Translations under genes and position numbers: made by a program | The notes under the pieces: model-generated | The model's input: the letters and a program-made list of their open reading frames with translations, nothing else | Database searches by the model: none | Told to the model about the DNA's origin: nothing | Assembly: GCF_037076525.1 (NCBI RefSeq) | Contig: NZ_AP029018.1 | Span: 992,001-1,056,000 of the forward strand | Reading direction: 5' to 3' | DNA from: Selenomonas sp. TAMA-11512 | GTDB taxonomy: Bacteria > Bacillota > Negativicutes > Selenomonadales > Selenomonadaceae | DNA length: 64,000 nt | Part shown: one piece after another, positions 1-64,000 of the stretch | Position numbering within the stretch: position 1 is the stretch's first letter | Layout: each line of letters starts with the position of its first letter

Positions 1-544
1 AGGCGTCGCCAATGCCATAGAAGCCTGTGCCGAAGTAGATGGAGTTCAAGTATAACTCCAAAATCTCATCCTTATCGTAGCGCAGCTCAAGGTCTAAGGA
101 AAGCAGAAGCTCTTCCGCTTTTCTCTCCATGGTTTGGTCGCCGGAGAGAAACAGGTTTTTGGCAAGCTGCTGCGTGATGGTGCTGGCGCCCTCCTCAATC
201 CTTCCGTACTGGAGGTTGACGAGCATAGCCCGCGCGACGGCGGCGGGGTCTATGCCGATATGGTCGTAGAAGCGATTGTCTTCAATGGATAAAATAGCGT
301 GTTTCAAGTCCGGCGAAATTTCCTCTATACGGGTATATCGTTTCCGATCGCGGAGCGCGTCATTCACGCTGTCGTTTAAGAATACGATGCGGCGTATGCG
401 GGGGAGTACGGCGTCGATATATTTCAAATACACGGCCGGGTCTGTCTGCACAACAAAGGGCGCTGAGCCGGATAGAAAAGAAGAGAATACAAACAGCAGA
501 ACCAGGAGCACCATGCATTGCATAATGCGTTTGAACATCTTCAT
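1..544 (-). CDS. Class A penicillin-binding protein / monofunctional transglycosylase, N-terminal part (partial)
   Basis: Polymerises lipid II into glycan strands at the outer face of the inner membrane. Only the first ~181 residues lie in the window; the gene runs off the left edge. The frame opens with a hydrophobic segment (about residues 5-27, signal anchor) and then shows GT51 hallmarks: EDNRFYDH, with the catalytic Glu, then GASTITQQLAKNLFL and later LELYLNSIYFG. ATG at 544 was chosen although the AGGAGG lies 12 nt upstream; an in-frame ATG at 556 overlaps that site. Because the C-terminus is missing, a bifunctional PBP1A-type enzyme cannot be separated from a monofunctional MtgA-type enzyme. 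Confidence 0.9.
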   Translation of the reverse strand, partial: MKMFKRIMQCMVLLVLLFVFSSFLSGSAPFVVQTDPAVYLKYIDAVLPRIRRIVFLNDSVNDALRDRKRYTRIEEISPDLKHAILSIEDNRFYDHIGIDPAAVARAMLVNLQYGRIEEGASTITQQLAKNLFLSGDQTMERKAEELLLSLDLELRYDKDEILELYLNSIYFGTGFYGIGDA

Positions 545-657
545 GGCAATCAACATCCTCCTATATGAAGCGCATACGTTCTACAGTATACCATTTTCTC
601 CAAACCATTTGCAAATTGCGATGAAATGCAATAAGATGGGGAAGGGAGCATTGTTTT

Positions 658-1341
658 ATGCACGGATTACTACGGAAAAGGCGAATTATGAAATACACGG
701 AAAAACTCTCTTTGTCTGCCCTCGGACTGCTTCTCGCCGTACCGATGCTTGTCGGGACGGGAGAAGCCGCGCCGACTGCCGGCAAGCACGCAGAGGATGT
801 GCCTGCAGGAGAAGTGCGGACGGAAGAAAGACAACAGGCGCAGAATACGGACGAATCGGAGAGGCAGGCGGAAATTATCATAGAATACCTGCGTCCGGAA
901 GGCTTTGAAGAGCGTCATATAAGCACCGTAAATGTGCATGCACTGGAGCGCGCGGGGAATAAGCATCATACGGATGTATACCGAGGCATTACCGTCTCTC
1001 ACGGCACGGGGGACAGCTATCGGGACGGTCAGTGGCGCGACAGTGACGGCTGGGGTCTTGGCTACACGATGCTGTTTCGAAGAGAAAGACAGCTCTCGCG
1101 CGTGACCGGCATAGGCATGGATCTGAGCGGGGGATTGCTGGCTTACAATCACGCGTTTCCGGAGCATGGCCGCGCTTTTAATTTTATGTGGCGCGTCAGC
1201 CCGCATATCTCGTTTCATACAAATAAGGATATGACACTTCGATTCGGCGTGACTTGGATGCATGTTTCAAATTCATTCGGAGGACACAATCCGGGATACA
1301 ACGGTGTCGGCTATACGGCATCCTGCAATTGGGCGTTTTGA
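658..1341 (+). CDS. PagL-like lipid A deacylase / acyloxyacyl hydrolase family, outer membrane
   Basis: Probably an outer-membrane beta-barrel that removes a 3-O-linked acyl chain from lipid A. Seen: an N-terminal signal peptide (second possible start ATG at 688, giving MKYTEKLSLS...), a linker rich in charged residues, then a C-terminal domain with WMHVSNSFGG followed by NPGYNGVGY. The His-x-Ser-Asn plus NPG.N pattern is the PagL signature, with His and Ser as expected catalytic residues (about 202 and 204). It ends in an aromatic residue (CNWAF), typical of barrel proteins. Its presence implies a diderm envelope with LPS. Activity is inferred from the motif only; the acidic third residue was not located. 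It diverges from the PBP gene on the left. Confidence 0.75.
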   Translation: MHGLLRKRRIMKYTEKLSLSALGLLLAVPMLVGTGEAAPTAGKHAEDVPAGEVRTEERQQAQNTDESERQAEIIIEYLRPEGFEERHISTVNVHALERAGNKHHTDVYRGITVSHGTGDSYRDGQWRDSDGWGLGYTMLFRRERQLSRVTGIGMDLSGGLLAYNHAFPEHGRAFNFMWRVSPHISFHTNKDMTLRFGVTWMHVSNSFGGHNPGYNGVGYTASCNWAF

Positions 1342-1441
1342 GGAAGCGCTGATATCAGGCAGCAGATGCTTTGTTCCGCCGAAGAAGCAGACTGCAGGGA
1401 CAGCGGTGTGCGCAGCCACGCATCTTTTTCGGAGACAAAGT
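1342..1441 (+). repeat. Possible decayed end of the dispersed 160-bp repeat
   Basis: Right after the PagL-like stop codon, the sequence GGAAGCGCTGATA (1342-1355) matches the terminal inverted repeat of the MITE-like element at 21749-21914. The interior (ACTGCAGGGACAGCGGTGTGCGCAG and beyond) is GC-rich and could be a diverged body. No matching right end was found. This may be a solo end or chance. Confidence 0.3.
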
Positions 1442-1479
1442 ATTGCATAATTATACACAAAGATGTATAATTATGCAAT
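1442..1479 (+). promoter_or_regulatory. ARG-box pair overlapping the arg operon promoter
   Basis: Two head-to-tail ARG-box-like 14-mers, TGCATAATTATACA (1444-1457) and TGTATAATTATGCA (1464-1477), resemble the ArgR consensus TGAATAAWWATTCA. Extended to 18 bp, they are 2 bp apart, close to the 2-3 bp spacing of paired ARG boxes. Together they form a 16-bp perfect inverted repeat with a 6-nt spacer. Within the pair sit a -35 (TTGCAT, 1443-1448) and a perfect -10 (TATAAT, 1466-1471) separated by 17 bp. Bound repressor would therefore cover both promoter elements. No argR gene is in the window. Confidence 0.75.
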
Positions 1480-1507
1480 GACGTGATTTCATACTTGAGG
1501 TGACTAT

Positions 1508-2548
1508 ATGAAAAAGATTAGTGTTATCGGCGCGACAGGCTATGCGGGCGCGGAGCTCCTGCGGCTGCTCTTTATGCATCCGGAGGCGGAGGTCGCGGCG
1601 ATGACCTCGGAAAGTCATGCGGGAAAGCGGATTGATGAGGTGTATCCGCATCTCTTGGGCTGCTATGATGATGTCCTGCAGACGATGGAGGAAGCAAAGC
1701 CGATTTTGCAGTCTTCGGATGCCGTATTCATCGCGCTGCCGCACGGGCATGCGATGGCTGTCGGAAAAGCCTTGCAGGAAGCCGGAAGCCACGCGAAGAT
1801 CATTGATCTCGGCGCGGATTACCGATTTTCGGATACCGCTGTTTATGAGAGCTGGTATAAGGTCGCGCATACGCATAAGGACGCGAAGCGAGTCTACGGG
1901 CTTGCGGAAATCTATCGGGACAGCATCAGGACGGCATCGATTATCGGCAACGCCGGCTGTTACACGACGGCAAGCATTCTCGCGCTTGCGCCGCTCGCCA
2001 AATACCATCTGATTGACATGGGCTCCGTGATCATTGACGCGAAATCCGGTGTCTCGGGGGCCGGGCGGTCACCGAAGCTGGGAACGCACTTCCCAGAGAC
2101 GTACGACAACTTTAAGGCGTACGGTCTTCCGACCCATCGACATACGCCGGAGATCGAGCAGGCGCTCACAGAGCTGTCCGGAGAGGCGTGCGTCCTTTCG
2201 TTCTCGCCGCATCTCCTGCCGATGTCGCGAGGCATTTTGGCAACCTGCTACGCGACGCTGAAAGACGGTGTGGACGAGGCGCGCGTGGAGGAGGCGTATC
2301 AATCCATGTACGGCGGAGAGTACTTCATCCGACTGCGCGGGAAATCCTTCCCGGAGACAAAATATGTGCGCGGGTCGAATTTCTGTGATATCGGATGGCG
2401 GCCGGACGCCCGTACAAAGCGCATCGTTGTCATGTCTGTCATTGATAACCTCGTCAAAGGGGCTGCCGGGCAGGCGATACAAAACTTCAACATTGTCTGC
2501 GGTTTTGATGAAAGAACGGGGTTGGACTGCATCCCTGTATATCCGTAA
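1508..2548 (+). CDS. argC: N-acetyl-gamma-glutamyl-phosphate reductase
   Basis: Third step of ornithine synthesis: NADPH-dependent reduction of N-acetylglutamyl-5-phosphate to the semialdehyde, in the cytoplasm. The 346 residues are full length for the family. The N-terminus has the nucleotide-binding GATGYAGAELLRLL (about 8-21), and the catalytic cysteine is Cys151 in IIGNAGCYTT. HTPEIEQ and the C-terminal half are typical of the dehydrogenase domain. It is the first gene of argCJBDFGH and lies directly downstream of the ARG-box promoter; ATG 1508 is preceded by TGAGGTGA. argJ follows after 11 nt. Confidence 0.97.
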   Translation: MKKISVIGATGYAGAELLRLLFMHPEAEVAAMTSESHAGKRIDEVYPHLLGCYDDVLQTMEEAKPILQSSDAVFIALPHGHAMAVGKALQEAGSHAKIIDLGADYRFSDTAVYESWYKVAHTHKDAKRVYGLAEIYRDSIRTASIIGNAGCYTTASILALAPLAKYHLIDMGSVIIDAKSGVSGAGRSPKLGTHFPETYDNFKAYGLPTHRHTPEIEQALTELSGEACVLSFSPHLLPMSRGILATCYATLKDGVDEARVEEAYQSMYGGEYFIRLRGKSFPETKYVRGSNFCDIGWRPDARTKRIVVMSVIDNLVKGAAGQAIQNFNIVCGFDERTGLDCIPVYP

Positions 2549-2559
2549 GGAGGAATCGT

Positions 2560-3771
2560 ATGTTTTCAGAAGAGAATGCAAAGAAGGGCGTAACCTTTCC
2601 AAAGGGATTCCGTGCCGCCGGCGTCAAGGCGGGCATAAAGAAGAGCGGCAACCTCGATGTAGCGCTCATTGTTTCGGATACGCCGGCGGCTGCAGCGGGT
2701 GTGTTTACACAAAACGCGGTTGCGGCGGCGCCCGTCTGCGTTTCGAAAGAAGCTGTAAAGAATGGCGTTGCGCAGGCGATCGTAGCCAATGCGGGCTGCG
2801 CAAATGCCTGCACGGGAGAGCTGGGGTTGAAAAATGCGCGTCAAATGGCGGATACGGCCGCACAGGCACTGTCACTGCGAGCTGAGGATATCATCGTCGC
2901 ATCTACGGGGATTATCGGCGTACAGCTTCCCATGGACAAGATGACGGCGGGCATTCAAAAGGCGGCCGAAGAGCTGTCGGCAGACGGCAGCGAAAATGCC
3001 GGCAAGGCCATCATCACAACGGATACGTGCTCGAAGGCCTGCGCTTACGAGACGAGCATCGGCGGTGTCCCTGTGCGTTTTGGCGCCATTGCCAAGGGCT
3101 CCGGCATGATCTCCCCGAACATGGCGACCATGCTTACGTTCATCACGACGGATGCGGCGATTGACGCTGCGCTTCTGCAGGAGGCATTGTCGGACATCAC
3201 AGAGGTGTCCTTCAACATGATTTCTATCGATGGCGATATGAGCACGAATGACATGGCGACCGTCTTTGCCAACGGAGCCGCCGGAAATCCCGTCATCAAG
3301 GAAAAAGGCGAAGATTACGACGCGTTTTATGCGGCACTTCTCGAGATCTGCCAAGGTCTGTCGAAGCGCATTGCGGAAGACGGCGAGGGGGCGACAAAGC
3401 TCCTGACAATCCATGTCACGGGAGCACAGGATTTTTATGATGCAAAGACGGTCGGTATGAGCGTCGCCAAATCGCCGCTTGTCAAGACGGCATTCTTCGG
3501 AGAGGATCCGAACTGGGGGCGCGTGATTTGCGCTGTCGGATATGCCGGTGTGCCCATGGAGCCGGATAAGGTGAAGGTCGCTTTCGGCGGGATCCCGGTC
3601 TTTGCGAACGGCATGGGCGTTACGATGAACGAGGAGGCGCTTCGTGACGTCATGCAGGCGCACGACGTCGTCATTGACATCGATATGGCATCCGGTGACG
3701 CGGAGGCTACGGTTTGGACCTGTGATTTCTCCTATGAATATGTGAAGATCAACGGCGAGTACCATACCTGA
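2560..3771 (+). CDS. argJ: Bifunctional glutamate N-acetyltransferase / amino-acid acetyltransferase
   Basis: Transfers acetyl from N-acetylornithine to glutamate, recycling the acetyl group, and may also make N-acetylglutamate from acetyl-CoA. The 403-residue proenzyme self-cleaves into alpha and beta chains. The cleavage site is visible as NMATML, with the nucleophile Thr190 preceded by KGSGMISP. The GDMSTNDM and DPNWGRV stretches are conserved family features. AGGAGG stands 7 nt before the ATG. With argJ present, no argA or argE is needed, and neither is seen. Whether it is bifunctional or acts only in recycling cannot be told from sequence. Confidence 0.96.
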   Translation: MFSEENAKKGVTFPKGFRAAGVKAGIKKSGNLDVALIVSDTPAAAAGVFTQNAVAAAPVCVSKEAVKNGVAQAIVANAGCANACTGELGLKNARQMADTAAQALSLRAEDIIVASTGIIGVQLPMDKMTAGIQKAAEELSADGSENAGKAIITTDTCSKACAYETSIGGVPVRFGAIAKGSGMISPNMATMLTFITTDAAIDAALLQEALSDITEVSFNMISIDGDMSTNDMATVFANGAAGNPVIKEKGEDYDAFYAALLEICQGLSKRIAEDGEGATKLLTIHVTGAQDFYDAKTVGMSVAKSPLVKTAFFGEDPNWGRVICAVGYAGVPMEPDKVKVAFGGIPVFANGMGVTMNEEALRDVMQAHDVVIDIDMASGDAEATVWTCDFSYEYVKINGEYHT

Positions 3772-3785
3772 GAGGAGGCCTGTGT

Positions 3786-4694
3786 ATGACTATTTCCTTG
3801 GATGCGGGGGATAAAGCCGCCATCCTTGTGGAGGCGCTTCCCTATATTCAGGAGTTTGCCGGAAAGACGGTCGTCATAAAATACGGCGGCAATGCCATGA
3901 TCAACGATACCTTGAAAGATGAGGTCATGCAGGATGTCGCGCTGATGAAATACGTCGGCATTCGGCCCGTGATCGTCCATGGCGGCGGACCCGAGATTAC
4001 CGGCTTCTTGAAAAAAGTCGGCAAGGAGACGGAGTTTATAAGCGGTTTGCGCGTCACGGATGAGGAAACCGTGGAAATTGCAGAAATGGTCTTGGACGGC
4101 AAGATCAACTCCGATATCGTCAATTTGCTCAATCGGCGCGGAGCAAAAGCGGTAGGACTGTCCGGCAAGGACGCCGGCCTCATTCGCGCGAAGAAAAAAC
4201 TGGCTACCGTGTATGAGGGAGAGGCCAAGAAAACGGTGGATATCGGCTACGTCGGCGAGATTGAATCCGTTGATACGGCGATTATCAAGGACCTCCTGAG
4301 CGGCGGATACATTCCCGTCATCGCGCCTATCGGTGTCGGAGAGAAGGGCGAGAGCTACAACATCAACGCGGATTACGTCGCCGCCGAGATAGCCGGCGCG
4401 CTGCACGCGGAAAAACTGCTCTTCATGACGGATATAGAAGGGGTCTATAAGGATTACACGGATAAGTCCACGTTCATATCCACGCTGACGGATGCGGAAG
4501 CGAAGGCGTACATCAAGAGCGGAGTCATCTCCGGCGGCATGATCCCGAAGGTGGAAGCGTGCCTGTGTGCCCTGTCCGCGGGAACCGAGAAAACGCATAT
4601 CATCGATGGACGCGTCGATCATGCGCTGATTCTGGAAATCTTTACGTCGACAGGCATCGGTACACAGGTTGTCAAGGAAGAGGTACAGTTATGA
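3786..4694 (+). CDS. argB: Acetylglutamate kinase
   Basis: Phosphorylates N-acetylglutamate with ATP, the second step of ornithine synthesis. Seen: VIKYGGNAM (phosphate-binding Lys) near residue 30, VHGGGPEI, and the C-terminal GGMIPKVEACL typical of amino-acid kinases. At 302 residues it is longer than the arginine-insensitive enterobacterial enzyme (about 258). The extra N-terminal helix before the kinase core is the feature that makes hexameric, arginine-inhibited enzymes; feedback inhibition is therefore inferred, as expected in an ArgJ pathway. Its TGA overlaps the argD ATG (ATGA), indicating translational coupling. Confidence 0.97.
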   Translation: MTISLDAGDKAAILVEALPYIQEFAGKTVVIKYGGNAMINDTLKDEVMQDVALMKYVGIRPVIVHGGGPEITGFLKKVGKETEFISGLRVTDEETVEIAEMVLDGKINSDIVNLLNRRGAKAVGLSGKDAGLIRAKKKLATVYEGEAKKTVDIGYVGEIESVDTAIIKDLLSGGYIPVIAPIGVGEKGESYNINADYVAAEIAGALHAEKLLFMTDIEGVYKDYTDKSTFISTLTDAEAKAYIKSGVISGGMIPKVEACLCALSAGTEKTHIIDGRVDHALILEIFTSTGIGTQVVKEEVQL

Positions 4695-5899
4695 AAGAAA
4701 AAGACGAAGTCATTTTTCAAAAGGATGCGGACGGCTATCTGCCCGTGTTCAACCGCTATAAGATCGTGCTGGATCACGGCGAGGGAATTTACCTCTATGA
4801 CAACAACGGTAAGAAGTACAGTGATTTTCTCGGCGGCATTGCCGTAAATGTCTTAGGGCACAACTATCCGCCTCTCGTCAGGACGATTGCGGAGCAGGCA
4901 GGCAAGATCATCCACGTGTCGAATCTCTACTATACGCAGGCGCAGGCGGATGCGGCGGAGCGGCTCGTGCACCTGTCGGGCCTGGATAAGGTGTTCTTCT
5001 GCAATTCGGGTGCCGAAGCCAATGAGGGAGCTATAAAGCTTGCGAGAAAATGGGCGCACACGATAGCCGCGGATAAGTCGGAAATCATCACCGCACTGCA
5101 CAGCTTTCACGGCCGCACGCTCGCGACCCTGACGGCAACCGGGCAGCTGAAGTATCAGGAAGGGTTCGGCCCGCTTCCGGCAGGCTTCTCCTATGTTCCT
5201 TACAGCGACTATGACGCCTTGGAGGCGCTGGTCAATGAAAAGACCGCCGCGGTTATGATCGAGACCATCCAGGGCGAGGGCGGCGTCTATGTGCCTTCCG
5301 AGGATTACATGAAGAAGGTGCGCGCACTCTGCGATAAGTACAATGCGCTGCTCATTCTTGATGAGATTCAGAGCGGCATGGGCCGCACGGGCAAGTTCAT
5401 GGCGTATGAGCTCTACGGCATCAAGCCGGATATCGTGACGCTCGCCAAAGGGCTTGCAGGCGGCGTGCCGATCGGCGCCTTTGTCACCGCGGAGAAGGTC
5501 GCGCAGGCGCTGCATCCCGGTGATCACGGCTCGACCTTTGGCGGCAATCCGCTGGCGTGCGCGGCTGCCAATGTCGTCATGGACGCCATTGCGAAGCAGG
5601 GCATCCTGGGACACGTCGAGAAGGTCGGCGCATATTTTAAAAAGAAGTTGGAGGATTTAAGGGAAAAGTATCCAAATCTAATAAAGGATGTACGTGGTGA
5701 GGGTCTTCTTCTCGGCATGGAAATCGCCGTTGAAGGACGGGATATCGTCAATCAATGTCTCGAAAAAGGCGTCATCATCAACTGTACCGCCGGGAATGTA
5801 CTGCGGTTTGTGCCTCCGCTGATCATCAAGGCGTCCGAAATCGATGATATGCTGTCGATTTTGGAGCCGATTTTGGCAGAGAGAGCAAAATCTCTCTGA
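4691..5899 (+). CDS. argD: Acetylornithine aminotransferase
   Basis: PLP-dependent conversion of N-acetylglutamate semialdehyde to N-acetylornithine. The 402 residues match the family. The PLP lysine is Lys253 in LTLAKGLAGGVPIG, the PLP-binding Asp is in LLILDEIQSGMGRTG, and NSGAEANEGAIKLAR lies near residue 105. The frame is open upstream to 4559, but that stretch overlaps argB in another frame. ATG 4691 sits in the ATGA overlap with the argB stop and has GGAAGAGG upstream, so it is the real start. A 35-nt gap separates it from argF. Confidence 0.96.
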   Translation: MKEKDEVIFQKDADGYLPVFNRYKIVLDHGEGIYLYDNNGKKYSDFLGGIAVNVLGHNYPPLVRTIAEQAGKIIHVSNLYYTQAQADAAERLVHLSGLDKVFFCNSGAEANEGAIKLARKWAHTIAADKSEIITALHSFHGRTLATLTATGQLKYQEGFGPLPAGFSYVPYSDYDALEALVNEKTAAVMIETIQGEGGVYVPSEDYMKKVRALCDKYNALLILDEIQSGMGRTGKFMAYELYGIKPDIVTLAKGLAGGVPIGAFVTAEKVAQALHPGDHGSTFGGNPLACAAANVVMDAIAKQGILGHVEKVGAYFKKKLEDLREKYPNLIKDVRGEGLLLGMEIAVEGRDIVNQCLEKGVIINCTAGNVLRFVPPLIIKASEIDDMLSILEPILAERAKSL

Positions 5900-5934
5900 G
5901 AATAGAGGCGCATACTGAAAAAGGAGATGAATAT

Positions 5935-6867
5935 ATGCTCCAACACAAGGACTTTCTGTCCATTCATGATCTGAGCGTCGATGAAGTGCAGGAGATCCTG
6001 ACATTTGCGGCAGAGCTGAAATCTATGCAAAAAGCCGGCATAGAGCATCACCTGTTAAAGGGAAAGACGCTGGGCATGATTTTTGAAAAATCATCTACCA
6101 GGACGCGCGTTTCCTTTGAAACAGGGATGTATCAGCTTGGCGGACAGGCCCTGTTTTTGTCGAATCGGGATCTGCAGCTTGGCAGAGGGGAACCGATCAA
6201 GGATACGGCCCGAGTGCTGTCGCGCTACCTGGACGGCATCATGATCCGCACGTTCGGTCATGATCGCATCGAGGAGTTTGCAGCGTACGCATCCGTCCCC
6301 GTCATCAATGCGCTTTCAGATCTCCTGCATCCCTGTCAGGTGATGACAGATCTCCTGACGATACAAGAGCATAAAGGCAAAGACCTGCATGGACTGAAGA
6401 TGGTCTATGTGGGTGACGGAAACAACATGACGAACTCCTATATGTACGGCGCCGCAAAAGTGGGGATGAACTTCATTGCCGCAACGCCAAAGGAGTACCG
6501 GCCGGATCCCGAGATATTCGAGAAAGCGAAGCTGGACGCGGAGGAAACCGGGGCGTCGATTCATCTCATGGAAGATCCCTTTGAAGCCGTGAAGGAGGCG
6601 GATATCGTCGTCACGGATACATGGGCAAGCATGGGACAGGAGGATGAGCACGAGGCTAGAAAGAAGATTTTCGCGCCGTATCAGGTGAATGATGAGCTTC
6701 TGGCTGCAGCTGATAAGCGCGTGATTGTCATGCATTGTCTGCCCGCCTATCGCGGCGAGGAGATTACCGAGGATGTCATGGAACGCTTCGCGTCAGTCAT
6801 CTTTGACGAGGCGGAAAATCGCCTGCATGTGCAGAAGGCGATCATGGCGCTGTTAATGATGGATTAA
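5935..6867 (+). CDS. argF: Ornithine carbamoyltransferase, catabolic-or-anabolic fold (anabolic by context)
   Basis: Forms citrulline from ornithine and carbamoyl phosphate. The carbamoyl-phosphate loop SSTRTRVSFE is at residues 53-62, the ornithine-side HPCQ near 133, and the HCLPAYRG motif with Cys268 near the C-terminus. The 310 residues are normal for the family. AAAGGAGATGAATAT precedes the ATG. Its place inside argCJBDFGH argues for the biosynthetic direction; no arcA or arcC is seen. Confidence 0.96.
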   Translation: MLQHKDFLSIHDLSVDEVQEILTFAAELKSMQKAGIEHHLLKGKTLGMIFEKSSTRTRVSFETGMYQLGGQALFLSNRDLQLGRGEPIKDTARVLSRYLDGIMIRTFGHDRIEEFAAYASVPVINALSDLLHPCQVMTDLLTIQEHKGKDLHGLKMVYVGDGNNMTNSYMYGAAKVGMNFIAATPKEYRPDPEIFEKAKLDAEETGASIHLMEDPFEAVKEADIVVTDTWASMGQEDEHEARKKIFAPYQVNDELLAAADKRVIVMHCLPAYRGEEITEDVMERFASVIFDEAENRLHVQKAIMALLMMD

Positions 6868-6882
6868 AGGAGAAATGTTCAA

Positions 6883-8103
6883 ATGGGAAACAAAGTAAAT
6901 GTTAAAAAAGTTGTTCTTGCTTATTCGGGCGGACTCGATACGTCCGTCATCATCCCTTGGCTGAAGGAAAACTATGACGGCTGCGAGGTCATCGCTGTCT
7001 GCGCGGATCTCGGACAGGGCTCGGAGATCGACGTCGTTTATGACAAGGCGCTGAAGTCAGGCGCGTCCAAGTGCTTTATAGAGGATCTGTCCGCGGAATT
7101 CCTTGAGAACTATGTCTGGCCTACGCTTCGTGCCGGTGCCGTCTATGAGGGCAAGTATCTCCTCGGCACATCCTTTGCCCGCCCGGTCATCGCAAAGCGC
7201 CTTGTCGAGATTGCTCGGCAGGAGGGAGCGGATGCGGTTGCTCACGGCGCGACGGGCAAAGGCAACGATCAGGTTCGCTTTGAGCTGACGGTCAAAGCGC
7301 TCGCACCGGATCTTACGATCATCGCTCCATGGCGTGAGTGGGAGATTCGCTCGCGTACGGATGCCATCGAGTTTGCGAAGAAGCACAACATCCCCATCTC
7401 CACAGAGAACAAGAAGTACAGTATGGACCGCAACATCTGGCATCTTTCTCATGAGGGTTCCGATTTGGAGGATCCCTGGAATGCTCCGCAGAATGAGATG
7501 TACCTTGTTTCCAAGGCTCCTGAGGACGCTCCGGATACGGCGGAGTTCATAGAGATTGCGTTTGAGAAGGGCAACCCGGTCGCTGTCAACGGCAAGAAGA
7601 TGGGCTCGGTCGAGCTCCTTACGACACTCAATGAGATCGGTGCGAAGAACGGCATCGGAATTACGGATATCTGCGAGAATCGCCTTGTCGGCATGAAGTC
7701 TCGCGGTGTCTATGAGAACCCGGGTGGCGCTATTCTCTACTATGCGCACCGTGAGCTGGAGTACTTGACGCTGGATCGCGCGACACTTCATTACAAGGAA
7801 GGCGTCGCTATTCGCTTTGCCGAGCTCGTCTATGACGGCATGTGGTTCAGCCAGCTCCGTGAGGCGCTGCAGGCATTTGTCGATGACACGCAGAAGTCGG
7901 TCACGGGTACGGTTCGCCTCAAGCTCTACAAGGGCAATATCATGAGTGCCGGTGCGAAGTCGCCATACTCTCTCTACAGCAAAGAGTTCGTCACATTTGA
8001 AGAGGACAATGTATACGATCAGAACGACGGGACCGGCTTCATCAATCTCTTCGGGCTGCCGCTCAAGGTTCGTGCGCTCATGCAGGAAAAGGCCGGTAAG
8101 TAA
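6883..8103 (+). CDS. argG: Argininosuccinate synthase
   Basis: ATP-dependent condensation of citrulline and aspartate. The N-terminal PP-loop [10 protein letters not shown] (about residues 13-22) binds [18 protein letters not shown] and [12 protein letters not shown] are conserved substrate-site segments. At 406 residues it belongs to the short, prokaryotic-type class. It starts 15 nt after argF with AAAGGAG as ribosome site, and its TAA overlaps the argH ATG by one base (TAATG). Confidence 0.97.
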
Positions 8104-9530
8104 TGGCGGAACAGCTTTGGGGAGGGCGTTTCTCCAAGACAACGGATGAGATGATCAATGACTTTCAGGCGTCGATTTCATTTGATAAACGCATGTATCG
8201 TGAGGATATCGAGGGAAGCATCGCGCACGCAATGATGCTCGCCAAGTGCGGCATCATCAAAGAGGCGGATCGGGATGCCATCGTCTCCGGACTGAAGGTC
8301 ATCTTGGGTCAAATTGAAGAGGGGAATTTTGATTTCTCCGTCGATCTCGAAGATATCCACATGAATATCGAGAAACGCCTCACCGATGCTGTCGGTGAGG
8401 CCGGTGGACGCCTTCATACGGCGCGTAGCCGCAATGACCAAGTCGCGCTTGACACGCATCTCTACGTGCGGCGTCAGATAACGGAGATCCTGCGCCTGAT
8501 CGAGGATCTCCAAGCGGCGCTTGTCGAGACGGCGGAAAAGTACGGCGAGGCGATCATGCCGGGCTATACGCACCTGCAGCGCGCGCAGCCGATCCTCTTT
8601 GCGCATCATCTCATGGCATATTTTTCCATGCTTTCCCGGGATTTCTCGCGCTTTGTCGGCGCGTATGAGCGGGCGGATATCATGCCTCTCGGCGCCGGTG
8701 CGCTTGCAGGCACGACGTTCCCCATTGATCGACAGTTCGTCAAAAAAGAGCTCGGTTTTGGCGATATCTATACGAACAGCCTCGACGCCGTTTCCGACCG
8801 TGACTACATCCTGGAGTTCCTGTCGGCGGCATCCATTCTCATGGTGCACCTCTCGAGACTGTCCGAGGAGACAATCCTTTGGTGCTCGCGTGAATTCTCG
8901 TTTGTCGAGCTGGACGATGCCCATTGTACCGGATCATCGATGATGCCGCAGAAGAAGAATCCGGATGTTTCCGAGCTCGTTCGCGGCAAGACGGGGCGCG
9001 TCGTCGGTCACCTGATGGCCATGCTCACAACGGTAAAGGGGCTTCCTCTTGCATACAACAAGGATATGCAGGAGGATAAAGAGGGCATCTTTGATGCGAT
9101 TGACACAGTGAAGTTCTCGATCTCCGTCTATGCCGCCATCCTTCGCGGCATGCGGGTCCGTGAAGATGTCATGCGCCGTGCCGTTACCGAGGATTTTTCC
9201 AACGCGACGGATCTTGCCGACTACCTCGTCAAGAAGGGGATGCCCTTCCGCAAGGCGCATGCCGTCTCGGGACGCGCCGTAGCGCATTGCATCGAGCAGG
9301 AGAAGTATCTCCAGGATATGACGCCCGCGGAGTACAAGGAGCTTTCCGACCTCTTTGAGGAGGATATCTACGAGGCAATTGCGCCGGAGACCTGTGTCGC
9401 GCAGCGGAACTCCTTCGGCGGTACAAGCAAAGAGCAGGTGAAGATGCAGCTGGAGAGAGCAAAGCGCATGATGCGGGAAGAGACTGCGAAGCACGGCGCT
9501 CTGCTGCAAAAAGAACCGATGTTGCTGTAG
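8103..9530 (+). CDS. argH: Argininosuccinate lyase
   Basis: Last step: splits argininosuccinate into arginine and fumarate. A homotetramer of the fumarase/aspartase superfamily. The signature loop with catalytic Ser is [12 protein letters not shown] starting at residue 277; [12 protein letters not shown] (about 105-116) and [10 protein letters not shown] (about 154) are the other two conserved regions. 475 residues, as usual. It overlaps argG by one base, and the operon ends with the hairpin terminator 54 nt downstream. Confidence 0.97.
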
Positions 9531-9583
9531 TAATTAAATCTGAAAACAGAGCTTGCATCTGTTGTGTCTTAAAAGTTAGACCT

Positions 9584-9617
9584 AAAAGCGTAGGAAAGCC
9601 CTTCCTGCGCTTTTTTT
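9584..9617 (+). terminator. Intrinsic terminator of the arg operon
   Basis: A 13-bp stem (9584-9596 with 9602-9614, one G-U pair), loop AGCCC, then a run of seven T (9611-9617, partly paired). It lies 53 nt after the argH stop. Confidence 0.9.
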
Positions 9618-9702
9618 ATGCAGCCGGGTATATCTCTGTTTTTTTGCAGAAAGAGAAGCTCCTTCGTTCGATTATTTTTATTCGGTGTTTGATTTGAGAT
9701 TT

Positions 9703-9731
9703 TTGATATAGCAGCATTACGCGCGTACAAT
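9703..9731 (+). promoter_or_regulatory. Probable sigma-A promoter for the orphan gene
   Basis: TTGATA (9703-9708), a 17-bp spacer and TACAAT (9726-9731), 87 nt before the ATG of the gene at 9818. It lies beyond the arg terminator, so the orphan gene looks separately transcribed. Confidence 0.6.
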
Positions 9732-9817
9732 ACGACATCGGACCAAGGAAAATTGCAATTTAGAAGGAACAGGAAAAAATGTGTCGAATTAATAAAGAGT
9801 TGAAGGGAGATGAGATC

Positions 9818-10447
9818 ATGAACTTAAAGGAAGCATTTCAGGCACAGAACAAGATCGGTGAGCTGATGGAGTACATCACGTGCTATCTGTCCGACGAAGA
9901 CAATGTGATGACCGTTACGGAGAAGCATCTTCGCAGCAAGGCTCTGGCGGGGCAGCCGGATGATACCGTGGATGTCAGCTGCAAAGGTGAAGAAGGCTTT
10001 GCGGTAGAGCGTCTTATCACCATTTGGCAGGAGCTCATGGAGGAGAAGGAGCGTTTGGGGCAGGCCATCGGCAAGGCCAAGGCAGGCATGCGCTTCAACC
10101 TGGACGCGGCAGTGGAGGGCAACAAGAGCCGTCGGGCATTTCTCAGCATGCTTCAAGACCTCGCCAACTGCAAGAGCTCTCATGAGCTTCAAAAGGGGGA
10201 GGGGTGCGGCTATGTATTCAACAATGACGGAAACCAGACCGCTTACCGCTATGACATTGACCGCATCATGACCATCGACTACGACCGGAATAAGGTGCGT
10301 GCCATTGTGAAGGAGCTTAACCGTACCGCAGATGAGGTGTCCATCAAGATCGACGAGGCTTTGCTCCAAACACCGGTGGACTACACACCGAAGTTTGACC
10401 TTGCAGGCGAGAGCCGTTTTATCCTCGAAGAAATGATGGAAAGATAA
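9818..10447 (+). CDS. Conserved protein of unknown function (accessory gene)
   Basis: I cannot name a function. The 209 residues start with MNLKEAFQAQNKI, are mainly helical with two charged heptad-like stretches (about 60-90 and 160-180), and hold a conserved-looking AKAGMRFNLDAAVEGNK centre and a YVFNNDGNQTAYRYDI segment. There is no signal peptide or membrane segment. It resembles stand-alone hypothetical proteins I recall from Clostridia accessory regions, but I cannot cite a family name. ATG 9818 is chosen over an upstream in-frame ATG at 9779 because AAGGGAGA lies 7 nt before it. It has its own promoter and no co-oriented neighbour. Confidence 0.8.
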   Translation: MNLKEAFQAQNKIGELMEYITCYLSDEDNVMTVTEKHLRSKALAGQPDDTVDVSCKGEEGFAVERLITIWQELMEEKERLGQAIGKAKAGMRFNLDAAVEGNKSRRAFLSMLQDLANCKSSHELQKGEGCGYVFNNDGNQTAYRYDIDRIMTIDYDRNKVRAIVKELNRTADEVSIKIDEALLQTPVDYTPKFDLAGESRFILEEMMER

Positions 10448-10890
10448 TCCGTGGGGGCATCAGCCCCTTGAGCAGGGACAGACAGCAGAGGGACTTCGGT
10501 TCAGATGCAGATGAACTGTGAAGCTGCATAAGGAATGGCTGAGAGCCGTTTCGTATATGTATGGTAAATGGAGGTAAGGAGATCCAGCGGACATGAGTCC
10601 CGAATCTCCTCCGCCAGGACGCATCATCCATCGTGCTGTCGCTATTCGTCCTTCGAGATGTCGATATTTCGAGCAGACACCAATTCACGGCTACGCTTCG
10701 CCAATTGGATCATGTTTCCCTTCCGGGGGAGCATACAAGCAACGATTATACCAAACGCCCCTGCTTCGGCAGCGGCGCGCGGAAATGGAAGGAACTTTGG
10801 TGGCTGTCTCTGCTCAAGCGGCTGATACGCCGCACCCAAAGGGCTATGTCGGGAGTAAATCTCGGATAGTGACCCTGAACACGGACAGAA
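10448..10890. other. 440-bp stretch without a convincing gene; several hairpins
   Basis: No family-like protein could be read in any frame. Structure is visible: GGGGGCATCAGCCCC right after the orphan gene; CTTCGGTTCA pairing with TGAACTGTGAAG near 10490-10530; and GGAGAT...ATCTCC enclosing GGAC/GTCC near 10575-10615. On the minus strand a -10-like TATAAT (10750 to 10745) precedes a short ORF of 23-30 codons ending in ARNIDISKDE, with GAAGGG before its ATG. It could be a noncoding RNA, a small-protein gene or the worn end of a mobile element. Confidence 0.4.
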
Positions 10891-10938
10891 AAATCCCTCC
10901 TGCTGCAGAATAAAACACTGCAGCAGGAGGGATTTTTT
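10891..10938. terminator. Strong bidirectional terminator
   Basis: An 18-bp perfect stem (10891-10908 with 10918-10935), a 9-nt loop, and T runs on both strands. On the minus strand it ends the liv/CBS transcript directly after the CBS-ACT stop codon. On the plus strand it would stop reading from the orphan-gene side. Confidence 0.92.
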
Positions 10939-11587
10939 ACTTGCTGATCTTCGTCGTGTGAATGACGTCAAAGCCCTTATCCGTAAGCGCTTTTTTGATG
11001 GCATCTTCGTCTTCGGCATCCGTGCGGATGACGATTTCATAGGAAGCGTCGGGCTGCTTGGCGGTGACAAGGCTGTCGATGTTCCAGCCGTGGTCCGCGA
11101 AGATGGCGGAGAGGTCACGAACAATGCCGTGCTTGTTCTCGACGCGGACGGTGATGCGCGTCCTGCCGTCGGCAAGGCCCATGACGTTGACGAAGGTGCG
11201 GAAGATGTCGGTCTCGGTGATGATGCCGACGACGGTGCCGACCTGTGAGACGACGGGGAGGCCGCCGATCTTGTGGAGCACCATCTGCAGAGCGGCTTCT
11301 TCGATGGTGGCATCCTCGGAGACGGTGAAGACATTCTTCTGCATGATGTCCTTGACCTTGATGTCGGCAAGAAGCTCTGTGATTTCATACTTGGACAGTG
11401 TTGTCGCCGGGGACGGCGCGACACGCATGAGATCACGGTCGGAGAAAAAGCCCACGAGAGCGCCTTCGTCGTCGATGACGGGGAGGCGGCGGAATTTATG
11501 CTTCTTCATCAGATTCTGCGCGACGTCAAGACCGGTGTCGGGGGAGACGGTGACGGGATTTTTACTCATTTGGTTTTGAACGAACAT
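10937..11587 (-). CDS. CBS-pair plus ACT domain protein (AcuB-like), putative amino-acid/nucleotide sensor
   Basis: Cytoplasmic regulatory protein of 216 residues. Two CBS domains: MSKNPVTVSPDTGLD through the first, then VKDIMQKNVFTVSEDATIEEAA through the second. A C-terminal ACT domain follows (ITVRVENKHGIVRDLSAIF, about residues 145-215). CBS pairs bind adenylates and ACT domains often bind amino acids. As last gene of the liv operon it may sense branched-chain amino acids; that is inference. ATG 11587 was chosen because AGGAGG is 10 nt upstream; a GTG at 11593 is only 4 nt from it. Its ribosome site lies in the end of livF. Confidence 0.85.
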   Translation of the reverse strand: MFVQNQMSKNPVTVSPDTGLDVAQNLMKKHKFRRLPVIDDEGALVGFFSDRDLMRVAPSPATTLSKYEITELLADIKVKDIMQKNVFTVSEDATIEEAALQMVLHKIGGLPVVSQVGTVVGIITETDIFRTFVNVMGLADGRTRITVRVENKHGIVRDLSAIFADHGWNIDSLVTAKQPDASYEIVIRTDAEDEDAIKKALTDKGFDVIHTTKISK

Positions 11588-11593
11588 ATACAC

Positions 11594-12331
11594 TCAACCT
11601 CCTAAATAAGCTTTGCGCACTTCATCGCTTGCGGCCAGCTCTTTCGCCTCGCCTGTGAGCGTGATGCGTCCCGTCTCCAGGACATAGGCTCGATCGGCGA
11701 TGGACAGCGCCATATTCGCGTTTTGCTCAACGAGAAGGACGGTCGTGCCCGCCTTGTTGATATCGACGATGATGCTGAAGATTTCCTTGATGAGGAGCGG
11801 TGCGAGCCCCATCGACGGCTCATCCAGGAGCAGGAGGCGGGGACGGCTCATGAGTGCGCGTCCCATGGCCAGCATCTGCTGTTCTCCGCCCGAAAGGGTG
11901 CCGGCGACCTGCGACTTGCGTTCGGCAAGACGGGGGAAGCGGGCATAGACCATATCGTAGTCTTCTCTGATGCCGTCGGTATCTGTACGCGTATAAGCGC
12001 CGAGGGAGAGATTTTCTTCGACGGTCATGTCGGCGAAGATGCGGCGTCCCTCCGGCACCTGTGAGATGCCGTCCTTGACGATGAGGTGCGCTTTCTTTCC
12101 CTGAATCGCATTGCCTTCAAAGGAGATGGAGCCAGTCTTTGGCGTGAGGAGACCGGAAATGGTGCGCAATGTCGTAGACTTGCCCGCGCCGTTCGCGCCG
12201 ATGAGGGTGACGATTTCCCCCTGCCGGACGTCGAGACTGATGCCCTTGAGCGCGTGAATCGCGCCGTAGTAGACGTTGATATCCTTGACTTGCAGCATGG
12301 TCTTTGCGGTCGTATTCGCTTCGCTTGCCAT
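11594..12331 (-). CDS. livF: Branched-chain amino acid ABC transporter ATP-binding protein
   Basis: One of two ATPases that drive branched-chain amino acid uptake with LivH, LivM and LivG. The 245 residues show Walker A GANGAGKST, the LSGGEQQMLAMGRALM signature, and Walker B LLLLDEPSMGLAP. The SMGLAP form and the short length are typical of LivF rather than LivG. Its ATG overlaps the livG stop region, so translation is likely coupled. Confidence 0.95.
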   Translation of the reverse strand: MASEANTTAKTMLQVKDINVYYGAIHALKGISLDVRQGEIVTLIGANGAGKSTTLRTISGLLTPKTGSISFEGNAIQGKKAHLIVKDGISQVPEGRRIFADMTVEENLSLGAYTRTDTDGIREDYDMVYARFPRLAERKSQVAGTLSGGEQQMLAMGRALMSRPRLLLLDEPSMGLAPLLIKEIFSIIVDINKAGTTVLLVEQNANMALSIADRAYVLETGRITLTGEAKELAASDEVRKAYLGG

Positions 12332-13113
12332 CAGCTCTCACCTCCCAGATAGGCGCGGATGACGTCGGGATTTTCCCGAATCTCCGCGGGCGTGCCCTGC
12401 GCGATGATCTCACCGTATTCCAAGACGTAGATGCGCTCGGAGATTCCCATGACGAGGCTCATATCGTGCTCGATGAGCAGGATGGAGAGTCCGAATTCCT
12501 TCTTAATCCAGCGAATCATCTCCATGAGCTCGGCGGTCTCCTGCGGATTCATGCCCGCGGCAGGCTCATCGAGAAGGAGCAGCTTGGGGCGGGCGGCGAG
12601 AGCGCGCGCAATCTCCAAACGGCGCTGTGCACCGTAGGGGAGATTCATGGCAAGCTCGTCGGCAAGATCTTCGAGGTGAAAGATGGCGAGGAGTTCACGC
12701 GCCTTTTTTTCAATCTGCACTTCGCTTCGCATGTAGCGGCCGACGCGCAGGATCGCCTCGGGGAGGGTGTAGCGGACATGCGTATGATAGGCGATCTTGA
12801 CGTTTTCGAGAACGGAAAGCGTGGAAAAGAGGCGGATGTTCTGGAAGGTGCGGGCAATGCCTCGCTTTGTGATATCGCTCGGCTTTTTCCCGACGAGGGA
12901 CTTGCCGCCAAATGTAATCTCACCGGAGGTCGGCACGTAGACGCCCGTAATCATGTTGAAGGCCGTCGTCTTACCTGCGCCGTTGGGGCCGATGAGGGCG
13001 ATGATCTCACCGGGATAGACCTCGAGGTTGAAGTCGGAGACGGCTTTGAGTCCGCCGAAGGTCATGGAGACGGAGTCGACCTTTAAAAGAGGTGTCTTTG
13101 CGCTGGAAGGCAT
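12331..13113 (-). CDS. livG: Branched-chain amino acid ABC transporter ATP-binding protein
   Basis: Partner ATPase of LivF. The 260 residues carry Walker A GPNGAGKTT, a signature close to NLPYGAQRRLEIARALA, Walker B LLLLDEPAAGMNPQET and the LivG-type C-terminal BCA extension (EYGEIIAQGTPAEIRENPDVIRAYLG, where the family's fragment contacts the permease). It starts at the livM stop with one-base contact and a GGAGGTG ribosome site in the end of livM. Confidence 0.95.
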   Translation of the reverse strand: MPSSAKTPLLKVDSVSMTFGGLKAVSDFNLEVYPGEIIALIGPNGAGKTTAFNMITGVYVPTSGEITFGGKSLVGKKPSDITKRGIARTFQNIRLFSTLSVLENVKIAYHTHVRYTLPEAILRVGRYMRSEVQIEKKARELLAIFHLEDLADELAMNLPYGAQRRLEIARALAARPKLLLLDEPAAGMNPQETAELMEMIRWIKKEFGLSILLIEHDMSLVMGISERIYVLEYGEIIAQGTPAEIRENPDVIRAYLGGES

Positions 13114-14057
13114 CAGTCCACCTCCTTTTTGAAGCAGCGACGCAGAATCGGCAGGTCGGTCAGCTCAACATAGCCGGCAATGCCTCGCGGACGATAGATC
13201 ATAAAAACAATGAGAAGAATGGAGAAGACAATCATGCGATACTCGGGCCAGGAGGCGAGCGCGGCCTGCAGGATCGTGACGAAGAAGGCGCCGATGATGG
13301 AGCCTGTCAGAGAACCCATGCCGCCAAGAACGACCATGATGAGATAGAAGAAGGACTGCATAAAGGTAAAGGAAGTCGGATTGAGATACGTCAGCGTGTG
13401 TCCGAGAAGCCCTCCGCCGAGTCCGGCGAAGCCGGCGCCGATGGCAAATGCCATGACCTTGTACTTCGTCGTATTGACGCCCATCGCTTCGGCGGCGATC
13501 TCGTCTTCACGAATGGCGATGGAAGCGCGCCCGAAAGCGGAGTGAATGTAGTTTTTCAGGAAGAAAAGCGTCAGAAGCACAAAGCCGTAGATGTATAGAA
13601 AGTTGGCCTCCTTGGGGATACCCGAAAATCCGGCAGCGCCTCCGACATAGTCGATGTTGATGATGATTACGCGGATGATCTCGCCGAGACCGAGCGTGGC
13701 GATGGCGAGATAGTCGCCTCGAAGACGCAGGGTCGGAAGACCGATGAGTACGCCGAGAAGAGCCGCGGCAGCAGCTCCGGCGGCAAGCGCGACGAGGAAG
13801 GGAGCACCGAACTTGACTGTGAGAATCGCCGCCGTGTAGGCGCCGACCGCGCTGAATCCCGCGTGTCCGAGAGAGAACTGCCCCGTGTAGCCGTTGATGA
13901 GATTGAGGCTCGATGCAAAGATGATGTTCATGCCGAAGAAGAGCAGATTGAGCTGCCAAAAGGCACCGATGACACGCATCTGAATCAGAGCATAGAGGAT
14001 GGTGATGATGAGCACGCCGCCGCCGAATAGGACGAGGTCTTGTTTACGAAGAGACAT
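13113..14057 (-). CDS. livM: Branched-chain amino acid ABC transporter permease
   Basis: Inner-membrane permease of 314 residues with about 8-10 hydrophobic segments. The family motif is visible as GYTGQFSLGHAGFSAVGAYTAA near residue 55 (shown here in part: GYTGQFSLGHAGF), and GDYLAIATLGLGEIIRV follows. It forms the channel with LivH, encoded 1 nt upstream. Nothing odd seen. Confidence 0.94.
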   Translation of the reverse strand: MSLRKQDLVLFGGGVLIITILYALIQMRVIGAFWQLNLLFFGMNIIFASSLNLINGYTGQFSLGHAGFSAVGAYTAAILTVKFGAPFLVALAAGAAAAALLGVLIGLPTLRLRGDYLAIATLGLGEIIRVIIINIDYVGGAAGFSGIPKEANFLYIYGFVLLTLFFLKNYIHSAFGRASIAIREDEIAAEAMGVNTTKYKVMAFAIGAGFAGLGGGLLGHTLTYLNPTSFTFMQSFFYLIMVVLGGMGSLTGSIIGAFFVTILQAALASWPEYRMIVFSILLIVFMIYRPRGIAGYVELTDLPILRRCFKKEVD

Positions 14058-14058
14058 A

Positions 14059-14946
14059 TCACACCTTCTCTCTTGTATTCTTCCCGAGAATGCCGGCAGG
14101 ACGAATGAGGAGGACGAAAATCAGAATGCCGAAAGCCGCCGCGTCGCGGAAGGTCGAGGAGATGAAGCCGGAGACGAACGCCTCGACGAGTCCGAGGATA
14201 AGTCCTCCAAGCACGGCGCCCGGAAGGATGCCGATACCGCCGAGAACGGCGGCGACAAACGCCTTGATGCCCGGCATGATGCCCATGAGCGGATCGATGG
14301 AGTTGTAATAGACGCCGACGAGGATACCGGCGACCGCAGCGAGCGCGGAGCCGATGGCGAAGGTATAGGAGATGATACGGTCGGCATCAATGCCCATGAG
14401 CTGCGCCGTTTCCGTATCAAAGGAGGCGGCGCGCATCGCTTTGCCCAGCTTCGTCTTCTGGACGACATAGGTCAGGATGATCATGAGAAGGCAGGTAATG
14501 CCGAGAATCAGGAGCTGCTGCCCGTTGATGATGAGAGAGCCCACGTTGAAGGCGACGTCGGAGAAGAGCGGCGGGAAGGTGCGCGGGGTGGGGGAGACGA
14601 ATGCCATCATCGCGTACTCCAGGAAGAGCGACATCCCGATGGCGGAGATGAGGATGGAGATGCGCGGCGCGTGACGCAGCGGCTTGTAGGCAATGCGCTC
14701 CACGAGCATGCCGAGAATAGCGGTACAGATCAGCGACAGGAGCAGAGCCGGTACAATGCCGAGACCGAGCTCGGTGATGGCAAAGAATCCGAAGTAGGCG
14801 CCGACCATGTAGATATCTCCGTGCGCGAAGTTGATGAGCTTGATGATGCCGTAAATCATGGTATAGCCGAGCGCGATCAGGGCGTAGATGCTGCCCAGCG
14901 ATATGCCGTTGATGAGCTGCTGAACGATTTGGTGGGAGAGTTCCAT
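14059..14946 (-). CDS. livH: Branched-chain amino acid ABC transporter permease
   Basis: Second permease, 295 residues, about 8 transmembrane helices. LINGISLGSIYALIALGYTM at the N-terminus and FAHGDIYMVGAYFGF are typical LivH. Upstream, toward the binding protein, lies a small hairpin that may reduce read-through, so the permease operon is probably expressed below the binding-protein level. Confidence 0.94.
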   Translation of the reverse strand: MELSHQIVQQLINGISLGSIYALIALGYTMIYGIIKLINFAHGDIYMVGAYFGFFAITELGLGIVPALLLSLICTAILGMLVERIAYKPLRHAPRISILISAIGMSLFLEYAMMAFVSPTPRTFPPLFSDVAFNVGSLIINGQQLLILGITCLLMIILTYVVQKTKLGKAMRAASFDTETAQLMGIDADRIISYTFAIGSALAAVAGILVGVYYNSIDPLMGIMPGIKAFVAAVLGGIGILPGAVLGGLILGLVEAFVSGFISSTFRDAAAFGILIFVLLIRPAGILGKNTREKV

Positions 14947-14973
14947 AGCAAGAACGACCTTTCCTTAAAGTAA

Positions 14974-14997
14974 AAGGCTGTCACAGAGGACAGCCTT
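14974..14997 (-). terminator. Attenuating hairpin between livK and livH
   Basis: A 9-bp perfect stem, AAGGCTGTC with GACAGCCTT, and a 6-nt loop, followed on the minus strand by TTACTTT. The short, broken U tract suggests partial termination or an mRNA stabiliser behind the binding-protein gene. Confidence 0.65.
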
Positions 14998-15017
14998 AGT
15001 ATCATTTGACTGAAGAA

Positions 15018-16190
15018 TTACTCGGACGGAGAAATCTTTGCTCGGAGCGTCTTCTCTCCATTGACCGTTTCCAGAACGACAGCCGTCTTCGTCGGGTTGT
15101 GGCTCGGATTCATGGAGATCGTACCCGTACCGACCTGGAGATCCTTCGTCTCCTCGATGGCCTTCCGAATCGCCTCAGGCTCCGCGGAACCGGCGCGCTT
15201 CAGTGCGTCAATGAGCACCTTGCCGGCATCATAGCCGAGTGCCGCAAAAACGTTCGGCAGCTTGTTGTACTCCTTCTGATAGGAAGTCAGGAAAGGCTGC
15301 ACCTCTGCGTCCTTCTCGAAATAATGCGTTGAGAAGAACGTGTTGTTAAGGGCATCCGCGCCGGCAATGTCGATGACCTTTGCGTCATCCCAGCCGTCTG
15401 TGCCGAGAATTGCTGTCGTGATGCCGAGCTCACGAGCCTGCTTGACAATCTTGCCGACCTCTTCGTAGTAAGCGGGGACAAAGATGACATCGGCATTGGC
15501 CGTCTTGATCTTCGTGAGTGTCGCCTTGAAGTCCTGATCCTTCGCAATAAAGGCTTCTTCCATCACGACTTTGCCGCCGGCTGCTTCAAACTCTTCCTTG
15601 AAGACCTTGCCGAGGTTCTTCGAGTAGTCAGATGCCGTATCCGTGTAGATGACTGCCGTCTTTGCCGACAGATCCTTCAGCGCGAACTGCACCATGACCT
15701 TTGCCTGCTGCGGATCCGTGAAGCAAGTCGTAAAGACGTAAGGCTTAACCTCTCCGTTCTGCAGCGTAGCATCCGTGTTTGTAGCGTCGGGCGCGAGGAT
15801 GGGGATCTTGTTCTCCGTGGCGACTTGCGTCTCCGCGACGACAAGACCCGTAACCGCAGGTCCGACGATGGTGACAACACCCTCATCGGCGATGAGCTTC
15901 GTGGCCGCATTGATGGCCTCGGCCGCTTCCGACTTGTTGTCAACGGTGATCAGCTCGATTTGCTTTCCGTTGATGCCGCCGGCCTCATTGGCCTCCTTGA
16001 TGGCGAGCTTGAGACCGTTCAGAGTGTCATTGCCGTAGTTGGCGACGTTGCCCGTCATCTCAAAGTTGGCGCCGATTTTGATCGTGTTGGAGTCGGCGGC
16101 ATCCTTGCCTCCGCAACCGACAAATACCGTGCCGAGGAGGGCGATGGAAAGCGCAGCCGTTGCCGCTTTCAATGTCTGTTTACTAAACAT
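15018..16190 (-). CDS. livK: Branched-chain amino acid ABC transporter substrate-binding lipoprotein
   Basis: Captures the amino acid in the periplasm. The 390-residue precursor has a lipoprotein signal peptide with lipobox FVGC (Cys about residue 26) and then the type I periplasmic fold (IKIGANFEMTGNVANYGND, GPAVTGLVVAETQVA, AVIYTDTASDYSKN). Substrate within the leucine/isoleucine/valine group is not determined by sequence. It is first in the operon with its own near-perfect promoter; a GAAGGGAGCG ribosome site precedes the ATG. Confidence 0.93.
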   Translation of the reverse strand: MFSKQTLKAATAALSIALLGTVFVGCGGKDAADSNTIKIGANFEMTGNVANYGNDTLNGLKLAIKEANEAGGINGKQIELITVDNKSEAAEAINAATKLIADEGVVTIVGPAVTGLVVAETQVATENKIPILAPDATNTDATLQNGEVKPYVFTTCFTDPQQAKVMVQFALKDLSAKTAVIYTDTASDYSKNLGKVFKEEFEAAGGKVVMEEAFIAKDQDFKATLTKIKTANADVIFVPAYYEEVGKIVKQARELGITTAILGTDGWDDAKVIDIAGADALNNTFFSTHYFEKDAEVQPFLTSYQKEYNKLPNVFAALGYDAGKVLIDALKRAGSAEPEAIRKAIEETKDLQVGTGTISMNPSHNPTKTAVVLETVNGEKTLRAKISPSE

Positions 16191-16224
16191 AAATACGCTC
16201 CCTTCATAAGTAAAGACGCATTAT

Positions 16225-16253
16225 ATTATAGTTTACAACTTTACACTTGTCAA
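16225..16253 (-). promoter_or_regulatory. Consensus sigma-A promoter of the liv operon
   Basis: On the minus strand TTGACA (16253-16248), a 17-bp spacer, and TATAAT (16230-16225): both hexamers are perfect. The spacer holds tandem GTAAA units (GTGTAAAGTTGTAAAC), a possible operator. The start codon is 35 nt further on. Confidence 0.9.
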
Positions 16254-16291
16254 TGGGTCGTGAAGCGGTAAGTTAGGCAATTAGGGGCAAA

Positions 16292-17908
16292 TCACGTGCG
16301 ATTTTTTACTTCTGCGTTGATCTTGTTCAGGAATTCCTGCGGATCAAAGCCGCCCCGCTCGGCAATCGTCTTGATGTCGGCAATGCGGCCCATCGTCTTG
16401 ACCATCACCGGATTGTTGAGGTGCTTATAGTTTGGCGACTGCGCCATCAGCCAATCCTTGAGCCAGGGGTGGCGCTTGAGCATCGTATGGAGAGTCGTGT
16501 GAAGCGAGAAGCCCGCATCTTCTTTGGCGGCTTCCTCCTGAGGATTCTCCGCGGGAGCGGCGATGTCAGCGACCGCGTCCTCGACCGGCATCGACGCTTG
16601 GGGGCTGCCCGACTCGGCGCCGCTTTCGGGGCGATGGATGCCGGCGGGCGCGGACATGGGGGCGACGCCCTTTCCCTTGGAAAAGAGATCGAGAATATGC
16701 GTGACGTCCTGCATCATTTCGAGGACGCCGCGGAACTTGCCGTCGGCATCGCGGACCGCGAGATAGGTGACATAAACGGCTTGCTTGCCGCCCTTCCAAA
16801 AGGCGAACTCCGCCTCGTCCTGCTCGCCCGAGCGAAGAGATGTGATGACGTGCTCGACGATGGGCAGCACTTCCTTTGGATGGCAGTTCTGCACGATGCG
16901 GCCGATGACACCGGCGCTGCGGGCAAAGACACGATGCTTTGTGTCCGTGTAAAACTTGACGATGTCGTTCTCGTCCGTAAAGGTCAGGTCGACCGGCATA
17001 TGCTGATAGATGAGGTTGATCTGCTCGAGGGTGAGCTTGCCGTTTTTGACGGTGAGCTCCGAGGTCTCGGCGGAAGATACGCCCTGTATGCCGTGCTTTT
17101 GGAGAAGGGCGGTGAGGTCGCCCAGAAGCGATGCGTCCGACGGTACCGCCGTGCGTGCGCCTTCGTCTTTCGGCAGGAAGCCCGTCGGCGGTTCAATGTT
17201 GGCGAAGCCGACCTCCTCCTCGCCGATGCGCATCTGACGGAATTCTTTTTCGTTCAGGACCTTGAGTGCAGTCTGGAAGAGAACGCGCTGCTCCTTGAAG
17301 AGAATGTCCTCGAGCCGGCTGATGACCGTCTTCTGAAAGGCGATGAACTCCTCTATCTTATCTTCCTCCAGCATTTTTGACGCCTGTCCAATGCCTTTTT
17401 TGACCAGGTCATCAAATGTCCACATGATGCGGGAAGGCCCCGTGATGCCGTGCTTTTCCAGTGCGGGGAAAAGCTGGTTTTCCTTGCGGACGAGATGCTT
17501 CGGATACTCTTTCAGTTTGTCGTAGACGATGAGCCACGGATTTTTGATGAATTTTGTCTTTTCGAGCAGCTCCTTCATCTCGGCAATCGTTTCCTCAATG
17601 ACGGAATTCTCCTTGAGGAAGGTGTGGATGGGATGGCCCTCGGGGAGCTCGACATCCTCAGGGTCGATGTGCTTGGCGAAGTGATGGATGATCTCCTCCA
17701 AGTGTTTTTCCAGCTGCGCCTCCGGAATGCCCATTGAAGGGAGGAGCTGCTCGCCGTAGGCAAACTCCGCCGGTGTGATGCGGTCAAATTTTTCATCAAT
17801 GGTCTTCTGCAGCTCGGCGTAGGGAAGCGTGCCCTCAATATACGCCTTCAGAAGATCGGCAATCGCCTGCGCCTTTTCCTTATCGATGTTGAGTGTTTTT
17901 TCATGCAT
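16292..17908 (-). CDS. DUF438 - hemerythrin - PAS - DUF1858 protein
   Basis: Cytoplasmic 538-residue protein with four parts. DUF438-like N-terminus (about 10-75). Hemerythrin-like helical bundle with H/E iron-ligand candidates (EEIIHHFAKHI, HLVRKENQLFPALEKHG, about 75-235). PAS-like domain (about 295-415: LTLEQINLIYQHMPVDLTF, then AGVIGRIVQNCHP and VITSLRSGEQDEAEFAFWKG). A C-terminal DUF1858-like segment (HPWLKDWLMAQSPNYKHL through NPVMVKTMGRIADI). Between PAS and tail lies an Ala/Pro/Glu-rich linker. Proteins of this build are thought to sense oxygen, NO or redox state in anaerobes; the ligand is not known. Single gene with GGAGACATCTGCC before its ATG. Confidence 0.85.
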   Translation of the reverse strand: MHEKTLNIDKEKAQAIADLLKAYIEGTLPYAELQKTIDEKFDRITPAEFAYGEQLLPSMGIPEAQLEKHLEEIIHHFAKHIDPEDVELPEGHPIHTFLKENSVIEETIAEMKELLEKTKFIKNPWLIVYDKLKEYPKHLVRKENQLFPALEKHGITGPSRIMWTFDDLVKKGIGQASKMLEEDKIEEFIAFQKTVISRLEDILFKEQRVLFQTALKVLNEKEFRQMRIGEEEVGFANIEPPTGFLPKDEGARTAVPSDASLLGDLTALLQKHGIQGVSSAETSELTVKNGKLTLEQINLIYQHMPVDLTFTDENDIVKFYTDTKHRVFARSAGVIGRIVQNCHPKEVLPIVEHVITSLRSGEQDEAEFAFWKGGKQAVYVTYLAVRDADGKFRGVLEMMQDVTHILDLFSKGKGVAPMSAPAGIHRPESGAESGSPQASMPVEDAVADIAAPAENPQEEAAKEDAGFSLHTTLHTMLKRHPWLKDWLMAQSPNYKHLNNPVMVKTMGRIADIKTIAERGGFDPQEFLNKINAEVKNRT

Positions 17909-18055
17909 GGCAGATGTCTCCTTTGAGGTTTGTTTTCATTTATTGACAATTATAGGGGAGAGGAAGATTTTCAGGTTGTGATATTTGTTACATTTTCCCT
18001 GAACAAAAAAGCCTATGCAGCAAGTGAAGAATTGCCGCATAGGGGGATATCGAGT

Positions 18056-18108
18056 TAAGAAAACGCTGATAAAGAGAGAGGAAAAGATATGCCACGGCGA
18101 TTGCGCTG
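18056..18108 (+). repeat. Possible internally deleted copy of the dispersed repeat
   Basis: CGCTGATAAA (end of the terminal repeat) is followed at once by GAGAGAGGAAAAGATATG and GCTGCA, which resembles the last third of the element at 21749-21914 (AGAGGGCGGAAAAGATGCG ... GCTGCA). The middle would be missing. Similarity is by eye and short. Confidence 0.3.
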
Positions 18109-18125
18109 CACGTATCCGTATCTCC

Positions 18126-18599
18126 TCAACGCCGCCGGGTACGCACTCTGCGCGTCTTCTTCAGTTTATCGGCGTCAAGCTCATCCAGAATATTGGTCAG
18201 AGCCTTTTCAAGCATGGATAAGAAGAGCTGCTGGTCGTTCTTTGTAAAGCCTCGAAGCATGGGGGCATACCACGCATCAAGTGTTTGGAGGAACTCGGAA
18301 CGAAGTGCCGCGCCCTTTTCCGTGACCGACAGAATGTAGGCTCGGTGATCAAAGTCGGAGGTCTTACGAGCAACGTAGCCAAGGTCGACGAGGCGTGCGA
18401 CGGCACGAGCCGTTGTCGTCTTATCAATCTTTACCATTTCGGCAAGCTGCTCCTGATTGATTCCCTCGTTATCATAGAGATGCGCGAGAAAAATGTAAAG
18501 TCCGTTGCCAAGGCCGAAATTCTTCATAGACTGATTGCCATAGCTGAGGCTGTGGCGGTAGAGAAGCGATATGTGCTTTCCATAAGGATCGACAGACAT
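18126..18599 (-). CDS. MarR-family transcriptional regulator
   Basis: Dimeric winged-helix DNA-binding protein, 157 residues. The core is GLYIFLAHLYDNEGINQEQLAEMVKIDKTTTARAVARL..GYVARKTSDFDHRAYILSVTEKG (shown in separated parts), i.e. HTH followed by the D-x-R wing. A basic tail (KKTRRVRTRRR) is unusual. ATG 18599 was chosen for its GGAGATCGCCGC ribosome site; the frame is open 42 codons further up but that covers the promoter. Targets unknown; it may repress itself and a neighbour such as the DUF438 gene. Confidence 0.88.
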   Translation of the reverse strand: MSVDPYGKHISLLYRHSLSYGNQSMKNFGLGNGLYIFLAHLYDNEGINQEQLAEMVKIDKTTTARAVARLVDLGYVARKTSDFDHRAYILSVTEKGAALRSEFLQTLDAWYAPMLRGFTKNDQQLFLSMLEKALTNILDELDADKLKKTRRVRTRRR

Positions 18600-18676
18600 G
18601 CGGCGATCTCCTTTCTCTGCTTGTATATATGTAAACATAAGTATGGACGAAATCATGTTCCATGTGACTGTTCCAT

Positions 18677-18705
18677 AGTATAGCAAAATTTTTTTCTCTT
18701 GTAAA
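18677..18705 (-). promoter_or_regulatory. Promoter of the marR gene with tandem TTTACAA repeats
   Basis: Minus strand TTTACA (18705-18700), 17-bp spacer, TATACT (18682-18677). The -35 region is part of a tandem 10-bp repeat (TTGTAAAGAA twice on the plus strand, about 18699-18718), a plausible operator. Confidence 0.65.
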
Positions 18706-18725
18706 GAATTGTAAAGAATTTTCAA

Positions 18726-18927
18726 AAAAGTCTACTATCATCTTAAGGGTACCAGGCAATATTGCTTATAAAAGGGGAACAGACCGTATCTGACCGATAT
18801 CTCTCCCGCGGATAATGGAGGGAAAGAGAAGGATGCTCCTGAAAAGCCGTACTTATTTACTACAAACGTGACAAAACACCTTCCTTTGGTAAAAGAAGAT
18901 ATGCTATAATACGCATTGAGCGTTTGC
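18726..18927. other. Intergenic region with mod promoter -10
   Basis: About 200 nt between the divergent marR and mod units. A perfect -10 (TATAAT, 18905-18910) lies just before the riboswitch; no good -35 at 16-18 bp was found. Otherwise nothing recognised. Confidence 0.5.
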
Positions 18928-19045
18928 TCATCTCCGAGCGAAATTGCCTAAAAGGCGGCGTCCGGTCCGCGCTGCTTCAAGGTAATGAGCCTGAGGGAAA
19001 TTCTTCCCTCACGGGTGCACATGGAAACGTTTGCGCCAGCCGAAT
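18928..19045 (+). ncRNA. Molybdenum cofactor (Moco/Tuco) riboswitch
   Basis: Leader of modABC. It shows the family landmarks in order: CTCCGAGC (18932-18939), a TTGCC-taaaa-GGCGG hairpin, a GAGGGAAATTCTTCCCTC hairpin, and the 3' segment GGAAACGTTTGCGCCAGCC ending near 19042. It would sense molybdenum or tungsten cofactor and lower molybdate uptake. No strong terminator lies before modA, and AAAGGAG follows within 25 nt, so control is probably at translation start. Confidence 0.82.
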
Positions 19046-19083
19046 TTTCAGCCTCGTATGAGGAAGCAAAGGAGACATGTCAA

Positions 19084-19890
19084 ATGAAGAAACAATGTAC
19101 ACTCTTGGCTGCAGCGATGCTCGTTGCGGCCGCCGTCATCGCCGGCTGCGGAAGCTCCAAACAGGCAGCCGAGCCGAAAAAGGATGCGCCGCCCGTCACA
19201 CTGCACGTCGCCGCGGCCGCATCTCTCACAGACGCCATGAAGGAACTGGCGGAAAACTACAAGAAGGAGCATCCGAATACAACGCTTGAATTCCAGTTCG
19301 GGTCCTCCGGCGCGCTCCAGAAATCCATTCAGGAGGGCGGTGAGGCGGATCTCTTCTTCTCGGCGGCACAGAAGCAGATGAATGCGCTCGAGGAAGCGGG
19401 CGAGCTCCTCGAAGGTACGCGCAAAGATCTCCTCGTCAATGAGGTCGTCCTCATCATGCCGAAGGACGGCAAAAAAACACTGACCGGCTACGAGGATCTT
19501 GCGAAGCCGGAGATCGAGAAAGTCGCCGTCGGAGATAAGGGAGTCCCGGTCGGTCAGTACACGGAGGAGATCTTCAAGAAGCTCAACCTCACCGATGCGG
19601 TCATGCCGAAGGCAACGCTTGCCTCGGATGTCCGCCAAGTGCTGACGTACGTCGAGCAGGGAGAGGTCGACGCCGGCATTGTCTACGCAACGGATGCCGT
19701 CGCACCGAACTTCAAGAACATCAAAATCGTTGCCAAGGCTCCGGAGGGCAGCCATAAGCCTGTTATCTATCCCGGTGCCGTTCTGAAGGCAAGCAAGAAC
19801 GCAGATGAGGCAAAGGCGTTCCTTGCGTTCGTCTCTTCGCCGGAGAGTGCCAAGGTGTTTGAGAAGTACGGCTTCGAGCTTGCGAAGTAA
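19084..19890 (+). CDS. modA: Molybdate ABC transporter substrate-binding lipoprotein
   Basis: Binds molybdate or tungstate outside the inner membrane. The 268-residue precursor has a lipobox (VIAGC, Cys about 20), then the ModA signature HVAAAASLTDAMKELAENYK, FQFGSSGALQKSI and DVRQVLTYVEQGEVDAGIVY, in which the oxyanion-binding Ser residues lie. ATG 19084 is set by AAAGGAGA 8 nt upstream; the frame is open to 18985, but that part is riboswitch. modB starts 24 nt after its stop. Confidence 0.95.
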   Translation: MKKQCTLLAAAMLVAAAVIAGCGSSKQAAEPKKDAPPVTLHVAAAASLTDAMKELAENYKKEHPNTTLEFQFGSSGALQKSIQEGGEADLFFSAAQKQMNALEEAGELLEGTRKDLLVNEVVLIMPKDGKKTLTGYEDLAKPEIEKVAVGDKGVPVGQYTEEIFKKLNLTDAVMPKATLASDVRQVLTYVEQGEVDAGIVYATDAVAPNFKNIKIVAKAPEGSHKPVIYPGAVLKASKNADEAKAFLAFVSSPESAKVFEKYGFELAK

Positions 19891-19914
19891 GGAAGGTATG
19901 AAGGATCATACGAG

Positions 19915-20610
19915 ATGGAACTATTTTCCAATCTGAATTTTTCCCCGCTCTACATCTCACTAAAGACCGCCGCAGCAGCGACGGTCTTGACCTTCTTTTC
20001 CGGGATTTTTTTAGCCTATGTCGTCGTGTCGATGAAGCGATTCCAAGGGCTTTTTGATGCGATTATCACATTGCCCATGGTCTTGCCGCCGACCGTTGTA
20101 GGGTTTTTCCTGCTATTGTTTCTAGGCAAGCGGTCAGCAATCGGGCAGATTCTGCTCTCGTTCGATATTCAATTTGTCTTTACATGGCAGGCCGCGGTCA
20201 CGGCGGCGGTTGTTGTCTCACTTCCCTTGATGTATCGGACGGCGCGCGGCGCCTTTGAACAGATTGACAGGAACATCATCCATGCGGCAAGGACGCTCGG
20301 CGTCTCTGAATGGGACATCTTCTGGCGCGTCCTCCTGCCGAATGCAAAGGGCGGCATCCTCGCCGGGCTTGTCCTGTCCTTTACGCGAGCGCTCGGTGAG
20401 TTTGGTGCGACCATCATGGTGGCCGGCAATATCCCCGGCAGGACGCAGACGATGTCGACAGCCATCTATGCGGCTGTGCAGGCGAATGATGATGCGACGG
20501 CATTCCTGTGGGTGGGCATTGTCGTGGTGTTCTCGCTCATCGTCGTCTCACTCATGAATGCATGGCTCGCCTACTCGACGAAATTCTCGGGAGGCGGTGC
20601 TCTTCGATGA
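19915..20610 (+). CDS. modB: Molybdate ABC transporter permease
   Basis: Inner-membrane channel, 231 residues with five to six hydrophobic helices. VLPPTVVGFFLLLFLGKRS near residue 58 and the ATPase-contact loop RTLGVSEWDIFWRVLLPNAKGGI with TRALGEFGATIMVAGNIPG are typical ModB. The stop overlaps the modC ATG (ATGA), so expression is coupled. Confidence 0.95.
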   Translation: MELFSNLNFSPLYISLKTAAAATVLTFFSGIFLAYVVVSMKRFQGLFDAIITLPMVLPPTVVGFFLLLFLGKRSAIGQILLSFDIQFVFTWQAAVTAAVVVSLPLMYRTARGAFEQIDRNIIHAARTLGVSEWDIFWRVLLPNAKGGILAGLVLSFTRALGEFGATIMVAGNIPGRTQTMSTAIYAAVQANDDATAFLWVGIVVVFSLIVVSLMNAWLAYSTKFSGGGALR

Positions 20611-21653
20611 AACTGCTCGTAGACATCGAAAAGAAGCTCCGTAATTTTTCACTTCGCGTCGCTTTTGAGGCGGATCGGGAAGTGCTCTCGCTTCTGGGGG
20701 CATCAGGCTGCGGCAAGAGCATGACGCTGAAATGCATTGCCGGCATCGAGACACCGGACCGCGGGCGTATCGTACTCGGGGACATCGTTCTTTACGACAG
20801 CGAAAAGCGAATCAATCTCCCTCCGCAGGAGCGTCATGTCGGGTATCTCTTTCAAAACTATGCGCTTTTCCCGCACATGACATTGGCGGAGAATATTCGC
20901 TTTGTCATTCGAGGGGATAAGAAGAAAAAAGAGCAAATCGTCCGTGAGGAGATTGCGCGCTTTTCGCTGGACGGGTTGGAGGACGCGTATCCTGTCGCGC
21001 TTTCGGGGGGACAGCAGCAGCGCGCCGCCTTTGCTCGCATGCTGGCAACACGTCCGAAGCTGCTGATGCTTGATGAGCCCTTTTCGGCGCTTGACTCGTA
21101 TCTTCGATGGAACCTCGAGCGAGAGCTCAAGAAAATCATCGAAGACTATGGGGCGACCGCGCTCCTCGTCTCCCATGACCGAGGCGAGGCATACCGCCTA
21201 TCGGACCGCATTGCCGTCATCGAGAAGGGCCATATTGAGGCAATTCGTGCAAAGGAAGAGCTCTTTCAACATCCGGAGACACTGGCGGCGACGCTTCTCA
21301 CGGGGTGCAAGAATATCTCCAAGGCACGCAAAGTCAACGACGGGCTTCTGATTGCGACGGATTGGGGCATAGAGCTTGAGTCGGAGGATATTCCCGACGG
21401 ATTGCAATACGTAGCGATTCGCGCGCATTATTTCGAGCTTGCGGAAGAGGGGGCGTCGGATGCGATTCCTTTCCGCGTGGAGGAAGTCATCGAGGATACA
21501 TTCTCCACGATTCTGATGCTCGCCGCCGAAAAGGGCGTCGGTACACGCAGTCTCGTCCGCTGGGAATTCGATAAGGGAGAAAAGACATATGGCATAGGCG
21601 ATATCGTACCGCTTCGCCTGCCGAGAGAGAAAATGATACTGCTGACAAGATAA
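20607..21653 (+). CDS. modC: Molybdate ABC transporter ATP-binding protein
   Basis: ATPase of the molybdate importer, 348 residues: Walker A GASGCGKSM, signature ALSGGQQQRAAFARML, Walker B LLMLDEPFSALD, H-loop SHDRGEAYRL, then a C-terminal TOBE-like regulatory domain (from about residue 230) that may bind molybdate. The Ser-Met in place of the usual Ser-Thr after the Walker lysine is a mild oddity. ATG 20607 sits in the modB overlap. Confidence 0.94.
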   Translation: MKLLVDIEKKLRNFSLRVAFEADREVLSLLGASGCGKSMTLKCIAGIETPDRGRIVLGDIVLYDSEKRINLPPQERHVGYLFQNYALFPHMTLAENIRFVIRGDKKKKEQIVREEIARFSLDGLEDAYPVALSGGQQQRAAFARMLATRPKLLMLDEPFSALDSYLRWNLERELKKIIEDYGATALLVSHDRGEAYRLSDRIAVIEKGHIEAIRAKEELFQHPETLAATLLTGCKNISKARKVNDGLLIATDWGIELESEDIPDGLQYVAIRAHYFELAEEGASDAIPFRVEEVIEDTFSTILMLAAEKGVGTRSLVRWEFDKGEKTYGIGDIVPLRLPREKMILLTR

Positions 21654-21701
21654 AACCAGGGCTGCTGCACGAATATTGATGTGCAGCAACCCTGGTTTTT
21701 G
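21652..21701 (+). terminator. Terminator of modABC
   Basis: A stem of about 18 bp with one mismatch (AAAACCAGGG and TGCTGCAC pairing with GTGCAGCA and CCCTGGTTTT), 10-nt loop, and five T. Confidence 0.92.
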
Positions 21702-21748
21702 TCTGCTTATTTCCAGTTTTAGCAGCGTCAAATTTTTGCAATTTCATC

Positions 21749-21914
21749 TAAGGAAGCGCTGATAAAATGAAGTCTGTCAGATTGGTGTAGATTTTTCGTT
21801 CTGTCAAGGAGGCAAACCGGACGCAGAGTGGTGCTCTGTGGAGGATTTGCCGACAAAGAGAGGGCGGAAAAGATGCGACAAGATGGCTGTGCTGCATTTA
21901 TCAGTGCTTCCTTA
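21749..21914 (+). repeat. MITE-like element, 166 bp, copy 1
   Basis: Ends are 18-bp inverted repeats with one mismatch: TAAGGAAGCGCTGATAAA and TTTATCAGTGCTTCCTTA. The body is shared with the copy at 57695-57849: ATGAAGTCTGTCA, GTAGATTTTT, CGGACGCAGAG-GGTGCTCTG and AAGATGGC-GTGCTGCATTTATC. An inner hairpin pairs GGCAAA with TTTGCC around GCAGAG/CTCTG. No ORF; consistent with a non-autonomous element or structured repeat. Confidence 0.7.
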
Positions 21915-21999
21915 AAGCCCCTTTGACACCGGAGACTTGCTCATCATCATGATGTATTGCCTTGCATGGCGCACAGCCGCTGTTGTATCTATGACGCAA

Positions 22000-22557
22000 T
22001 CATGCTTTGCTCCAATCACAGTCATCCGTGTGTGCGGCGAGTACGCCGATGGCCTGCAGCGTTGAGTAGATGCAGGTTGAGCCGACAAACTTCATGCCGC
22101 GCCGCTTGAGGTCCTTCGATATCTCATCCGAGAGGGGGGAAGTCGTGCGCAGCTCGCAGCTTTCTCGGATGGACTTGCCGTCCGTAAATCCCCAAATATA
22201 CTTGTCAAATGAGCCGTATTCACGCACGATGTCGAGAAAGACGCGGCTGTTCGTAATGCTGGCTTCGATCTTGCGGCGGTTTCGGATAATCCCTGTGTTC
22301 TGCATGAGCTCTTCAATCTTTGCCGCATCGAACGCGGCGACGCGTTCGGGGATGAATCCCTCATAGGCACGGCGAAAGTTCTCTCGCTTGTGAAGAATTG
22401 TTGCCCACGACAGTCCCGCCTGAAACGTCTCGAGAATAAAGAGTTCATAGAGTGCCCGATCATCGTGGAGCGGCTGCCCCCACTCTTCGTCATGATACTT
22501 TACATAGATGGGATCGTCCGGCTTCACCCAGACGCATCGCCTGCATTCGTGTTTCAT
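22000..22557 (-). CDS. tag: DNA-3-methyladenine glycosylase I
   Basis: Removes 3-methyladenine from alkylated DNA. The 185 residues include CRRCVWVKPDDPIYVKYHDEEWG at the start (in parts) and the closing HTDDCDW; these supply the Cys and His zinc ligands of TAG. LFILETFQAGLSWATIL is the helix-hairpin-helix region with the substrate Glu. ATG 22557 was chosen: it matches the family start and has GGAGG 9 nt upstream; the frame is open 33 codons further but without support. Confidence 0.93.
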   Translation of the reverse strand: MKHECRRCVWVKPDDPIYVKYHDEEWGQPLHDDRALYELFILETFQAGLSWATILHKRENFRRAYEGFIPERVAAFDAAKIEELMQNTGIIRNRRKIEASITNSRVFLDIVREYGSFDKYIWGFTDGKSIRESCELRTTSPLSDEISKDLKRRGMKFVGSTCIYSTLQAIGVLAAHTDDCDWSKA

Positions 22558-22659
22558 ATTCTTCAGCCTCCGTAAAATGCCGATGTCCGAAAGGATGCCG
22601 GCTTGCATATATACATGAAAATAGTTAGGACTCACGCCGTGAACGTATTGTCTCAAACA

Positions 22660-22984
22660 ATGCGAGCCGTAAAACTGATTTATATTCCAATATGAACAGC
22701 ATTGTAACGGGCTTTTCGAACCGCGTCAAGAAGGATACACTGAAAGGCCGTATTCTCCATGCTTTATGATTCCCTTCTTGTCCGCTGTTGATAACCTTGC
22801 GTTTTATCTCTGCTCGTTTTCAGCGAACACGCCGTAATGAGGGGGAGAATCTGTGCGCGGAATGTATGTCTGATTACAAATTCAATCTGCATGCGAAATG
22901 TTCCTGCATAATAGAAAGGAATCCGCAAAGCCACGCATGAATATGATATAATAGAGTAAATCAGATCAATGTGGAGTGAAGATC
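22660..22984. other. Intergenic region, no gene seen
   Basis: About 325 nt of non-coding character. The only signal is a -10-like TATAAT at 22947-22952, without a matching -35, ahead of the small interrupted ORF at 22985. Confidence 0.4.
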
Positions 22985-23119
22985 ATGACGTGATTTGCAC
23001 GGATGGTGAATGATCGTGTGAAACAGGCGGAGGTCATGTTTATGTTGGATGGCTCACATAGATCAGATTTTGTGGCGTGGCTGTTCTCCTGTCTGCGTGA
23101 CAACAGGAGCATATATTGA
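22985..23119 (+). pseudogene. Small ORF interrupted by an early TGA (speculative)
   Basis: An ATG at 22985 stands 8 nt after GGAG, the ideal spacing, but the third codon is TGA (22991-22993). The same frame then stays open for 41 codons (FARMVNDRVKQAEVMFMLDG onward) to TGA at 23117. Restart at ATG 23003 would give 38 residues, without a clear ribosome site. Not recognised; it may be a decayed small gene or chance. Confidence 0.25.
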
Positions 23120-23155
23120 TTTTTTGGAGAGTAATTTGGAAGCGGAGGAATCACC

Positions 23156-23671
23156 ATGCGTAAAGCAATCGTTGTCGTAGATATGCAGAACGACTTTATC
23201 GACGGGGCTCTGGGGACGAAAGAGGCGCGGGAGATGCTGCCGCGCATGGTCGAAAAGCTTACGGCGGAGCAGGCGGCGGGCACGGCGATCATCTTCACCA
23301 TGGATACTCACGGAGAGGACTACCTGGAAACGCAGGAGGGAAAAAAGCTCCCCGTCGAGCACTGCATTCGCGGTACGGCGGGATGGCAGATCGCGAACGC
23401 ATTGCAGACCTTCGTGCATGCGGCGGCTGCCGTCATCGAAAAGCCCGCCTTCGGCGCGACAGAGCTGCCCGCTGTCCTTACAGACTATGATGCAATCGAA
23501 CTCACCGGACTTTGTACCGACATCTGTGTCATTTCCAATGCCCTCATCCTCAAGGCGTTCTACCCCGAAAAGCCTATCGCTGTTGACTCCTCCTGCTGCG
23601 CGGGCGTAACACCCGAGAGCCATGCGAATGCTCTCGCGGCAATGCGGATGTGTCAGGTGGAGGTGCGGTGA
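23156..23671 (+). CDS. Isochorismatase-family cysteine hydrolase (nicotinamidase-like)
   Basis: Small alpha/beta hydrolase with a Cys-Asp-Lys triad. The 171 residues show VVDMQNDFIDGALG (catalytic Asp about 9), a Lys in VIEKPAFGATEL, and the nucleophile region ELTGLCTDICVISNA. MDTHGEDYLET resembles the metal-binding loop of nicotinamidases, and IRGTAGWQI matches the following segment. Nicotinamide deamidation for NAD salvage is the best guess, but other amides are possible. AGCGGAGGAATCACC precedes the ATG. Confidence 0.85.
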   Translation: MRKAIVVVDMQNDFIDGALGTKEAREMLPRMVEKLTAEQAAGTAIIFTMDTHGEDYLETQEGKKLPVEHCIRGTAGWQIANALQTFVHAAAAVIEKPAFGATELPAVLTDYDAIELTGLCTDICVISNALILKAFYPEKPIAVDSSCCAGVTPESHANALAAMRMCQVEVR

Positions 23672-23728
23672 ACAAAGCCTCAAGCATACAGATATGGCGC
23701 ATCTTTATACACGAGGTAGGGAGATAAA

Positions 23729-25684
23729 ATGGGGAGAGCATATTATTCGGATTCGATTTTATCGTTTTTGACTGCGAAAGAAGATCATGTCCTCGGGAGG
23801 TTGATGATTGAGGATTCGTTTCGGACGGAGGACACTCAAAAGAACACATGGCGCACGGAAATTCAAATTTTAAAGGATCAACTTGTCTCATTTGCGACAG
23901 GGGAAATCGCCTTTGAGTTCACTATTCCGCGTATTGGACATCGTGTGGATGTTGTACTCATCATTCAGGGGATTATTTTCCTCCTGGAGTTCAAGGTCTG
24001 CGATACAACCTATGCGAAATCAACGAAAGATCAGGTCATGGATTATGCGCTTGATCTCAAGTATTTCCACGAGGCAAGCAGAGATCGTACGATTGTGCCG
24101 ATCATCGTGCCAACAGAGGCGGACGAGCAGGTCAACACACTCTCTCTGATGGAGGATAAAATTGCGCAGGTGCTTTGCTGCAATCGTCATAACATCGGAT
24201 TGACTATTCGCAGCGTTCGATCGCAGATGTATGCGGAACCTCTTGCAATGGATTCCTGGCTGGATGCGCGCTATGCACCGACGCCGACCATCATTGAGGC
24301 GGCACAGGCACTCTATCGTGAGCACTCTGTGCGCGACATATCGCGCAATGATGCGGGGGCAGAGAATCTCACTGTGACAACGGCAGTCATCAACCAAATC
24401 ATTGACGACTGCAAAGCGCATCGAAAGAAAGCAATCTGTTTTATCACAGGCGTCCCCGGGGCAGGAAAGACACTTGCGGGGCTCAATATCGCCAATGAGC
24501 GACATCAGTTCAACGAGGATGAGCATGCCGTATTCCTCTCGGGGAATGGCCCTCTTGTTGCCGTTTTGCAGGAGGCACTGGCGCGCGATCGGGCAGCAAC
24601 GCATCGTGTGAGCAAGGAACAGGCACGTCGCGAAACGAAGGCATTTATTCAGGTGATTCACAAATTCCGCGACGAGGCATTGTCTTCATCATTCCCGCCC
24701 GTCGAGAAGGTCGCTATTTTTGATGAGGCGCAGCGCGCATGGGATGCCGATGCACTGATGAAATTTATGAAACGGAAGAAGGGTGTGGCGAATTTTCAGC
24801 AATCAGAACCCGAATTCCTCATCAGCATTATGGAGCGGCATCAGGACTGGGCGGTCATTATCTGCCTCGTCGGCGGCGGTCAGGAGATCAATACGGGTGA
24901 GGCTGGGATTGCAGCGTGGCTGGATGCGCTGCGGCATCAATATCCGAACTGGGAGATCTACCTCTCGGATCGGATGACAGACAGCGAGTATGTGGGGAGC
25001 AGTGACGTCCAGCAGATGTTGGAGGATCGTCCGTATCATATTGCACCGTCCCTGCATCTAGGTGTATCGCTGCGCTCCTTCCGCAGTGAGAAGCTGGCAG
25101 ATTTCGTCAAGGCTCTGCTCAATGAGGATATCACTGCGGCTCGGGCGCTCTATGCCGCGCTTCATCCGACTTATCCGATTGTCATGACGCGGGATCTCGC
25201 ACGAGCAAAGGCATGGGTGCGTGGAAAAGTGCGCGGGACGGAGCGGGCCGGAATGCTTGCGAGCTCGAAGGCAAAGTGACTGAGAAGCGTTGGTGTTTGG
25301 GTGAACGTACAGCGGGACCCTATTGCGTGGTTTTTGAATGAGCCGGTGAATGCAGATGCTTCGTGTTTTCTCGAGGTTCCTGCCACGGAGTTTGAGGTAC
25401 AGGGCCTTGAGATCGACTATGGGCTTCTCGCATGGGATGCGGACCTCCGCTATTGTGATGGAGGATTCGACTATTTTGATTGTCGCGGAGCCCGCTGGAT
25501 GCACGTCAATAAGGAGGATGGGAAAAAGTATCTCAAAAACGCCTATCGTGTCTTGCTTACACGCGCCCGTCAGGGGCTTGTGATCTATATTCCAGAGGGC
25601 GATCCCGACGATCTGACGCGCCTGTCGGAATACTATGATGGTACATATGCATATTTGCGCTCTCTTAGGATTTGGGAGATATAA
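23729..25684 (+). pseudogene. DUF2075 nuclease-helicase protein, interrupted by in-frame TGA
   Basis: Schlafen-group-3-like helicase, 651 codons with one TGA at 25277-25279 (codon 517). The N-terminus has a PD-(D/E)xK-like nuclease pattern: Asp74 in HRVDVVL and EFK at 87-89. Next come Walker A GVPGAGKT (about 243), Walker B AIFDEAQRAWD (about 330) and, after the stop and in the same frame, TEFEVQGLEIDYG, YLKNAYRVLLTRARQG (motif VI) and YIPEGDPDDL. Homologues read through this point, so the TGA most likely arose from CGA. The first part (516 residues) would lack motif VI and so probably fails as a helicase. Possible phage-defence gene next to the AEP gene. Confidence 0.88.
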
Positions 25685-25956
25685 ATACTGTCTGGGATCG
25701 CTTTTTCACAAGTCATTGAATTGACTTTTATCATTGATACTTTAATGGTATTCAACTACGATAAAAGATATGTTGCCTTGCTGCATATGTATAATTATCT
25801 CAAACTTCGCACATCAAAAACATACGTAAAACCTTGAAAATTCTGGCTCTGCAGGTGAAAAAACATCCCGCCTATGCATATGAATCCATAGTATCAGGGA
25901 GATATTATTCATAGCCTATATCATGTTCGGACGGAATCGGACGACAGTTGAAGTGT
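25685..25956 (+). other. AT-rich leader before the AEP gene
   Basis: 270 nt, clearly richer in A+T than the flanks. A TATAAT (25790-25795) is present without a good -35. No ORF or hairpin of note. Confidence 0.4.
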
Positions 25957-28938
25957 ATGGCAGATACTATTTCGGAAATACAATCGTTAAAAACGAGAAT
26001 AAAAGAGCTTGAGCGGGAGAATGCGTATCTCAAAGGAGTCCTTGCCAAATCAAGCATAGAATATTCGATTTCTCCCATGAACAATCCGGAAGCAAAAACT
26101 TTTGATTTGAGCCAAGGTGCGAGAATTATTCCGGTGGAAATAACGAGAAATCATGCGCGACGCTTTTTTTCATATTTCTGGGGACGTATGGATGTATACA
26201 GTAAGCGTGCTCAGAATAAAACTACGGGAAAAGCAGGGTATTATCCGCAATGTGATAATTTCTGGCGGCGTGGTATCTGTCCGAAAGCTTCTGGGATGAA
26301 AATTAAATGTAAGAATTGTGACTACAGAAGATGGACGACACTTGAAGGAATACAAATCGAAAACCATTTAAAAGGGTTAAAAGAAGATTCTTCCGATGTT
26401 ATAGGAATATATCCGTTATTTCCCGATGGCTCCTGTCGTTTTCTTGTGTTTGATTTTGATAATCATGATAAAGGGGCTTATGAACTCGATTTTGCGAATA
26501 CCGAAGAAAGCTGGATTAACGAAGTAAACGCGCTTCGGGAAATCTGTAAAGTAAATCATATCCCCGCCTTAGTTGAACGTTCTCGGTCCGGGAAAGGGGC
26601 TCATGTCTGGATTTTCTTTGAAACACCGGTTTCGGCTGCTCTTGCGCGGAAATTCGGATTCGCGCTGCTCGAAAAAGGCGCCGAATCAGTGAATATGACA
26701 TCTTTTCGCTTCTATGACAGAATGATTCCGGCGCAGGATTGTCTTGTCGATGGAGAGCTTGGAAATCTGATTGCGCTACCGCTCCAGGGAATGGCTTTGC
26801 GGGAAGGTAACAGTGCATTTATTGATGAAAATTGGAATGTGTATCCTGATCAGTGGAAGGCACTAATTTCAACTTCAAAAATCTCCGAAAAAGAAATGGA
26901 AAATCTGCTGCATCAATGGAATACTATTGAGTCTGAGAACGATTCAAATCCATTTACGGTTTCTGACGGAACAAAGCCGTGGGAAAGGAAAAGTGCGTTT
27001 AACAGAGCAGATGTAACAGGACAATTGAATATTACGCTATCCAACATGATCTATATCGAGTCTGCAAATATAAAGCCGCGTCTTCAAAATCAACTGAGAC
27101 GAATGGCCGCATTTTTGAATCCGATGTTTTTCAGAAACAATGCCTTCGGATTATCAAATTATGAAAATTCGAGATATATCTATCTTGGTGCGGATGATAG
27201 TGGTTATATTTGCATGCCGAGTGGATTGCTGGATCAGATTTTTGAAAAATGCGATAATACCGGAATACCGTATACTTTTTCGGATGAGCGTTGTGAAGGC
27301 GATCCGTTAAAGGTCACCTTCATTGGAGAGCTTCGAGAAAGGCAGATTATAGCTGTAGATAAACTACTGCAATACGAATGCGGTATTCTGAGTGCGGCCA
27401 CTGCGTTTGGTAAAACCGTAGTCTGCAGTAATCTGATTGCGCAGAAAAAGGTGAACACTTTAGTTCTGCTTGAGTCATCCGCGTTGATTGAACAATGGGA
27501 AAAAGCTCTTTCAACATTCCTGAAAATTGATGAGGAATTGCCGGAATACAAGACGAAATCCGGCCGTATAAAAACACGAAAAAGTCTTGTCGGGGTTATT
27601 CGCGGAGCAAAAGATACCTCTACCGGAATCATTGATATTGCAATGGCCGGTTCGCTTTTCAAAAAAGATGAACCACATTCTCGCTTGAAAGAATATGGTA
27701 TGATCCTCGTTGATGAGTGTCATCACAGCGCATCGGAAACGGTCAGTAGAGTATTGAAAGAAGTATCCACCAAGTATGTTTACGGTGTTACGGCAACACC
27801 GTTTCGGGGCGACGGCCTTGAAAGAATTAATGAAATGCTGCTTGGTCCGGTACGTTTTCAATATACTGCCAGGGAGAAAGCAGAGGAGCAGGGAATCGAT
27901 CATCTGATTGTGCCTCGTTTTACAAGGACAGTCAGCCCACATGGACGCGATAAACTTCATATTAATGAGGCATATGCAATTATCCGCAATAATGAAATGC
28001 GAAATGAGCAGATTGTTGGCGATATTAAACAATGTATTGATGCAGGTAGGACTCCGGTAGTTCTTACCAGATTCACAGACCACGCCGATATTCTTTATGA
28101 ATCTGTAAAAGATTGTGCAGAAAATGTATTTCTTCTTACCGGAAATAAATCCAAAAAGGAGCAACGAGAGCTTCGCATACAAATGGATTCGGTTCCCCAC
28201 ACAGAATCGCTGATTCTTATTGCGACCGGGCAGCTGATCGGTGAAGGATTTGATTATCCCCGGCTTGATACTTTGATTATGGCGGATCCTGTTGCATGGA
28301 AGGGGATTGTCGAACAGTATGCCGGACGCTTGAATCGGGACTTCGAAGGCAAGAAGAATGTCATGATTTATGATTACATTGATGCAAACATTCCCATATT
28401 TGATAATATGTATGCCAAACGCATGCGTGCCTATAAACGCATTGGCTATAGGTTATGCGATGAAAAAACAGGCGAAAAGCAGACAGCAAATGCAATATTC
28501 GATTCGGACACATATGGAGAAGTATATGAGCAAGATCTGATTGAGGCAAAGGAGGATATTGTAATCTCAAGCCCTACACTTGGAAGAAACAAAGTTATGC
28601 GTATGTTGAAACTGCTTAAGGATCGGCAGGAATACGGTGTGAAGATAACTATTGTGACATGGCATCCGGATGCGTATCTTTTCGGACGTCAAGAACATCG
28701 AATTGAACTGATGGAAGCCCTTCATAATGCAGGATTTAATATTGAGCTCGTGGAAGATAATTGTGAGCGTTATGCTGTTATTGACAATGAAATCGTATGG
28801 TATGGCAGCATGAATCTTTTATCAAAAGAAGATGTCGAAGATAATATTATGAGAGTGGTCAGCAAATGTATAGCATCTGAATTGCTGGAAATTACTTTTG
28901 AAAAGGGGAATAGTTTAAAAAAATACGGGAACTGCTGA
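25957..28938 (+). CDS. AEP primase - SF2 helicase - PLD nuclease fusion (TOTE-type conflict protein)
   Basis: A 993-residue fusion, probably for defence. In order: coiled coil (about 5-30); a four-Cys zinc site (Cys99, 108, 118, 121); an archaeo-eukaryotic primase domain with the acidic pair in FLVFDFDNHD (Asp166, Asp168) and SGKGAHVW (His216); an SF2 helicase with ATAFGKT (Lys486), VDECHH (586-), VTATPFRG and QYAGRLNR (787-); and a C-terminal PLD-like module ending YGSMNLLSKEDVEDN (949-), whose HKD motif is degenerate. The build fits proteins annotated as AEP domains of TOTE conflict systems. Codon use is AT-rich, unlike neighbours, pointing to transfer. ATG 25957 is preferred to a TTG at 25948; the ribosome site is weak. 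Confidence 0.85.
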   Translation: MADTISEIQSLKTRIKELERENAYLKGVLAKSSIEYSISPMNNPEAKTFDLSQGARIIPVEITRNHARRFFSYFWGRMDVYSKRAQNKTTGKAGYYPQCDNFWRRGICPKASGMKIKCKNCDYRRWTTLEGIQIENHLKGLKEDSSDVIGIYPLFPDGSCRFLVFDFDNHDKGAYELDFANTEESWINEVNALREICKVNHIPALVERSRSGKGAHVWIFFETPVSAALARKFGFALLEKGAESVNMTSFRFYDRMIPAQDCLVDGELGNLIALPLQGMALREGNSAFIDENWNVYPDQWKALISTSKISEKEMENLLHQWNTIESENDSNPFTVSDGTKPWERKSAFNRADVTGQLNITLSNMIYIESANIKPRLQNQLRRMAAFLNPMFFRNNAFGLSNYENSRYIYLGADDSGYICMPSGLLDQIFEKCDNTGIPYTFSDERCEGDPLKVTFIGELRERQIIAVDKLLQYECGILSAATAFGKTVVCSNLIAQKKVNTLVLLESSALIEQWEKALSTFLKIDEELPEYKTKSGRIKTRKSLVGVIRGAKDTSTGIIDIAMAGSLFKKDEPHSRLKEYGMILVDECHHSASETVSRVLKEVSTKYVYGVTATPFRGDGLERINEMLLGPVRFQYTAREKAEEQGIDHLIVPRFTRTVSPHGRDKLHINEAYAIIRNNEMRNEQIVGDIKQCIDAGRTPVVLTRFTDHADILYESVKDCAENVFLLTGNKSKKEQRELRIQMDSVPHTESLILIATGQLIGEGFDYPRLDTLIMADPVAWKGIVEQYAGRLNRDFEGKKNVMIYDYIDANIPIFDNMYAKRMRAYKRIGYRLCDEKTGEKQTANAIFDSDTYGEVYEQDLIEAKEDIVISSPTLGRNKVMRMLKLLKDRQEYGVKITIVTWHPDAYLFGRQEHRIELMEALHNAGFNIELVEDNCERYAVIDNEIVWYGSMNLLSKEDVEDNIMRVVSKCIASELLEITFEKGNSLKKYGNC

Positions 28939-29015
28939 TACATTCTTTTGATCGGCATCTCTCCACTGAAAGGATATAATAGAGGAAGAAGCAACACGAC
29001 GAGGGGAGCAACAAG

Positions 29016-29237
29016 ATGGTGCAACAAACATTTACCGACATGGAATATGCAAATCGTACAAGAACAATGCGGAGAGAAGTCTTTCTATATGCCATGGCAT
29101 TCATTGCACCGTTCTGCGCCCCCAAAGAGCGTGGCGGGAGATTGATTTCGCCGGAAACCACACTGCGCATGTACCTCAGACAAAACATGTTTGGACGTTC
29201 AAGTGAGGGAAAACATCGCCGGTCGGACAGTAAATGA
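29016..29237 (+). pseudogene. IS5-type transposase remnant
   Basis: 73 codons: QQTFTDMEYANRTRTMRREVF then SPETTLRMYLRQNMFG. The first piece matches the start of IS5-family transposases, and the second matches the PLE-x-LRMYF-x-Q region that normally follows about 40 residues later. The space between is shortened and everything after is gone, including the DDE residues. GAGGGG precedes the ATG. No complete insertion sequence or clear end repeats were found around it. Confidence 0.6.
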
Positions 29238-29319
29238 AAGAAGCGTCATGTCTGTCTTGAGACTGTTTCACGCTACATTCCGTCATGTGATGACTCGTGA
29301 AAACGGTAAAAGCAAAATA

Positions 29320-29347
29320 TTGAGAAAATATAAAATTATAGTATAAT
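29320..29347 (+). promoter_or_regulatory. Probable promoter of the alkyl sulfatase gene
   Basis: TTGAGA (29320-29325), a 16-bp spacer and TATAAT (29342-29347), 109 nt before the TTG start. Confidence 0.6.
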
Positions 29348-29455
29348 AGAAGTCATGATGGTATATTGCTCGAAATCAATGTACAGGAATTAATGTACAT
29401 GAAAATTTCGGAGAAACTGATTTTGACATGTTATGTGATATGGGAGTGAGAAACA

Positions 29456-31522
29456 TTGAAAAAGAAAACAACGGGCAAGGCGATTCTTTCACTGGCGGGC
29501 GCAATTCTGCTTGCCGCCGTACCCTGCGGGACGGCAGAGATGGCGGCAGGAGTCGGAAGCGGAGCGGCGGCACAGGAGCTGACATCGGATTCAAAGGGCG
29601 CGACGGAATTTACAAAGCAAAAGAACGAGGCCGTCCGCAGCCTGTTGGATTTTAACGACAGACAAGAAGCGGAATTTGCCACAAGAGGGCGGATTGCCTC
29701 GCCTGAAAAGCTTGAAATCAAGGATGCCGACGGCAATATCGTATGGAGTCAGAAGGCGTATGATTTTCTGGAAGGCACAGCGGAGAGTCCCGATACCGCC
29801 AATCCGAGCCTCTGGGAAAATGCCAAAAACAACCATGCCTATGGCCTTTTCGAGGTAGAAAAGGGAATATACCAGGTTCGCGGTTATGACATGGCGAATC
29901 TCACCCTTGTGGAGGGAGATACAGGCTGGATTGTACTCGATACGACTATGTGCATCGAATGTGCAGATGCGGCTTTTGATCTTGTCAAACAACATCTTGG
30001 AGAAAAGCCGATCAAAGCGGTCATTATATCGCATCCCCATGTCGACCATTTCGGCGGCGTCGGGGCTTTTGTGAACAATAAAACGGTTGCGGATGCCTCC
30101 CTGCCTATCAAGAAGCAGCTTGCGGGCGATAAGATTCCGCTCATTGTTCCGGAGGGATTTACTGCCCATGCGGTGGAAGAGAATCTCTATGCGGGCAACG
30201 CCATGGGAAGGCGCGCAAACTATCAATACGGCACGCTTATCGACAAATCTCCGACGGGCGCTCTGTCGATCGGCATCGGCATGGGACAGTCCAAGGGCAC
30301 GGTATCCTTTGTCGTGCCGTCGTACGAGGTAAAAAAGACAGGTGAAAGAATCACGATTGACGGTGTAGAGATGGAATTTCAGCTGACGCCCGGAACGGAA
30401 GCACCTGCCGAGATGAACATATACTTCCCGCGCTATAAGGCTCTTTGGGCCGCGGAGAACTGTACGGCAACACTCCATAACCTATACACCCTGCGCGGCG
30501 CCGAGGTACGCGACGGAAACGCATGGGCGAAATATATCATGGAAGCGATATCACGGTACGCCGATCAATCGGAGGTTGTCTTCCAGTCGCACAACTGGCC
30601 GCATTGGGGCAAAGGGGTCATCCGCGATTATATGCTGAATACCGCCGCGGTATACAAGTACATCAACGACCAGTCATTGACATATATCAACCAAGGCTAC
30701 AACGGCGTAGAAATCGAAAATATGATGCAGCTGCCGAACCGTCTTTCCAAAAACTGGTATACAAGACCGTATTATGGGACGCCGGCCCACAATGCCATGG
30801 CGGTTTATCAGAAATATATGGGCTACTATGACGCCAACCCGGTGAACCTCTGCAGACTGCCTGCCGAGCAAAGTGCGAAGAAGATGGCCCAATATCTGGA
30901 GCTTGGCAGCATGGACGCATGCCTTGCACAGGCGAAGCGGGATTTTGCCAAGGGAGAATATCAGTGGGTTGCCGAATTCACCAATCAGCTCGTATTCGCG
31001 GATCCCTCGAATAGGGAAGCAAGACTTCTCTGCGCGGATGCGCTCGAGCAGCTGGGCTATCAGGCGGAATCCGGTACATGGCGTAACTGCTACTTGACCG
31101 GCGCGCTTGAGCTGCGGAAGGGAAATATGGCAAAACCGCCCAGGGGCGGCGATAAATTTGGCAGTGCCCTCATGAGCCAGCTTACACCGGAGATGGCGTT
31201 CGACTACATGGATATTCTGCTGGATAAGAAGGCGATGGCAGACCGGGATGCCGAGATTCTCTTCCACCTCGAAGATCTCGGCAAATACTACAGAGTATAT
31301 CTTGTGGACGGTGTCCTTCTCCATGCGGAGGATGCGGGAAAAGAACCTGCGGACACGACGGTTGAATGCACCTCCAAGACGATGCTCCTCCTGTTCATGG
31401 ATTATGATGCATTTGCCCGGAAGGCAAGGATTGCGGGAGATGCAGCCTTACTGCAAAGACTGGCTGCCAACCTGACTGAGATCGATCGAAAATCCGGCAT
31501 GTTTAATATTGTGGAGCCATGA
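29456..31522 (+). CDS. Secreted alkyl/aryl sulfatase, metallo-beta-lactamase fold (SdsA-type)
   Basis: Hydrolyses primary alkyl sulfates (SDS-like) to alcohol and sulfate. The 688-residue precursor has a signal peptide (about 1-36). The zinc motif is ISHPHVDHFGGVG (His193, His195, Asp197, His198). TPGTEAPAEMNIYFP and WAAENCTATLHN supply further ligands, and a C-terminal dimerisation/SCP2-like part follows, as in SdsA1/BDS1. The start codon is TTG with GGGAGTGAG upstream; no in-frame ATG fits. Alone in its transcription unit. A role in using or detoxifying sulfated surfactants or host sulfoesters is inferred. Confidence 0.92.
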   Translation: MKKKTTGKAILSLAGAILLAAVPCGTAEMAAGVGSGAAAQELTSDSKGATEFTKQKNEAVRSLLDFNDRQEAEFATRGRIASPEKLEIKDADGNIVWSQKAYDFLEGTAESPDTANPSLWENAKNNHAYGLFEVEKGIYQVRGYDMANLTLVEGDTGWIVLDTTMCIECADAAFDLVKQHLGEKPIKAVIISHPHVDHFGGVGAFVNNKTVADASLPIKKQLAGDKIPLIVPEGFTAHAVEENLYAGNAMGRRANYQYGTLIDKSPTGALSIGIGMGQSKGTVSFVVPSYEVKKTGERITIDGVEMEFQLTPGTEAPAEMNIYFPRYKALWAAENCTATLHNLYTLRGAEVRDGNAWAKYIMEAISRYADQSEVVFQSHNWPHWGKGVIRDYMLNTAAVYKYINDQSLTYINQGYNGVEIENMMQLPNRLSKNWYTRPYYGTPAHNAMAVYQKYMGYYDANPVNLCRLPAEQSAKKMAQYLELGSMDACLAQAKRDFAKGEYQWVAEFTNQLVFADPSNREARLLCADALEQLGYQAESGTWRNCYLTGALELRKGNMAKPPRGGDKFGSALMSQLTPEMAFDYMDILLDKKAMADRDAEILFHLEDLGKYYRVYLVDGVLLHAEDAGKEPADTTVECTSKTMLLLFMDYDAFARKARIAGDAALLQRLAANLTEIDRKSGMFNIVEP

Positions 31523-31675
31523 TATCAGCAGCGGTTGGATATTCTTCCGGCCGCTGCTTTCGGGTATAATGGACGAAACTCCATTGAAAGATTCGGGGAT
31601 GCAAGGATTTTTGCCTATTATGAAATCGCAAGTGAAATGAGCTGGAACGATGACAGCTTTGCAGAGGTGGTTTGC

Positions 31676-32284
31676 ATGAAAAATGCCGTTATATATATAC
31701 ATGGCAAAAACGGTTCTGCTGATGAGGCTCACTATTATAAAAAGTTTTTCAATGATGATTATGAAGTTGTAGGTTTTGATTATAAATCCGAATTGCCGTG
31801 GGATGTTAGAGAAGAATTTCAAAAGTATATCGATGACATGATTTTGAAGTATAACGAAATTATATTGATTGGAACAAGTGTGGGAGCATATTTCGCTTTA
31901 TTATCCTTAGCAGGAAAAACGATTAAAAAGGCGCTGTTTATTTCACCTGTTGTAGATATGGAAAAATTGATAACGGATATGATGGAACGGTCAAATATCA
32001 CGGAAGATGAATTAAAAAGCAAGAAAGAACTTGATACGGAGTTTGGAGAGACTCTATCCTGGGAATACTTGCTTTATGCACGAAACCATCCGATTGAGTG
32101 GAATATACCTACACACATTCTATATGGAGAGAAAGATAATTTAACTGCTAAAGAAACCCTATATGATTTTGCAGAAAGAACAGGCGCAATACTTTCCGTA
32201 ATGAAAAATGGGGAACATTGGTTTCACACAAATGAGCAAATGAGAGTTCTTGATAATTGGATTAGAGATTCAATTTGCCGGTAA
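31676..32284 (+). CDS. Small alpha/beta hydrolase
   Basis: Cytoplasmic 202-residue hydrolase. HGKNGSADEAHYY forms the oxyanion-side loop, the nucleophile elbow is IGTSVGAYFAL (Ser about 74), Asp is in LYGEKDNLT (about 163) and His in NGEHWFHTNEQ (about 184). Substrate unknown. Codon use is strongly AT-rich compared with flanking genes, so recent acquisition is likely. ATG 31676 follows GAGGTGG; the open frame upstream to 31535 has no ribosome site and different composition. Confidence 0.85.
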   Translation: MKNAVIYIHGKNGSADEAHYYKKFFNDDYEVVGFDYKSELPWDVREEFQKYIDDMILKYNEIILIGTSVGAYFALLSLAGKTIKKALFISPVVDMEKLITDMMERSNITEDELKSKKELDTEFGETLSWEYLLYARNHPIEWNIPTHILYGEKDNLTAKETLYDFAERTGAILSVMKNGEHWFHTNEQMRVLDNWIRDSICR

Positions 32285-32356
32285 TTGAGTTGATATAATG
32301 GTATAATAATTGTTGCCGAAAAATATGCAGGATATGGTAGGAGGCAGGAGAAGAGT

Positions 32357-32671
32357 ATGGCATCAAGCAAAGAATACTTGGATTTTGTGCTGGACCAGCT
32401 TTCTGAATTGGAGCAAGTGTCTTATCGGTCGATGATGGGCGAATACATTATCTATTATCGTGGAAAGGTTATTGGAGGCATCTATGATGATCGATTTCTT
32501 TTAAAAGCAACGAAGTCCGCTGCAGCAATGTTGCCTGATACAGATAGGGAATCTCCCTATGATGGCGCAAAGGAAATGCTTCTTGTGGACAATATGGAGA
32601 ATAGGGAATTCCTGAAGAAGGTGATGGATGCTATGTATGAGGAACTCCCATTCCCAAAGAAAAAGAAATAA
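32357..32671 (+). CDS. TfoX N-terminal domain protein
   Basis: 104 residues matching the stand-alone TfoX/Sxy N-terminal domain: YLDFVLDQLSELEQVSYRSMMGEYIIYYRGKVIGGIYDDRFLLK in parts (SMMGEYIIYYRGKVIG is the core), ending in a lysine tail. In proteobacteria the full protein promotes competence; the single-domain Firmicute form has no settled role. TAGGAGGCAGG precedes the ATG at a long distance (about 16 nt); AGAAGAGT is closer. Confidence 0.85.
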   Translation: MASSKEYLDFVLDQLSELEQVSYRSMMGEYIIYYRGKVIGGIYDDRFLLKATKSAAAMLPDTDRESPYDGAKEMLLVDNMENREFLKKVMDAMYEELPFPKKKK

Positions 32672-32752
32672 TGAGACAGAGAGGAAGACTTCGTGTATAA
32701 TGATTGTAGTAATCGATTCGATGTTTGCCTGAAAAGAATTGGAGGCTAAGTC

Positions 32753-33133
32753 ATGAAATTAAAAATGATTCCATTTTTATGCCTGTTTTTATTAACGGGC
32801 TGCGGAGGCAGTGCTGCCGCTGACGGGTATACTAAGATAACGGCGCAGGAGGCTTTGCAGCAGATTTCCCAAAATCCTGATGCCATCATTGTGGATGTGC
32901 GGACGAAGGAAGAATACGCGGAGGGGCATGTCGCGAAGGCTATTCTTATCCCTAACGAGACGATTTCCAATGTGCCGCCGACGGAGCTGCCGGATAAGAA
33001 CGCGGAGATTTACGTGTACTGCCGCAGCGGCAATCGCAGCGCACAGGCAGGCAAGAAGCTCAGTGACATGGGCTATAAGCACGTTTATGATTTTGGCGCT
33101 TTTAGCAACTGGACTGGTGAAGTCAGTAAGTAA
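32753..33133 (+). CDS. Rhodanese-domain lipoprotein
   Basis: Sulfur-transfer fold exported as a lipoprotein. The 126 residues have lipobox LLTGC (Cys about 16), then one rhodanese domain: IIVDVRTKEEYAEGHVAKA and the active loop VYCRSGNRSAQAG with Cys about 89. The six-residue loop CRSGNR fits sulfur substrates. Thiosulfate or persulfide handling in the periplasm is a guess. Its own -10 (TATAAT near 32696) and TTGGAGG ribosome site are present. Confidence 0.9.
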   Translation: MKLKMIPFLCLFLLTGCGGSAAADGYTKITAQEALQQISQNPDAIIVDVRTKEEYAEGHVAKAILIPNETISNVPPTELPDKNAEIYVYCRSGNRSAQAGKKLSDMGYKHVYDFGAFSNWTGEVSK

Positions 33134-33149
33134 GAGGCATTCGTTAACG

Positions 33150-33204
33150 AAAATCAATGCTTACCTACAGGGGTGGTAAGCATGGGATTGTAAGCATTGA
33201 TTTT
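33150..33204 (+). terminator. Terminator with alternative pairing
   Basis: AAAATCAATGCTTAC (33150-33164) pairs with GTAAGCATTGATTTT (33190-33204), then TGT. A second copy of the right arm, GGTAAGC (33175-33181), can instead pair with GCTTACC (33159-33165). The two folds exclude each other. Confidence 0.7.
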
Positions 33205-33398
33205 TGTATTTACAAGTTTACAGCTATGTGCTATACTTGTTTTGATAATTGAATATCCATAAGAAGAGACTCACTTATGACTTGGGAAGGAACCCGAGCG
33301 TATGCAGTATTGCCCGCCTTGTGCCCATAGATGAAAGCATATTTGCAAGTGGCAAGCTGTAGAACGGCCGACAGGCGTAGTAATGGAGGGATTTATCT

Positions 33399-33638
33399 AT
33401 GGCAATTAGAAACATCCGGATGGATCGGCGAGACAGTGCTGAGTACAGAAGTCGTCTAAAGCGGGGGGGGTATCTCTCGGCCAGCTATCTCAGTCTCTCG
33501 GGATTTGATGCAGTCCGACTGAAAAAGCTCGCAGAGGCCGGTCGGCTTGATGCGATTAGGTGCGCTATCGGTAAGTCTATTCGTTGGTATTATTCAGAGA
33601 AACAAGCTGAGCTTCTACATCTCCAAGGAGAAGCATAA
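33399..33638 (+). CDS. Small basic protein of unknown function
   Basis: 79 residues: MAIRNIRMDRRDSAEYRSRLKRGG, then LSASYLSLSGFDAVRLKKLAEAG and IRWYYSEKQAEL. The middle could be a helix-turn-helix of excisionase/MerR-like type (LSLSGFDAVRLKKLAEAGRLDAIR with RWYYSEKQ as wing), suggesting DNA binding, but this is a visual impression. A run of eight G interrupts the reading near 33461 and is a place to suspect frameshift or sequencing error. AATGGAGGGATTT precedes the ATG. Confidence 0.55.
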   Translation: MAIRNIRMDRRDSAEYRSRLKRGGYLSASYLSLSGFDAVRLKKLAEAGRLDAIRCAIGKSIRWYYSEKQAELLHLQGEA

Positions 33639-33660
33639 AGCCTTTGCATTTATTCAAAAC

Positions 33661-33690
33661 AAAAGCTGTCGCGGTTGCGGCAGCTTTTGT
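33661..33690 (+). terminator. Terminator after the small basic protein
   Basis: AAAAGCTGTCGC (33661-33672) pairs with GCGGCAGCTTTT (33677-33688) around a GGTT loop, followed by GTTTGTT. Confidence 0.85.
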
Positions 33691-33707
33691 TTGTTGCAGT
33701 AATTTTC

Positions 33708-33736
33708 TTGTAAATTGAGATTATGTTTGTTATAAT
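33708..33736 (+). promoter_or_regulatory. Promoter of the ArsB/NhaD permease gene
   Basis: TTGTAA (33708-33713), a 17-bp spacer, TATAAT (33731-33736). The untranslated leader is about 125 nt, with no recognised RNA motif. Confidence 0.6.
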
Positions 33737-33868
33737 TGTGCCCATGAGAGCGCAGAAAATACAGGTGGAGTCTCTTCATGTGATCCCGCCGAATTTTTAC
33801 TACAATAAATTCCGTGTGCACGCAGTCGGCTCCGGAATATCACAATCCATAATTGAAGGAGGCATTTT

Positions 33869-35155
33869 ATGAATCAAGAAGTACTCGCCGGCATTATCTT
33901 TGTTGTGATGTATGCCATTATTGTCTCGGAGAAAATCCATCGTACCGTCATTGCCATGATGGGGGCCATTCTCATGATTCTCTTCGGGATTCTGGATCAG
34001 GAGGTCGCTATTCATCACATCGATTTCAACACACTAGGACTTTTAATCGGTATGATGATCATTGTCGGTGTGACGAGTAAGACCGGCCTTTTCTCGTACA
34101 TCGCTGTGCTCGCCGCGCAGAAAGCGAAGGCAGAGCCGGTGAGGCTCCTTGTTTATCTGTCGTTGATTACAGCCCTCTGTTCAGCGTTCTTGGATAACGT
34201 CACGACAGTGCTCCTGATGGTGCCGGTCACGTTCTCCATCACAAAGAAGCTGAAGGTCAATGTCGTTCCGTATCTGCTCGCACAGATCATCGCATCCAAT
34301 ATTGGCGGTACGGCAACACTGATCGGTGATCCGCCGAACATCATGATCGGATCGGCGGTCAAGGAGTTGACTTTTGCCGCATTTATAGAGAATCTTGCGC
34401 TGCCGGCTTTCGTCAATCTCGTTGTTGTAACGGGGATTTTCGTCCTCCTATATCGCAAGTCGCTCAAGACGACGCCGGAGCTGCAGGCACTCGTCATGGC
34501 GGAGAAGCCGCAGGATGAGCTCAAGCATAAGGCGCTTCTCGTCAAGTGCCTCATTGTGCTGACGGCGGTGATTATCCTTTTTTTCCTGCACTCGGTAACA
34601 CATATGGAGTCATCACTCGTGGCACTCTTGGGGGCGTTTGTGCTCCTGCTCATTACGGCGATGAAGGAGCATCACATTGTTGAGAGTGCGCTTGACAGTG
34701 TGGAGTGGGCTACCATATTCTTCTTTATCGGACTCTTTGTTGCCGTTGGCGGTCTTGTGGAGACGGGGATCATCCGTGACCTTGCGGTCAAGGGGATAGA
34801 GATTACGGGCGGAGATGTTACGCAGACATCACTCCTCGTGCTGTGGATGAGTGCGATTGTATCATCCTTTCTCGATAATATCCCGTTTGTCGCTACAATG
34901 ATTCCGCTCATCCAGGATATGGGCTCGATGGGTATTGCTAATCTCGAGCCGATTTGGTGGAGTCTTGCTCTCGGCGCCTGCCTCGGCGGCAACGGTACGA
35001 TCATCGGCGCTTCGGCGAATGTCATCGTTGCAGGTATGGCGGCGGAGCGAGGCACAAAGATTTCCTTTATTGACTTTTTCAAGGTCGGTTTCCCCATGAT
35101 GCTTTTGACCATCATCATCTCGACGGTTTATGTTTGGTTTATGTATCTTGTATAG
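33869..35155 (+). CDS. ArsB/NhaD-family ion permease
   Basis: Inner-membrane transporter, 428 residues, about 11 helices in two repeats. Each repeat has a matching motif: SAFLDNVTTVLLMVPV (about 111) and SSFLDNIPFVATMIPL (about 331), plus GGTATLIGDPPNIMIGS and GGNGTIIGASANVIVAG. The DNV/DNI and DPPN motifs are typical of the NhaD/ArsB branch of the IT superfamily. Substrate could be Na+/H+, arsenite or an organic anion; no ars genes are nearby, so arsenite is less likely. GAAGGAGGC precedes the ATG. Confidence 0.88.
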   Translation: MNQEVLAGIIFVVMYAIIVSEKIHRTVIAMMGAILMILFGILDQEVAIHHIDFNTLGLLIGMMIIVGVTSKTGLFSYIAVLAAQKAKAEPVRLLVYLSLITALCSAFLDNVTTVLLMVPVTFSITKKLKVNVVPYLLAQIIASNIGGTATLIGDPPNIMIGSAVKELTFAAFIENLALPAFVNLVVVTGIFVLLYRKSLKTTPELQALVMAEKPQDELKHKALLVKCLIVLTAVIILFFLHSVTHMESSLVALLGAFVLLLITAMKEHHIVESALDSVEWATIFFFIGLFVAVGGLVETGIIRDLAVKGIEITGGDVTQTSLLVLWMSAIVSSFLDNIPFVATMIPLIQDMGSMGIANLEPIWWSLALGACLGGNGTIIGASANVIVAGMAAERGTKISFIDFFKVGFPMMLLTIIISTVYVWFMYLV

Positions 35156-35169
35156 GGAGCCTGCTTTAT

Positions 35170-35215
35170 AAACAATCACCCTCTGCATGTTTTTGTTTGC
35201 AGCGGGTGATTGTTT
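35170..35215. terminator. Shared terminator between convergent permease and bioB genes
   Basis: AAACAATCACCC (35170-35181) pairs with GGGTGATTGTTT (35204-35215), with CTGCA/TGCAG closing inside. T runs appear on both strands. The bioB stop codon overlaps its right edge. Confidence 0.88.
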
Positions 35216-36222
35216 TAACGTGCGCCACAGGTGCCGGCGGCGTATTGGCAGTCGGAGGCTTTATTCGTGAGACCGAGCTCTGCAAGCATTGCCATGTCTT
35301 CGGCAATTGTCGTGCCGGAGGTCGTGAGCATATTTCCCGTTATGGAGGCGGTAGCACCCTTTCTGAATGCGTGTCTGCCATTGTCCTTCAGGAGCTTGCG
35401 TCCTGCACCGAGGCGAATGTTGGCGGTTGGATTGCTGAATCGAAAGATGGCGATGGTACGCATGATTTCTTCATCGGATGGTGGTGTGCGATCTTCGAGC
35501 GGTGTACCGGAAATGGGCATCAGTGAATTGATGGGAATGGACGCAATGCCAAGCTCCGCCAGGCTGCATGCCATATCAATGCGATCCTCCCAGGTCTCAC
35601 CCATACCGATGATGCCCCCGGAGCATACGCACAATCCTTCCTCCTGTGCGAGCTTGATTGTTTTGATGCGATCCTCGTAAGTATGTGTCGTGCAGATTTC
35701 AGGGAAAAAGCGTTTGCTCGTCTCGATGTTGTGATGGTAACTCGTGACACCTGCCGCATACAGACGACGGAGACGCTCTCGCGGGAGGATGCCGTGTGAA
35801 GCACACAGGTCGATGTGAAGTGTATCATGGATGGTCTGATAAGCATCCACGGCATTGTCAAAGTCTTTGTCCGAGAGTGCCCGTCCCGAGGTCACGATAG
35901 AGAAGCGATTTGCGCCGGCTCTTTCATTGGCACGCGCATTGGCAATGATTTCCTTCTTTGAGAGAAAAGGGTATTCGTCGACGCCTGTCTTATGATGTGC
36001 GGACTGGGCACAGTACTTGCAGTTTTCACTACATCGTCCGCTCTTGCCGTTTAAAATCGTGCAGAGATCGATATGATTGCCGCAGAAGTGACGGGCCAGG
36101 CGACCTGCTTCCCTTTCAAGGATGTCGATCGGTGCGGTCAGGAAGGCTGAAAAATCATCGCGTCTCGTCAGTCTGCGTCCGCTGATGATTTCGGCGGCGA
36201 GTTTTTGAAAATCCGTTGCCAT
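35215..36222 (-). CDS. bioB: Biotin synthase
   Basis: Radical-SAM enzyme that inserts sulfur into dethiobiotin. The 335 residues include the [4Fe-4S] motif SENCKYCAQS (CxxxCxxC, starting near residue 62, the first Cys being in GRCSENC), SIVTSGRAL, and the [2Fe-2S] and SAM-site stretches CSGGIIGMGETWEDRIDMA and RLGAGRK. Length is normal. No other bio genes are in the window, so dethiobiotin must come from elsewhere or be salvaged. Transcribed alone from its own promoter; GCGAGGGACC precedes the ATG. Confidence 0.96.
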   Translation of the reverse strand: MATDFQKLAAEIISGRRLTRRDDFSAFLTAPIDILEREAGRLARHFCGNHIDLCTILNGKSGRCSENCKYCAQSAHHKTGVDEYPFLSKKEIIANARANERAGANRFSIVTSGRALSDKDFDNAVDAYQTIHDTLHIDLCASHGILPRERLRRLYAAGVTSYHHNIETSKRFFPEICTTHTYEDRIKTIKLAQEEGLCVCSGGIIGMGETWEDRIDMACSLAELGIASIPINSLMPISGTPLEDRTPPSDEEIMRTIAIFRFSNPTANIRLGAGRKLLKDNGRHAFRKGATASITGNMLTTSGTTIAEDMAMLAELGLTNKASDCQYAAGTCGAR

Positions 36223-36258
36223 GAAGGTCCCTCGCTTTGTGTAAAATAGTATGTATCC

Positions 36259-36287
36259 ATTATAAAGACAATATGGTCATTCGTCAA
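36259..36287 (-). promoter_or_regulatory. bioB promoter
   Basis: Minus strand TTGACG (36287-36282), a 17-bp spacer, TATAAT (36264-36259). No BirA-type inverted repeat was recognised. Confidence 0.8.
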
Positions 36288-36387
36288 CCTGATGCATAAT
36301 AAGGTTTACGATAAGACTGAAAGCGCGTTATAAATTAGCGATGAACGCATACGGTCATACGCATCGCCTTGGTATATTTTCAAACGG

Positions 36388-36429
36388 AAAAAACGGGGGC
36401 ACTCTCTTAAAAGAGCATCCCCGTTTTTA
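36388..36429 (-). terminator. Terminator of the thiW-like gene
   Basis: AAAAACGGGG (36389-36398) with CCCCGTTTTT (36419-36428), and an inner CTCTT/AAGAG stem. Runs of A/T on both sides make it work on either strand; it lies just after the thiW-like stop. Confidence 0.88.
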
Positions 36430-36434
36430 CGGTT

Positions 36435-36950
36435 TCAACGAAGCATATTCTGTAATCGCTTCAGCGCTCCCGTGCGATTGAGCGAATGCAGGAGAATATA
36501 GGCGATGAGGCAGCCTCCGACGGTCGAGATGAGAAAGGGAATGACATAGGCATAGAATGCGACTTCGCCGACGACTTTTCCCATGAGCAGGATGGCGATC
36601 GGATAGGCACAGAGACCGCCGAGAATGCCCGTGCCGAAAACTTCTGCGAGGAGCGTGGGACGGAGTGCGCCCGTCTGTCGGTAAACAAGACCGCATAAAA
36701 GAGCTCCGATCATACTTCCTGGAAATGCCATCAGGCTGCCGAGACCGAACAGATTGCGCAGGAGGCTTGCTCCAAAGGCGACAGCGACTCCGTAAAAGGG
36801 GCCGAGGAATACGGCGCACAGGACGTTGACGAGGTGTTGGACAGGCGCACAGCGACTGCCGAGAACGGGGATGGAGAAGAGACTGCCGACGATGGCGACG
36901 GCACAGAGTAATGCGGCGACGGTTAACTTTTTCGTAGAGAGGTTTGTCAT
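36435..36950 (-). CDS. thiW: ECF transporter S component, ThiW type
   Basis: Substrate-capture membrane subunit for a thiamine-precursor thiazole, working with a shared ECF energising module. The 171 residues have five to six helices and the conserved stretches SRCAPVQHLVNVLCAVFLGP, SLLRNLFGLGSLMAFPGSMI and EVFGTGILGGLCAYPIA, which match ThiW. No canonical TPP riboswitch was found upstream, which is unusual for thiW. The adjacent bioB raises the option of biotin-related uptake, but the motifs are not BioY. Confidence 0.82.
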   Translation of the reverse strand: MTNLSTKKLTVAALLCAVAIVGSLFSIPVLGSRCAPVQHLVNVLCAVFLGPFYGVAVAFGASLLRNLFGLGSLMAFPGSMIGALLCGLVYRQTGALRPTLLAEVFGTGILGGLCAYPIAILLMGKVVGEVAFYAYVIPFLISTVGGCLIAYILLHSLNRTGALKRLQNMLR

Positions 36951-37240
36951 GGTTACTTCACTTCTCTTTCATTTTATCCGGATCTCTTCGGCATCTTACT
37001 GGACTCACAGAGATGCTCAGCGAAGGTGATATAAGCAATTGTGCATTGTTATAATGACACAGAATTGATTTCTGATTGCAGAGATTTTGCCTTCTCCGGT
37101 TTGACCTGGTACAATACTCTTTATAGACGTGTTTGCGGGTGCAGGATTCATAGGCGGCGGAAGAACCGCCTCCTATGGATAAAAGTATATTCGATAAGGC
37201 TCTGTTTTTCAATAAGCAGATTGTTTCAGGAGGGAAGCAT

Positions 37241-38578
37241 GTGAAGAAATTGCTTTTGCTGTGTACGCTGTTATTTCTGACAACAGCTGCCCATGCTGTG
37301 CCGGCTCCCGCAGTGAATGAACTCCCGCTGGGGAGTCCGTGGAATGATGTCGATGTATGGGTTGCGGAAAATCCGCGTGGAGATGCGCTTATCGCGGACG
37401 CAGCGCGTATCCGAGAAATCAATGAAACCATGCGCCGGAAGGAATCGAGTCTGATCGATCTTGAGTCCGTGCCTGAGTCGGTATCGGGTGACTATGTGCA
37501 TCGCTATGTGGCAGCGGCAACACCTGCTTATGATACCTACTATACGCCGAACATACAACTCACTTGGGATGGCTATGTCAAGGCATTGGAAAATCGAAAT
37601 ATGGCATCCATGTACGGAGATCGTGCCGTTCGCTATGGAGTGACCGTCTCTCGCGGAGATCTGCGCCTCCTGCCGACGAGTGTCTGCTGGGCGGAGTCGC
37701 CGGGAGATACGCATTACGACAGTCTGCAGGCGACAGCGGTGGATCCGTCGGAACCCGTGCTCATTTTGACCGAGAGCGTCGATGGGGAATTTTACTTCAT
37801 CTTGACGCGTTGCTATGCGGGGTGGCTGAAGAAGGGCGATCTCGCGCTTACCGATCGGGCAGCGTGGCTGACGTATGTCCGCCCGGAGGATTTTTCCGTC
37901 GTTACACATAGCCGCTATACACCGTCCGGCGAAGGACCGGCTGCGGGGGAGAAGGCGGAGAAGCTGCATTCTTCAAGAGCTTTTTACCAGCTTGGAGCGC
38001 GCATAAAGAGACTGGCGGACGGACGATATGTTTTTCCGATTTCTGACGGAGGCGGCAATCTCATCGAGGAGGTTTTCTCTGCGGCACCCGGATCGGCAAA
38101 GGCTCTCCATGACGGTTATCTGCCCTATACGGAGGGAAATATCGTCAAGATGGCATTTCGTCATTTGGGCGACGTGTATGGCTGGGGCGGACAGGATGAC
38201 AGTGTCGATTGTTCGGCTTTTGTGCAGAATGTCTATCGTACCATGGGCATCGAGATTCCTCGGGATGCGGATCAGCAGGAGCGGGCTATGCTGCATACGA
38301 TATCGCTGGAGGGAATGAACCACAGTGAGCGTCTGGAGGCACTCCGACGAGCACCTGCAGGCAGCCTTTTGTTCCGTCCGGGACATGTCATGCTCTACCT
38401 TGGAGAAGCGAGCGGCACGCCGATGGTGATACACTCTTTGAGCAGTTACTATAAAGACACACCGCAGGGCAGGGTTCGTACGAAGGTGCGTCAAGTCCTT
38501 GTCTCGTCGGCACTTTTTGCTACACGCTCGGGAGCGACGAATCTGGATGCGTGTACGAGCATCGGATGGGTGAAGTGA
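37241..38578 (+). CDS. Secreted NlpC/P60 cell-wall endopeptidase with SH3-like domain
   Basis: Cuts the stem peptide of peptidoglycan. The 445-residue precursor has a signal peptide (KKLLLLCTLLFLTTAAHA), an SH3b-type middle region (about 120-260), and a C-terminal NlpC/P60 domain: GWGGQDDSVDCSAFVQNVY with catalytic Cys324, then RPGHVMLYLG and VIHSLSSYY for the His residues. The start is GTG at 37241 because AGGAGGG is 6 nt upstream and the signal peptide starts there; the frame is open to 37175. A role in muropeptide recycling or daughter-cell separation is inferred. Confidence 0.92.
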   Translation: MKKLLLLCTLLFLTTAAHAVPAPAVNELPLGSPWNDVDVWVAENPRGDALIADAARIREINETMRRKESSLIDLESVPESVSGDYVHRYVAAATPAYDTYYTPNIQLTWDGYVKALENRNMASMYGDRAVRYGVTVSRGDLRLLPTSVCWAESPGDTHYDSLQATAVDPSEPVLILTESVDGEFYFILTRCYAGWLKKGDLALTDRAAWLTYVRPEDFSVVTHSRYTPSGEGPAAGEKAEKLHSSRAFYQLGARIKRLADGRYVFPISDGGGNLIEEVFSAAPGSAKALHDGYLPYTEGNIVKMAFRHLGDVYGWGGQDDSVDCSAFVQNVYRTMGIEIPRDADQQERAMLHTISLEGMNHSERLEALRRAPAGSLLFRPGHVMLYLGEASGTPMVIHSLSSYYKDTPQGRVRTKVRQVLVSSALFATRSGATNLDACTSIGWVK

Positions 38579-38642
38579 AATATGTAAGGAGAACATATTC
38601 TTTAGGGCAAAAAGAGGAGATTTTCCTTTTTGAACGAACATT

Positions 38643-38654
38643 TTACATATGTAA
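38643..38654 (+). promoter_or_regulatory. 12-bp palindrome upstream of the MCP gene
   Basis: TTACATATGTAA, a perfect dyad 80 nt before the MCP ATG. Possible operator; no known regulator assigned. Confidence 0.3.
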
Positions 38655-38734
38655 CAGCTTTGCACACATGATAGAGATGATGTGCGCTTTGTATCACAAA
38701 AGGAACTGCTTCGAAGAGGAAGGATGAATGTACG

Positions 38735-40453
38735 ATGACAGTATCTAAGAAGATAGGGGCTTGTTTTATAGCGCTTATCGTAATCTTTACGGCGTTTGGT
38801 GTTTTTACCAATTATTCCGGAGGTCTCTTGCATCGATCCACGTCGGATGTCAAAGATTGGATGGACGGTCTCATAAATACCGCTTCGATAGAAGAGGCGG
38901 CCAATGTAGCCCGTAATCTCGAAATCATGCGAATCCTCGCTGATGATCCGACTCGTCAGGCGCAGCTGGCAAGTGAAATGCAGCAGGCAAGACAAAAAGT
39001 GGATGGGCTCTATCGAGATTATCTGAATCTCATCAAGGGGATGTACTATGCAAATGAGGCGGATCGTACGAGAGATCTTGCTATGGTTCAGAATGAATAC
39101 GATCTTTGGAATGCATATATAGCGTCGGGGCAGGAAGCCGGAGATCTCTTGGCAAATGGGGAGCGGGATAGTGCCATCCACTTGATTGACGGCGCGTCAA
39201 ATGAAGCCTATAGTGCCTTTATTGAAGCGGTCGAAAAGGATTCGGCACAGTCCATCAAGATGGCGGAGGAAACAAAAGCCCGCAGCGACGCTGAATACGA
39301 TATGATTTTTACCGTGACAGTCGTATCGATCATCGTTGTCATCCTGCTGACGGTTGCCTGTGCATTCTACCTCTATCAAGCGATCACAAGAGGTGTCAAT
39401 GATGTTCTTACCGGTCTCAAGACGCTAGCGAAGGGTGACCTTACGGTGAAAATCCGGCATGATTCCAACGATGAATTCGGTCAGATGGCAAATGAATTCA
39501 ACCAGACAGTTCGGAACATAGCCAATATGGTCATGCAGGCACAAAAGACGGCAGAGAGTGTAAATGAGTCTTCTGAAGTACTGAACAACACGGCTGAGCA
39601 GTCGGCGCAAGCCGTACAGAACGTCGCCGAATCCATTACTGAGGTCGCGGGCGCAGCGGCGGAGCAGAACGATTTCATCGGCGAGACGAAAGCACAGGTC
39701 GATGCCTTTATGAAAGGAATCGAGGAGGCAAGCGACATTCTCAATCAGGTCGCCGATAAGGTCAATACGACCTCGCAGCGTGCGCAGGACGGCAATGAGC
39801 TGGTTCAGTCGACGGTCACGCAGATGAATACGATTGCCGACGGTGTCCAGAATGCCGCAGAGGTCGTCTCGACACTGGGCAAGCGCTCGAAGGAAATCGG
39901 AAACATTGTCGAGGTCATCACGGGTATTTCGGGGCAGACGAATCTCCTCGCGCTCAATGCCGCCATTGAGGCGGCACGTGCCGGCGAGCAGGGAAGAGGT
40001 TTTGCTGTCGTTGCGGAGGAAGTCCGAAAGCTTGCTGAGGAATCAGGCAACGCATCACAGCAGATTGCGACGCTTATTACCGCCATTCAGCAGGAGACGG
40101 AGAAGGCAGTCGAGGCGATGTCCGCGGGACACGAGCAGGCGGAGCAGGGACGTGAGAACGTCACGTCAACGGGTGAGGGCTTCTCAGAAATTCTCGGCAT
40201 GATCGAGGCAATTCATGAGGAGATGGCGGTCATCCGGAAGACCATTGCAGATCTGGCAGGACGGGCGGAGAAAATATCGGATGCGACCAACAACATCAAT
40301 GAGTCGACAGGACGCATCTCGGGTCAGTCGGAGAATGTCTCCGCCGCGACGGAAGAGCAGGCTGCCGGCATGGAAGAAATTGCGGCATCGAGCCGTGGTC
40401 TTGCCGATATGTCGGTTGAGCTCAAGCAGATCATCGGCAAGTTCAGGACCTGA
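38735..40453 (+). CDS. Methyl-accepting chemotaxis protein
   Basis: Chemoreceptor, 572 residues. TM1 about 7-28, a four-helix-bundle type periplasmic sensor about 30-188, TM2 about 189-214, HAMP about 216-268, then the coiled-coil signalling domain whose tip reads [20 protein letters not shown] with [19 protein letters not shown] after it. It ends IIGKFRT with no CheR-docking pentapeptide. The ligand is unknown. Together with the YjfB-type gene at 57 kb it indicates a motile cell. GAGGAAGGATGAATGTACG precedes the ATG. Confidence 0.95.
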
Positions 40454-40624
40454 AAAGAGATATAGCCATATATGCTTGCTGCAAGCGGGATATTACGTCC
40501 CGCTTGTTTTGCTGAGGAAAGAATTTGAGCCTAAATATTCGCTTGTAAGAACTTGCATAAAAGAGCGCGCTCCTATACAATAAGTATGTCGCTGTTGTCT
40601 ATGGAAAGAACGGAGCTGAGAGTA

Positions 40625-41683
40625 GTGAATACAGTAAATTTTAGGGTACACCGTATGATGTCGCTGGTTGCGGCAATCTTTGCGGCGTGGCTGATGTCAG
40701 CTGCATCCATCACAGAAGCGGCAGTACCGGAGGGCAATGACGAAGGATGGTATTGGATTTCTTCGGATGACAAATACAGCAAGTACTATTTACCGAAGGA
40801 AACAAAGGCGACAAAAAGCGCGAAGGTTGCCGATAAGGATGTGGCGACGGTCATCCATGCATGGACAAAGACGGCGTACAGCTATGGCGGCGCGCAGGAA
40901 ACCATTGAAAACTACGGCCTTACGGCGGTTATTTCAAACCCGGGAAATCTCGCTTACAGTCTCGCCCTGTTGGAGGTTCATCCGCAGAATCGAACCATTG
41001 AATATGTACAGGAGATATTTTACAATGCCTCCGGCAAAGTGCTCTGGTCGAAAGAGTACACGACTCGTACGGTGAAGGAGATCAATTCACAGTCGTTTGA
41101 CGAAGACTTTTATACGGCAATTGTAGATCAGATCTTCCGGCACGGAGAAACGGACCGCCGCAAGGCGCAGGATCGTTGGATCGACCTATGGACGCTGACA
41201 AACGCAAGCGGAACGGAGAGCTGTATCGCGGATACGACGACGATGCGCCTCAAAGGAGATAACCTTATCTATTGGGAGTGGATTGAGAAAAAGGATACTG
41301 CCGGAAATGTCCGGTCGATTCAGTTCCTGAAGAAGGCGGTCAACGTCGAGATGAATACGGAGCGCACCATCACGGGGAAGCTCTGGACGCCGCAGGCGGG
41401 CTGGGCAGATGCGGAAGCGGACCGCGTGTACAGCGCGGTGCCGTCAATACCGGAGCGGCAGGCGGGGCTGAACCGTCTGAAAGCGTATGTTTCCGGATAC
41501 CAATATTGGCTGCATCGTTACAGCCTTGACCCGAGCAAAAAGGATGTCGCGAAGGATACGCAGATGAAGGTATCGGCACAGGGAGAGACCGTTGTGCCGA
41601 AGAAACTGAGGTTTGAGTCCACACCGGCACCGATTGCGGGTCGTGTGACGAATGTCGCGGAGGTCAAACCGGAACAGATTTAG
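40625..41683 (+). CDS. Secreted protein of unknown function
   Basis: 352 residues with a signal peptide (MMSLVAAIFAAWLMSAASITEAA). The mature part reads WYWISSDDKYSKYYLPKET, then repeated aromatic and charged beta-like segments (TAVISNPGNLAYSLALLEVH, VLWSKEYTTRTVKEINS, WIDLWTLTNASG). The WYW...SDDKYSKYY opening recalls small surface-adhesin-like or DUF proteins of Negativicutes, each a beta-sandwich, but I cannot name it. GTG 40625 is the preferred start (GGAG 9 nt upstream); ATG 40601 is possible. Confidence 0.75.
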   Translation: MNTVNFRVHRMMSLVAAIFAAWLMSAASITEAAVPEGNDEGWYWISSDDKYSKYYLPKETKATKSAKVADKDVATVIHAWTKTAYSYGGAQETIENYGLTAVISNPGNLAYSLALLEVHPQNRTIEYVQEIFYNASGKVLWSKEYTTRTVKEINSQSFDEDFYTAIVDQIFRHGETDRRKAQDRWIDLWTLTNASGTESCIADTTTMRLKGDNLIYWEWIEKKDTAGNVRSIQFLKKAVNVEMNTERTITGKLWTPQAGWADAEADRVYSAVPSIPERQAGLNRLKAYVSGYQYWLHRYSLDPSKKDVAKDTQMKVSAQGETVVPKKLRFESTPAPIAGRVTNVAEVKPEQI

Positions 41684-41684
41684 C

Positions 41685-41714
41685 TTGACAACTGTAACTT
41701 GATATGGATATACT
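41685..41714 (+). promoter_or_regulatory. Promoter of the B12-controlled transporter operon
   Basis: Perfect TTGACA (41685-41690), an 18-bp spacer and TATACT (41709-41714), starting immediately after the previous stop codon. Confidence 0.75.
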
Positions 41715-41748
41715 ACATTTGATATTCTGATAAAACTGAATAAATACG

Positions 41749-41955
41749 TTGCAAGTGTCAGTTTCTGATCGATGGTGTTCGATACAGTTTGCTGAGCGAT
41801 GAGAGGAAAATGGGTTCAATGCCCATGCTGTCCCGCAGCCGTAAATAGGGAGTGTGCTTCCACAGGTATGAAGCTTGTGCCTGTAAAGTCACTGGGGGAG
41901 ACCCCGGGAAGGCGGAAGAACGCGCAGATCTATGAGCCGGAAAGCCTGCTTGCAA
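41749..41955 (+). ncRNA. Cobalamin riboswitch
   Basis: P1 closes with TTGCAAG (41749-41755) and CTTGCAA (41949-41955). Inside, in order: GAGGAAAATGGG...CCCAT (P3), GCTGTCCCGCAGCCGTAAA (P4-P5 core), GTCACTGGGGG and GGGAAGGCGG (B12-box side), and GAGCCGGAAAGCCTGC (the AGYC-GGA-ACCTGCC box). These match the family. A terminator at 42061 is the likely expression platform, so B12 should switch off the nik/opp-type operon. Confidence 0.92.
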
Positions 41956-42060
41956 TAAGATTCATTGATGGACTCACGAGAGATGGGGAGATGGATGCTG
42001 TGATTTCAGACGCGTTTGTGTCTGTATGATCACTGTGTTTTTGTGTGCGTGTGTATTTCG

Positions 42061-42090
42061 CCGCCTGCCTCTTGGGGACAGGCGGTTTTT
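42061..42090 (+). terminator. Riboswitch-linked terminator
   Basis: CCGCCTG (42061-42067) with CAGGCGG (42079-42085) and five T, just before the ribosome site of the first permease gene. Confidence 0.85.
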
Positions 42091-42115
42091 ATTATTCTAA
42101 AAAGGAGTTGTAGAG

Positions 42116-43060
42116 TTGAGTGCAAAAGCAATCCTGATGCGCTTGGTGCAGATGATCATCACACTCTTGGGAGTCAGTTTTCTGACGTTCAGTCTGACCT
42201 ATATTGCGCCGGGCGATCCTGTCGATGCGATTTTGGAGACAGGCGATACCATCGTGTCACAGGAGACGATCGAACAGACACGTCGTGAATTAGGACTGGA
42301 TCGACCGTTTCATGAGCAGTATATCCGCTGGCTGAACGGTGTAATACATGGAGATATGGGGCGGTCCTACTCTGCGAAGATGCCTGTCCAGGAAAAGCTC
42401 CTGCAGAATCTTCCGGGAACGCTTCTTCTGGCGGGAACGGCAGTCAGTATGATGCTGATTATCTCGTTGCCGGCGGGGGTTATATCGGCGCTTTATCGAA
42501 ATCGTTGGCCGGATCAGATTATCCGATTCTTTACCTTTCTCGGGGTATCTATGCCGAGCTTTTGGGTAGGTCTGATTCTGCTTTACGTATTCGGATTAAA
42601 GCTTGGGCTCTTCCCGATTGCGGGAGGGGAGGTATCGTTTGATCGTATGGTACTCCCCGCATTTACACTGGCAATTCTCTTGTCGTCGAAGTATACGCGT
42701 CAGGTGAGAACGGCAGTACTTGAGGAACTCGGACAGGACTATGTTACGGGGCTGAAGGCGCGCGGCATGTCCATGACGAGGATTCTTCTGCGGCACGTTC
42801 TGCCAAATGCATTCCTGCCGCTCATCACGCTGCTCGGGCTTGCAATCGGCTGGCTGCTCGGGGGTGTTGCCGTCATCGAGATCGTTTTCTCGTGGCCGGG
42901 TATCGGGCGTGTTGCGGTTCGTGCGATCGAGATGCGTGACTATCCGCTCCTTCAGGGATTTGTTCTATGGATTGCAACGCTCTATATGTTTGTGAATCTT
43001 ATCGTTGATATATCCTACAGCTATCTCGATCCGAGGCTTAGGAAGGGGGCAAAGTCATGA
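42116..43060 (+). CDS. Nickel/peptide-type ABC transporter permease (NikB/OppB)
   Basis: Inner-membrane permease, 314 residues, six helices. N-terminal TFSLTYIAPGDPVDAIL and LGLDRPFHEQYIRWLNGVIHGDMG are the usual OppB/NikB opening, and the EAA loop is ELGQDYVTGLKARGMSM..LLRHVLPNA. The start is TTG 42116 with AAAGGAG 9 nt upstream; no ATG fits. First gene behind the cobalamin riboswitch. It overlaps the next gene by 4 bases. Substrate is probably a metal (cobalt or nickel) or a metallophore, by regulation. Confidence 0.9.
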   Translation: MSAKAILMRLVQMIITLLGVSFLTFSLTYIAPGDPVDAILETGDTIVSQETIEQTRRELGLDRPFHEQYIRWLNGVIHGDMGRSYSAKMPVQEKLLQNLPGTLLLAGTAVSMMLIISLPAGVISALYRNRWPDQIIRFFTFLGVSMPSFWVGLILLYVFGLKLGLFPIAGGEVSFDRMVLPAFTLAILLSSKYTRQVRTAVLEELGQDYVTGLKARGMSMTRILLRHVLPNAFLPLITLLGLAIGWLLGGVAVIEIVFSWPGIGRVAVRAIEMRDYPLLQGFVLWIATLYMFVNLIVDISYSYLDPRLRKGAKS

Positions 43061-43869
43061 CGCGGGATCAACTGCTCTTTCGTCTCTATGCGGGGATCAT
43101 TCTCTTAATTGTCCTTGTTGCCGTCTTTGCACCGTTGATCTCGCCATACGATCCGTATGAGTCGGCGATGCAGAACTCGCTTCTGCCGCCGTCTGTCGAG
43201 CATTACTTCGGCACGGACAAGCTTGGTCGCGATATATTTACACGCATTCTCTACGGTGCACGCATTTCAATTACGATGGCTCTTATCGTTGTTATTATTT
43301 CTGCCGGTCTTGGAACCTTGATCGGTGTCATCTCTGCCTATATTGGCGGAAAGGTAGACAATGCCATCATGCGTCTGACGGATGTGTTCCTCGCCTTCCC
43401 GGGCATTGTGCTTGCGATTGCCATCGCGGGCGTGCTGGGGGGAAGCGCGGTCAATGCGGTGCTTGCAGTCGTCATCGTCGGTTGGACGAAGTACGCGCGT
43501 CTTGCGCGAAGTCTGACACTGAAGGTGAAACAGCAGGACTTTTTATTTGCTGCAATTACCGGTGGAACACGCCCCATAGCGATGATTCAGCGTCATATTC
43601 TGCCAAATATTATTACCATCATCATTGTTACGGGGGCGCTCGATATCGGCGCACTTATGATGGAGCTGGCAGGACTCTCCTTCCTCGGATTCGGCGCACA
43701 GCCGCCGACACCGGAGTGGGGACTCATGCTGAACGAAGGACGGCAGCTGATTCAGACAGCTCCGTGGCTCATGATCTTCCCCGGGCTGGCGATTGCATTC
43801 GTCGTTTCGGTGTTTAACCTTTGGGGAGATAGTCTGCGGGATATTATGGACCCGCGCAAGGCGAATTAA
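43057..43869 (+). CDS. Nickel/peptide-type ABC transporter permease (NikC/OppC)
   Basis: Second permease, 270 residues, six helices. GTDKLGRDIFTRILYGARIS (about 50-69) and the EAA loop AAITGGTRPIAMIQRHILPN are typical, as is LSFLGFGAQPPTPEWGLML near 210. Its ATG overlaps the preceding stop (ATGA). The short N-terminus lacks the extension of OppC and is closer to NikC. Confidence 0.92.
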   Translation: MTRDQLLFRLYAGIILLIVLVAVFAPLISPYDPYESAMQNSLLPPSVEHYFGTDKLGRDIFTRILYGARISITMALIVVIISAGLGTLIGVISAYIGGKVDNAIMRLTDVFLAFPGIVLAIAIAGVLGGSAVNAVLAVVIVGWTKYARLARSLTLKVKQQDFLFAAITGGTRPIAMIQRHILPNIITIIIVTGALDIGALMMELAGLSFLGFGAQPPTPEWGLMLNEGRQLIQTAPWLMIFPGLAIAFVVSVFNLWGDSLRDIMDPRKAN

Positions 43870-43881
43870 AGGAGGAAACAA

Positions 43882-45450
43882 ATGGGAAAGACAAAACGAT
43901 GGGTCAGCGCATTGCTGGCAGGCTGTATGGCGGCGGTCCTCTTTGCTGGCTGCGGCGGTGGCGGGCAATCCGCAGGAGACAAAACGACGCTCAAAGTCGG
44001 TGTTACAAACTTTGCCGATACGCTTGAACCGACAGAGAACTACTTCGGCTGGGTTGTCATGCGCTACGGCATGGGGGAAACACTTGTCAAGTTTGATGAA
44101 AAAATGAATGCGACACCATGGCTTGCCGAGAGCTGGCAGATTGCCGATGATAAGCTGACATGGACGTTCAAGATTCGTGACAATGTCAAATTCTCAAATG
44201 GTAAACCGCTGACAGCAGAGGCGGTCAAGGCATCGATCGAGCGTTCCTTCAAGAAGAATAACCGTGCCGAGACCTTTTTCAAGTATACGGAGATGACGGC
44301 GGACGGCCAGACGCTCACAATCAAAACAGAGAAGCCGTCGCCGAGTATGCCGGGCTTCCTTGCAGATCCGCTGTTCCTTATCGTGGATGTCTCAAGCGAA
44401 GGGGAACGTGACTTTGCAAAGCAGGGACCTATTTGCACGGGACCATATGTCTGTGAATCCTTCGTGAAGGAAAAGGCGGTCATGAAGAAGAACCCCAACT
44501 ATTGGGATGGCGAAGTACCGTACGAGACGGTTGAAATTCCGTCCATTGACGATCCGAACACGCGCGCGATGGCACTCCAGTCGGGTGAGGTCGATATGGC
44601 GGTAAACATTGCGGCGGGTGATATTGGACTCTTTGATGATACATCGAAGTACCATATCGACCGTATTGCATCACTGCGCACGGTTCTTGCGCGCATCAAC
44701 ACAAAGGGTATCCTTGGAGATCCGAAGGTGCGCGCTGCGGTTATCTCAATGACGGATCGCAAGTCATATAATGAGATCATTCTGAAGGGGACGTTTATCC
44801 CGGGCAAGGCGCCTGTTCCACCGTCTCTCGACTACGGTTTCGATCAGCTGATCGACCCGAATGCCTATAATGTTGACCGTGCGAATCGGCTCCTCGACGA
44901 GGCGGGCTGGAAGGACACGAACGGTGACGGTATTCGCGACAAGGACGGAAAGCCGCTCACTGTCGACTTTGTCATTTACAACAGCCGTGCAGAGCTGCCG
45001 ATCTATGCGGAGGCAGTACAGGCAGATGCCAAGAAGGTCGGCATTGACGTTAAGATTAAGCCGGTGGACTACAACCTGATCGACAAGATCGGTATTAACG
45101 GAGAGTATGATCTTGTTATTTCCAACATTACGACGGCAAATACGGGCGATCCGGAGATTTATCTTAACTGGTACTGGCGCACGAATGTGAATGGGGATAA
45201 CCCGCAAAACGGTTCCGGTTACAGCAATCCGGAGTACGATGCGAAGTGTGCAGAGCTTGGTGTTACCTTTGATCCGGCAAAACGCCGTCAGCTTATGATC
45301 GAGATGCAGCAGATCCTGCTGAACGACGCTGCAGGGTTGTTCCTCGGTTATCCTGAGACGAACATTGTAAGCTTGACGAAGATCACGGGCGCGATTATGC
45401 ATCCGGCAGACTATTACTGGATTACGAACAAGATCAAACCAGCGAACTGA
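43882..45450 (+). CDS. Nickel/peptide-type ABC transporter substrate-binding lipoprotein (NikA-like)
   Basis: Periplasmic SBP family 5, 522 residues. Lipobox FAGC (Cys about 30), followed by a Gly-rich linker. WLAESWQIADDKLTWTFKIR and VKFSNGKPLTAEAVKAS are the signature; GPYVCESFVKEKAVMKKNPNYW and INLDPKNR-like NTKGILGDPKVRAAVI follow. Similarity is greater to NikA-type than to oligopeptide OppA. Ligand could be Ni, Co-chelate or a corrinoid-related compound. AGGAGG precedes the ATG. Confidence 0.9.
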   Translation: MGKTKRWVSALLAGCMAAVLFAGCGGGGQSAGDKTTLKVGVTNFADTLEPTENYFGWVVMRYGMGETLVKFDEKMNATPWLAESWQIADDKLTWTFKIRDNVKFSNGKPLTAEAVKASIERSFKKNNRAETFFKYTEMTADGQTLTIKTEKPSPSMPGFLADPLFLIVDVSSEGERDFAKQGPICTGPYVCESFVKEKAVMKKNPNYWDGEVPYETVEIPSIDDPNTRAMALQSGEVDMAVNIAAGDIGLFDDTSKYHIDRIASLRTVLARINTKGILGDPKVRAAVISMTDRKSYNEIILKGTFIPGKAPVPPSLDYGFDQLIDPNAYNVDRANRLLDEAGWKDTNGDGIRDKDGKPLTVDFVIYNSRAELPIYAEAVQADAKKVGIDVKIKPVDYNLIDKIGINGEYDLVISNITTANTGDPEIYLNWYWRTNVNGDNPQNGSGYSNPEYDAKCAELGVTFDPAKRRQLMIEMQQILLNDAAGLFLGYPETNIVSLTKITGAIMHPADYYWITNKIKPAN

Positions 45451-45468
45451 TAAGGAGGAGACGCCCGA

Positions 45469-46266
45469 ATGTTGATCGAGGTGCGAGGACTTAAAATCGC
45501 ATACGAAGGCACGGAAATGGTGCACGGTGTGGACTTCACACTCAAGGACGGTGAGGTGCTGACTATTGTCGGAGAAAGCGGCAGCGGAAAGACCACCGTC
45601 ATTCGGGCGATGCTCGGTTGTCTGCCGCATGTCGGCAGAGTTACGGCCGGTGAGATTCTATATAACGGGAAAGACATGACGAAATGCTCGGCAGAAGACT
45701 GGCGACATGTTAGCGGTAAAACAGCTGCGATGATCTTTCAGGACAGCGGCAGCATGATGGATCCGATTCGTACCATCGGTGAGCAGTTTGTCGAGTACAT
45801 TCAAACGCATGATGCGATGGGGAAAAAGGAGGCGACTGCACAGGCACAGGATATGCTTGCGCGCATGCACCTATCGAACCCGTCGAATGTGATGCAGAGC
45901 TTTCCGTTTGAGCTATCGGGCGGCATGCGCCAGCGTGTGGGCGTCGCCATGGCGATGTTCTTCAAGCCGGCATTGCTGCTCGCCGATGAACCGACTTCTG
46001 CGCTCGACGTGACCACGCAGGCGCAGGTTGTCAACGGGTTGATGGACATCTGCCAAAAGGATGGCACGTCCATTGTCCTCGTGACGCATAATCTCGGCGT
46101 TGCAGCCTATATGTCAGATCAGATCATGGTCATGCAGAACGGTCATGTCGTTGAGCATGGAAGCGCCGAAGAAATCATTGAGCACGCACAGCATGACTAT
46201 ACGAAGGAACTGCTGCGCGCTGTGCCGCAGATTGGAGGAGAGCGCTATGACACAATCGGAGCGTGA
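45469..46266 (+). CDS. ABC transporter ATP-binding protein (NikD/OppD-type)
   Basis: ATPase, 265 residues: Walker A GESGSGKTT, signature LSGGMRQRVGVAMAM, Walker B LLLADEPTSALDVTTQ, H-loop VTHNLGVAAY. It lacks the long C-terminal oligopeptide-transporter extension with the Cys-rich iron-sulfur loop, which again favours NikD over OppD. AAGGAGG precedes the ATG. Its end overlaps the next ATPase by 20 nt. Confidence 0.92.
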   Translation: MLIEVRGLKIAYEGTEMVHGVDFTLKDGEVLTIVGESGSGKTTVIRAMLGCLPHVGRVTAGEILYNGKDMTKCSAEDWRHVSGKTAAMIFQDSGSMMDPIRTIGEQFVEYIQTHDAMGKKEATAQAQDMLARMHLSNPSNVMQSFPFELSGGMRQRVGVAMAMFFKPALLLADEPTSALDVTTQAQVVNGLMDICQKDGTSIVLVTHNLGVAAYMSDQIMVMQNGHVVEHGSAEEIIEHAQHDYTKELLRAVPQIGGERYDTIGA

Positions 46267-47077
46267 GGTCATCCTGCGCATTGAGCACATTACAAAGCGC
46301 TTTCCTATGGAGGACGGCAAGGTGCTCACGGCATGCGACGATGTGACATTTCCCGTATACCGCGGTGAGATTCTCGGCATCGTCGGGGAGAGCGGCTGCG
46401 GCAAGAGCACTCTTGTTCGCACACTGATGCAGCTGCATGAGCCGTCCGAGGGAGAGATCTTCTTCAAGGATCAGGAAATTACGTCTCTGAAAGGCGAAAA
46501 AGCGCGCAATATGCGGCGCAACATTCAAATGGTCTTTCAGGATCCGACAACCTCCTTCAATCCGAAGATGAAGATCAAGGATATTATCTGCGAGCCGCTG
46601 AGGAACTTCGGACTCCTCAAGGAGAGTGCGCACGACAAGGCGGCAGAACTCCTGCGCCTCGTCGAGCTTCCCGAAGAATTCGCTGATCGCTATCCCGCCA
46701 ATATGAGCGGGGGACAGCGGCAGCGCGTGGGCATTGCACGTGCGCTCGCACTGGAGCCGGAGATTCTGGTCTGTGATGAGGCGACGAGTGCTCTTGACGT
46801 TTCCGTTCAGGAGACGATTGTTGAACTGCTTGTCCGCATCCAGAGGGAACGCAATTTGACCATTCTGTTCATCTGCCATGACCTGGCGCTTGTGTCGCGT
46901 CTCTGCACGCGCGTCGTCGTCATGTACTTCGGAAAAGTCGTGGAAGAGCTGGACGGTCAGGACCTTGTGCATGCGAAGCATCCGTATACGCAGAAACTCC
47001 TGAAGTCCGTGTTCACGCTTCTGCCGAAGGGGAAGGCGCCGCGCATTGTCGTCCCGGAGGCCGAAATTTCTGCATAG
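46247..47077 (+). CDS. ABC transporter ATP-binding protein (NikE/OppF-type)
   Basis: Second ATPase, 276 residues: Walker A GESGCGKST, NPKMKIKDIICEPL, signature NMSGGQRQRVGIARALA, Walker B ILVCDEATSALDVSVQ, FICHDLALVSRL. ATG 46247 was chosen: GGAGGAGAG stands just before it inside the previous gene, and the protein then starts like the family. Closes the five-gene importer. Confidence 0.93.
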   Translation: MTQSEREVILRIEHITKRFPMEDGKVLTACDDVTFPVYRGEILGIVGESGCGKSTLVRTLMQLHEPSEGEIFFKDQEITSLKGEKARNMRRNIQMVFQDPTTSFNPKMKIKDIICEPLRNFGLLKESAHDKAAELLRLVELPEEFADRYPANMSGGQRQRVGIARALALEPEILVCDEATSALDVSVQETIVELLVRIQRERNLTILFICHDLALVSRLCTRVVVMYFGKVVEELDGQDLVHAKHPYTQKLLKSVFTLLPKGKAPRIVVPEAEISA

Positions 47078-47122
47078 TGCAGACCTTTAATGTGATTTTG
47101 GCAAGAAGATACGGAGTAAGAG

Positions 47123-47168
47123 GAAGCAGTAAACAGCCCATCCATAAGGATGGGCTGTTTACTGCTTC
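47123..47168. terminator. 21-bp perfect hairpin between convergent genes
   Basis: GAAGCAGTAAACAGCCCATCC (47123-47143, 21 bases; positions given rather than a longer copy) pairs perfectly with 47148-47168 around an ATAA loop. There is no U tract, so it may be a weak terminator, a 3'-end stabiliser or a binding site. Confidence 0.6.
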
Positions 47169-47250
47169 TGCGTAGAAACGTTATATGATCCGACTGATAG
47201 GTCCCGGCTCGAATTTTTTGCTGTTCGATTTGGGGAAATATGATTATTTT

Positions 47251-48540
47251 TTATTTTGCCTCTGTCATGGCCGCCGCGAGGGCCGCGCCGAGGGCAGAGC
47301 CGGCGTTTTCGAGGATGATTTGGACGTTCACGGCGTCATTTTCGAGGAGGGTGTCGAGCGCGGCGCGCAGGTGGTGCGCGACGAGCGGCATCTTCTCGTA
47401 GACGGAGCCGTCGAGGGCGATGTACTGATTCTCCAGCGGATTCTCACCGGAACGATGACGGATGATACCCGCATATGTCGCGGCGACGATGCGCGCAGAG
47501 CGTATGATGACGGCTGCGGCGAGCTCTTGGAGCAGTGTGCGCTCTGCGGCGTTGAAGGTCATGCCCGTCTTTGCCTCGAGGAGTGCACCCGCGACGTGGC
47601 GGTCGAGGTAGGCGTCCGCCACGATCTCGGAGAGTTCGATGCTTGTGAAGGGGTACGCGCCGTCCTGTTCGAGGAGGTCGGCGAGCGCCGTGCCGAAGAG
47701 TGTGCCGAGGTAGCGTCCAGAGGTCATTTTCTCAAGACGTTGTGCGCCTGGCTGCTCGGATGACGCGTCAATGATATCATCGTATACGGAGAAGGGGAGG
47801 TGTCCGAAGCCGCCCGACTCCATGTTGATGACGGTCGCTGTCTCGCTGCCGTCCGCAAACTCCTCGTAGTAGCAGGTGTTCTGCCCGGTGGCATAGATGG
47901 AGCCGATGTAGGTATGCTCCTGTCTATACGCCGCCGCGAGAAGCACCGCGACGGTGTCGTTGATGACGGCGACGGGTGTGACGTTCGTCATGCCGCGCCG
48001 TGCGAGCGCGTCCTTGAGGAGGTCGTTGACAATCTTGCCCTCGACGCCCTTTGTCGCGAACTCCTTCGTCCAGACGATGAGGCTGGCATTGTAGAGATCG
48101 GTCTGCTGCGAGGGAAAGGAGAAGGTGTGTCCGAGGAGATACTTCGTCATGCGATTTCCCTCGATCGCCTCGTCGATGATCTCCGCGAGGAAGTCAAACA
48201 TCTCTTCCGCCGTCGCGTCCGCGCTGACATAATCGTAGACGCCGGGCAGGGTGAGCGGCTTTGCAACCTTGCTCAGCACCTCGTAGTCTCCATTGCCCTT
48301 GAGCAGGATGCGCAGAGCGCGGACGTTCGTGCCGCCGAAGTCGAGCGCGAGGAAGGAGCCGTTCTCCCTGCTGCTCGGCAGTCCCGCGTAGGAGCGGAGC
48401 ATGCGGAGCGTCGCCCCGTCTTCGCCCGCGAGTCCCGCGCGCATATCGGCGCGGAAGTCGTCGGCGATCTTGCGGAGTGCCTCGTCGTCCAAGGCAAAGG
48501 CAGCTTTAATCCTGTCGTATCTTTCACGATCAAATCCCAT
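47251..48540 (-). CDS. Hexokinase (eukaryotic-type hexokinase family)
   Basis: Phosphorylates glucose with ATP. The 429 residues show the two-lobed hexokinase layout: FLALDFGGTNVRALRI (phosphate 1, about 64), the sugar-binding TFSFPSQQTDLYNASLIVWTKEF in parts, VAVINDTVAVLLAAAY (catalytic Asp), GTGQN-like YATGQNTCYYEE, and INMESGGFGHLPF. It belongs to the hexokinase rather than the ROK or bacterial glucokinase family, which is uncommon in bacteria. ATG 48540 has GGAGGAG 6 nt upstream. Last gene of the alpha-glucoside operon; it would capture the free glucose released by the glucosidase. Confidence 0.9.
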   Translation of the reverse strand: MGFDRERYDRIKAAFALDDEALRKIADDFRADMRAGLAGEDGATLRMLRSYAGLPSSRENGSFLALDFGGTNVRALRILLKGNGDYEVLSKVAKPLTLPGVYDYVSADATAEEMFDFLAEIIDEAIEGNRMTKYLLGHTFSFPSQQTDLYNASLIVWTKEFATKGVEGKIVNDLLKDALARRGMTNVTPVAVINDTVAVLLAAAYRQEHTYIGSIYATGQNTCYYEEFADGSETATVINMESGGFGHLPFSVYDDIIDASSEQPGAQRLEKMTSGRYLGTLFGTALADLLEQDGAYPFTSIELSEIVADAYLDRHVAGALLEAKTGMTFNAAERTLLQELAAAVIIRSARIVAATYAGIIRHRSGENPLENQYIALDGSVYEKMPLVAHHLRAALDTLLENDAVNVQIILENAGSALGAALAAAMTEAK

Positions 48541-48567
48541 GGTAACTCCTCCTTGTCCCATTTCCAC

Positions 48568-49341
48568 TCAGCGAAAATGATCGAGCATCGCGCCGACGCT
48601 CGGGAAAACTTCCTTTGCCTGCGATTGAATCTCTTTGCGCGCACTTGTCAGAGAGTACCCGTCAAATGCCTTCAGCATGGGAAGATCGTTCGTCTCGTCG
48701 CCGATGGCGTAGATTTCCGCGCCGTCCCATCCCATGACGGAGAGAAGAGTGCGGATTCCTTGATCCTTGCTGATGCCGGCGGGCGTGATGTCGAGGCTGC
48801 ACGCATTCGGAAACGCGTGAATCGCATCGCCGAGCTTTGCGTTCAGCACTGCCGCGCACGCATCGGATAACGCGGGCTCGGGGAAGCCGAGCGAAAACTG
48901 CTGAATCCCCGTCAGTCCTCCGATCTCGGACTCCTCAATGTAGACGATGGGGAAGTCCCAGTCCTTTGCTTCGCGCTCGATCCATGAGCCTTCGGAGTGG
49001 TGGCAGAGGTAGGTCACATCTGCCGCCGAAAAGGCGAAGTGGAAGGACTTCTGTGCTGTCGTTTCCTCTGCAATCGCCGTGAGCGCGCGAGGTGTAATCT
49101 CGGCTTGAAAGCGCACAGTCTCGTCTGTACCGCGAATGATGCCTCCGTTGTTGCAGACGGTGTAGTCGAACTCCACGCCGTACTTTCGGAGCTGGGGGAC
49201 AAGCATGCCGTAGTCACGCCCCGAGACGACGCCGAATTTATGTCCTGCCGCGCGCCAGCGTGCAATGCCCGCCTTTGTCTCCTCGTCAATCACACCGCCG
49301 CGAAGGAGTGTACCGTCATAGTCGCTTGCTGCTACCTTCAT
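48568..49341 (-). CDS. HAD-IIB (Cof-type) phosphatase
   Basis: Haloacid-dehalogenase phosphatase of 257 residues. Motif I ASDYDGTLLRGG (nucleophile Asp7), motif II-like VVSGRDYGM, a C2 cap in the middle, and motif IV IYAIGDETNDLPMLKAF. Likely acts on a sugar phosphate or cofactor phosphate. The start overlaps the glucosidase stop by 4 bases, so it is part of the alpha-glucoside operon; removing phosphate from excess sugar phosphate is a plausible role. Confidence 0.9.
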   Translation of the reverse strand: MKVAASDYDGTLLRGGVIDEETKAGIARWRAAGHKFGVVSGRDYGMLVPQLRKYGVEFDYTVCNNGGIIRGTDETVRFQAEITPRALTAIAEETTAQKSFHFAFSAADVTYLCHHSEGSWIEREAKDWDFPIVYIEESEIGGLTGIQQFSLGFPEPALSDACAAVLNAKLGDAIHAFPNACSLDITPAGISKDQGIRTLLSVMGWDGAEIYAIGDETNDLPMLKAFDGYSLTSARKEIQSQAKEVFPSVGAMLDHFR

Positions 49342-51002
49342 CCTATTTCCTCCTCATAGACGACCGCCTCGAGCGGGCGAAGCGCTGCAGTTGGTGTATC
49401 TTCATAGCTTCCGATGAGCCGCGTGCCCTTTAGAAAGCCTGCGGGAAGAGCCGCCTCCTCCGTGCTGAAGTTGACTGCCGTCACGATGCGGCGTGTGCCC
49501 TCTGTACGGGAGAATGCGTAGATCTGTTCGTTATCTTTGAGCAGCTCCTCGTAGACGCCGTTCAGCAGCACGGGATTCGTCTTGCGCAAACGGATGAGAT
49601 GTCTGTAGTAGGAGAGGACGGAATTCGCATCCTTTTCCTCCGCCGCCGCATTGATCATACCGTAATTTTCATTTACAGGCAGCCACGGCTTGCCTGCGGT
49701 AAAGCCGGCGTTTGCCGAATCGTCCCACTGTACCGGCGTGCGCGCGTTGTCGCGGCTGTTGAAGTGCACGAAGGACAGCGCTTCCGCAGGGCTGAAGCCT
49801 TCCTTCAGAGCAAGATCGTACTGCCCGTGAGAGGAAATATCGTCGTATGCGCCGATCGCATCCCACTTGACGTTCGTCATGCCGAGCTCCTCACCCTCGT
49901 AGATGAAGGGTGTGCCGCGCAGCGTCATGAGTACGGTCGCGAGCGCTTTTGCCGCCAGTTTCGTATCGCCGCCGTGCGGGAAGAAGTAGTTGACGGAGCG
50001 CGCACGGTCGTGGTTCTCGAAGTAGATCGGGTACCAGCCTTCCTTCGCGACGCCCGCCTGACTTGCCGAGAGCGCGCCCTTGAGCTTCGTGAGCGGCCAC
50101 GGGAGCATCTTCGACCAGCACTCGCCCCCCTCATACGGAACGAGGACGTGCGCGAACTCGAACAGCATGGAGAACACGCCGTTCTCACCGACCCAGTCGG
50201 GCAGCTCCTCGACACTGACACCGTTCGCCTCACCGACGGTGAAGATGTCGTGTCCGTCGAAGACCTCCCGCCGGAACTCGTGGAGGAAATCGAGGATGCC
50301 GGGCGTATTCGCCGTCATCGTGTGAACGCTGATCATGCCGTCCGCCGCGTCGGGCGTGCCGTCCTCGAAGACGGCAGGCTTCTTGATGTAGGTAATCGCG
50401 TCGATGCGGAATCCGCCGACGCCCTTGTCAAGCCAGAAATTCGCCGCCGCAAAGAGAGCCGCGCGCACCTCCGGATTCTCCCAGTTGAGGTCGGGCTGCG
50501 CCTCCGCAAATGTGTGGAGGTAGTATTGATCGCGTTCCGCGCAGTACGTCCACGCGGAGCCGCCGAAGATGCCGCGCCAGTTCGTCGGTGCACTGCCGCC
50601 CTCCTTCGCATCGCGCCAGATGTACCAGTCGCTCTTTGGATTATTGCGGCCGGACTTCGACTCAATAAACCACGGATGCCGGTCGGAGCTGTGATTGTAG
50701 ACGAGATCCATGACGATGCGAATGTCGCGCTTTTTCGCCTCGGCGATCAGCTCCTCCATATCGGCGAGCGTGCCGAAAGCGGGATTGATGCCCGTGTAGT
50801 CGCTGATGTCATAGCCGTTGTCGACCATGGGCGAGGGATAGACGGGGGTGAGCCAGAGCGCACCCGCGCCGAGATCCTTCAGATAGTCCAGCTTCTCGGT
50901 AATGCCGCGCAGATCGCCCGTGCCGCTTCCTGTCGTATCGTTGAAGCTCTTCGGGTAAATCTGGTAGACGGCAGTGTTTTGCCACCATTTTGTCGCTTTC
51001 AT
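49338..51002 (-). CDS. GH13 alpha-glucosidase (oligo-1,6-glucosidase / alpha-glucoside hydrolase)
   Basis: Retaining alpha-glucosidase of 554 residues. WWQNTAVYQIYPKSFND opens the barrel; MDLVYNHSSDRHPWF (region I), GFRIDAITYI (nucleophile Asp), FTVGEANG (acid/base Glu) and FENHDRARS (transition-state Asp) are all in place. MTANTPGILDFLHEFRREVF is typical of the oligo-1,6-glucosidase/alpha-glucosidase clade rather than of TreC. With a PTS permease next door the true substrate may be a phosphorylated disaccharide. AAGGAATACT precedes the ATG. Confidence 0.92.
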   Translation of the reverse strand: MKATKWWQNTAVYQIYPKSFNDTTGSGTGDLRGITEKLDYLKDLGAGALWLTPVYPSPMVDNGYDISDYTGINPAFGTLADMEELIAEAKKRDIRIVMDLVYNHSSDRHPWFIESKSGRNNPKSDWYIWRDAKEGGSAPTNWRGIFGGSAWTYCAERDQYYLHTFAEAQPDLNWENPEVRAALFAAANFWLDKGVGGFRIDAITYIKKPAVFEDGTPDAADGMISVHTMTANTPGILDFLHEFRREVFDGHDIFTVGEANGVSVEELPDWVGENGVFSMLFEFAHVLVPYEGGECWSKMLPWPLTKLKGALSASQAGVAKEGWYPIYFENHDRARSVNYFFPHGGDTKLAAKALATVLMTLRGTPFIYEGEELGMTNVKWDAIGAYDDISSHGQYDLALKEGFSPAEALSFVHFNSRDNARTPVQWDDSANAGFTAGKPWLPVNENYGMINAAAEEKDANSVLSYYRHLIRLRKTNPVLLNGVYEELLKDNEQIYAFSRTEGTRRIVTAVNFSTEEAALPAGFLKGTRLIGSYEDTPTAALRPLEAVVYEEEIG

Positions 51003-51015
51003 AGTATTCCTTTCG

Positions 51016-53127
51016 TCAGAACGTCAGTACCGCGGTTTCGCCCGCTTTGGCATCCATGCCGGTCGTCTTCTTCATCAACGGGTATTCGCCGGAGTTCGTG
51101 ACTGCCATGATGACCGTGTCCTGATAGCCCGCCTCGCGAATTACATCGCGGTCAAACTTGACAAGCGGCGTGCCTTTCTTGACGCGGTCGCCCATCTTGA
51201 CGAGAAGTTCAAAGCCCTTACCGTCCAGCTTCACCGTGTCGACGCCGATGTGGATCAGAAGTTCCGCGCCGTTATCCATGCGAAGTCCTACCGCGTGCCG
51301 ACTGTCCTCCATGACCATTGTGACTTCGGTGTCTGCCGGTGCAACGACAAGACCCTCATAAGGCTCGACGGCGACACCGTCACCCATCATCTTTTGTGAG
51401 AACATCTCATCATTGACCTCACTCATATCGATGACATGGCCGGTGGTGACTGCTGTGACAGCAAGGGGTTTCTCCGTGCCGACGGCGGTTTCCGTGACAT
51501 CCGACGCGGGCGCCGTAAGAAGCGCCTCAAAGCGCTCGCGAACCTGTGGAACGGAAAGGCCTACGATAACTTGGAACGCGTGACCGTTGCGGACAAGGCC
51601 GTGTGCGCCCGCATTTGTGAATGCCGCGCTCGGGGCGACAAGCTCGGGATCAAAGACAGAGACGCGCAGGCGTGTCGCGCAGTTCGTTACCTCCTTGATG
51701 TTCGCGGCGCCGCCGAGACCGTCGAGGAAGGCGCGTGCCTTGACATCGCGCTCGTCAAGCTTCATGCCGGGAGCGGCAGACGCAGCACCTGCAGCACCCG
51801 CCTGCTTTGCCTTGTAGTCCGCCTTGGTAAAGAGCTTGTCCTCCACACCGTCATCCGTGCGGCCGGGCGTCTTGTAATCCTTGTGCAGGATAACCCAGCG
51901 GAAGACAAAGAAGTAGATGGCGGTGAAGCACAGCCCGACACCGATCTGCATGAGATACGTCGCATAGTGATATGAGAAGAGGGGAATCCAGTTCTGCACG
52001 AAGCAGTCAATCAGACCGCCGCCGAAGTTGCCCGAGAGTCCGAAGAAGTAGAGCGTTGCGGAGAGTGTTGCCGAGAGCAGTGCGTGCAGGAGATAGAGAA
52101 GCGGTGCGACGAAGAGGAAGGTGAACTCGATCGGCTCTGTGATGCCGCAGAGCACCGCCGTGATCGTCGCGGGGATGAGGAGTGCTGCCGTCTTCTTGCG
52201 CTTTTCGGGCTTTGCACACATGTAGATCGCGAGTGCTGCGCCCGGCAGACCGAAGACCTTGCCGCTGCCGTGGAGGGCAAAGCCGCCCTCGGGGAAGAGC
52301 TCGCGGAGCGACTGCCCGCTGACCATGAAGTCATTGATGTGGCCGAGCCAGTAAGCCTGAATGCCGCCGTCGACGACCGCGGGTCCATAGATGAACGGGA
52401 GATAGATGAAGTGATGCAGACCTGCCGGCAGGAGAATTTTCTCCGAGAAGGTGTATGCCCAGACGCCAATGATGTCGCTGTTCTTCAAGAAGAATTGGAA
52501 CTGCTCGATGGCGTGCTGTACCGCCGGCCAGACAAAGCAGAAGATGAGAGCCATCGGAATCATGACGACAAAGCCGACGGCAACGACGAATGCGGGGCCC
52601 TTGAAGATGCCGAGCCAATCCGGAATGTTTGTATCATAGAAGCGGTTGTGGAGAAATGCCGTGCAGCAGGCAATGAAGATCGCGCCGAGCATACCCATAT
52701 CCAGCGTCTTGACATTCGCAATCATGGCAAGTCCCGTGCCGGGGCCTGCCGATTGACTGTAATCCACCCCGAACGCGCTGCCGTGGAGCGTGAGGAAAGC
52801 GGCGATGAAGTAGTTGAACAGCATGTAGATGACGAAGGATTCCATCGCGCATCGCGCGGGCTCCTTCTTTGCAAATCCGATCGGCACGGCAATGGCGAAA
52901 AGGATCGGCATCTGCGCGAATACCGTCCATGCGCCCTGCTCGACCACATACCAGAAATCGTACCATAGCGTCCCTTCAGCAGCTATAGCGCCTAAGAGTC
53001 CCGTGTTTTTGCATACGATGGATACCGCCACCGTCAGACCGAAGAATGCGAACAGAATGACGGGCGTATACATCGCACCGCCGAAGCGCTGCATGCTTTG
53101 CATGATAACATCCTTCGTGATTGCCAT
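51016..53127 (-). CDS. Alpha-glucoside PTS permease, EIICBA fusion
   Basis: Imports and phosphorylates an alpha-glucoside. The 703 residues contain EIIC (about 1-430, ten or so helices, GITEPIEFTFLFVAP), EIIB with Cys483 in TNCATRLRVSV, and a EIIA-glc-type domain with His626 in LLIHIGVDTVKLDGKGFE. The fusion order C-B-A matches alpha-glucoside/maltose-type permeases (AglA, MalX-like). ATG 53127 is chosen for GGAGGAGGAAGG upstream and the family start; the frame is open to 53202. First gene of the operon ending in hexokinase. Confidence 0.92.
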   Translation of the reverse strand: MAITKDVIMQSMQRFGGAMYTPVILFAFFGLTVAVSIVCKNTGLLGAIAAEGTLWYDFWYVVEQGAWTVFAQMPILFAIAVPIGFAKKEPARCAMESFVIYMLFNYFIAAFLTLHGSAFGVDYSQSAGPGTGLAMIANVKTLDMGMLGAIFIACCTAFLHNRFYDTNIPDWLGIFKGPAFVVAVGFVVMIPMALIFCFVWPAVQHAIEQFQFFLKNSDIIGVWAYTFSEKILLPAGLHHFIYLPFIYGPAVVDGGIQAYWLGHINDFMVSGQSLRELFPEGGFALHGSGKVFGLPGAALAIYMCAKPEKRKKTAALLIPATITAVLCGITEPIEFTFLFVAPLLYLLHALLSATLSATLYFFGLSGNFGGGLIDCFVQNWIPLFSYHYATYLMQIGVGLCFTAIYFFVFRWVILHKDYKTPGRTDDGVEDKLFTKADYKAKQAGAAGAASAAPGMKLDERDVKARAFLDGLGGAANIKEVTNCATRLRVSVFDPELVAPSAAFTNAGAHGLVRNGHAFQVIVGLSVPQVRERFEALLTAPASDVTETAVGTEKPLAVTAVTTGHVIDMSEVNDEMFSQKMMGDGVAVEPYEGLVVAPADTEVTMVMEDSRHAVGLRMDNGAELLIHIGVDTVKLDGKGFELLVKMGDRVKKGTPLVKFDRDVIREAGYQDTVIMAVTNSGEYPLMKKTTGMDAKAGETAVLTF

Positions 53128-53173
53128 GAGCCTTCCTCCTCCATGTGAGAACAAACATAAAACGATTGGCTTA

Positions 53174-53202
53174 ATTATAAGATAAAAATACCGCAAAGAC
53201 AA
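53174..53202 (-). promoter_or_regulatory. Promoter of the PTS operon, overlapping the rpiR terminator
   Basis: Minus strand TTGTCT (53202-53197), a 17-bp spacer and TATAAT (53179-53174). The -35 lies in the loop and right arm of the terminator hairpin at 53182-53213. Confidence 0.65.
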
Positions 53203-53213
53203 TAGCTTTGCGG
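53182..53213 (-). terminator. Terminator of the rpiR-type gene
   Basis: Minus strand CCGCAAAG with CTTTGCGG (53213-53206 with 53198-53191), a 7-nt loop, then TATTTTTATC. Confidence 0.85.
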
Positions 53214-53286
53214 CATTCGGGCTGGATGTACGAAGCGCGTATCGAAGTACACGGGATGAAATTTATTTCATGGGACATGATGGGAG

Positions 53287-54054
53287 CTATTCCTCCTGTT
53301 TTTGCGTATAGAGCAGGTAGTGGACGTACCAGACCTCGAGCAGGAGAAAATAGGCGAGCATGGACTTGAAGTGGAGGCGCGCTTCGTTTTCGGGCAGGGA
53401 AAATTCCTGTGGCGTGACGTAGAGGTTTTCCGTTGAACGGCCGGCGAGGGTGTTTTGGCGCATCTCCGTGATGGAGAGGATGGGGACGCCCTTGAGGCTG
53501 AGCTTTTCGGCAAACTCCACGACGCGCTCGGATTCGCCCGAGAGCGAGATGAAGATGAACAGATCATCCGGGCCTGCCGTCTGATAGACCGACTGGAACT
53601 CATCGCGCCCCGCGATCTCACAGATAAAGATGTTGTCGAAAAGGAAGAGACGCTTCATCTCCTGCATGACGTTCGTCTGCACATAGCCGGAGGCGTAGGC
53701 GAAGATGCGGTGCGCTTCCCGGATGAGTTTATTCGCGCGCGTGTAGTCGCGGCGCATCAGCTCGCGCCACGTCTGCTCGTAGAAGCTGCCGAGCTCGGTG
53801 ATGACGTCGCGCGACGGAGCGCTCTTTGCCGCCGCCTCCATGCGCATAAAGGCTTTCATCTCGCCGAACCCGTCAAAGCCGAGCTTCTGGGCAAAGCGTA
53901 CGACGGACGCGCTTGAGACGGTGCACGCACGCGCAAGCTCGTGGATGGAAGAGCGGCTCGCTGTCACGCGATCGGACTCGATATAGCGCCAAATGCACTT
54001 GTCCACATCGCCAAGCTCCTGCAAGTGTGCATTGATTCGTTCGGTAAGATTCAT
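53287..54054 (-). CDS. RpiR/MurR-family regulator
   Basis: DNA-binding regulator of sugar-phosphate genes, 255 residues. N-terminal HTH_6 domain: SSIHELARACTVSSASVVRF (about 37-56) and QKLGFDGFGEMKAFM. C-terminal SIS sugar-phosphate isomerase domain from about residue 118: IFAYASGYVQTNVMQEM and DLFIFISLSGESERVVEFA. It is next to and co-oriented with the PTS operon, which it probably controls in response to a phosphorylated sugar. ATG 54054 is preferred because AAAGGGGGCC precedes it; a second ATG is at 54075. Confidence 0.93.
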   Translation of the reverse strand: MNLTERINAHLQELGDVDKCIWRYIESDRVTASRSSIHELARACTVSSASVVRFAQKLGFDGFGEMKAFMRMEAAAKSAPSRDVITELGSFYEQTWRELMRRDYTRANKLIREAHRIFAYASGYVQTNVMQEMKRLFLFDNIFICEIAGRDEFQSVYQTAGPDDLFIFISLSGESERVVEFAEKLSLKGVPILSITEMRQNTLAGRSTENLYVTPQEFSLPENEARLHFKSMLAYFLLLEVWYVHYLLYTQKQEE

Positions 54055-54267
54055 GATGGCCCCCTTTTCTGTCATGCTTTCTTTTCAAAATTCGAGCGGT
54101 ATAGGAGGATTGGTGTCATTCGGCAACGTCAACGCAAAAGACATGCAAGAGCACGTTTGTGCGTGTAGTTTATTATAGCACAGACCGAGCGGCTTGAGGA
54201 TGGACAAAGGTCATTGCGAAAAGAGAAAATCTTCGCGGCTTTATGTTTTGAAACGGCTTCTTTTTAT

Positions 54268-54297
54268 TTGCAAGACGGATTTTCTTCATGCTATAAT
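54268..54297 (+). promoter_or_regulatory. lepA promoter
   Basis: TTGCAA (54268-54273), an 18-bp spacer, TATAAT (54292-54297), 46 nt before the ATG. The rest of the 290-nt divergent gap to rpiR holds a minus-strand TATAAT (54177-54172), the likely -10 of rpiR; nothing else recognised. Confidence 0.65.
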
Positions 54298-54343
54298 ATG
54301 GGACACGCTTATAAATATACTTGTCATTCGAAAGGAACTATTG

Positions 54344-56140
54344 ATGCAGAATAAGTTTATCCGGAATTTCTCGATTATCGCACATATTGACCATGGGAAG
54401 TCGACCATCGCCGATCGTCTCATCGAATACACGGGGGCGCTTACGGAGCGCGAGATGGAGGCGCAGGTGCTTGACAACATGGAGCTGGAGCGTGAACGCG
54501 GCATTACGATCAAGGCGCAGACGGTGCGCCTCTCCTATAAGGGCAAGAATGGCAGCATCTATGAGCTCAACCTCATCGATACACCGGGCCATGTCGACTT
54601 CACCTATGAAGTCTCGCGCTCTCTTGCAGCGTGCGAAGGCGCGCTTCTCGTCGTCGACGCGGCGCAGGGAGTCGAAGCGCAGACGCTGGCGAATGTCTAT
54701 ATGGCGTTGGAAAACGATCTCGAAATCATTCCGGTCATCAACAAAATCGATCTGCCAAGCGCGGATCCAGATCGTGTCAAGCAGGAAATCGAGGAGGTCA
54801 TCGGACTCGACGCGTCGGAAGCCGTGCTGGCATCGGCGAAATCCGGTATCGGCATTAAGCAAATTTTAGATGCCGTTATCGAGCGTATCCCGGCGCCGGG
54901 GGGACGAGATGACGCGCCCTTGAAGGCGCTGATCTTTGATTCGTACTTTGATTCATACAAAGGCGCGATCGCCCATGTTCGGCTGATGGAAGGCCATATC
55001 AAAAAGGGTATGCAGCTTAAGATGATGGCGACGGGCAAGGTCTTTGACGTGACGGATGTCGGCTGCTTCACGCCCGCGCCTGTCAACATGGGCGGATTGT
55101 CTGTCGGCGAAGTCGGCTTTGTCGCAGGCAGCTTGAAGGACGTGCGCGACGTGCGTGTCGGAGACACGATCACAGGCGTCGAGAATCCGGCGGCGGAGGC
55201 TCTGCCGGGGTACCGAGGCGTCACGCCGATGGTCTACTGCGGGCTCTATCCAGTAGACAGTTCAGACTATGACAATCTGAAGGATGCGCTGGAAAAGCTC
55301 CAGCTGAATGACGCGGCGCTTGTCTTCGAGCCGGAGACATCGGTCGCGCTCGGCTTCGGTTATCGCTGCGGCTTCCTCGGACTTCTGCACATGGATGTCA
55401 TTCAGGAGCGCTTGGAGCGTGAATACAAGATGAAGCTCATCACGACGGCGCCCTCGGTCATATATCACGTATTCAAAACGGACGGGGAGATGCTGACGGT
55501 GGACAATCCGTCGAAGCTGCCGCCGCCGACGCACATCGAGCATATCGAGGAGCCGTATGTCAAGGCGACGGTCATCGTACCGAACGACTATGTCGGGGCG
55601 GTCATGGAGATATCGCAGGATAAGCGCGGCGAGTTCGTCAGCATGGATTATCTCGACGTCAACCGTGTCATGATCATCTACCATATTCCATTGAGTGAAA
55701 TCATCTATGACTACTTTGATCGTCTGAAGTCGGCAACGCGCGGATACGCCTCGCTTGACTATGCACTCGCCGACTATAAGGAGTCGAAGCTCGTCAAGCT
55801 GGACATCCTCCTGAACGGAGATCCCGTCGACGCGCTTTCGACGATTGTCCACAGAGACCGTGCGGAGAGCCGCGGTCGATCGCTTGCGCAGAAGCTCAAG
55901 GGAATCATTCCGCAGCAGATGTTTGAGATACCGATTCAGGCGGCGGTAGGGAATAAGGTCATTGCCCGTGAAAATGTGCGCGCGATGCGCAAGGACGTCC
56001 TGGCGAAGTGCTACGGCGGTGATATCTCACGCAAGAGGAAGCTCCTTGAGAAGCAGAAGGAAGGCAAGAAGCGCATGAAGTCGGTCGGCAGCGTTGAGGT
56101 GCCGCAGGAGGCGTTCATGGCGATCTTGAAGATTGACTGA
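54344..56140 (+). CDS. lepA: Elongation factor 4 (ribosomal back-translocase)
   Basis: Ribosome-bound GTPase that aids initiation and stalled elongation. The 598 residues have G1 [10 protein letters not shown]2 ERGITI, G3 DTPGHVDF, G4 NKID, then the EF-G-like domains and the LepA-specific C-terminus ([21 protein letters not shown] in parts). ATG 54344 starts the family sequence and follows AAAGGAAC; the frame is open 50 codons further but over the promoter. hemW begins 1 nt after the stop. Confidence 0.97.
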
Positions 56141-56141
56141 T

Positions 56142-57284
56142 ATGGAAGGCATCGGACTCTACATACACATTCCCTTTTGCCGGTCGAAGTGTGGTTATTG
56201 TGACTTTGCGTCCCGGGCGGGAGCGGAGCATCTGATGCCGCGCTATGTCAACGCGCTGTGCCGCGAGCTGGATGTATGCGCTGCCGAGCGTCTCAAGGGC
56301 AGCGTGCAGCTTCGCACGCTGTATATCGGCGGCGGGACACCGACGGTCTTGCCGGCGGAGGAAATGGAGCGCATCCTGGACAGGGTGCGCTCCCTCTTTT
56401 CCCTTACATCGGATGCGGAGTGCACGATAGAGGCGAATCCGGGAACGGTAACGAAGTCTTCCTTAGAGCGCCTGCATTCGGCGGGCATGAATCGAATCAG
56501 CTTCGGCGTGCAGTCCTTTTCCGATGCGATTTTAAAAGGATTGGGGCGTGTCCATATGTCGGAGGAGGCGCGTGACGCCATTCTCCTTGCGCAGGAAGCG
56601 GGATTTTTGAACACCAGTCTGGACCTCATGTACGGGCTTCCGTCGCAGACGATGGAAGACCTCGAGCGGAGTGTCGAAGAAGCGCTTACGCTCCCTGTCT
56701 CGCACATCTCTGTCTATGGCCTGCAGGTCGAAGCGGGGACTCCGTTTTATACGCGTTTCGAGAGGGGCCAGCTTGCGCTTCCCGCCGATGAGACGGTGGA
56801 TGCGATGTACGACTATCTGACGAAGCGACTCCCTGCTGCCGGCTATTCGCGCTATGAGATATCGAACTACGCGCGCGAGGGCTTCGAGAGCCGTCATAAT
56901 CTCTCCTATTGGCAGGATGTGCCGTATCTCGGCGTCGGCGCGTCGGCGCACAGCTATCTGGGGAATGTCCGATATGAAAATGTGCGGGAGGCGGAGGCGT
57001 ACATCGAATGCGTTGAGTCGGGGCAGTCACCGAGGCGAATCGAGCGGAAGCCGGATCAATCGGCGCACATGGAGGAGGTCGCGTTTCTTTCGCTCCGCAT
57101 GGCAGAGGGGCTTTCCAAGGCGCGCTTTGAAGAGACGTTTGGAGTATCCTTGGAAGAGGTCTATCGTGACGCCATCGAGCGCTGCACGCGTAAAGGACTC
57201 CTGGAAGAGACAAAAACGCATATCCGATTGAACTCGTTAGGAATGAAATACGGCAATCAGGTGTTTGCGGAATTTTTACTGTGA
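56142..57284 (+). CDS. hemW: Radical-SAM heme chaperone
   Basis: HemN-like protein that delivers heme; older annotations call it oxygen-independent coproporphyrinogen oxidase. The 380 residues start with LYIHIPFCRSKCGYCDFAS (CxxxCxxC), followed by IGGGTPTVLP, EANPGTV, FGVQSFSD and the C-terminal HemN domain. It lacks the N-terminal extension of true HemN, as expected for HemW. ATG 56142 lies 1 nt after lepA; a TTG at 56133 is an alternative. The lepA-hemW pairing is common in Firmicutes. Confidence 0.93.
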   Translation: MEGIGLYIHIPFCRSKCGYCDFASRAGAEHLMPRYVNALCRELDVCAAERLKGSVQLRTLYIGGGTPTVLPAEEMERILDRVRSLFSLTSDAECTIEANPGTVTKSSLERLHSAGMNRISFGVQSFSDAILKGLGRVHMSEEARDAILLAQEAGFLNTSLDLMYGLPSQTMEDLERSVEEALTLPVSHISVYGLQVEAGTPFYTRFERGQLALPADETVDAMYDYLTKRLPAAGYSRYEISNYAREGFESRHNLSYWQDVPYLGVGASAHSYLGNVRYENVREAEAYIECVESGQSPRRIERKPDQSAHMEEVAFLSLRMAEGLSKARFEETFGVSLEEVYRDAIERCTRKGLLEETKTHIRLNSLGMKYGNQVFAEFLL

Positions 57285-57360
57285 CGCGGGGGCGTATATA
57301 TTAACTGTTTTTCGTAAAAAGCCGATATACCTCATGAAATGTCTGCAAGGAGGCGATATC

Positions 57361-57543
57361 ATGGAAATGAGCATAGCTGCCATGAGCGTCGGTTTGTCTG
57401 AAATGAAGATGCAGCAGGAGCTGGGCATCTCGGTCATGAAGATGGCGATGAACAGCAGCCTGCAGGGAGCGGATGAGCTTCTTTCGGAGCTCGAGGCAAG
57501 CATTGACCCGAATCTTGGCAATATCGTAGACATTCAGGCATAA
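57361..57543 (+). CDS. YjfB-type small motility protein
   Basis: 60 residues: MEMSIAAMSVGLSEMKMQQE, SVMKMAMNSSLQGADEL, and the closing DPNLGNIVDIQA. The pattern of N-terminal helix, SVxKMAMD and NLGxxIDI-like end fits the YjfB family, tied to motility in Bacilli and Clostridia. Function unsettled. ATG 57361 follows AAGGAGG at ideal spacing. Immediately followed by its terminator. Confidence 0.82.
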   Translation: MEMSIAAMSVGLSEMKMQQELGISVMKMAMNSSLQGADELLSELEASIDPNLGNIVDIQA

Positions 57544-57581
57544 AAACGGCGGCAGTTCTTTCGGGAGCTGCCGCCGTTTTT
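57542..57581 (+). terminator. Terminator of the yjfB-like gene
   Basis: AAAAACGGCGGCAG (57542-57555) with CTGCCGCCGTTTTT (57568-57581), 14 bp perfect, ending in a T run. Confidence 0.93.
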
Positions 57582-57694
57582 CGACAAAATGCATGTTTAA
57601 TGCAAAGTTTATCGACGTTTTGCACAATTGTCATTGACGAAGCAAGAAGATAAATTTATAATGAAAGGGCGTGGCTATAATAAGAAATAATATC

Positions 57695-57849
57695 AAGGAA
57701 TTGCTGCTGAAATGAAGTCCGTCAAATCAGCGTAGATTTTTATTCGTTCCGAGAGGAAAACGGACGCAGAGCGGTGCTCTGCGGATGGCAAAGAGCGAAC
57801 GGAAGAGATGCCCTAAGATGGCAGTGCTGCATTTATCGGCGATTCCTAA
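57695..57849 (+). repeat. MITE-like element, copy 2 (about 155 bp)
   Basis: Shares the body of the element at 21749: AATGAAGTCCGTCA, GTAGATTTTT, CGGACGCAGAGCGGTGCTCTG, GATGGCAGTGCTGCATTTATC. Terminal repeats are more decayed: CAAGGAATTGCTGCTGAAAT against ATTTATCGGCGATTCCTAA. The right end lies 24 nt before the next gene's ATG. Confidence 0.68.
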
Positions 57850-57872
57850 CTAAGAGAGGACCGGGTGATATC

Positions 57873-59144
57873 ATGGCTGTTCACGCGATTAACGAAGCGA
57901 AACGATGTCTTCAATGCAAGAAACCCCTCTGTCAGATCAAAGGGTGTCCCGTCCAGACGCATATCCCGGAAATGATACGGCTCTTTCTGGAGGGTAAGAT
58001 TGAGGAAGCCGGCGAGATGCTCTTTGAAAATAATCCGATGAGCGCCGTCTGTTCCGCAATCTGTGATCATGAGGCTCAGTGTGAAGGGAACTGCATCCAG
58101 GGGCGCAAGAATGCTCCTGTGCAGATTTCTGCAATTGAACACTATATTTCAGAGGCGTACCTGAACCGGCTCAGCATGAATCGTCTTCCAAGCAAGGGGC
58201 AGAGGGTGGCTGTCATCGGCGCTGGCCCTGCGGGCATGACGGTCGCCTTCAAGCTGGGAAAGCTGGGCTATGACGTCACGCTTTTTGAGCGCAAGAATTT
58301 CGTGGGCGGGCTTCTTCGCTATGCGATACCGAACTTTCGCCTGTCACGCAGCATCGTTGATTCCTATGACAAGAAGCTGCGTGAGCTGGGGATTCATCTG
58401 CGTCCGAATACGACCATCGGCGGAGCGATCAAGCTCGATGCGCTTTTTGAAGACGGATATGAGGCTGTCTTTATGGGGACCGGCGCTTGGCGCGCTCGAG
58501 GACTGGGCGTCAAAGGCGAGAGTCTCGGGAACTGTCACTATGCGATCGATTATCTTCAGAATCCGGACAGCTATGTGCTGGGAGATACGGTCGCTGTGAT
58601 CGGTGCAGGCAATTCGGCCATGGATGCGGCGCGCACGGCCATTCGCCGGGGCGCGAAGAAGGTCACCATTTATGCCCGCTCCAAGGTGCGTGCGAGCCAA
58701 ACCGAGCTTGATTATACGGAGGCGGACGGCGTCCGCTTTGAGCTGGGAATGGGTGTACACTCCATTACCGAGGAAGGGCCGATGCTTTACAAGCGTCATT
58801 TCGATGAGGAAGGCAATCTCATCAGTGAAGATGAGCCGCAGCTGATTCCCGCAGACAGCGTGATCATTGCTGTCAGCCAGAAACCGAAGGATAAGATTGC
58901 CCGTACGACAACGGGAATTACCTTTAATGAGCGCGGTCTGGTGGAAGTCGATGAGAATATGCAGACAAAGCACGAGGGCGTATACTCGGCAGGCGACGTT
59001 GTTCTGGGATCGATGAATGTGGTCATGGCGGTGCGGGACGCGAAGATTGCTGCGGCTGCCATGGATGCGTATTTGACGGAAAAACGATGTCTTGCTGCAG
59101 AAAAGCTCGCGAAAAATGTTTGTCCTATGGAAAATATATCCTGA
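57873..59144 (+). CDS. GltD-type FAD/NADPH oxidoreductase (glutamate synthase small-subunit-like)
   Basis: Iron-sulfur flavoprotein of 423 residues. N-terminal [4Fe-4S] cysteines in RCLQCKKPLCQIKGCPV and CSAICDHEAQCEGNC; FAD site VIGAGPAGMTVAF (about 116); NAD(P)H site VIGAGNSAMDAARTA (about 249); FAD-closing GVYSAGDVVLG near 380. It passes electrons from NADPH to a partner. No gltB large subunit is adjacent, so it may serve glutamate synthase elsewhere or act as an NfnB/SudA-like subunit. ATG 57873 is set by homology; AGAGAGGA lies 11 nt upstream, in the end of the repeat. Confidence 0.88.
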   Translation: MAVHAINEAKRCLQCKKPLCQIKGCPVQTHIPEMIRLFLEGKIEEAGEMLFENNPMSAVCSAICDHEAQCEGNCIQGRKNAPVQISAIEHYISEAYLNRLSMNRLPSKGQRVAVIGAGPAGMTVAFKLGKLGYDVTLFERKNFVGGLLRYAIPNFRLSRSIVDSYDKKLRELGIHLRPNTTIGGAIKLDALFEDGYEAVFMGTGAWRARGLGVKGESLGNCHYAIDYLQNPDSYVLGDTVAVIGAGNSAMDAARTAIRRGAKKVTIYARSKVRASQTELDYTEADGVRFELGMGVHSITEEGPMLYKRHFDEEGNLISEDEPQLIPADSVIIAVSQKPKDKIARTTTGITFNERGLVEVDENMQTKHEGVYSAGDVVLGSMNVVMAVRDAKIAAAAMDAYLTEKRCLAAEKLAKNVCPMENIS

Positions 59145-59181
59145 CGTGAAAGATAAATGAGATGTGCTGTGATTTATGGAA

Positions 59182-59217
59182 AAGCTGCCGCAGATATTTG
59201 CGGTAGCTTCTTTTTTT
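59182..59217 (+). terminator. Terminator after the GltD-like gene
   Basis: AAGCTGCCGC (59182-59191) with GCGGTAGCTT (59200-59209, one G-U), 8-nt loop, then C and seven T. Confidence 0.9.
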
Positions 59218-59227
59218 GTGCTATAAT
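59198..59227 (+). promoter_or_regulatory. Promoter of the hydrolase gene inside the preceding terminator
   Basis: TTGCGG (59198-59203) within the terminator stem, an 18-bp spacer, TATAAT (59222-59227). A start near 59234 would rule out the ATG at 59229. Confidence 0.5.
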
Positions 59228-59255
59228 AATGGGCGTGGAAGAAGATGATAGCATA

Positions 59256-60305
59256 GTGAATGAACAATATAATAAAAAAACGGATGACGTATATTCCGTG
59301 CGTCATCCATGGAAGACGCGTTCATCTTGGGGGACGATACTTCTGACAATGTGCTTGACGGCGTTGGCAACCTCGCTTCTCTTGGCAGGGGTGACGATCG
59401 TCGCGCTTTTCTACGGTGTCGGTGGGTATTTTGTGGATCTCGCGTTAAAGCGAGGAACGGACTCGGACCCCATGGCACCGCCGGCAGTCAGTGCCAGCCT
59501 CACGGAGCCGCGCGCCAACAAGCCGGATAAACCGTCTGTCGAGGCGCAGGCGTGGGAGATACGTGCACAGGACGGAATCAATCTGTCGGCGACATGCTTT
59601 ATTCCATGGCAAGCTTCCGCTGCGGGGCATCAATGGGTAATTCTTTTACATGGCTACGGGCGCTCGCAGGAGGATACATGGGACTATGCCGAGGCATATC
59701 TGGAACACGGGTATCAGGTCTTGACTCCGGATTTGCGCGCATCAGGCCACAGCCAGGGGCAATATGTGACGATGGGAACCATGGAAGCCGAGGATGTCGC
59801 GCTGTGGGTCGGACGGATTCTGTCGGCGGATCCGAAGGCTCGCGTTGTCCTGCATGGCATTTCCATGGGTGCGGCGACCGCGATGATGACCGCCGGACGA
59901 GGCGATATGGAGGGCAAGGTGGCGGCGGTTGTTGAGGACTCGGGCTATACGAGTGCCGATGCGATGTTTGCCGTGAAGATGGAGGCATTTCAGCTACCGG
60001 TCGATATACTGCTTCCCGTGGTTACATATATGAGTGAGAAGCGGACGGGTGTTTCCATTGAGCGGGCGTCCGCCCTGCAGGCGGTGCGGCGCTCTAAGGT
60101 GCCGATTCTCTTCATTCACGGGACGAATGATTTGCTCGTGCCGTATTCTATGATGCAGACGCTGTATGCCGCATCCGCGAGCCGCAATAAAGAGGCCTGG
60201 ACGGTGGACGGCGGGCGTCATGCTGCGGCAAAGCATAAAAATCCGGAAGAGTACTTTCACAGAGTGTTTTCCTTTGCGGATAAATATACGGGAAATGACC
60301 GATAA
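59256..60305 (+). CDS. Membrane-anchored alpha/beta hydrolase
   Basis: 349 residues. One N-terminal membrane helix (TILLTMCLTALATSLLLAGV) anchors an outward-facing hydrolase domain: VILLHGYGRSQEDTW (oxyanion loop), LHGISMGAATAM (nucleophile Ser), HGTNDLLVPYSMM (Asp) and GGRHAAAKHKNPEEY (His). Resembles the YfkD/BEM46-like (BAAT/Abhydrolase) family found in Firmicutes; substrate unknown, possibly an ester. GTG 59256 is preferred since the promoter overlaps ATG 59229; the ribosome site is weak either way. Confidence 0.85.
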   Translation: MNEQYNKKTDDVYSVRHPWKTRSSWGTILLTMCLTALATSLLLAGVTIVALFYGVGGYFVDLALKRGTDSDPMAPPAVSASLTEPRANKPDKPSVEAQAWEIRAQDGINLSATCFIPWQASAAGHQWVILLHGYGRSQEDTWDYAEAYLEHGYQVLTPDLRASGHSQGQYVTMGTMEAEDVALWVGRILSADPKARVVLHGISMGAATAMMTAGRGDMEGKVAAVVEDSGYTSADAMFAVKMEAFQLPVDILLPVVTYMSEKRTGVSIERASALQAVRRSKVPILFIHGTNDLLVPYSMMQTLYAASASRNKEAWTVDGGRHAAAKHKNPEEYFHRVFSFADKYTGNDR

Positions 60306-60396
60306 TCTGTTATAAGACGTGTATGACGGAAATAAGGCGGCGCGGTCAGACGGCTCCTCATCAGCAGGGGAGAACGGTTGAGGAGGAGAAAGACAG

Positions 60397-60846
60397 ATGC
60401 GTGCAGTTGTCACTCGAGTTCAGGAGGCAAGCGTCACGATTGACGGGACGGTGCGGGGCTCCATCCAAAGGGGGTATCTCGTCCTCCTGGGAATCGGTGA
60501 GGGGGACACGGAGAAGGAGGCGGAGCGCCTGGCGGACAAGATCTGTCACCTTCGCGTATTCTACGACGATGAGGGCAAGATGAATCTCGACTTGGAGACG
60601 GTCGGCGGAGAGCTTTTGGTCGTCAGTCAGTTCACGCTGTACGCGGATTTAAAGAGCCGCAGACCGGGCTTTTCGCATGCGGCAAAGCCGGCGACGGCGA
60701 TTCCTCTCTATGAGCACTTCATCGCGTACTGCAAGGCGCAGGGATTCCGCGTGGAGACGGGAGAATTTGGCGCGGATATGCAGGTCGCGTCAGTGAACGA
60801 CGGTCCGGTGACGATCCTTTACGATACGGCGGAGCTGTGGAGGTGA
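60397..60846 (+). CDS. dtd: D-aminoacyl-tRNA deacylase
   Basis: Frees tRNA mischarged with D-amino acids or glycine. The 149 residues start MRAVVTRVQEASVTIDG and carry both active-site motifs, SQFTLYADLKSRRPGF (about 79) and NDGPVTI (about 135). Length is exactly typical. GAGGAGGAGAAAGAC precedes the ATG. It sits 4 nt before pyrK. Confidence 0.96.
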   Translation: MRAVVTRVQEASVTIDGTVRGSIQRGYLVLLGIGEGDTEKEAERLADKICHLRVFYDDEGKMNLDLETVGGELLVVSQFTLYADLKSRRPGFSHAAKPATAIPLYEHFIAYCKAQGFRVETGEFGADMQVASVNDGPVTILYDTAELWR

Positions 60847-60850
60847 CGGC

Positions 60851-61612
60851 ATGAAATACTTGGAGCGTGCAAGTATCACGGAAAATCACGCGATTACGGA
60901 TGCCGTCTGGAAAATGGTTCTGAAATCACCGCAAATAGCAGGGTGCGCTCATCCCGGACAATTTGTCATGCTCGAGGCGCCGGGCCCGGATCTCCTCTTG
61001 CGGCGACCTCTCAGCATCGCCGATGCGGATTCGGGAAAAGGGACCGTAACTTTCATCTATCGTTTGGTGGGAAAAGGAACGAAGCGCTATACAAAGCTTC
61101 GTGCGGGGGATGTGCTTTCGCTGGAGGGACCTCTCGGTACGGGCTTTACCTTGGGCAGAGGGCGGGAGCTTCTGGTTGGCGGCGGTGTGGGCATTGCGCC
61201 TTTGATCTTTCTGGCCCGACTGCTGCCCGTCAAGCCTGTTCTCCTGATAGGCGGGCGAACGGCGGAGGAACTCTTCTGGAAGGAATTTTTGGAGCCGCAT
61301 GCCGAAGAGGTTTTGCTGACAACAGATGACGGGACAGCGGGCGTTCGGGGAACAACGGTTGATCGTCTGCCCGATGCACTGGCGGAGTATGATGTGGAAG
61401 CGATTAAATCGTGCGGCCCCGCCATCATGATGAAAGGCGTCGCGGCCATTGCGGGTGCACAGGGAAAGCCCTGCGAAGTATCCCTTGAGACGCGTATGGG
61501 ATGCGGCTTCGGCGTCTGTCTGGGCTGTACGTTTGAAGGACGGGAAAGCGGCCGGAGACGCAAGATCTGTACGGAAGGACCTGTGTTTTCAGCGAAGGAG
61601 GTGTTCGGATGA
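60851..61612 (+). CDS. pyrK: Dihydroorotate dehydrogenase B, electron-transfer subunit
   Basis: Passes electrons from dihydroorotate (via PyrD) to NAD+. The 253 residues have an FAD domain (LLRRPLSIADAD), an NAD domain (LLVGGGVGIAPLIFLA) and the C-terminal [2Fe-2S] cysteines in MGCGFGVCLGCTF plus KIC. The stop overlaps the pyrD ATG by 4 bases. GAGGTGACGGC precedes the ATG. Confidence 0.95.
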   Translation: MKYLERASITENHAITDAVWKMVLKSPQIAGCAHPGQFVMLEAPGPDLLLRRPLSIADADSGKGTVTFIYRLVGKGTKRYTKLRAGDVLSLEGPLGTGFTLGRGRELLVGGGVGIAPLIFLARLLPVKPVLLIGGRTAEELFWKEFLEPHAEEVLLTTDDGTAGVRGTTVDRLPDALAEYDVEAIKSCGPAIMMKGVAAIAGAQGKPCEVSLETRMGCGFGVCLGCTFEGRESGRRRKICTEGPVFSAKEVFG

Positions 61613-62520
61613 ATGCTCGATTGGAGACCGACATCTCCGGCATCTCTCTCAAGACACCTGTGCTGGGCGCATCCGGCACCTTCGGCTTCGGGTTGGAGTA
61701 CAGGGACTTTCTCGATTTAGACAAGGTCGGAGGCGTTGTCTCGAAAGGCATTACGCCGACATACAGAGCAGGTAACCCCGGCAATCGCATTGCGGAAACA
61801 CCGTCCGGGATGCTCAACTCCATCGGTCTGGAAAATCCCGGCATGGACGCGTTCATACGAGATATCGTACCGCAGGCGGTGCAGATGCCGACGCCTTTTA
61901 TTGTCAACTTCAGCGCGGGCTCCGTCGAGGAATTTGGAGAGATGGCGGCGAAGCTTGAGCAGACCGAGGTCGCCGGCATGGAGGTCAATATTTCGTGCCC
62001 CAATGTCAAGTCGGAGGGTATTTTCTTCGGAACGAATCCGCGCTTGGCCGCGGACGTTACGGAGGCGGTGAAGCGGGCGACGAAGAAGCCCGTCATTGTC
62101 AAGCTTTCACCCAATGTCACGGATATCAAAGTGATTGCAAAGGCGGTAGAGGAAGCCGGAGCGGATGCGGTATCGCTCATCAACACCCTGACGGGGATGG
62201 CGATCGACATTCGCACGAGGAGACCTCTGTTGGGCAATCTCACAGGCGGACTCTCCGGCCCCTGTATCAAGCCGGTGGCGCTTCGCATGGTCTATGAGGT
62301 CGCGCAAACCGTACGGATTCCCGTCATAGGCATGGGGGGCATCGCGACCGCGGAGGACGTCGTGGAGTTCCTTTTGGCCGGAGCAAGTGCGGTCCAGGTA
62401 GGTGCGGAGAACTTTCGCAACCCGCGCGCAGTTGTCGAGATCGCGGAGACATTGGATGCCTATTTAGAGGCGAATGGAATCGCCTCTGTGAAAGAGTTGG
62501 TAGGAGCACTGGAGGTGTGA
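61609..62520 (+). CDS. pyrD: Dihydroorotate dehydrogenase B, catalytic subunit
   Basis: FMN enzyme of pyrimidine synthesis, class 1B, 303 residues. VLGASGTFGFG at the start, the base Cys in EVNISCPNVKSEG (about 128), VKLSPNVTD, and the FMN phosphate site GMGGIATAEDVVEFLLAGAS. Pairs with PyrK, giving NAD+-linked anaerobic oxidation. No other pyr gene is in the window. Confidence 0.96.
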   Translation: MNARLETDISGISLKTPVLGASGTFGFGLEYRDFLDLDKVGGVVSKGITPTYRAGNPGNRIAETPSGMLNSIGLENPGMDAFIRDIVPQAVQMPTPFIVNFSAGSVEEFGEMAAKLEQTEVAGMEVNISCPNVKSEGIFFGTNPRLAADVTEAVKRATKKPVIVKLSPNVTDIKVIAKAVEEAGADAVSLINTLTGMAIDIRTRRPLLGNLTGGLSGPCIKPVALRMVYEVAQTVRIPVIGMGGIATAEDVVEFLLAGASAVQVGAENFRNPRAVVEIAETLDAYLEANGIASVKELVGALEV

Positions 62521-62525
62521 TCTTA

Positions 62526-63434
62526 ATGCGAATCATTGCAAGATCAATCGCGGTTCTGTGGCTGCTGGGCGTACCTTTTTTCATAAGCGGCTGCGTGGAT
62601 GTAGGGGTCGAGATACCCAAGCTTCCCAAGGCGGAAAAGCCCATGCTTGCCTTTGTCAAGGCACATGAGCTTGTGCAGCGCCCGAGTGATTATACCGCAG
62701 GGGATATACAGTTTTTGACAAAAGTGCTCTACGAACTGCCCGCGACCGATGGCCGCCGCTTCTTGACACAGCCGAGTGCGAGCAGGAAGCAGATCGTTGT
62801 TGCCATGGAAGATCCGATGCCGGATATCGCTCCGGGGGACTATATCCGCGTCTTCGGCAGCATTGATGAAAATCGCCTTGCCGAGCGCGGCGACCCGCTG
62901 CCTCTGGAAGTGGAGGCGTATGAGATTCGCGTACCGAAGTGGAATGCTTTGCGCAAGAGTAAAGGGCTCTTCATGAGCGATTCCGGGCGTGTTGAAATTC
63001 AGTTTATGGCGGTCGAGGGGGCCAAGGATTCCCTGCTGATTCGTTCGGGGTCGATCGCTGTAGCGCCGGATCCGTCCGTGGTCAACACGAGCGTGTTTGA
63101 CTTTGCGGGAATGCGGATGGGCCTCTCCGGCTCCATTGACGACGATGGCGTCGGAAAGTTCGACTATGAGCGCGGCGGCAGTCCGATTGGCTCCAGCTTT
63201 ACACTGACGTTTGCAGATCAGCCGGGGATTGCCGCGTTCACGACAGGAGCTCTTGAGATGCCGGAGCAGTATGTGTCGCTCGTGGAGCGTACACAGACGA
63301 TGCAGGATGATCAGGATTCGGGAAGCGACGCGAATATTCGCCGCCGCAGAGGCTTAGACCCCAGAGGAAACAGTGGCGGCACGGATGTAAACCTCATAGA
63401 GAGCGGGACGTCCATGACGCTTCGCTACCAATAA
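62526..63434 (+). CDS. Lipoprotein of unknown function
   Basis: 302 residues with lipobox FISGC (Cys about 22). The mature part has no family I recognise: an OB-like stretch around APGDYIRVFGSIDENRL and VEAYEIRVPKW, a beta-rich middle, and a low-complexity tail with RRRRG and GNSGGTD. ATG 62526 is favoured (GGAGGTG 9 nt upstream); a GTG at 62517 overlaps pyrD. Likely co-transcribed with pyrK-pyrD. Confidence 0.75.
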   Translation: MRIIARSIAVLWLLGVPFFISGCVDVGVEIPKLPKAEKPMLAFVKAHELVQRPSDYTAGDIQFLTKVLYELPATDGRRFLTQPSASRKQIVVAMEDPMPDIAPGDYIRVFGSIDENRLAERGDPLPLEVEAYEIRVPKWNALRKSKGLFMSDSGRVEIQFMAVEGAKDSLLIRSGSIAVAPDPSVVNTSVFDFAGMRMGLSGSIDDDGVGKFDYERGGSPIGSSFTLTFADQPGIAAFTTGALEMPEQYVSLVERTQTMQDDQDSGSDANIRRRRGLDPRGNSGGTDVNLIESGTSMTLRYQ

Positions 63435-63437
63435 TAT

Positions 63438-63492
63438 AAAATCACCGTATGCGCTGCTTGGGTTGCAGAAACTTCCGGCCTACGGTGATTTT
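63438..63492 (+). terminator. Long-loop terminator after the lipoprotein gene
   Basis: AAAATCACCGTA (63438-63449) with TACGGTGATTTT (63481-63492), 12 bp perfect, a 31-nt loop that can fold further. Confidence 0.7.
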
Positions 63493-63495
63493 CCG

Positions 63496-63606
63496 CGTCA
63501 CGAAGGGAAACAGGATATCGGATTCGCGGAAAGCGGAAGACATATAGCAGGCACTGCCCCCGCAACGCGGTTGGCTTTTTGCGGACGCAGTGACGGAATG
63601 GTGACG
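63496..63606 (+). ncRNA. Candidate cobalamin-riboswitch-like RNA (short form)
   Basis: Closed by CGTCAC (63496-63501) with GTGACG (63601-63606). It contains AAGGGAA (63503-63509) and ACTGCCCCCGCAACGCGGT (63553 on), close to the cobalamin-riboswitch core, with CACTG/CAGTG pairing as P4 and GGACG after it. The AGYC-GGA-ACCTGCC box on the 3' side, clear in the copy at 41749, is missing. It may be a reduced class, a decayed switch or another RNA. Confidence 0.5.
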
Positions 63607-63643
63607 AATGCGGCGCAGCAGCTCTTGTTCTGCGCCCATAACC

Positions 63644-63666
63644 GTGCAGCAGCAGGAGGAATGCAC
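63644..63666 (+). promoter_or_regulatory. Hairpin holding the aminopeptidase ribosome site in its loop
   Basis: GTGCA (63644-63648) pairs with TGCAC (63662-63666), directly before ATG 63667. AGGAGG (63654-63659) sits in the loop. It may be the switch of the upstream RNA. Confidence 0.4.
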
Positions 63667-64000
63667 ATGAATACAGCTTTTTTAGATGAATATGCGGAGC
63701 TCGCCGTTAAGACGGGGATCAACCTGCAGGAAAATCAACGTCTCGTCATCAACTCTCCCATTGAGTGCGCGGATTTTGCGCGCCGTATCGCTATGGCAGC
63801 CTTTCAAGCCGGCGCGGGCGATGTCACAATGAGCTGGGGAGATGAGCAATTTGCGCGTATTCGTTACACGTTCGGCAGAGATGAGATATTTGAGACATTT
63901 CCCGCATGGCGCAGAGAGATGTACATGAGCGAGATGGAAGCGGGAGCCGCCTTTGTCAGCATTCATGCCGCGGATCCGGAGATTTTCAAAGATGTAAAGC
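63667..64000 (+). CDS. M29-family aminopeptidase, N-terminal part (partial)
   Basis: Metal-dependent aminopeptidase (AmpS/PepS/AmpII type) that trims peptides in the cytoplasm. Only 111 residues are inside the window. The opening LDEYAELAVKTGINLQENQR, then DFARRIAMAAFQAGAGDVTM and DPEIF, fits the family; the metal-binding Glu, His and Asp lie beyond the edge. ATG 63667 follows AGGAGG by 7 nt; an in-frame ATG at 63661 is too close. Confidence 0.85.
   Translation, partial: MNTAFLDEYAELAVKTGINLQENQRLVINSPIECADFARRIAMAAFQAGAGDVTMSWGDEQFARIRYTFGRDEIFETFPAWRREMYMSEMEAGAAFVSIHAADPEIFKDVK

What the first reader, a model, noticed from the sequence alone, without database searches (positions are those of the whole stretch)
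25957..28938. Horizontally acquired AEP primase-helicase-PLD protein
One chain joins a zinc-bearing AEP primase, an SF2 helicase and a degenerate PLD module. Composition is AT-rich against GC-rich flanks. The build fits TOTE-type conflict systems, which are poorly characterised. How priming and unwinding protect the cell is open, and here the gene stands without obvious partners apart from the broken DUF2075 gene.
Basis: partly seen in the sequence, partly recalled or inferred. Interest (0 to 1): 0.65.

Follow-up and report, generated by a model that had tools for sequence, protein, structure and literature searches.

The report
Mobile primase-helicase with dead nuclease tail
A bacterium has picked up, from distant relatives, one gene that joins a DNA-priming enzyme, a DNA-opening motor and a nuclease-like tail that has lost its cutting residues; its function is untested, but where it sits suggests protection against invading DNA.

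Summary
The gene at 25957-28938 (+, 993 aa) joins an intact AEP primase-polymerase domain (PF22548, E 4.5e-81), an XPB-like SF2 helicase and a C-terminal PLD fold without its catalytic HxK. It is AT-rich (GC 0.414, window 0.530) and horizontally acquired: the nearest copies are in Clostridia and Treponema MAGs (72-79%), own-family copies are about 40%, and a joint clade with four of those is rejected (p-AU 3.4e-6).

'TOTE-type conflict system' fits only the domain family. A TOTE system is TPR, OB, TBP plus effector; TBP is in 0 of 40 AEP-TOTE genomes searched, own included, and no partner gene is conserved. It is a single-gene unit.

New here: three architectures (no PLD; PLD with HxKx4D; a clade, window included, with the HxK lost). 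Between the closest copies the dead tail is as conserved as the helicase. Nine of 13 loci tested one by one have a defence gene within two genes (no background rate measured); full E. coli copies follow YfjI-Gp2 genes of integrated elements.

Best reading: mobile, probably anti-invader helicase-primase; replication restart or repair and element maintenance remain live rivals. Function is inferred only.

The parts
25957..28938 (+). AEP primase-polymerase / XPB-like SF2 helicase / degenerate PLD fusion, 993 aa
25960..26049 (+). N-terminal long helix (residues 2-31), possible coiled coil
   Evidence: predicted structure, helix H2-31; coiled coil is inference
26149..26916 (+). AEP domain (residues 65-320), DxD D166/D168, H216, probable third acid D254
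   Evidence: PF22548; invariant residues; fold match to CAPP Prim-Pol 7nqd_A Z 24.9, rmsd 2.3 over 206 residues
26251..26319 (+). four invariant Cys (99, 108, 118, 121), probable zinc site
   Evidence: zinc binding is inference
27013..27306 (+). residues 353-450, region that may match the N-terminal part of archaeal XPB ahead of the helicase core
   Evidence: VIA rows 6p4w_A, 6p4o_A start at model residue 353-355; only first and last aligned residues are given, so tentative
27313..28461 (+). SF2 helicase core (residues 453-835), Walker A K486, DECHH 586-590, R617-x-D619 after motif III
28489..28881 (+). PLD-fold module (residues 845-975), catalytic His/Lys replaced by C936 and R938, D943 kept
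   Evidence: PLDc_2; alignments
23729..25684 (+). PDC-S41 / SLFN-g3 helicase (DUF2075) gene, interrupted by one in-frame stop at codon 517
23156..23671 (+). isochorismatase-fold gene, upstream neighbour of PDC-S41 also in genus g6 (4 of 5 stretches read)
25685..25956 (.). AT-rich intergenic stretch (GC 0.364) between PDC-S41 and the fusion gene
29016..29237 (+). remnant of the N-terminus of a transposase (IS5-type, name recalled); related remnants elsewhere in the genome
   Evidence: DNA matches 65-75% at three other stretches, two places of the genome, translations; no Pfam hit

Best explanation
A horizontally mobile, single-gene helicase-primase, most likely an accessory anti-invader (anti-phage or anti-plasmid) factor. 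Shown by sequence or fold prediction: an intact Prim-Pol domain close to CRISPR-associated Prim-Pol, an intact XPB/UvsW-like SF2 motor, and a PLD fold without its catalytic His and Lys. Inferred: the motor opens or remodels abnormal duplexes (forks, R-loops, D-loops of replicating invaders), the Prim-Pol primes and extends DNA on the exposed strand, and the catalytically dead PLD module holds DNA or dimerises the protein (PLD nucleases with one HKD motif work as dimers; recalled). Relatives that keep HxKx4D may add a cut; this clade would act by unwinding and synthesis, disturbing invader replication or making a product for another enzyme to act on.
For: Domains and invariant catalytic residues; predicted structure, mean pLDDT 82.4, matches CAPP Prim-Pol (Z 24.9, 2.3 A over 206) and archaeal XPB (Z 25.6, rmsd 8.1 over 382, lobes differently placed). 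The DxD aligns to the DxD of Marinitoga sp. 1137 CAPP; in the M. piezophila CAPP the D177A/D179A change abolishes activity (PMC8211822, passages; equivalence of the two is inferred). Mobility: AU test, presence in 10 of 189 family genomes and 37 of 398 phylum genomes, occupied and empty PriA-AlkD sites. Defence context: defence-type genes within 2 genes in 9 of 13 loci tested one by one (window, L002, L003, L005, L006, L009, L013, L019, L022); GajA, HKD+Snf2, AbiE and SIR2-HerA within 7 kb downstream of PDC-S41 in genus g6; in E. coli, 4 of 4 full copies read follow YfjI and Gp2/YfjJ genes, one of them beside ShosTA, and one stump at that place is followed by MkoAB. Dead PLD kept between close copies: 84% identity to L002, helicase 84-86%, AEP 81%.
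Against: No phage or plasmid assay exists that I saw. No background rate of defence genes was measured, and the loci tested were partly picked because neighbours looked defence-like. L014-L017 gave no strong defence neighbour among the proteins tested. In genus g22 the gene sits between PriA and AlkD, and in L040 next to an endonuclease-IV-like gene (by eye), a repair setting. Two further E. coli stumps lie beside aerobactin genes, not in YfjI-Gp2 elements. In genus g6 the genes directly after PDC-S41 are not defence genes (by eye). The PLD part is less conserved than the helicase between distant copies (window-L037 34% against 43-45%). PADLOC's two PrimPol models are described as CAS-associated and adaptation polymerase, not as a stand-alone defence.
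Confidence: 0.5

Rival explanations
1. Replication restart or DNA damage tolerance: an XPB-like motor clears or opens damaged forks and the Prim-Pol re-primes beyond lesions; the PLD fold is a DNA-binding tail.
For: XPB is the nearest solved helicase by sequence (6p4f_A) and by fold; the R-x-D after TATP (RED in own-family copies L036, L037, L040) resembles the XPB RED motif (XPB motif recalled). In genus g22 it lies between PriA and AlkD in 3 occupied loci; in L008 an AlkD-like gene follows. A Ppol in a Thermus mobile element affects genome stability (PMC9751324, abstract and outline; kinship to this family not tested).
Against: Patchy: 10 of 189 family genomes. Four g22 genomes have PriA directly followed by AlkD with no gene between, so the neighbours do not need it. 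Broken or truncated copies are common (L015, L022, L038, L041, L042; L020 and L021 keep only the primase part; some breaks may be assembly errors).
Confidence: 0.25
2. Replication or maintenance factor of mobile elements: the primase-helicase serves the element that carries it, and chromosomal copies are remnants.
For: Kazlauskas et al. report that the bacterial AEPs of the PrimPol-PV1 group (not this family) lie nearly exclusively in integrated mobile elements (PMC5862659, passages); non-CRISPR CAPP relatives, mostly with a helicase, are typically in mobile elements (PMC8211822 section 6). 226 plasmid records hold a match, 56 of them over at least 80% of the query.
Against: E. coli elements that carry it also carry YfjI, and three YfjI-Gp2 stretches read lack it. 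I recognised no integrase, relaxase or replicon gene around the window copy (by eye). None of 1709 matching phage records covers 80% of it.
Confidence: 0.17
3. The altered PLD site is not dead but re-tooled: C936 in the place of the nucleophilic His, with His or Arg at 938, forms another catalytic pair.
For: C936 is invariant in 13 of 13 A2 sequences, and between close copies the module is as conserved as the helicase.
Against: In own-family copies (L036, L037, L039, L040) the Cys is one residue away (NCH) and Asn takes the His place; L016 has Asn at 938. No precedent known to me.
Confidence: 0.05
4. Passenger gene without selected function, on its way to decay like the broken PDC-S41 next to it.
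For: AT-rich foreign DNA beside a transposase remnant; many broken copies elsewhere.
Against: The window copy is fully open with all catalytic motifs of the primase and helicase kept and 79% identity to L002 over nearly its whole length.
Confidence: 0.03

Closest known systems
AEP-TOTE domain family PF22548; RefSeq 'TOTE conflict system archaeo-eukaryotic primase domain-containing protein' (E. coli; probably the Z1568-like family, link recalled)
   Same: Same primase domain and AEP-SF2 helicase order; matching DNA in 1714 of 5426 E. coli genomes, 681 of them over at least 80% of the query
   Different: The four E. coli and plasmid copies translated here end after the helicase (786-852 aa) and lack the PLD module; the 30 best plasmid places listed also stop at query residue 834-853
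TOTE conflict systems (TPR, OB, TBP, Effector)
   Same: Effector primase domain of the same Pfam family (link by the Pfam name)
   Different: TBP in 0 of 1 own genome and 0 of 40 AEP-TOTE genomes; no TPR or OB gene among the scanned neighbours
CRISPR-associated Prim-Pol (CAPP_A, helicase type)
   Same: Nearest solved Prim-Pol; CAPP_A type 3 has Prim-Pol plus helicase
   Different: No CRISPR-like array in the window (1 of 188 sequences scanned has one, L117); NF040561 80.7 bits against a cut-off of 200; the sections read describe no PLD module
XPB / Rad25 and UvsW helicases
   Same: SF2 core and fold
   Different: NCBIfam XPB model 40.9 bits against a cut-off of 610; fused to a primase and a PLD fold
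PLD-helicase defence proteins (HKD+Snf2 C3a139; Mokosh MkoC)
   Same: Helicase plus PLD fold in one chain (recalled); weak MkoC and MkoB matches to the PLD part
   Different: Other helicase families, no primase (recalled); here the PLD site is degenerate

Membership tests
AEP-TOTE domain (PF22548) | Score over the curated cut-off (27 bits) | tested here: met
   272.2 bits
AEP-TOTE domain (PF22548) | AEP catalytic residues DxD and His | tested here: met
   D166, D168, H216 invariant in 20 of 20; DxD and His align to CAPP, the third acid is off by one in that alignment
TOTE conflict system | TBP gene | tested here: not met
   PF00352 in 0 of 1 own genome, 0 of 40 AEP-TOTE genomes, own included, of 45 then known; the control rang in 4 archaea of 14 genomes. 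A TBP too divergent for PF00352 would be missed
TOTE conflict system | TPR-OB gene beside the effector | tested here: not met
   Scanned neighbours from 22000 to 33133 are glycosylase, isochorismatase, PDC-S41, alkyl sulfatase, hydrolase, TfoX_N, rhodanese; no genome-wide search for TPR-OB was made
CAPP (CRISPR-associated Prim-Pol) | Prim-Pol fold | tested here: met
   Z 24.9, 2.3 A over 206 residues
CAPP (CRISPR-associated Prim-Pol) | Operon with CRISPR, Cas1, Cas2 | tested here: not met
   No CRISPR-like array in the window by a simple repeat scan; the only Cas1 match of the genome is about 1 Mb away, 40 bits
XPB helicase | SF2 core with XPB-like fold | tested here: met
XPB helicase | Curated XPB family score | tested here: not met
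   40.9 bits, cut-off 610
Active PLD (HKD) nuclease | HxKx4D motif | tested here: not met
   C936-E-R938-x4-D943; missing in 20 of 20 aligned sequences, one clade of 18 rows
Anti-phage defence system | Measured protection | not testable with these tools
   needs a phage challenge
Replication gene of a mobile element | Integrase, relaxase or replicon beside it in the window | tested here: inconclusive
   none recognised by eye in the frames nor in the proteins scanned; not an exhaustive scan; a transposase remnant is present

The most novel reading that the evidence does not exclude
A defence effector that works by DNA synthesis and strand opening rather than by cutting: in this clade the fused PLD nuclease lost its catalytic pair yet has been kept in Clostridia, Negativicutes, Erysipelotrichaceae and one Treponema MAG as a DNA-holding or dimer module, so that invader DNA is primed and remodelled in the wrong place.
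Probability: 0.2. Interest if true: 0.75.

Novelty: new variant of a known kind. Interest (0 to 1): 0.45.

Why it matters
AEP-SF2 helicase genes are common (matching DNA in 1714 of 5426 E. coli genomes, 681 of them over at least 80% of the query) and are named after a conflict system whose TBP marker is missing from the genomes searched here. I saw no experiment on them in the search listings (of which searches listed 25 of 143 and 12 of 79 papers). The split by PLD state (absent, HKD, dead) gives a natural series to test whether cutting is needed and what the primase does. If the dead-PLD copies protect cells, defence by misplaced priming would be a mechanism not described in the passages I read.

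Tried and rejected
Proper TOTE system: rejected, no TBP found and no TPR-OB neighbour. CRISPR adaptation polymerase: rejected for this locus. Phage replication protein: no phage record covers 80% of it. Viral contigs: one distant helicase match with the single protein; 28 loci with alignment A1, many matching only the helicase; of 14 whose frames I read, L156 and L157 have a PLD tail, and by eye L156 lies beside recombinase-like genes. PDC-S41 as a functional partner: also directly upstream in L022, but only 3 of 40 AEP-TOTE genomes match PDC-S41, own included, so I do not claim a pair. Conserved operon partner: none seen; the commonest Pfam family among 145 neighbours is Helicase_C in 6, and PriA and DNA_alkylation domains occur in 3 each (first 25 of 153 families shown). 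First structure model (13 sequences) was poor, pLDDT 49.9, and was not used. Flanking repeats as insertion ends: longest shared word 9 bases, not tested against chance. The dN/dS attempt failed (errors). The PLD part was not folded alone; fold searches mostly cover 356-837 and the AEP domain, so no PDB match for the PLD module is claimed.

Against a simple story of three clades: in the larger tree (45 rows) the dead-PLD rows stay one side of a branch (100), but L133 joins L156 apart from the other HKD rows and the PLD-less L162 lies apart from the other PLD-less rows; the PLD-less rows already need two changes. Trees are quick searches with SH-aLRT only and unrooted; that HxK was lost rather than gained is inferred from its being the PLD catalytic motif. 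The AU test was made after the tree had been seen.

Rows dropped: L035 was mistranslated and left out of the trees; L136, L137, L078, L133 left out, and L136, L137, L078, as long branches; L134 (cut short) has no PLD label; L004 and L006 lack N-terminal parts. 'PLD_HKD' includes L119 (Tyr for His) and L133 (His shifted by one). Strictly, 9 of 12 PLD copies outside the dead clade show HxKx4D (L118, L121, L122, L123, L125, L127, L128, L129, L157); L119, L133 and L156 do not. Neighbours: 242 within three genes, of which 145 went into the scans (within two genes, at least 105 aa, without L011, L018, L021, L042 and one fragment of the gene itself; five loci with only a cut copy gave none). TBP and PDC-S41 searches were given 40 of the 45 AEP-TOTE genomes found (G348, G390, G408, G434, G461 left out). 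E. coli stretches read: full copies L077, L079, L083, L084; stumps L085, L086, L087; YfjI-Gp2 without the gene L081, L082, L088.

Papers: PMC8211822 sections 6 and 15 plus passages; PMC12458937 and PMC5862659 passages; PMC9751324 abstract and outline; PMC7159879, PMC10853773, PMC12839542 word finds only; the rest search listings.
Full report
What is there. Window 25957-28938 (+) is one intact gene of 993 codons. Pfam finds AEP-TOTE (PF22548, E 4.5e-81, residues 71-319 in TTG-start numbering), ResIII and DEAD, a sub-threshold Helicase_C, and PLDc_2 just over its cut-off. With 24 sequences AlphaFold2 gave a usable model (mean pLDDT 82.4, pTM 0.67). The AEP part matches the CRISPR-associated Prim-Pol of Marinitoga (7nqd_A, Z 24.9, 2.3 A over 206 residues) and the middle matches archaeal XPB (Z 25.6, 382 residues, rmsd 8.1, i.e. 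lobes differently placed); Foldseek's first ten rows are XPB/TFIIH chains and UvsW.

The C-terminus. The PLD motif HxKx4D reads C936-E-R938-x4-D943. It is missing in 20 of 20 aligned sequences, window included. Wider sampling shows three architectures. Two E. coli, one Acinetobacter and one Paracoccus copy and several Bacillota copies end after the helicase. Another set carries an intact motif, HQKFAVID or similar (strictly 9 of 12 PLD copies outside the dead clade). The third set has lost it. On a tree built from AEP and helicase columns alone, the 18 dead-PLD rows form one side of a branch (SH-aLRT 100), the 8 'HKD' rows another (89), and PLD-less rows need two changes (40 rows). In a larger tree (45 rows) the dead clade holds, but L133 pairs with L156, whose site is also degenerate, apart from the other HKD rows. 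Between close copies the dead module is as conserved as the enzymes: window against L002, 84% in the PLD part, 84-86% in the helicase, 81% in the AEP, 65% in the linker; between distant copies it is less so (window-L037 34%, helicase 43-45%, AEP 48%). So the tail has lost its cutting residues but not its constraint.

Horizontal acquisition. The nearest copies are in Clostridia MAGs (79%, 75%), a Treponema MAG (72%) and a Bacillota MAG (71%). Copies in the window's own family, found in 10 of 189 genomes with the window's included, are near 40% identical. Forcing the window copy together with four of them is rejected, p-AU 3.4e-6, 176 log-likelihood units (36 rows after dropping L035, L136, L137, L078, L133; test made after a tree had been seen). 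Gene GC is 0.414 against 0.530, the lowest 3 kb of the window. Direct repeats that would mark an insertion were not found; a transposase remnant with relatives elsewhere in the genome lies downstream at 29016-29237.

Surroundings. Upstream lie an isochorismatase gene and PDC-S41 (DUF2075), the latter interrupted by one in-frame stop at codon 517. PDC-S41 is found with an open frame in five genomes of genus g6 at 84-86%, with the isochorismatase close by in four of the five stretches. In these five, a defence-type gene starts within 7 kb downstream: GajA in L069, HKD+Snf2 in L071 (the same protein start is seen in L068 and L070), AbiE and SIR2-HerA in L072; the genes directly after PDC-S41 are others. 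No g6 genome is among the 10 with an AEP-TOTE match, so the fusion gene was probably added at a place near which defence genes come and go. In genus g22 the equivalent gene lies between PriA and AlkD in three loci, while four genomes have PriA directly followed by AlkD (the other four of the eight gene-less genomes fetched lack that pair).

Partners. Among 145 neighbours within two genes, no Pfam family occurs in more than 6 proteins. Thirteen loci were tested for defence genes one by one; nine have one within two genes: window PDC-S41, L002 HEC-06/Orf5-like, L003 type IIG restriction-modification, L005 EcoEI-R C-terminal fragment (Pfam), L006 SoFic, L009 ZorD/DpdE-like, L013 AbiEi/AbiEii, L019 PDC-S02, L022 PDC-S41; L014, L015, L016 and L017 have none or weak ones among the proteins tested. 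The loci were partly chosen by eye and no background rate was measured. In E. coli 1714 of 5426 genomes hold matching DNA, 681 over at least 80% of the query. Four of four full copies read follow YfjI and Gp2/YfjJ genes, one beside ShosTA; of three stumps, one is at that place and followed by MkoAB, two lie beside aerobactin genes; three YfjI-Gp2 stretches lack the gene.

TOTE or not. TOTE stands for TPR, OB, TBP, Effector (PMC12458937 citing Aravind, Iyer et al. 2022; passages). TBP is in 0 of 1 own genome and 0 of 40 AEP-TOTE-bearing genomes, own included (40 of 45 known). The protein therefore belongs to the AEP-TOTE domain family, but the locus is not a TOTE system by this marker. It is also not CRISPR-linked: one of 188 sequences scanned has a CRISPR-like array, L117, and the only Cas1 match of the genome is about 1 Mb away.

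Mechanism, with steps marked. Shown by sequence or model: a motor and a polymerase/primase with intact sites, a PLD fold without catalytic His and Lys. By analogy: CAPP enzymes prime, extend and displace strands and depend on the DxD (PMC8211822, sections and passages). Inferred: ATP-driven opening of forks or R-loops by the XPB-like motor exposes template, the Prim-Pol primes on it, the tail anchors. The likely benefit is interference with invader replication (0.5 overall for the defence reading); repair and restart (0.25) and element maintenance (0.17) remain open, the first because of PriA, AlkD and the XPB resemblance, the second because relatives are often on mobile elements.

Verdict. 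The dead-nuclease clade is the new point. Interest 0.45.

Noticed in passing
window 31535-32284: A second AT-rich gene (GC 0.364), alpha/beta hydrolase-like with a UPF0227 match, next to the alkyl sulfatase gene; possibly another foreign gene.
   Followed up: no
window 23729-25684: PDC-S41 candidate defence gene carries a single in-frame stop at codon 517 while 9 of 9 other family genomes with a match hold a long open frame.
   Followed up: partly
L070 5525-8694: The last 45 codons of the isochorismatase gene are repeated just before PDC-S41, with about 2.5 kb between the copies: looks like an insertion that duplicated its target.
   Followed up: no
L012 1000-1182 and L011 6098-6250: Stray C-terminal pieces of the same gene family lie upstream of full copies in two loci, hinting at repeated insertion or replacement at one site.
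   Followed up: no
L020 and L021, match at 8001: Copies reduced to the first about 370 residues (primase part) without the helicase.
   Followed up: no
L117 43-278: A CRISPR-like repeat array beside a distant AEP-TOTE match in G237, the one such case among 188 sequences; perhaps a CAPP.
   Followed up: no
L118-L129, C-terminus: Relatives keep HQKFAVID, an intact PLD motif, on the same primase-helicase chain.
   Followed up: partly
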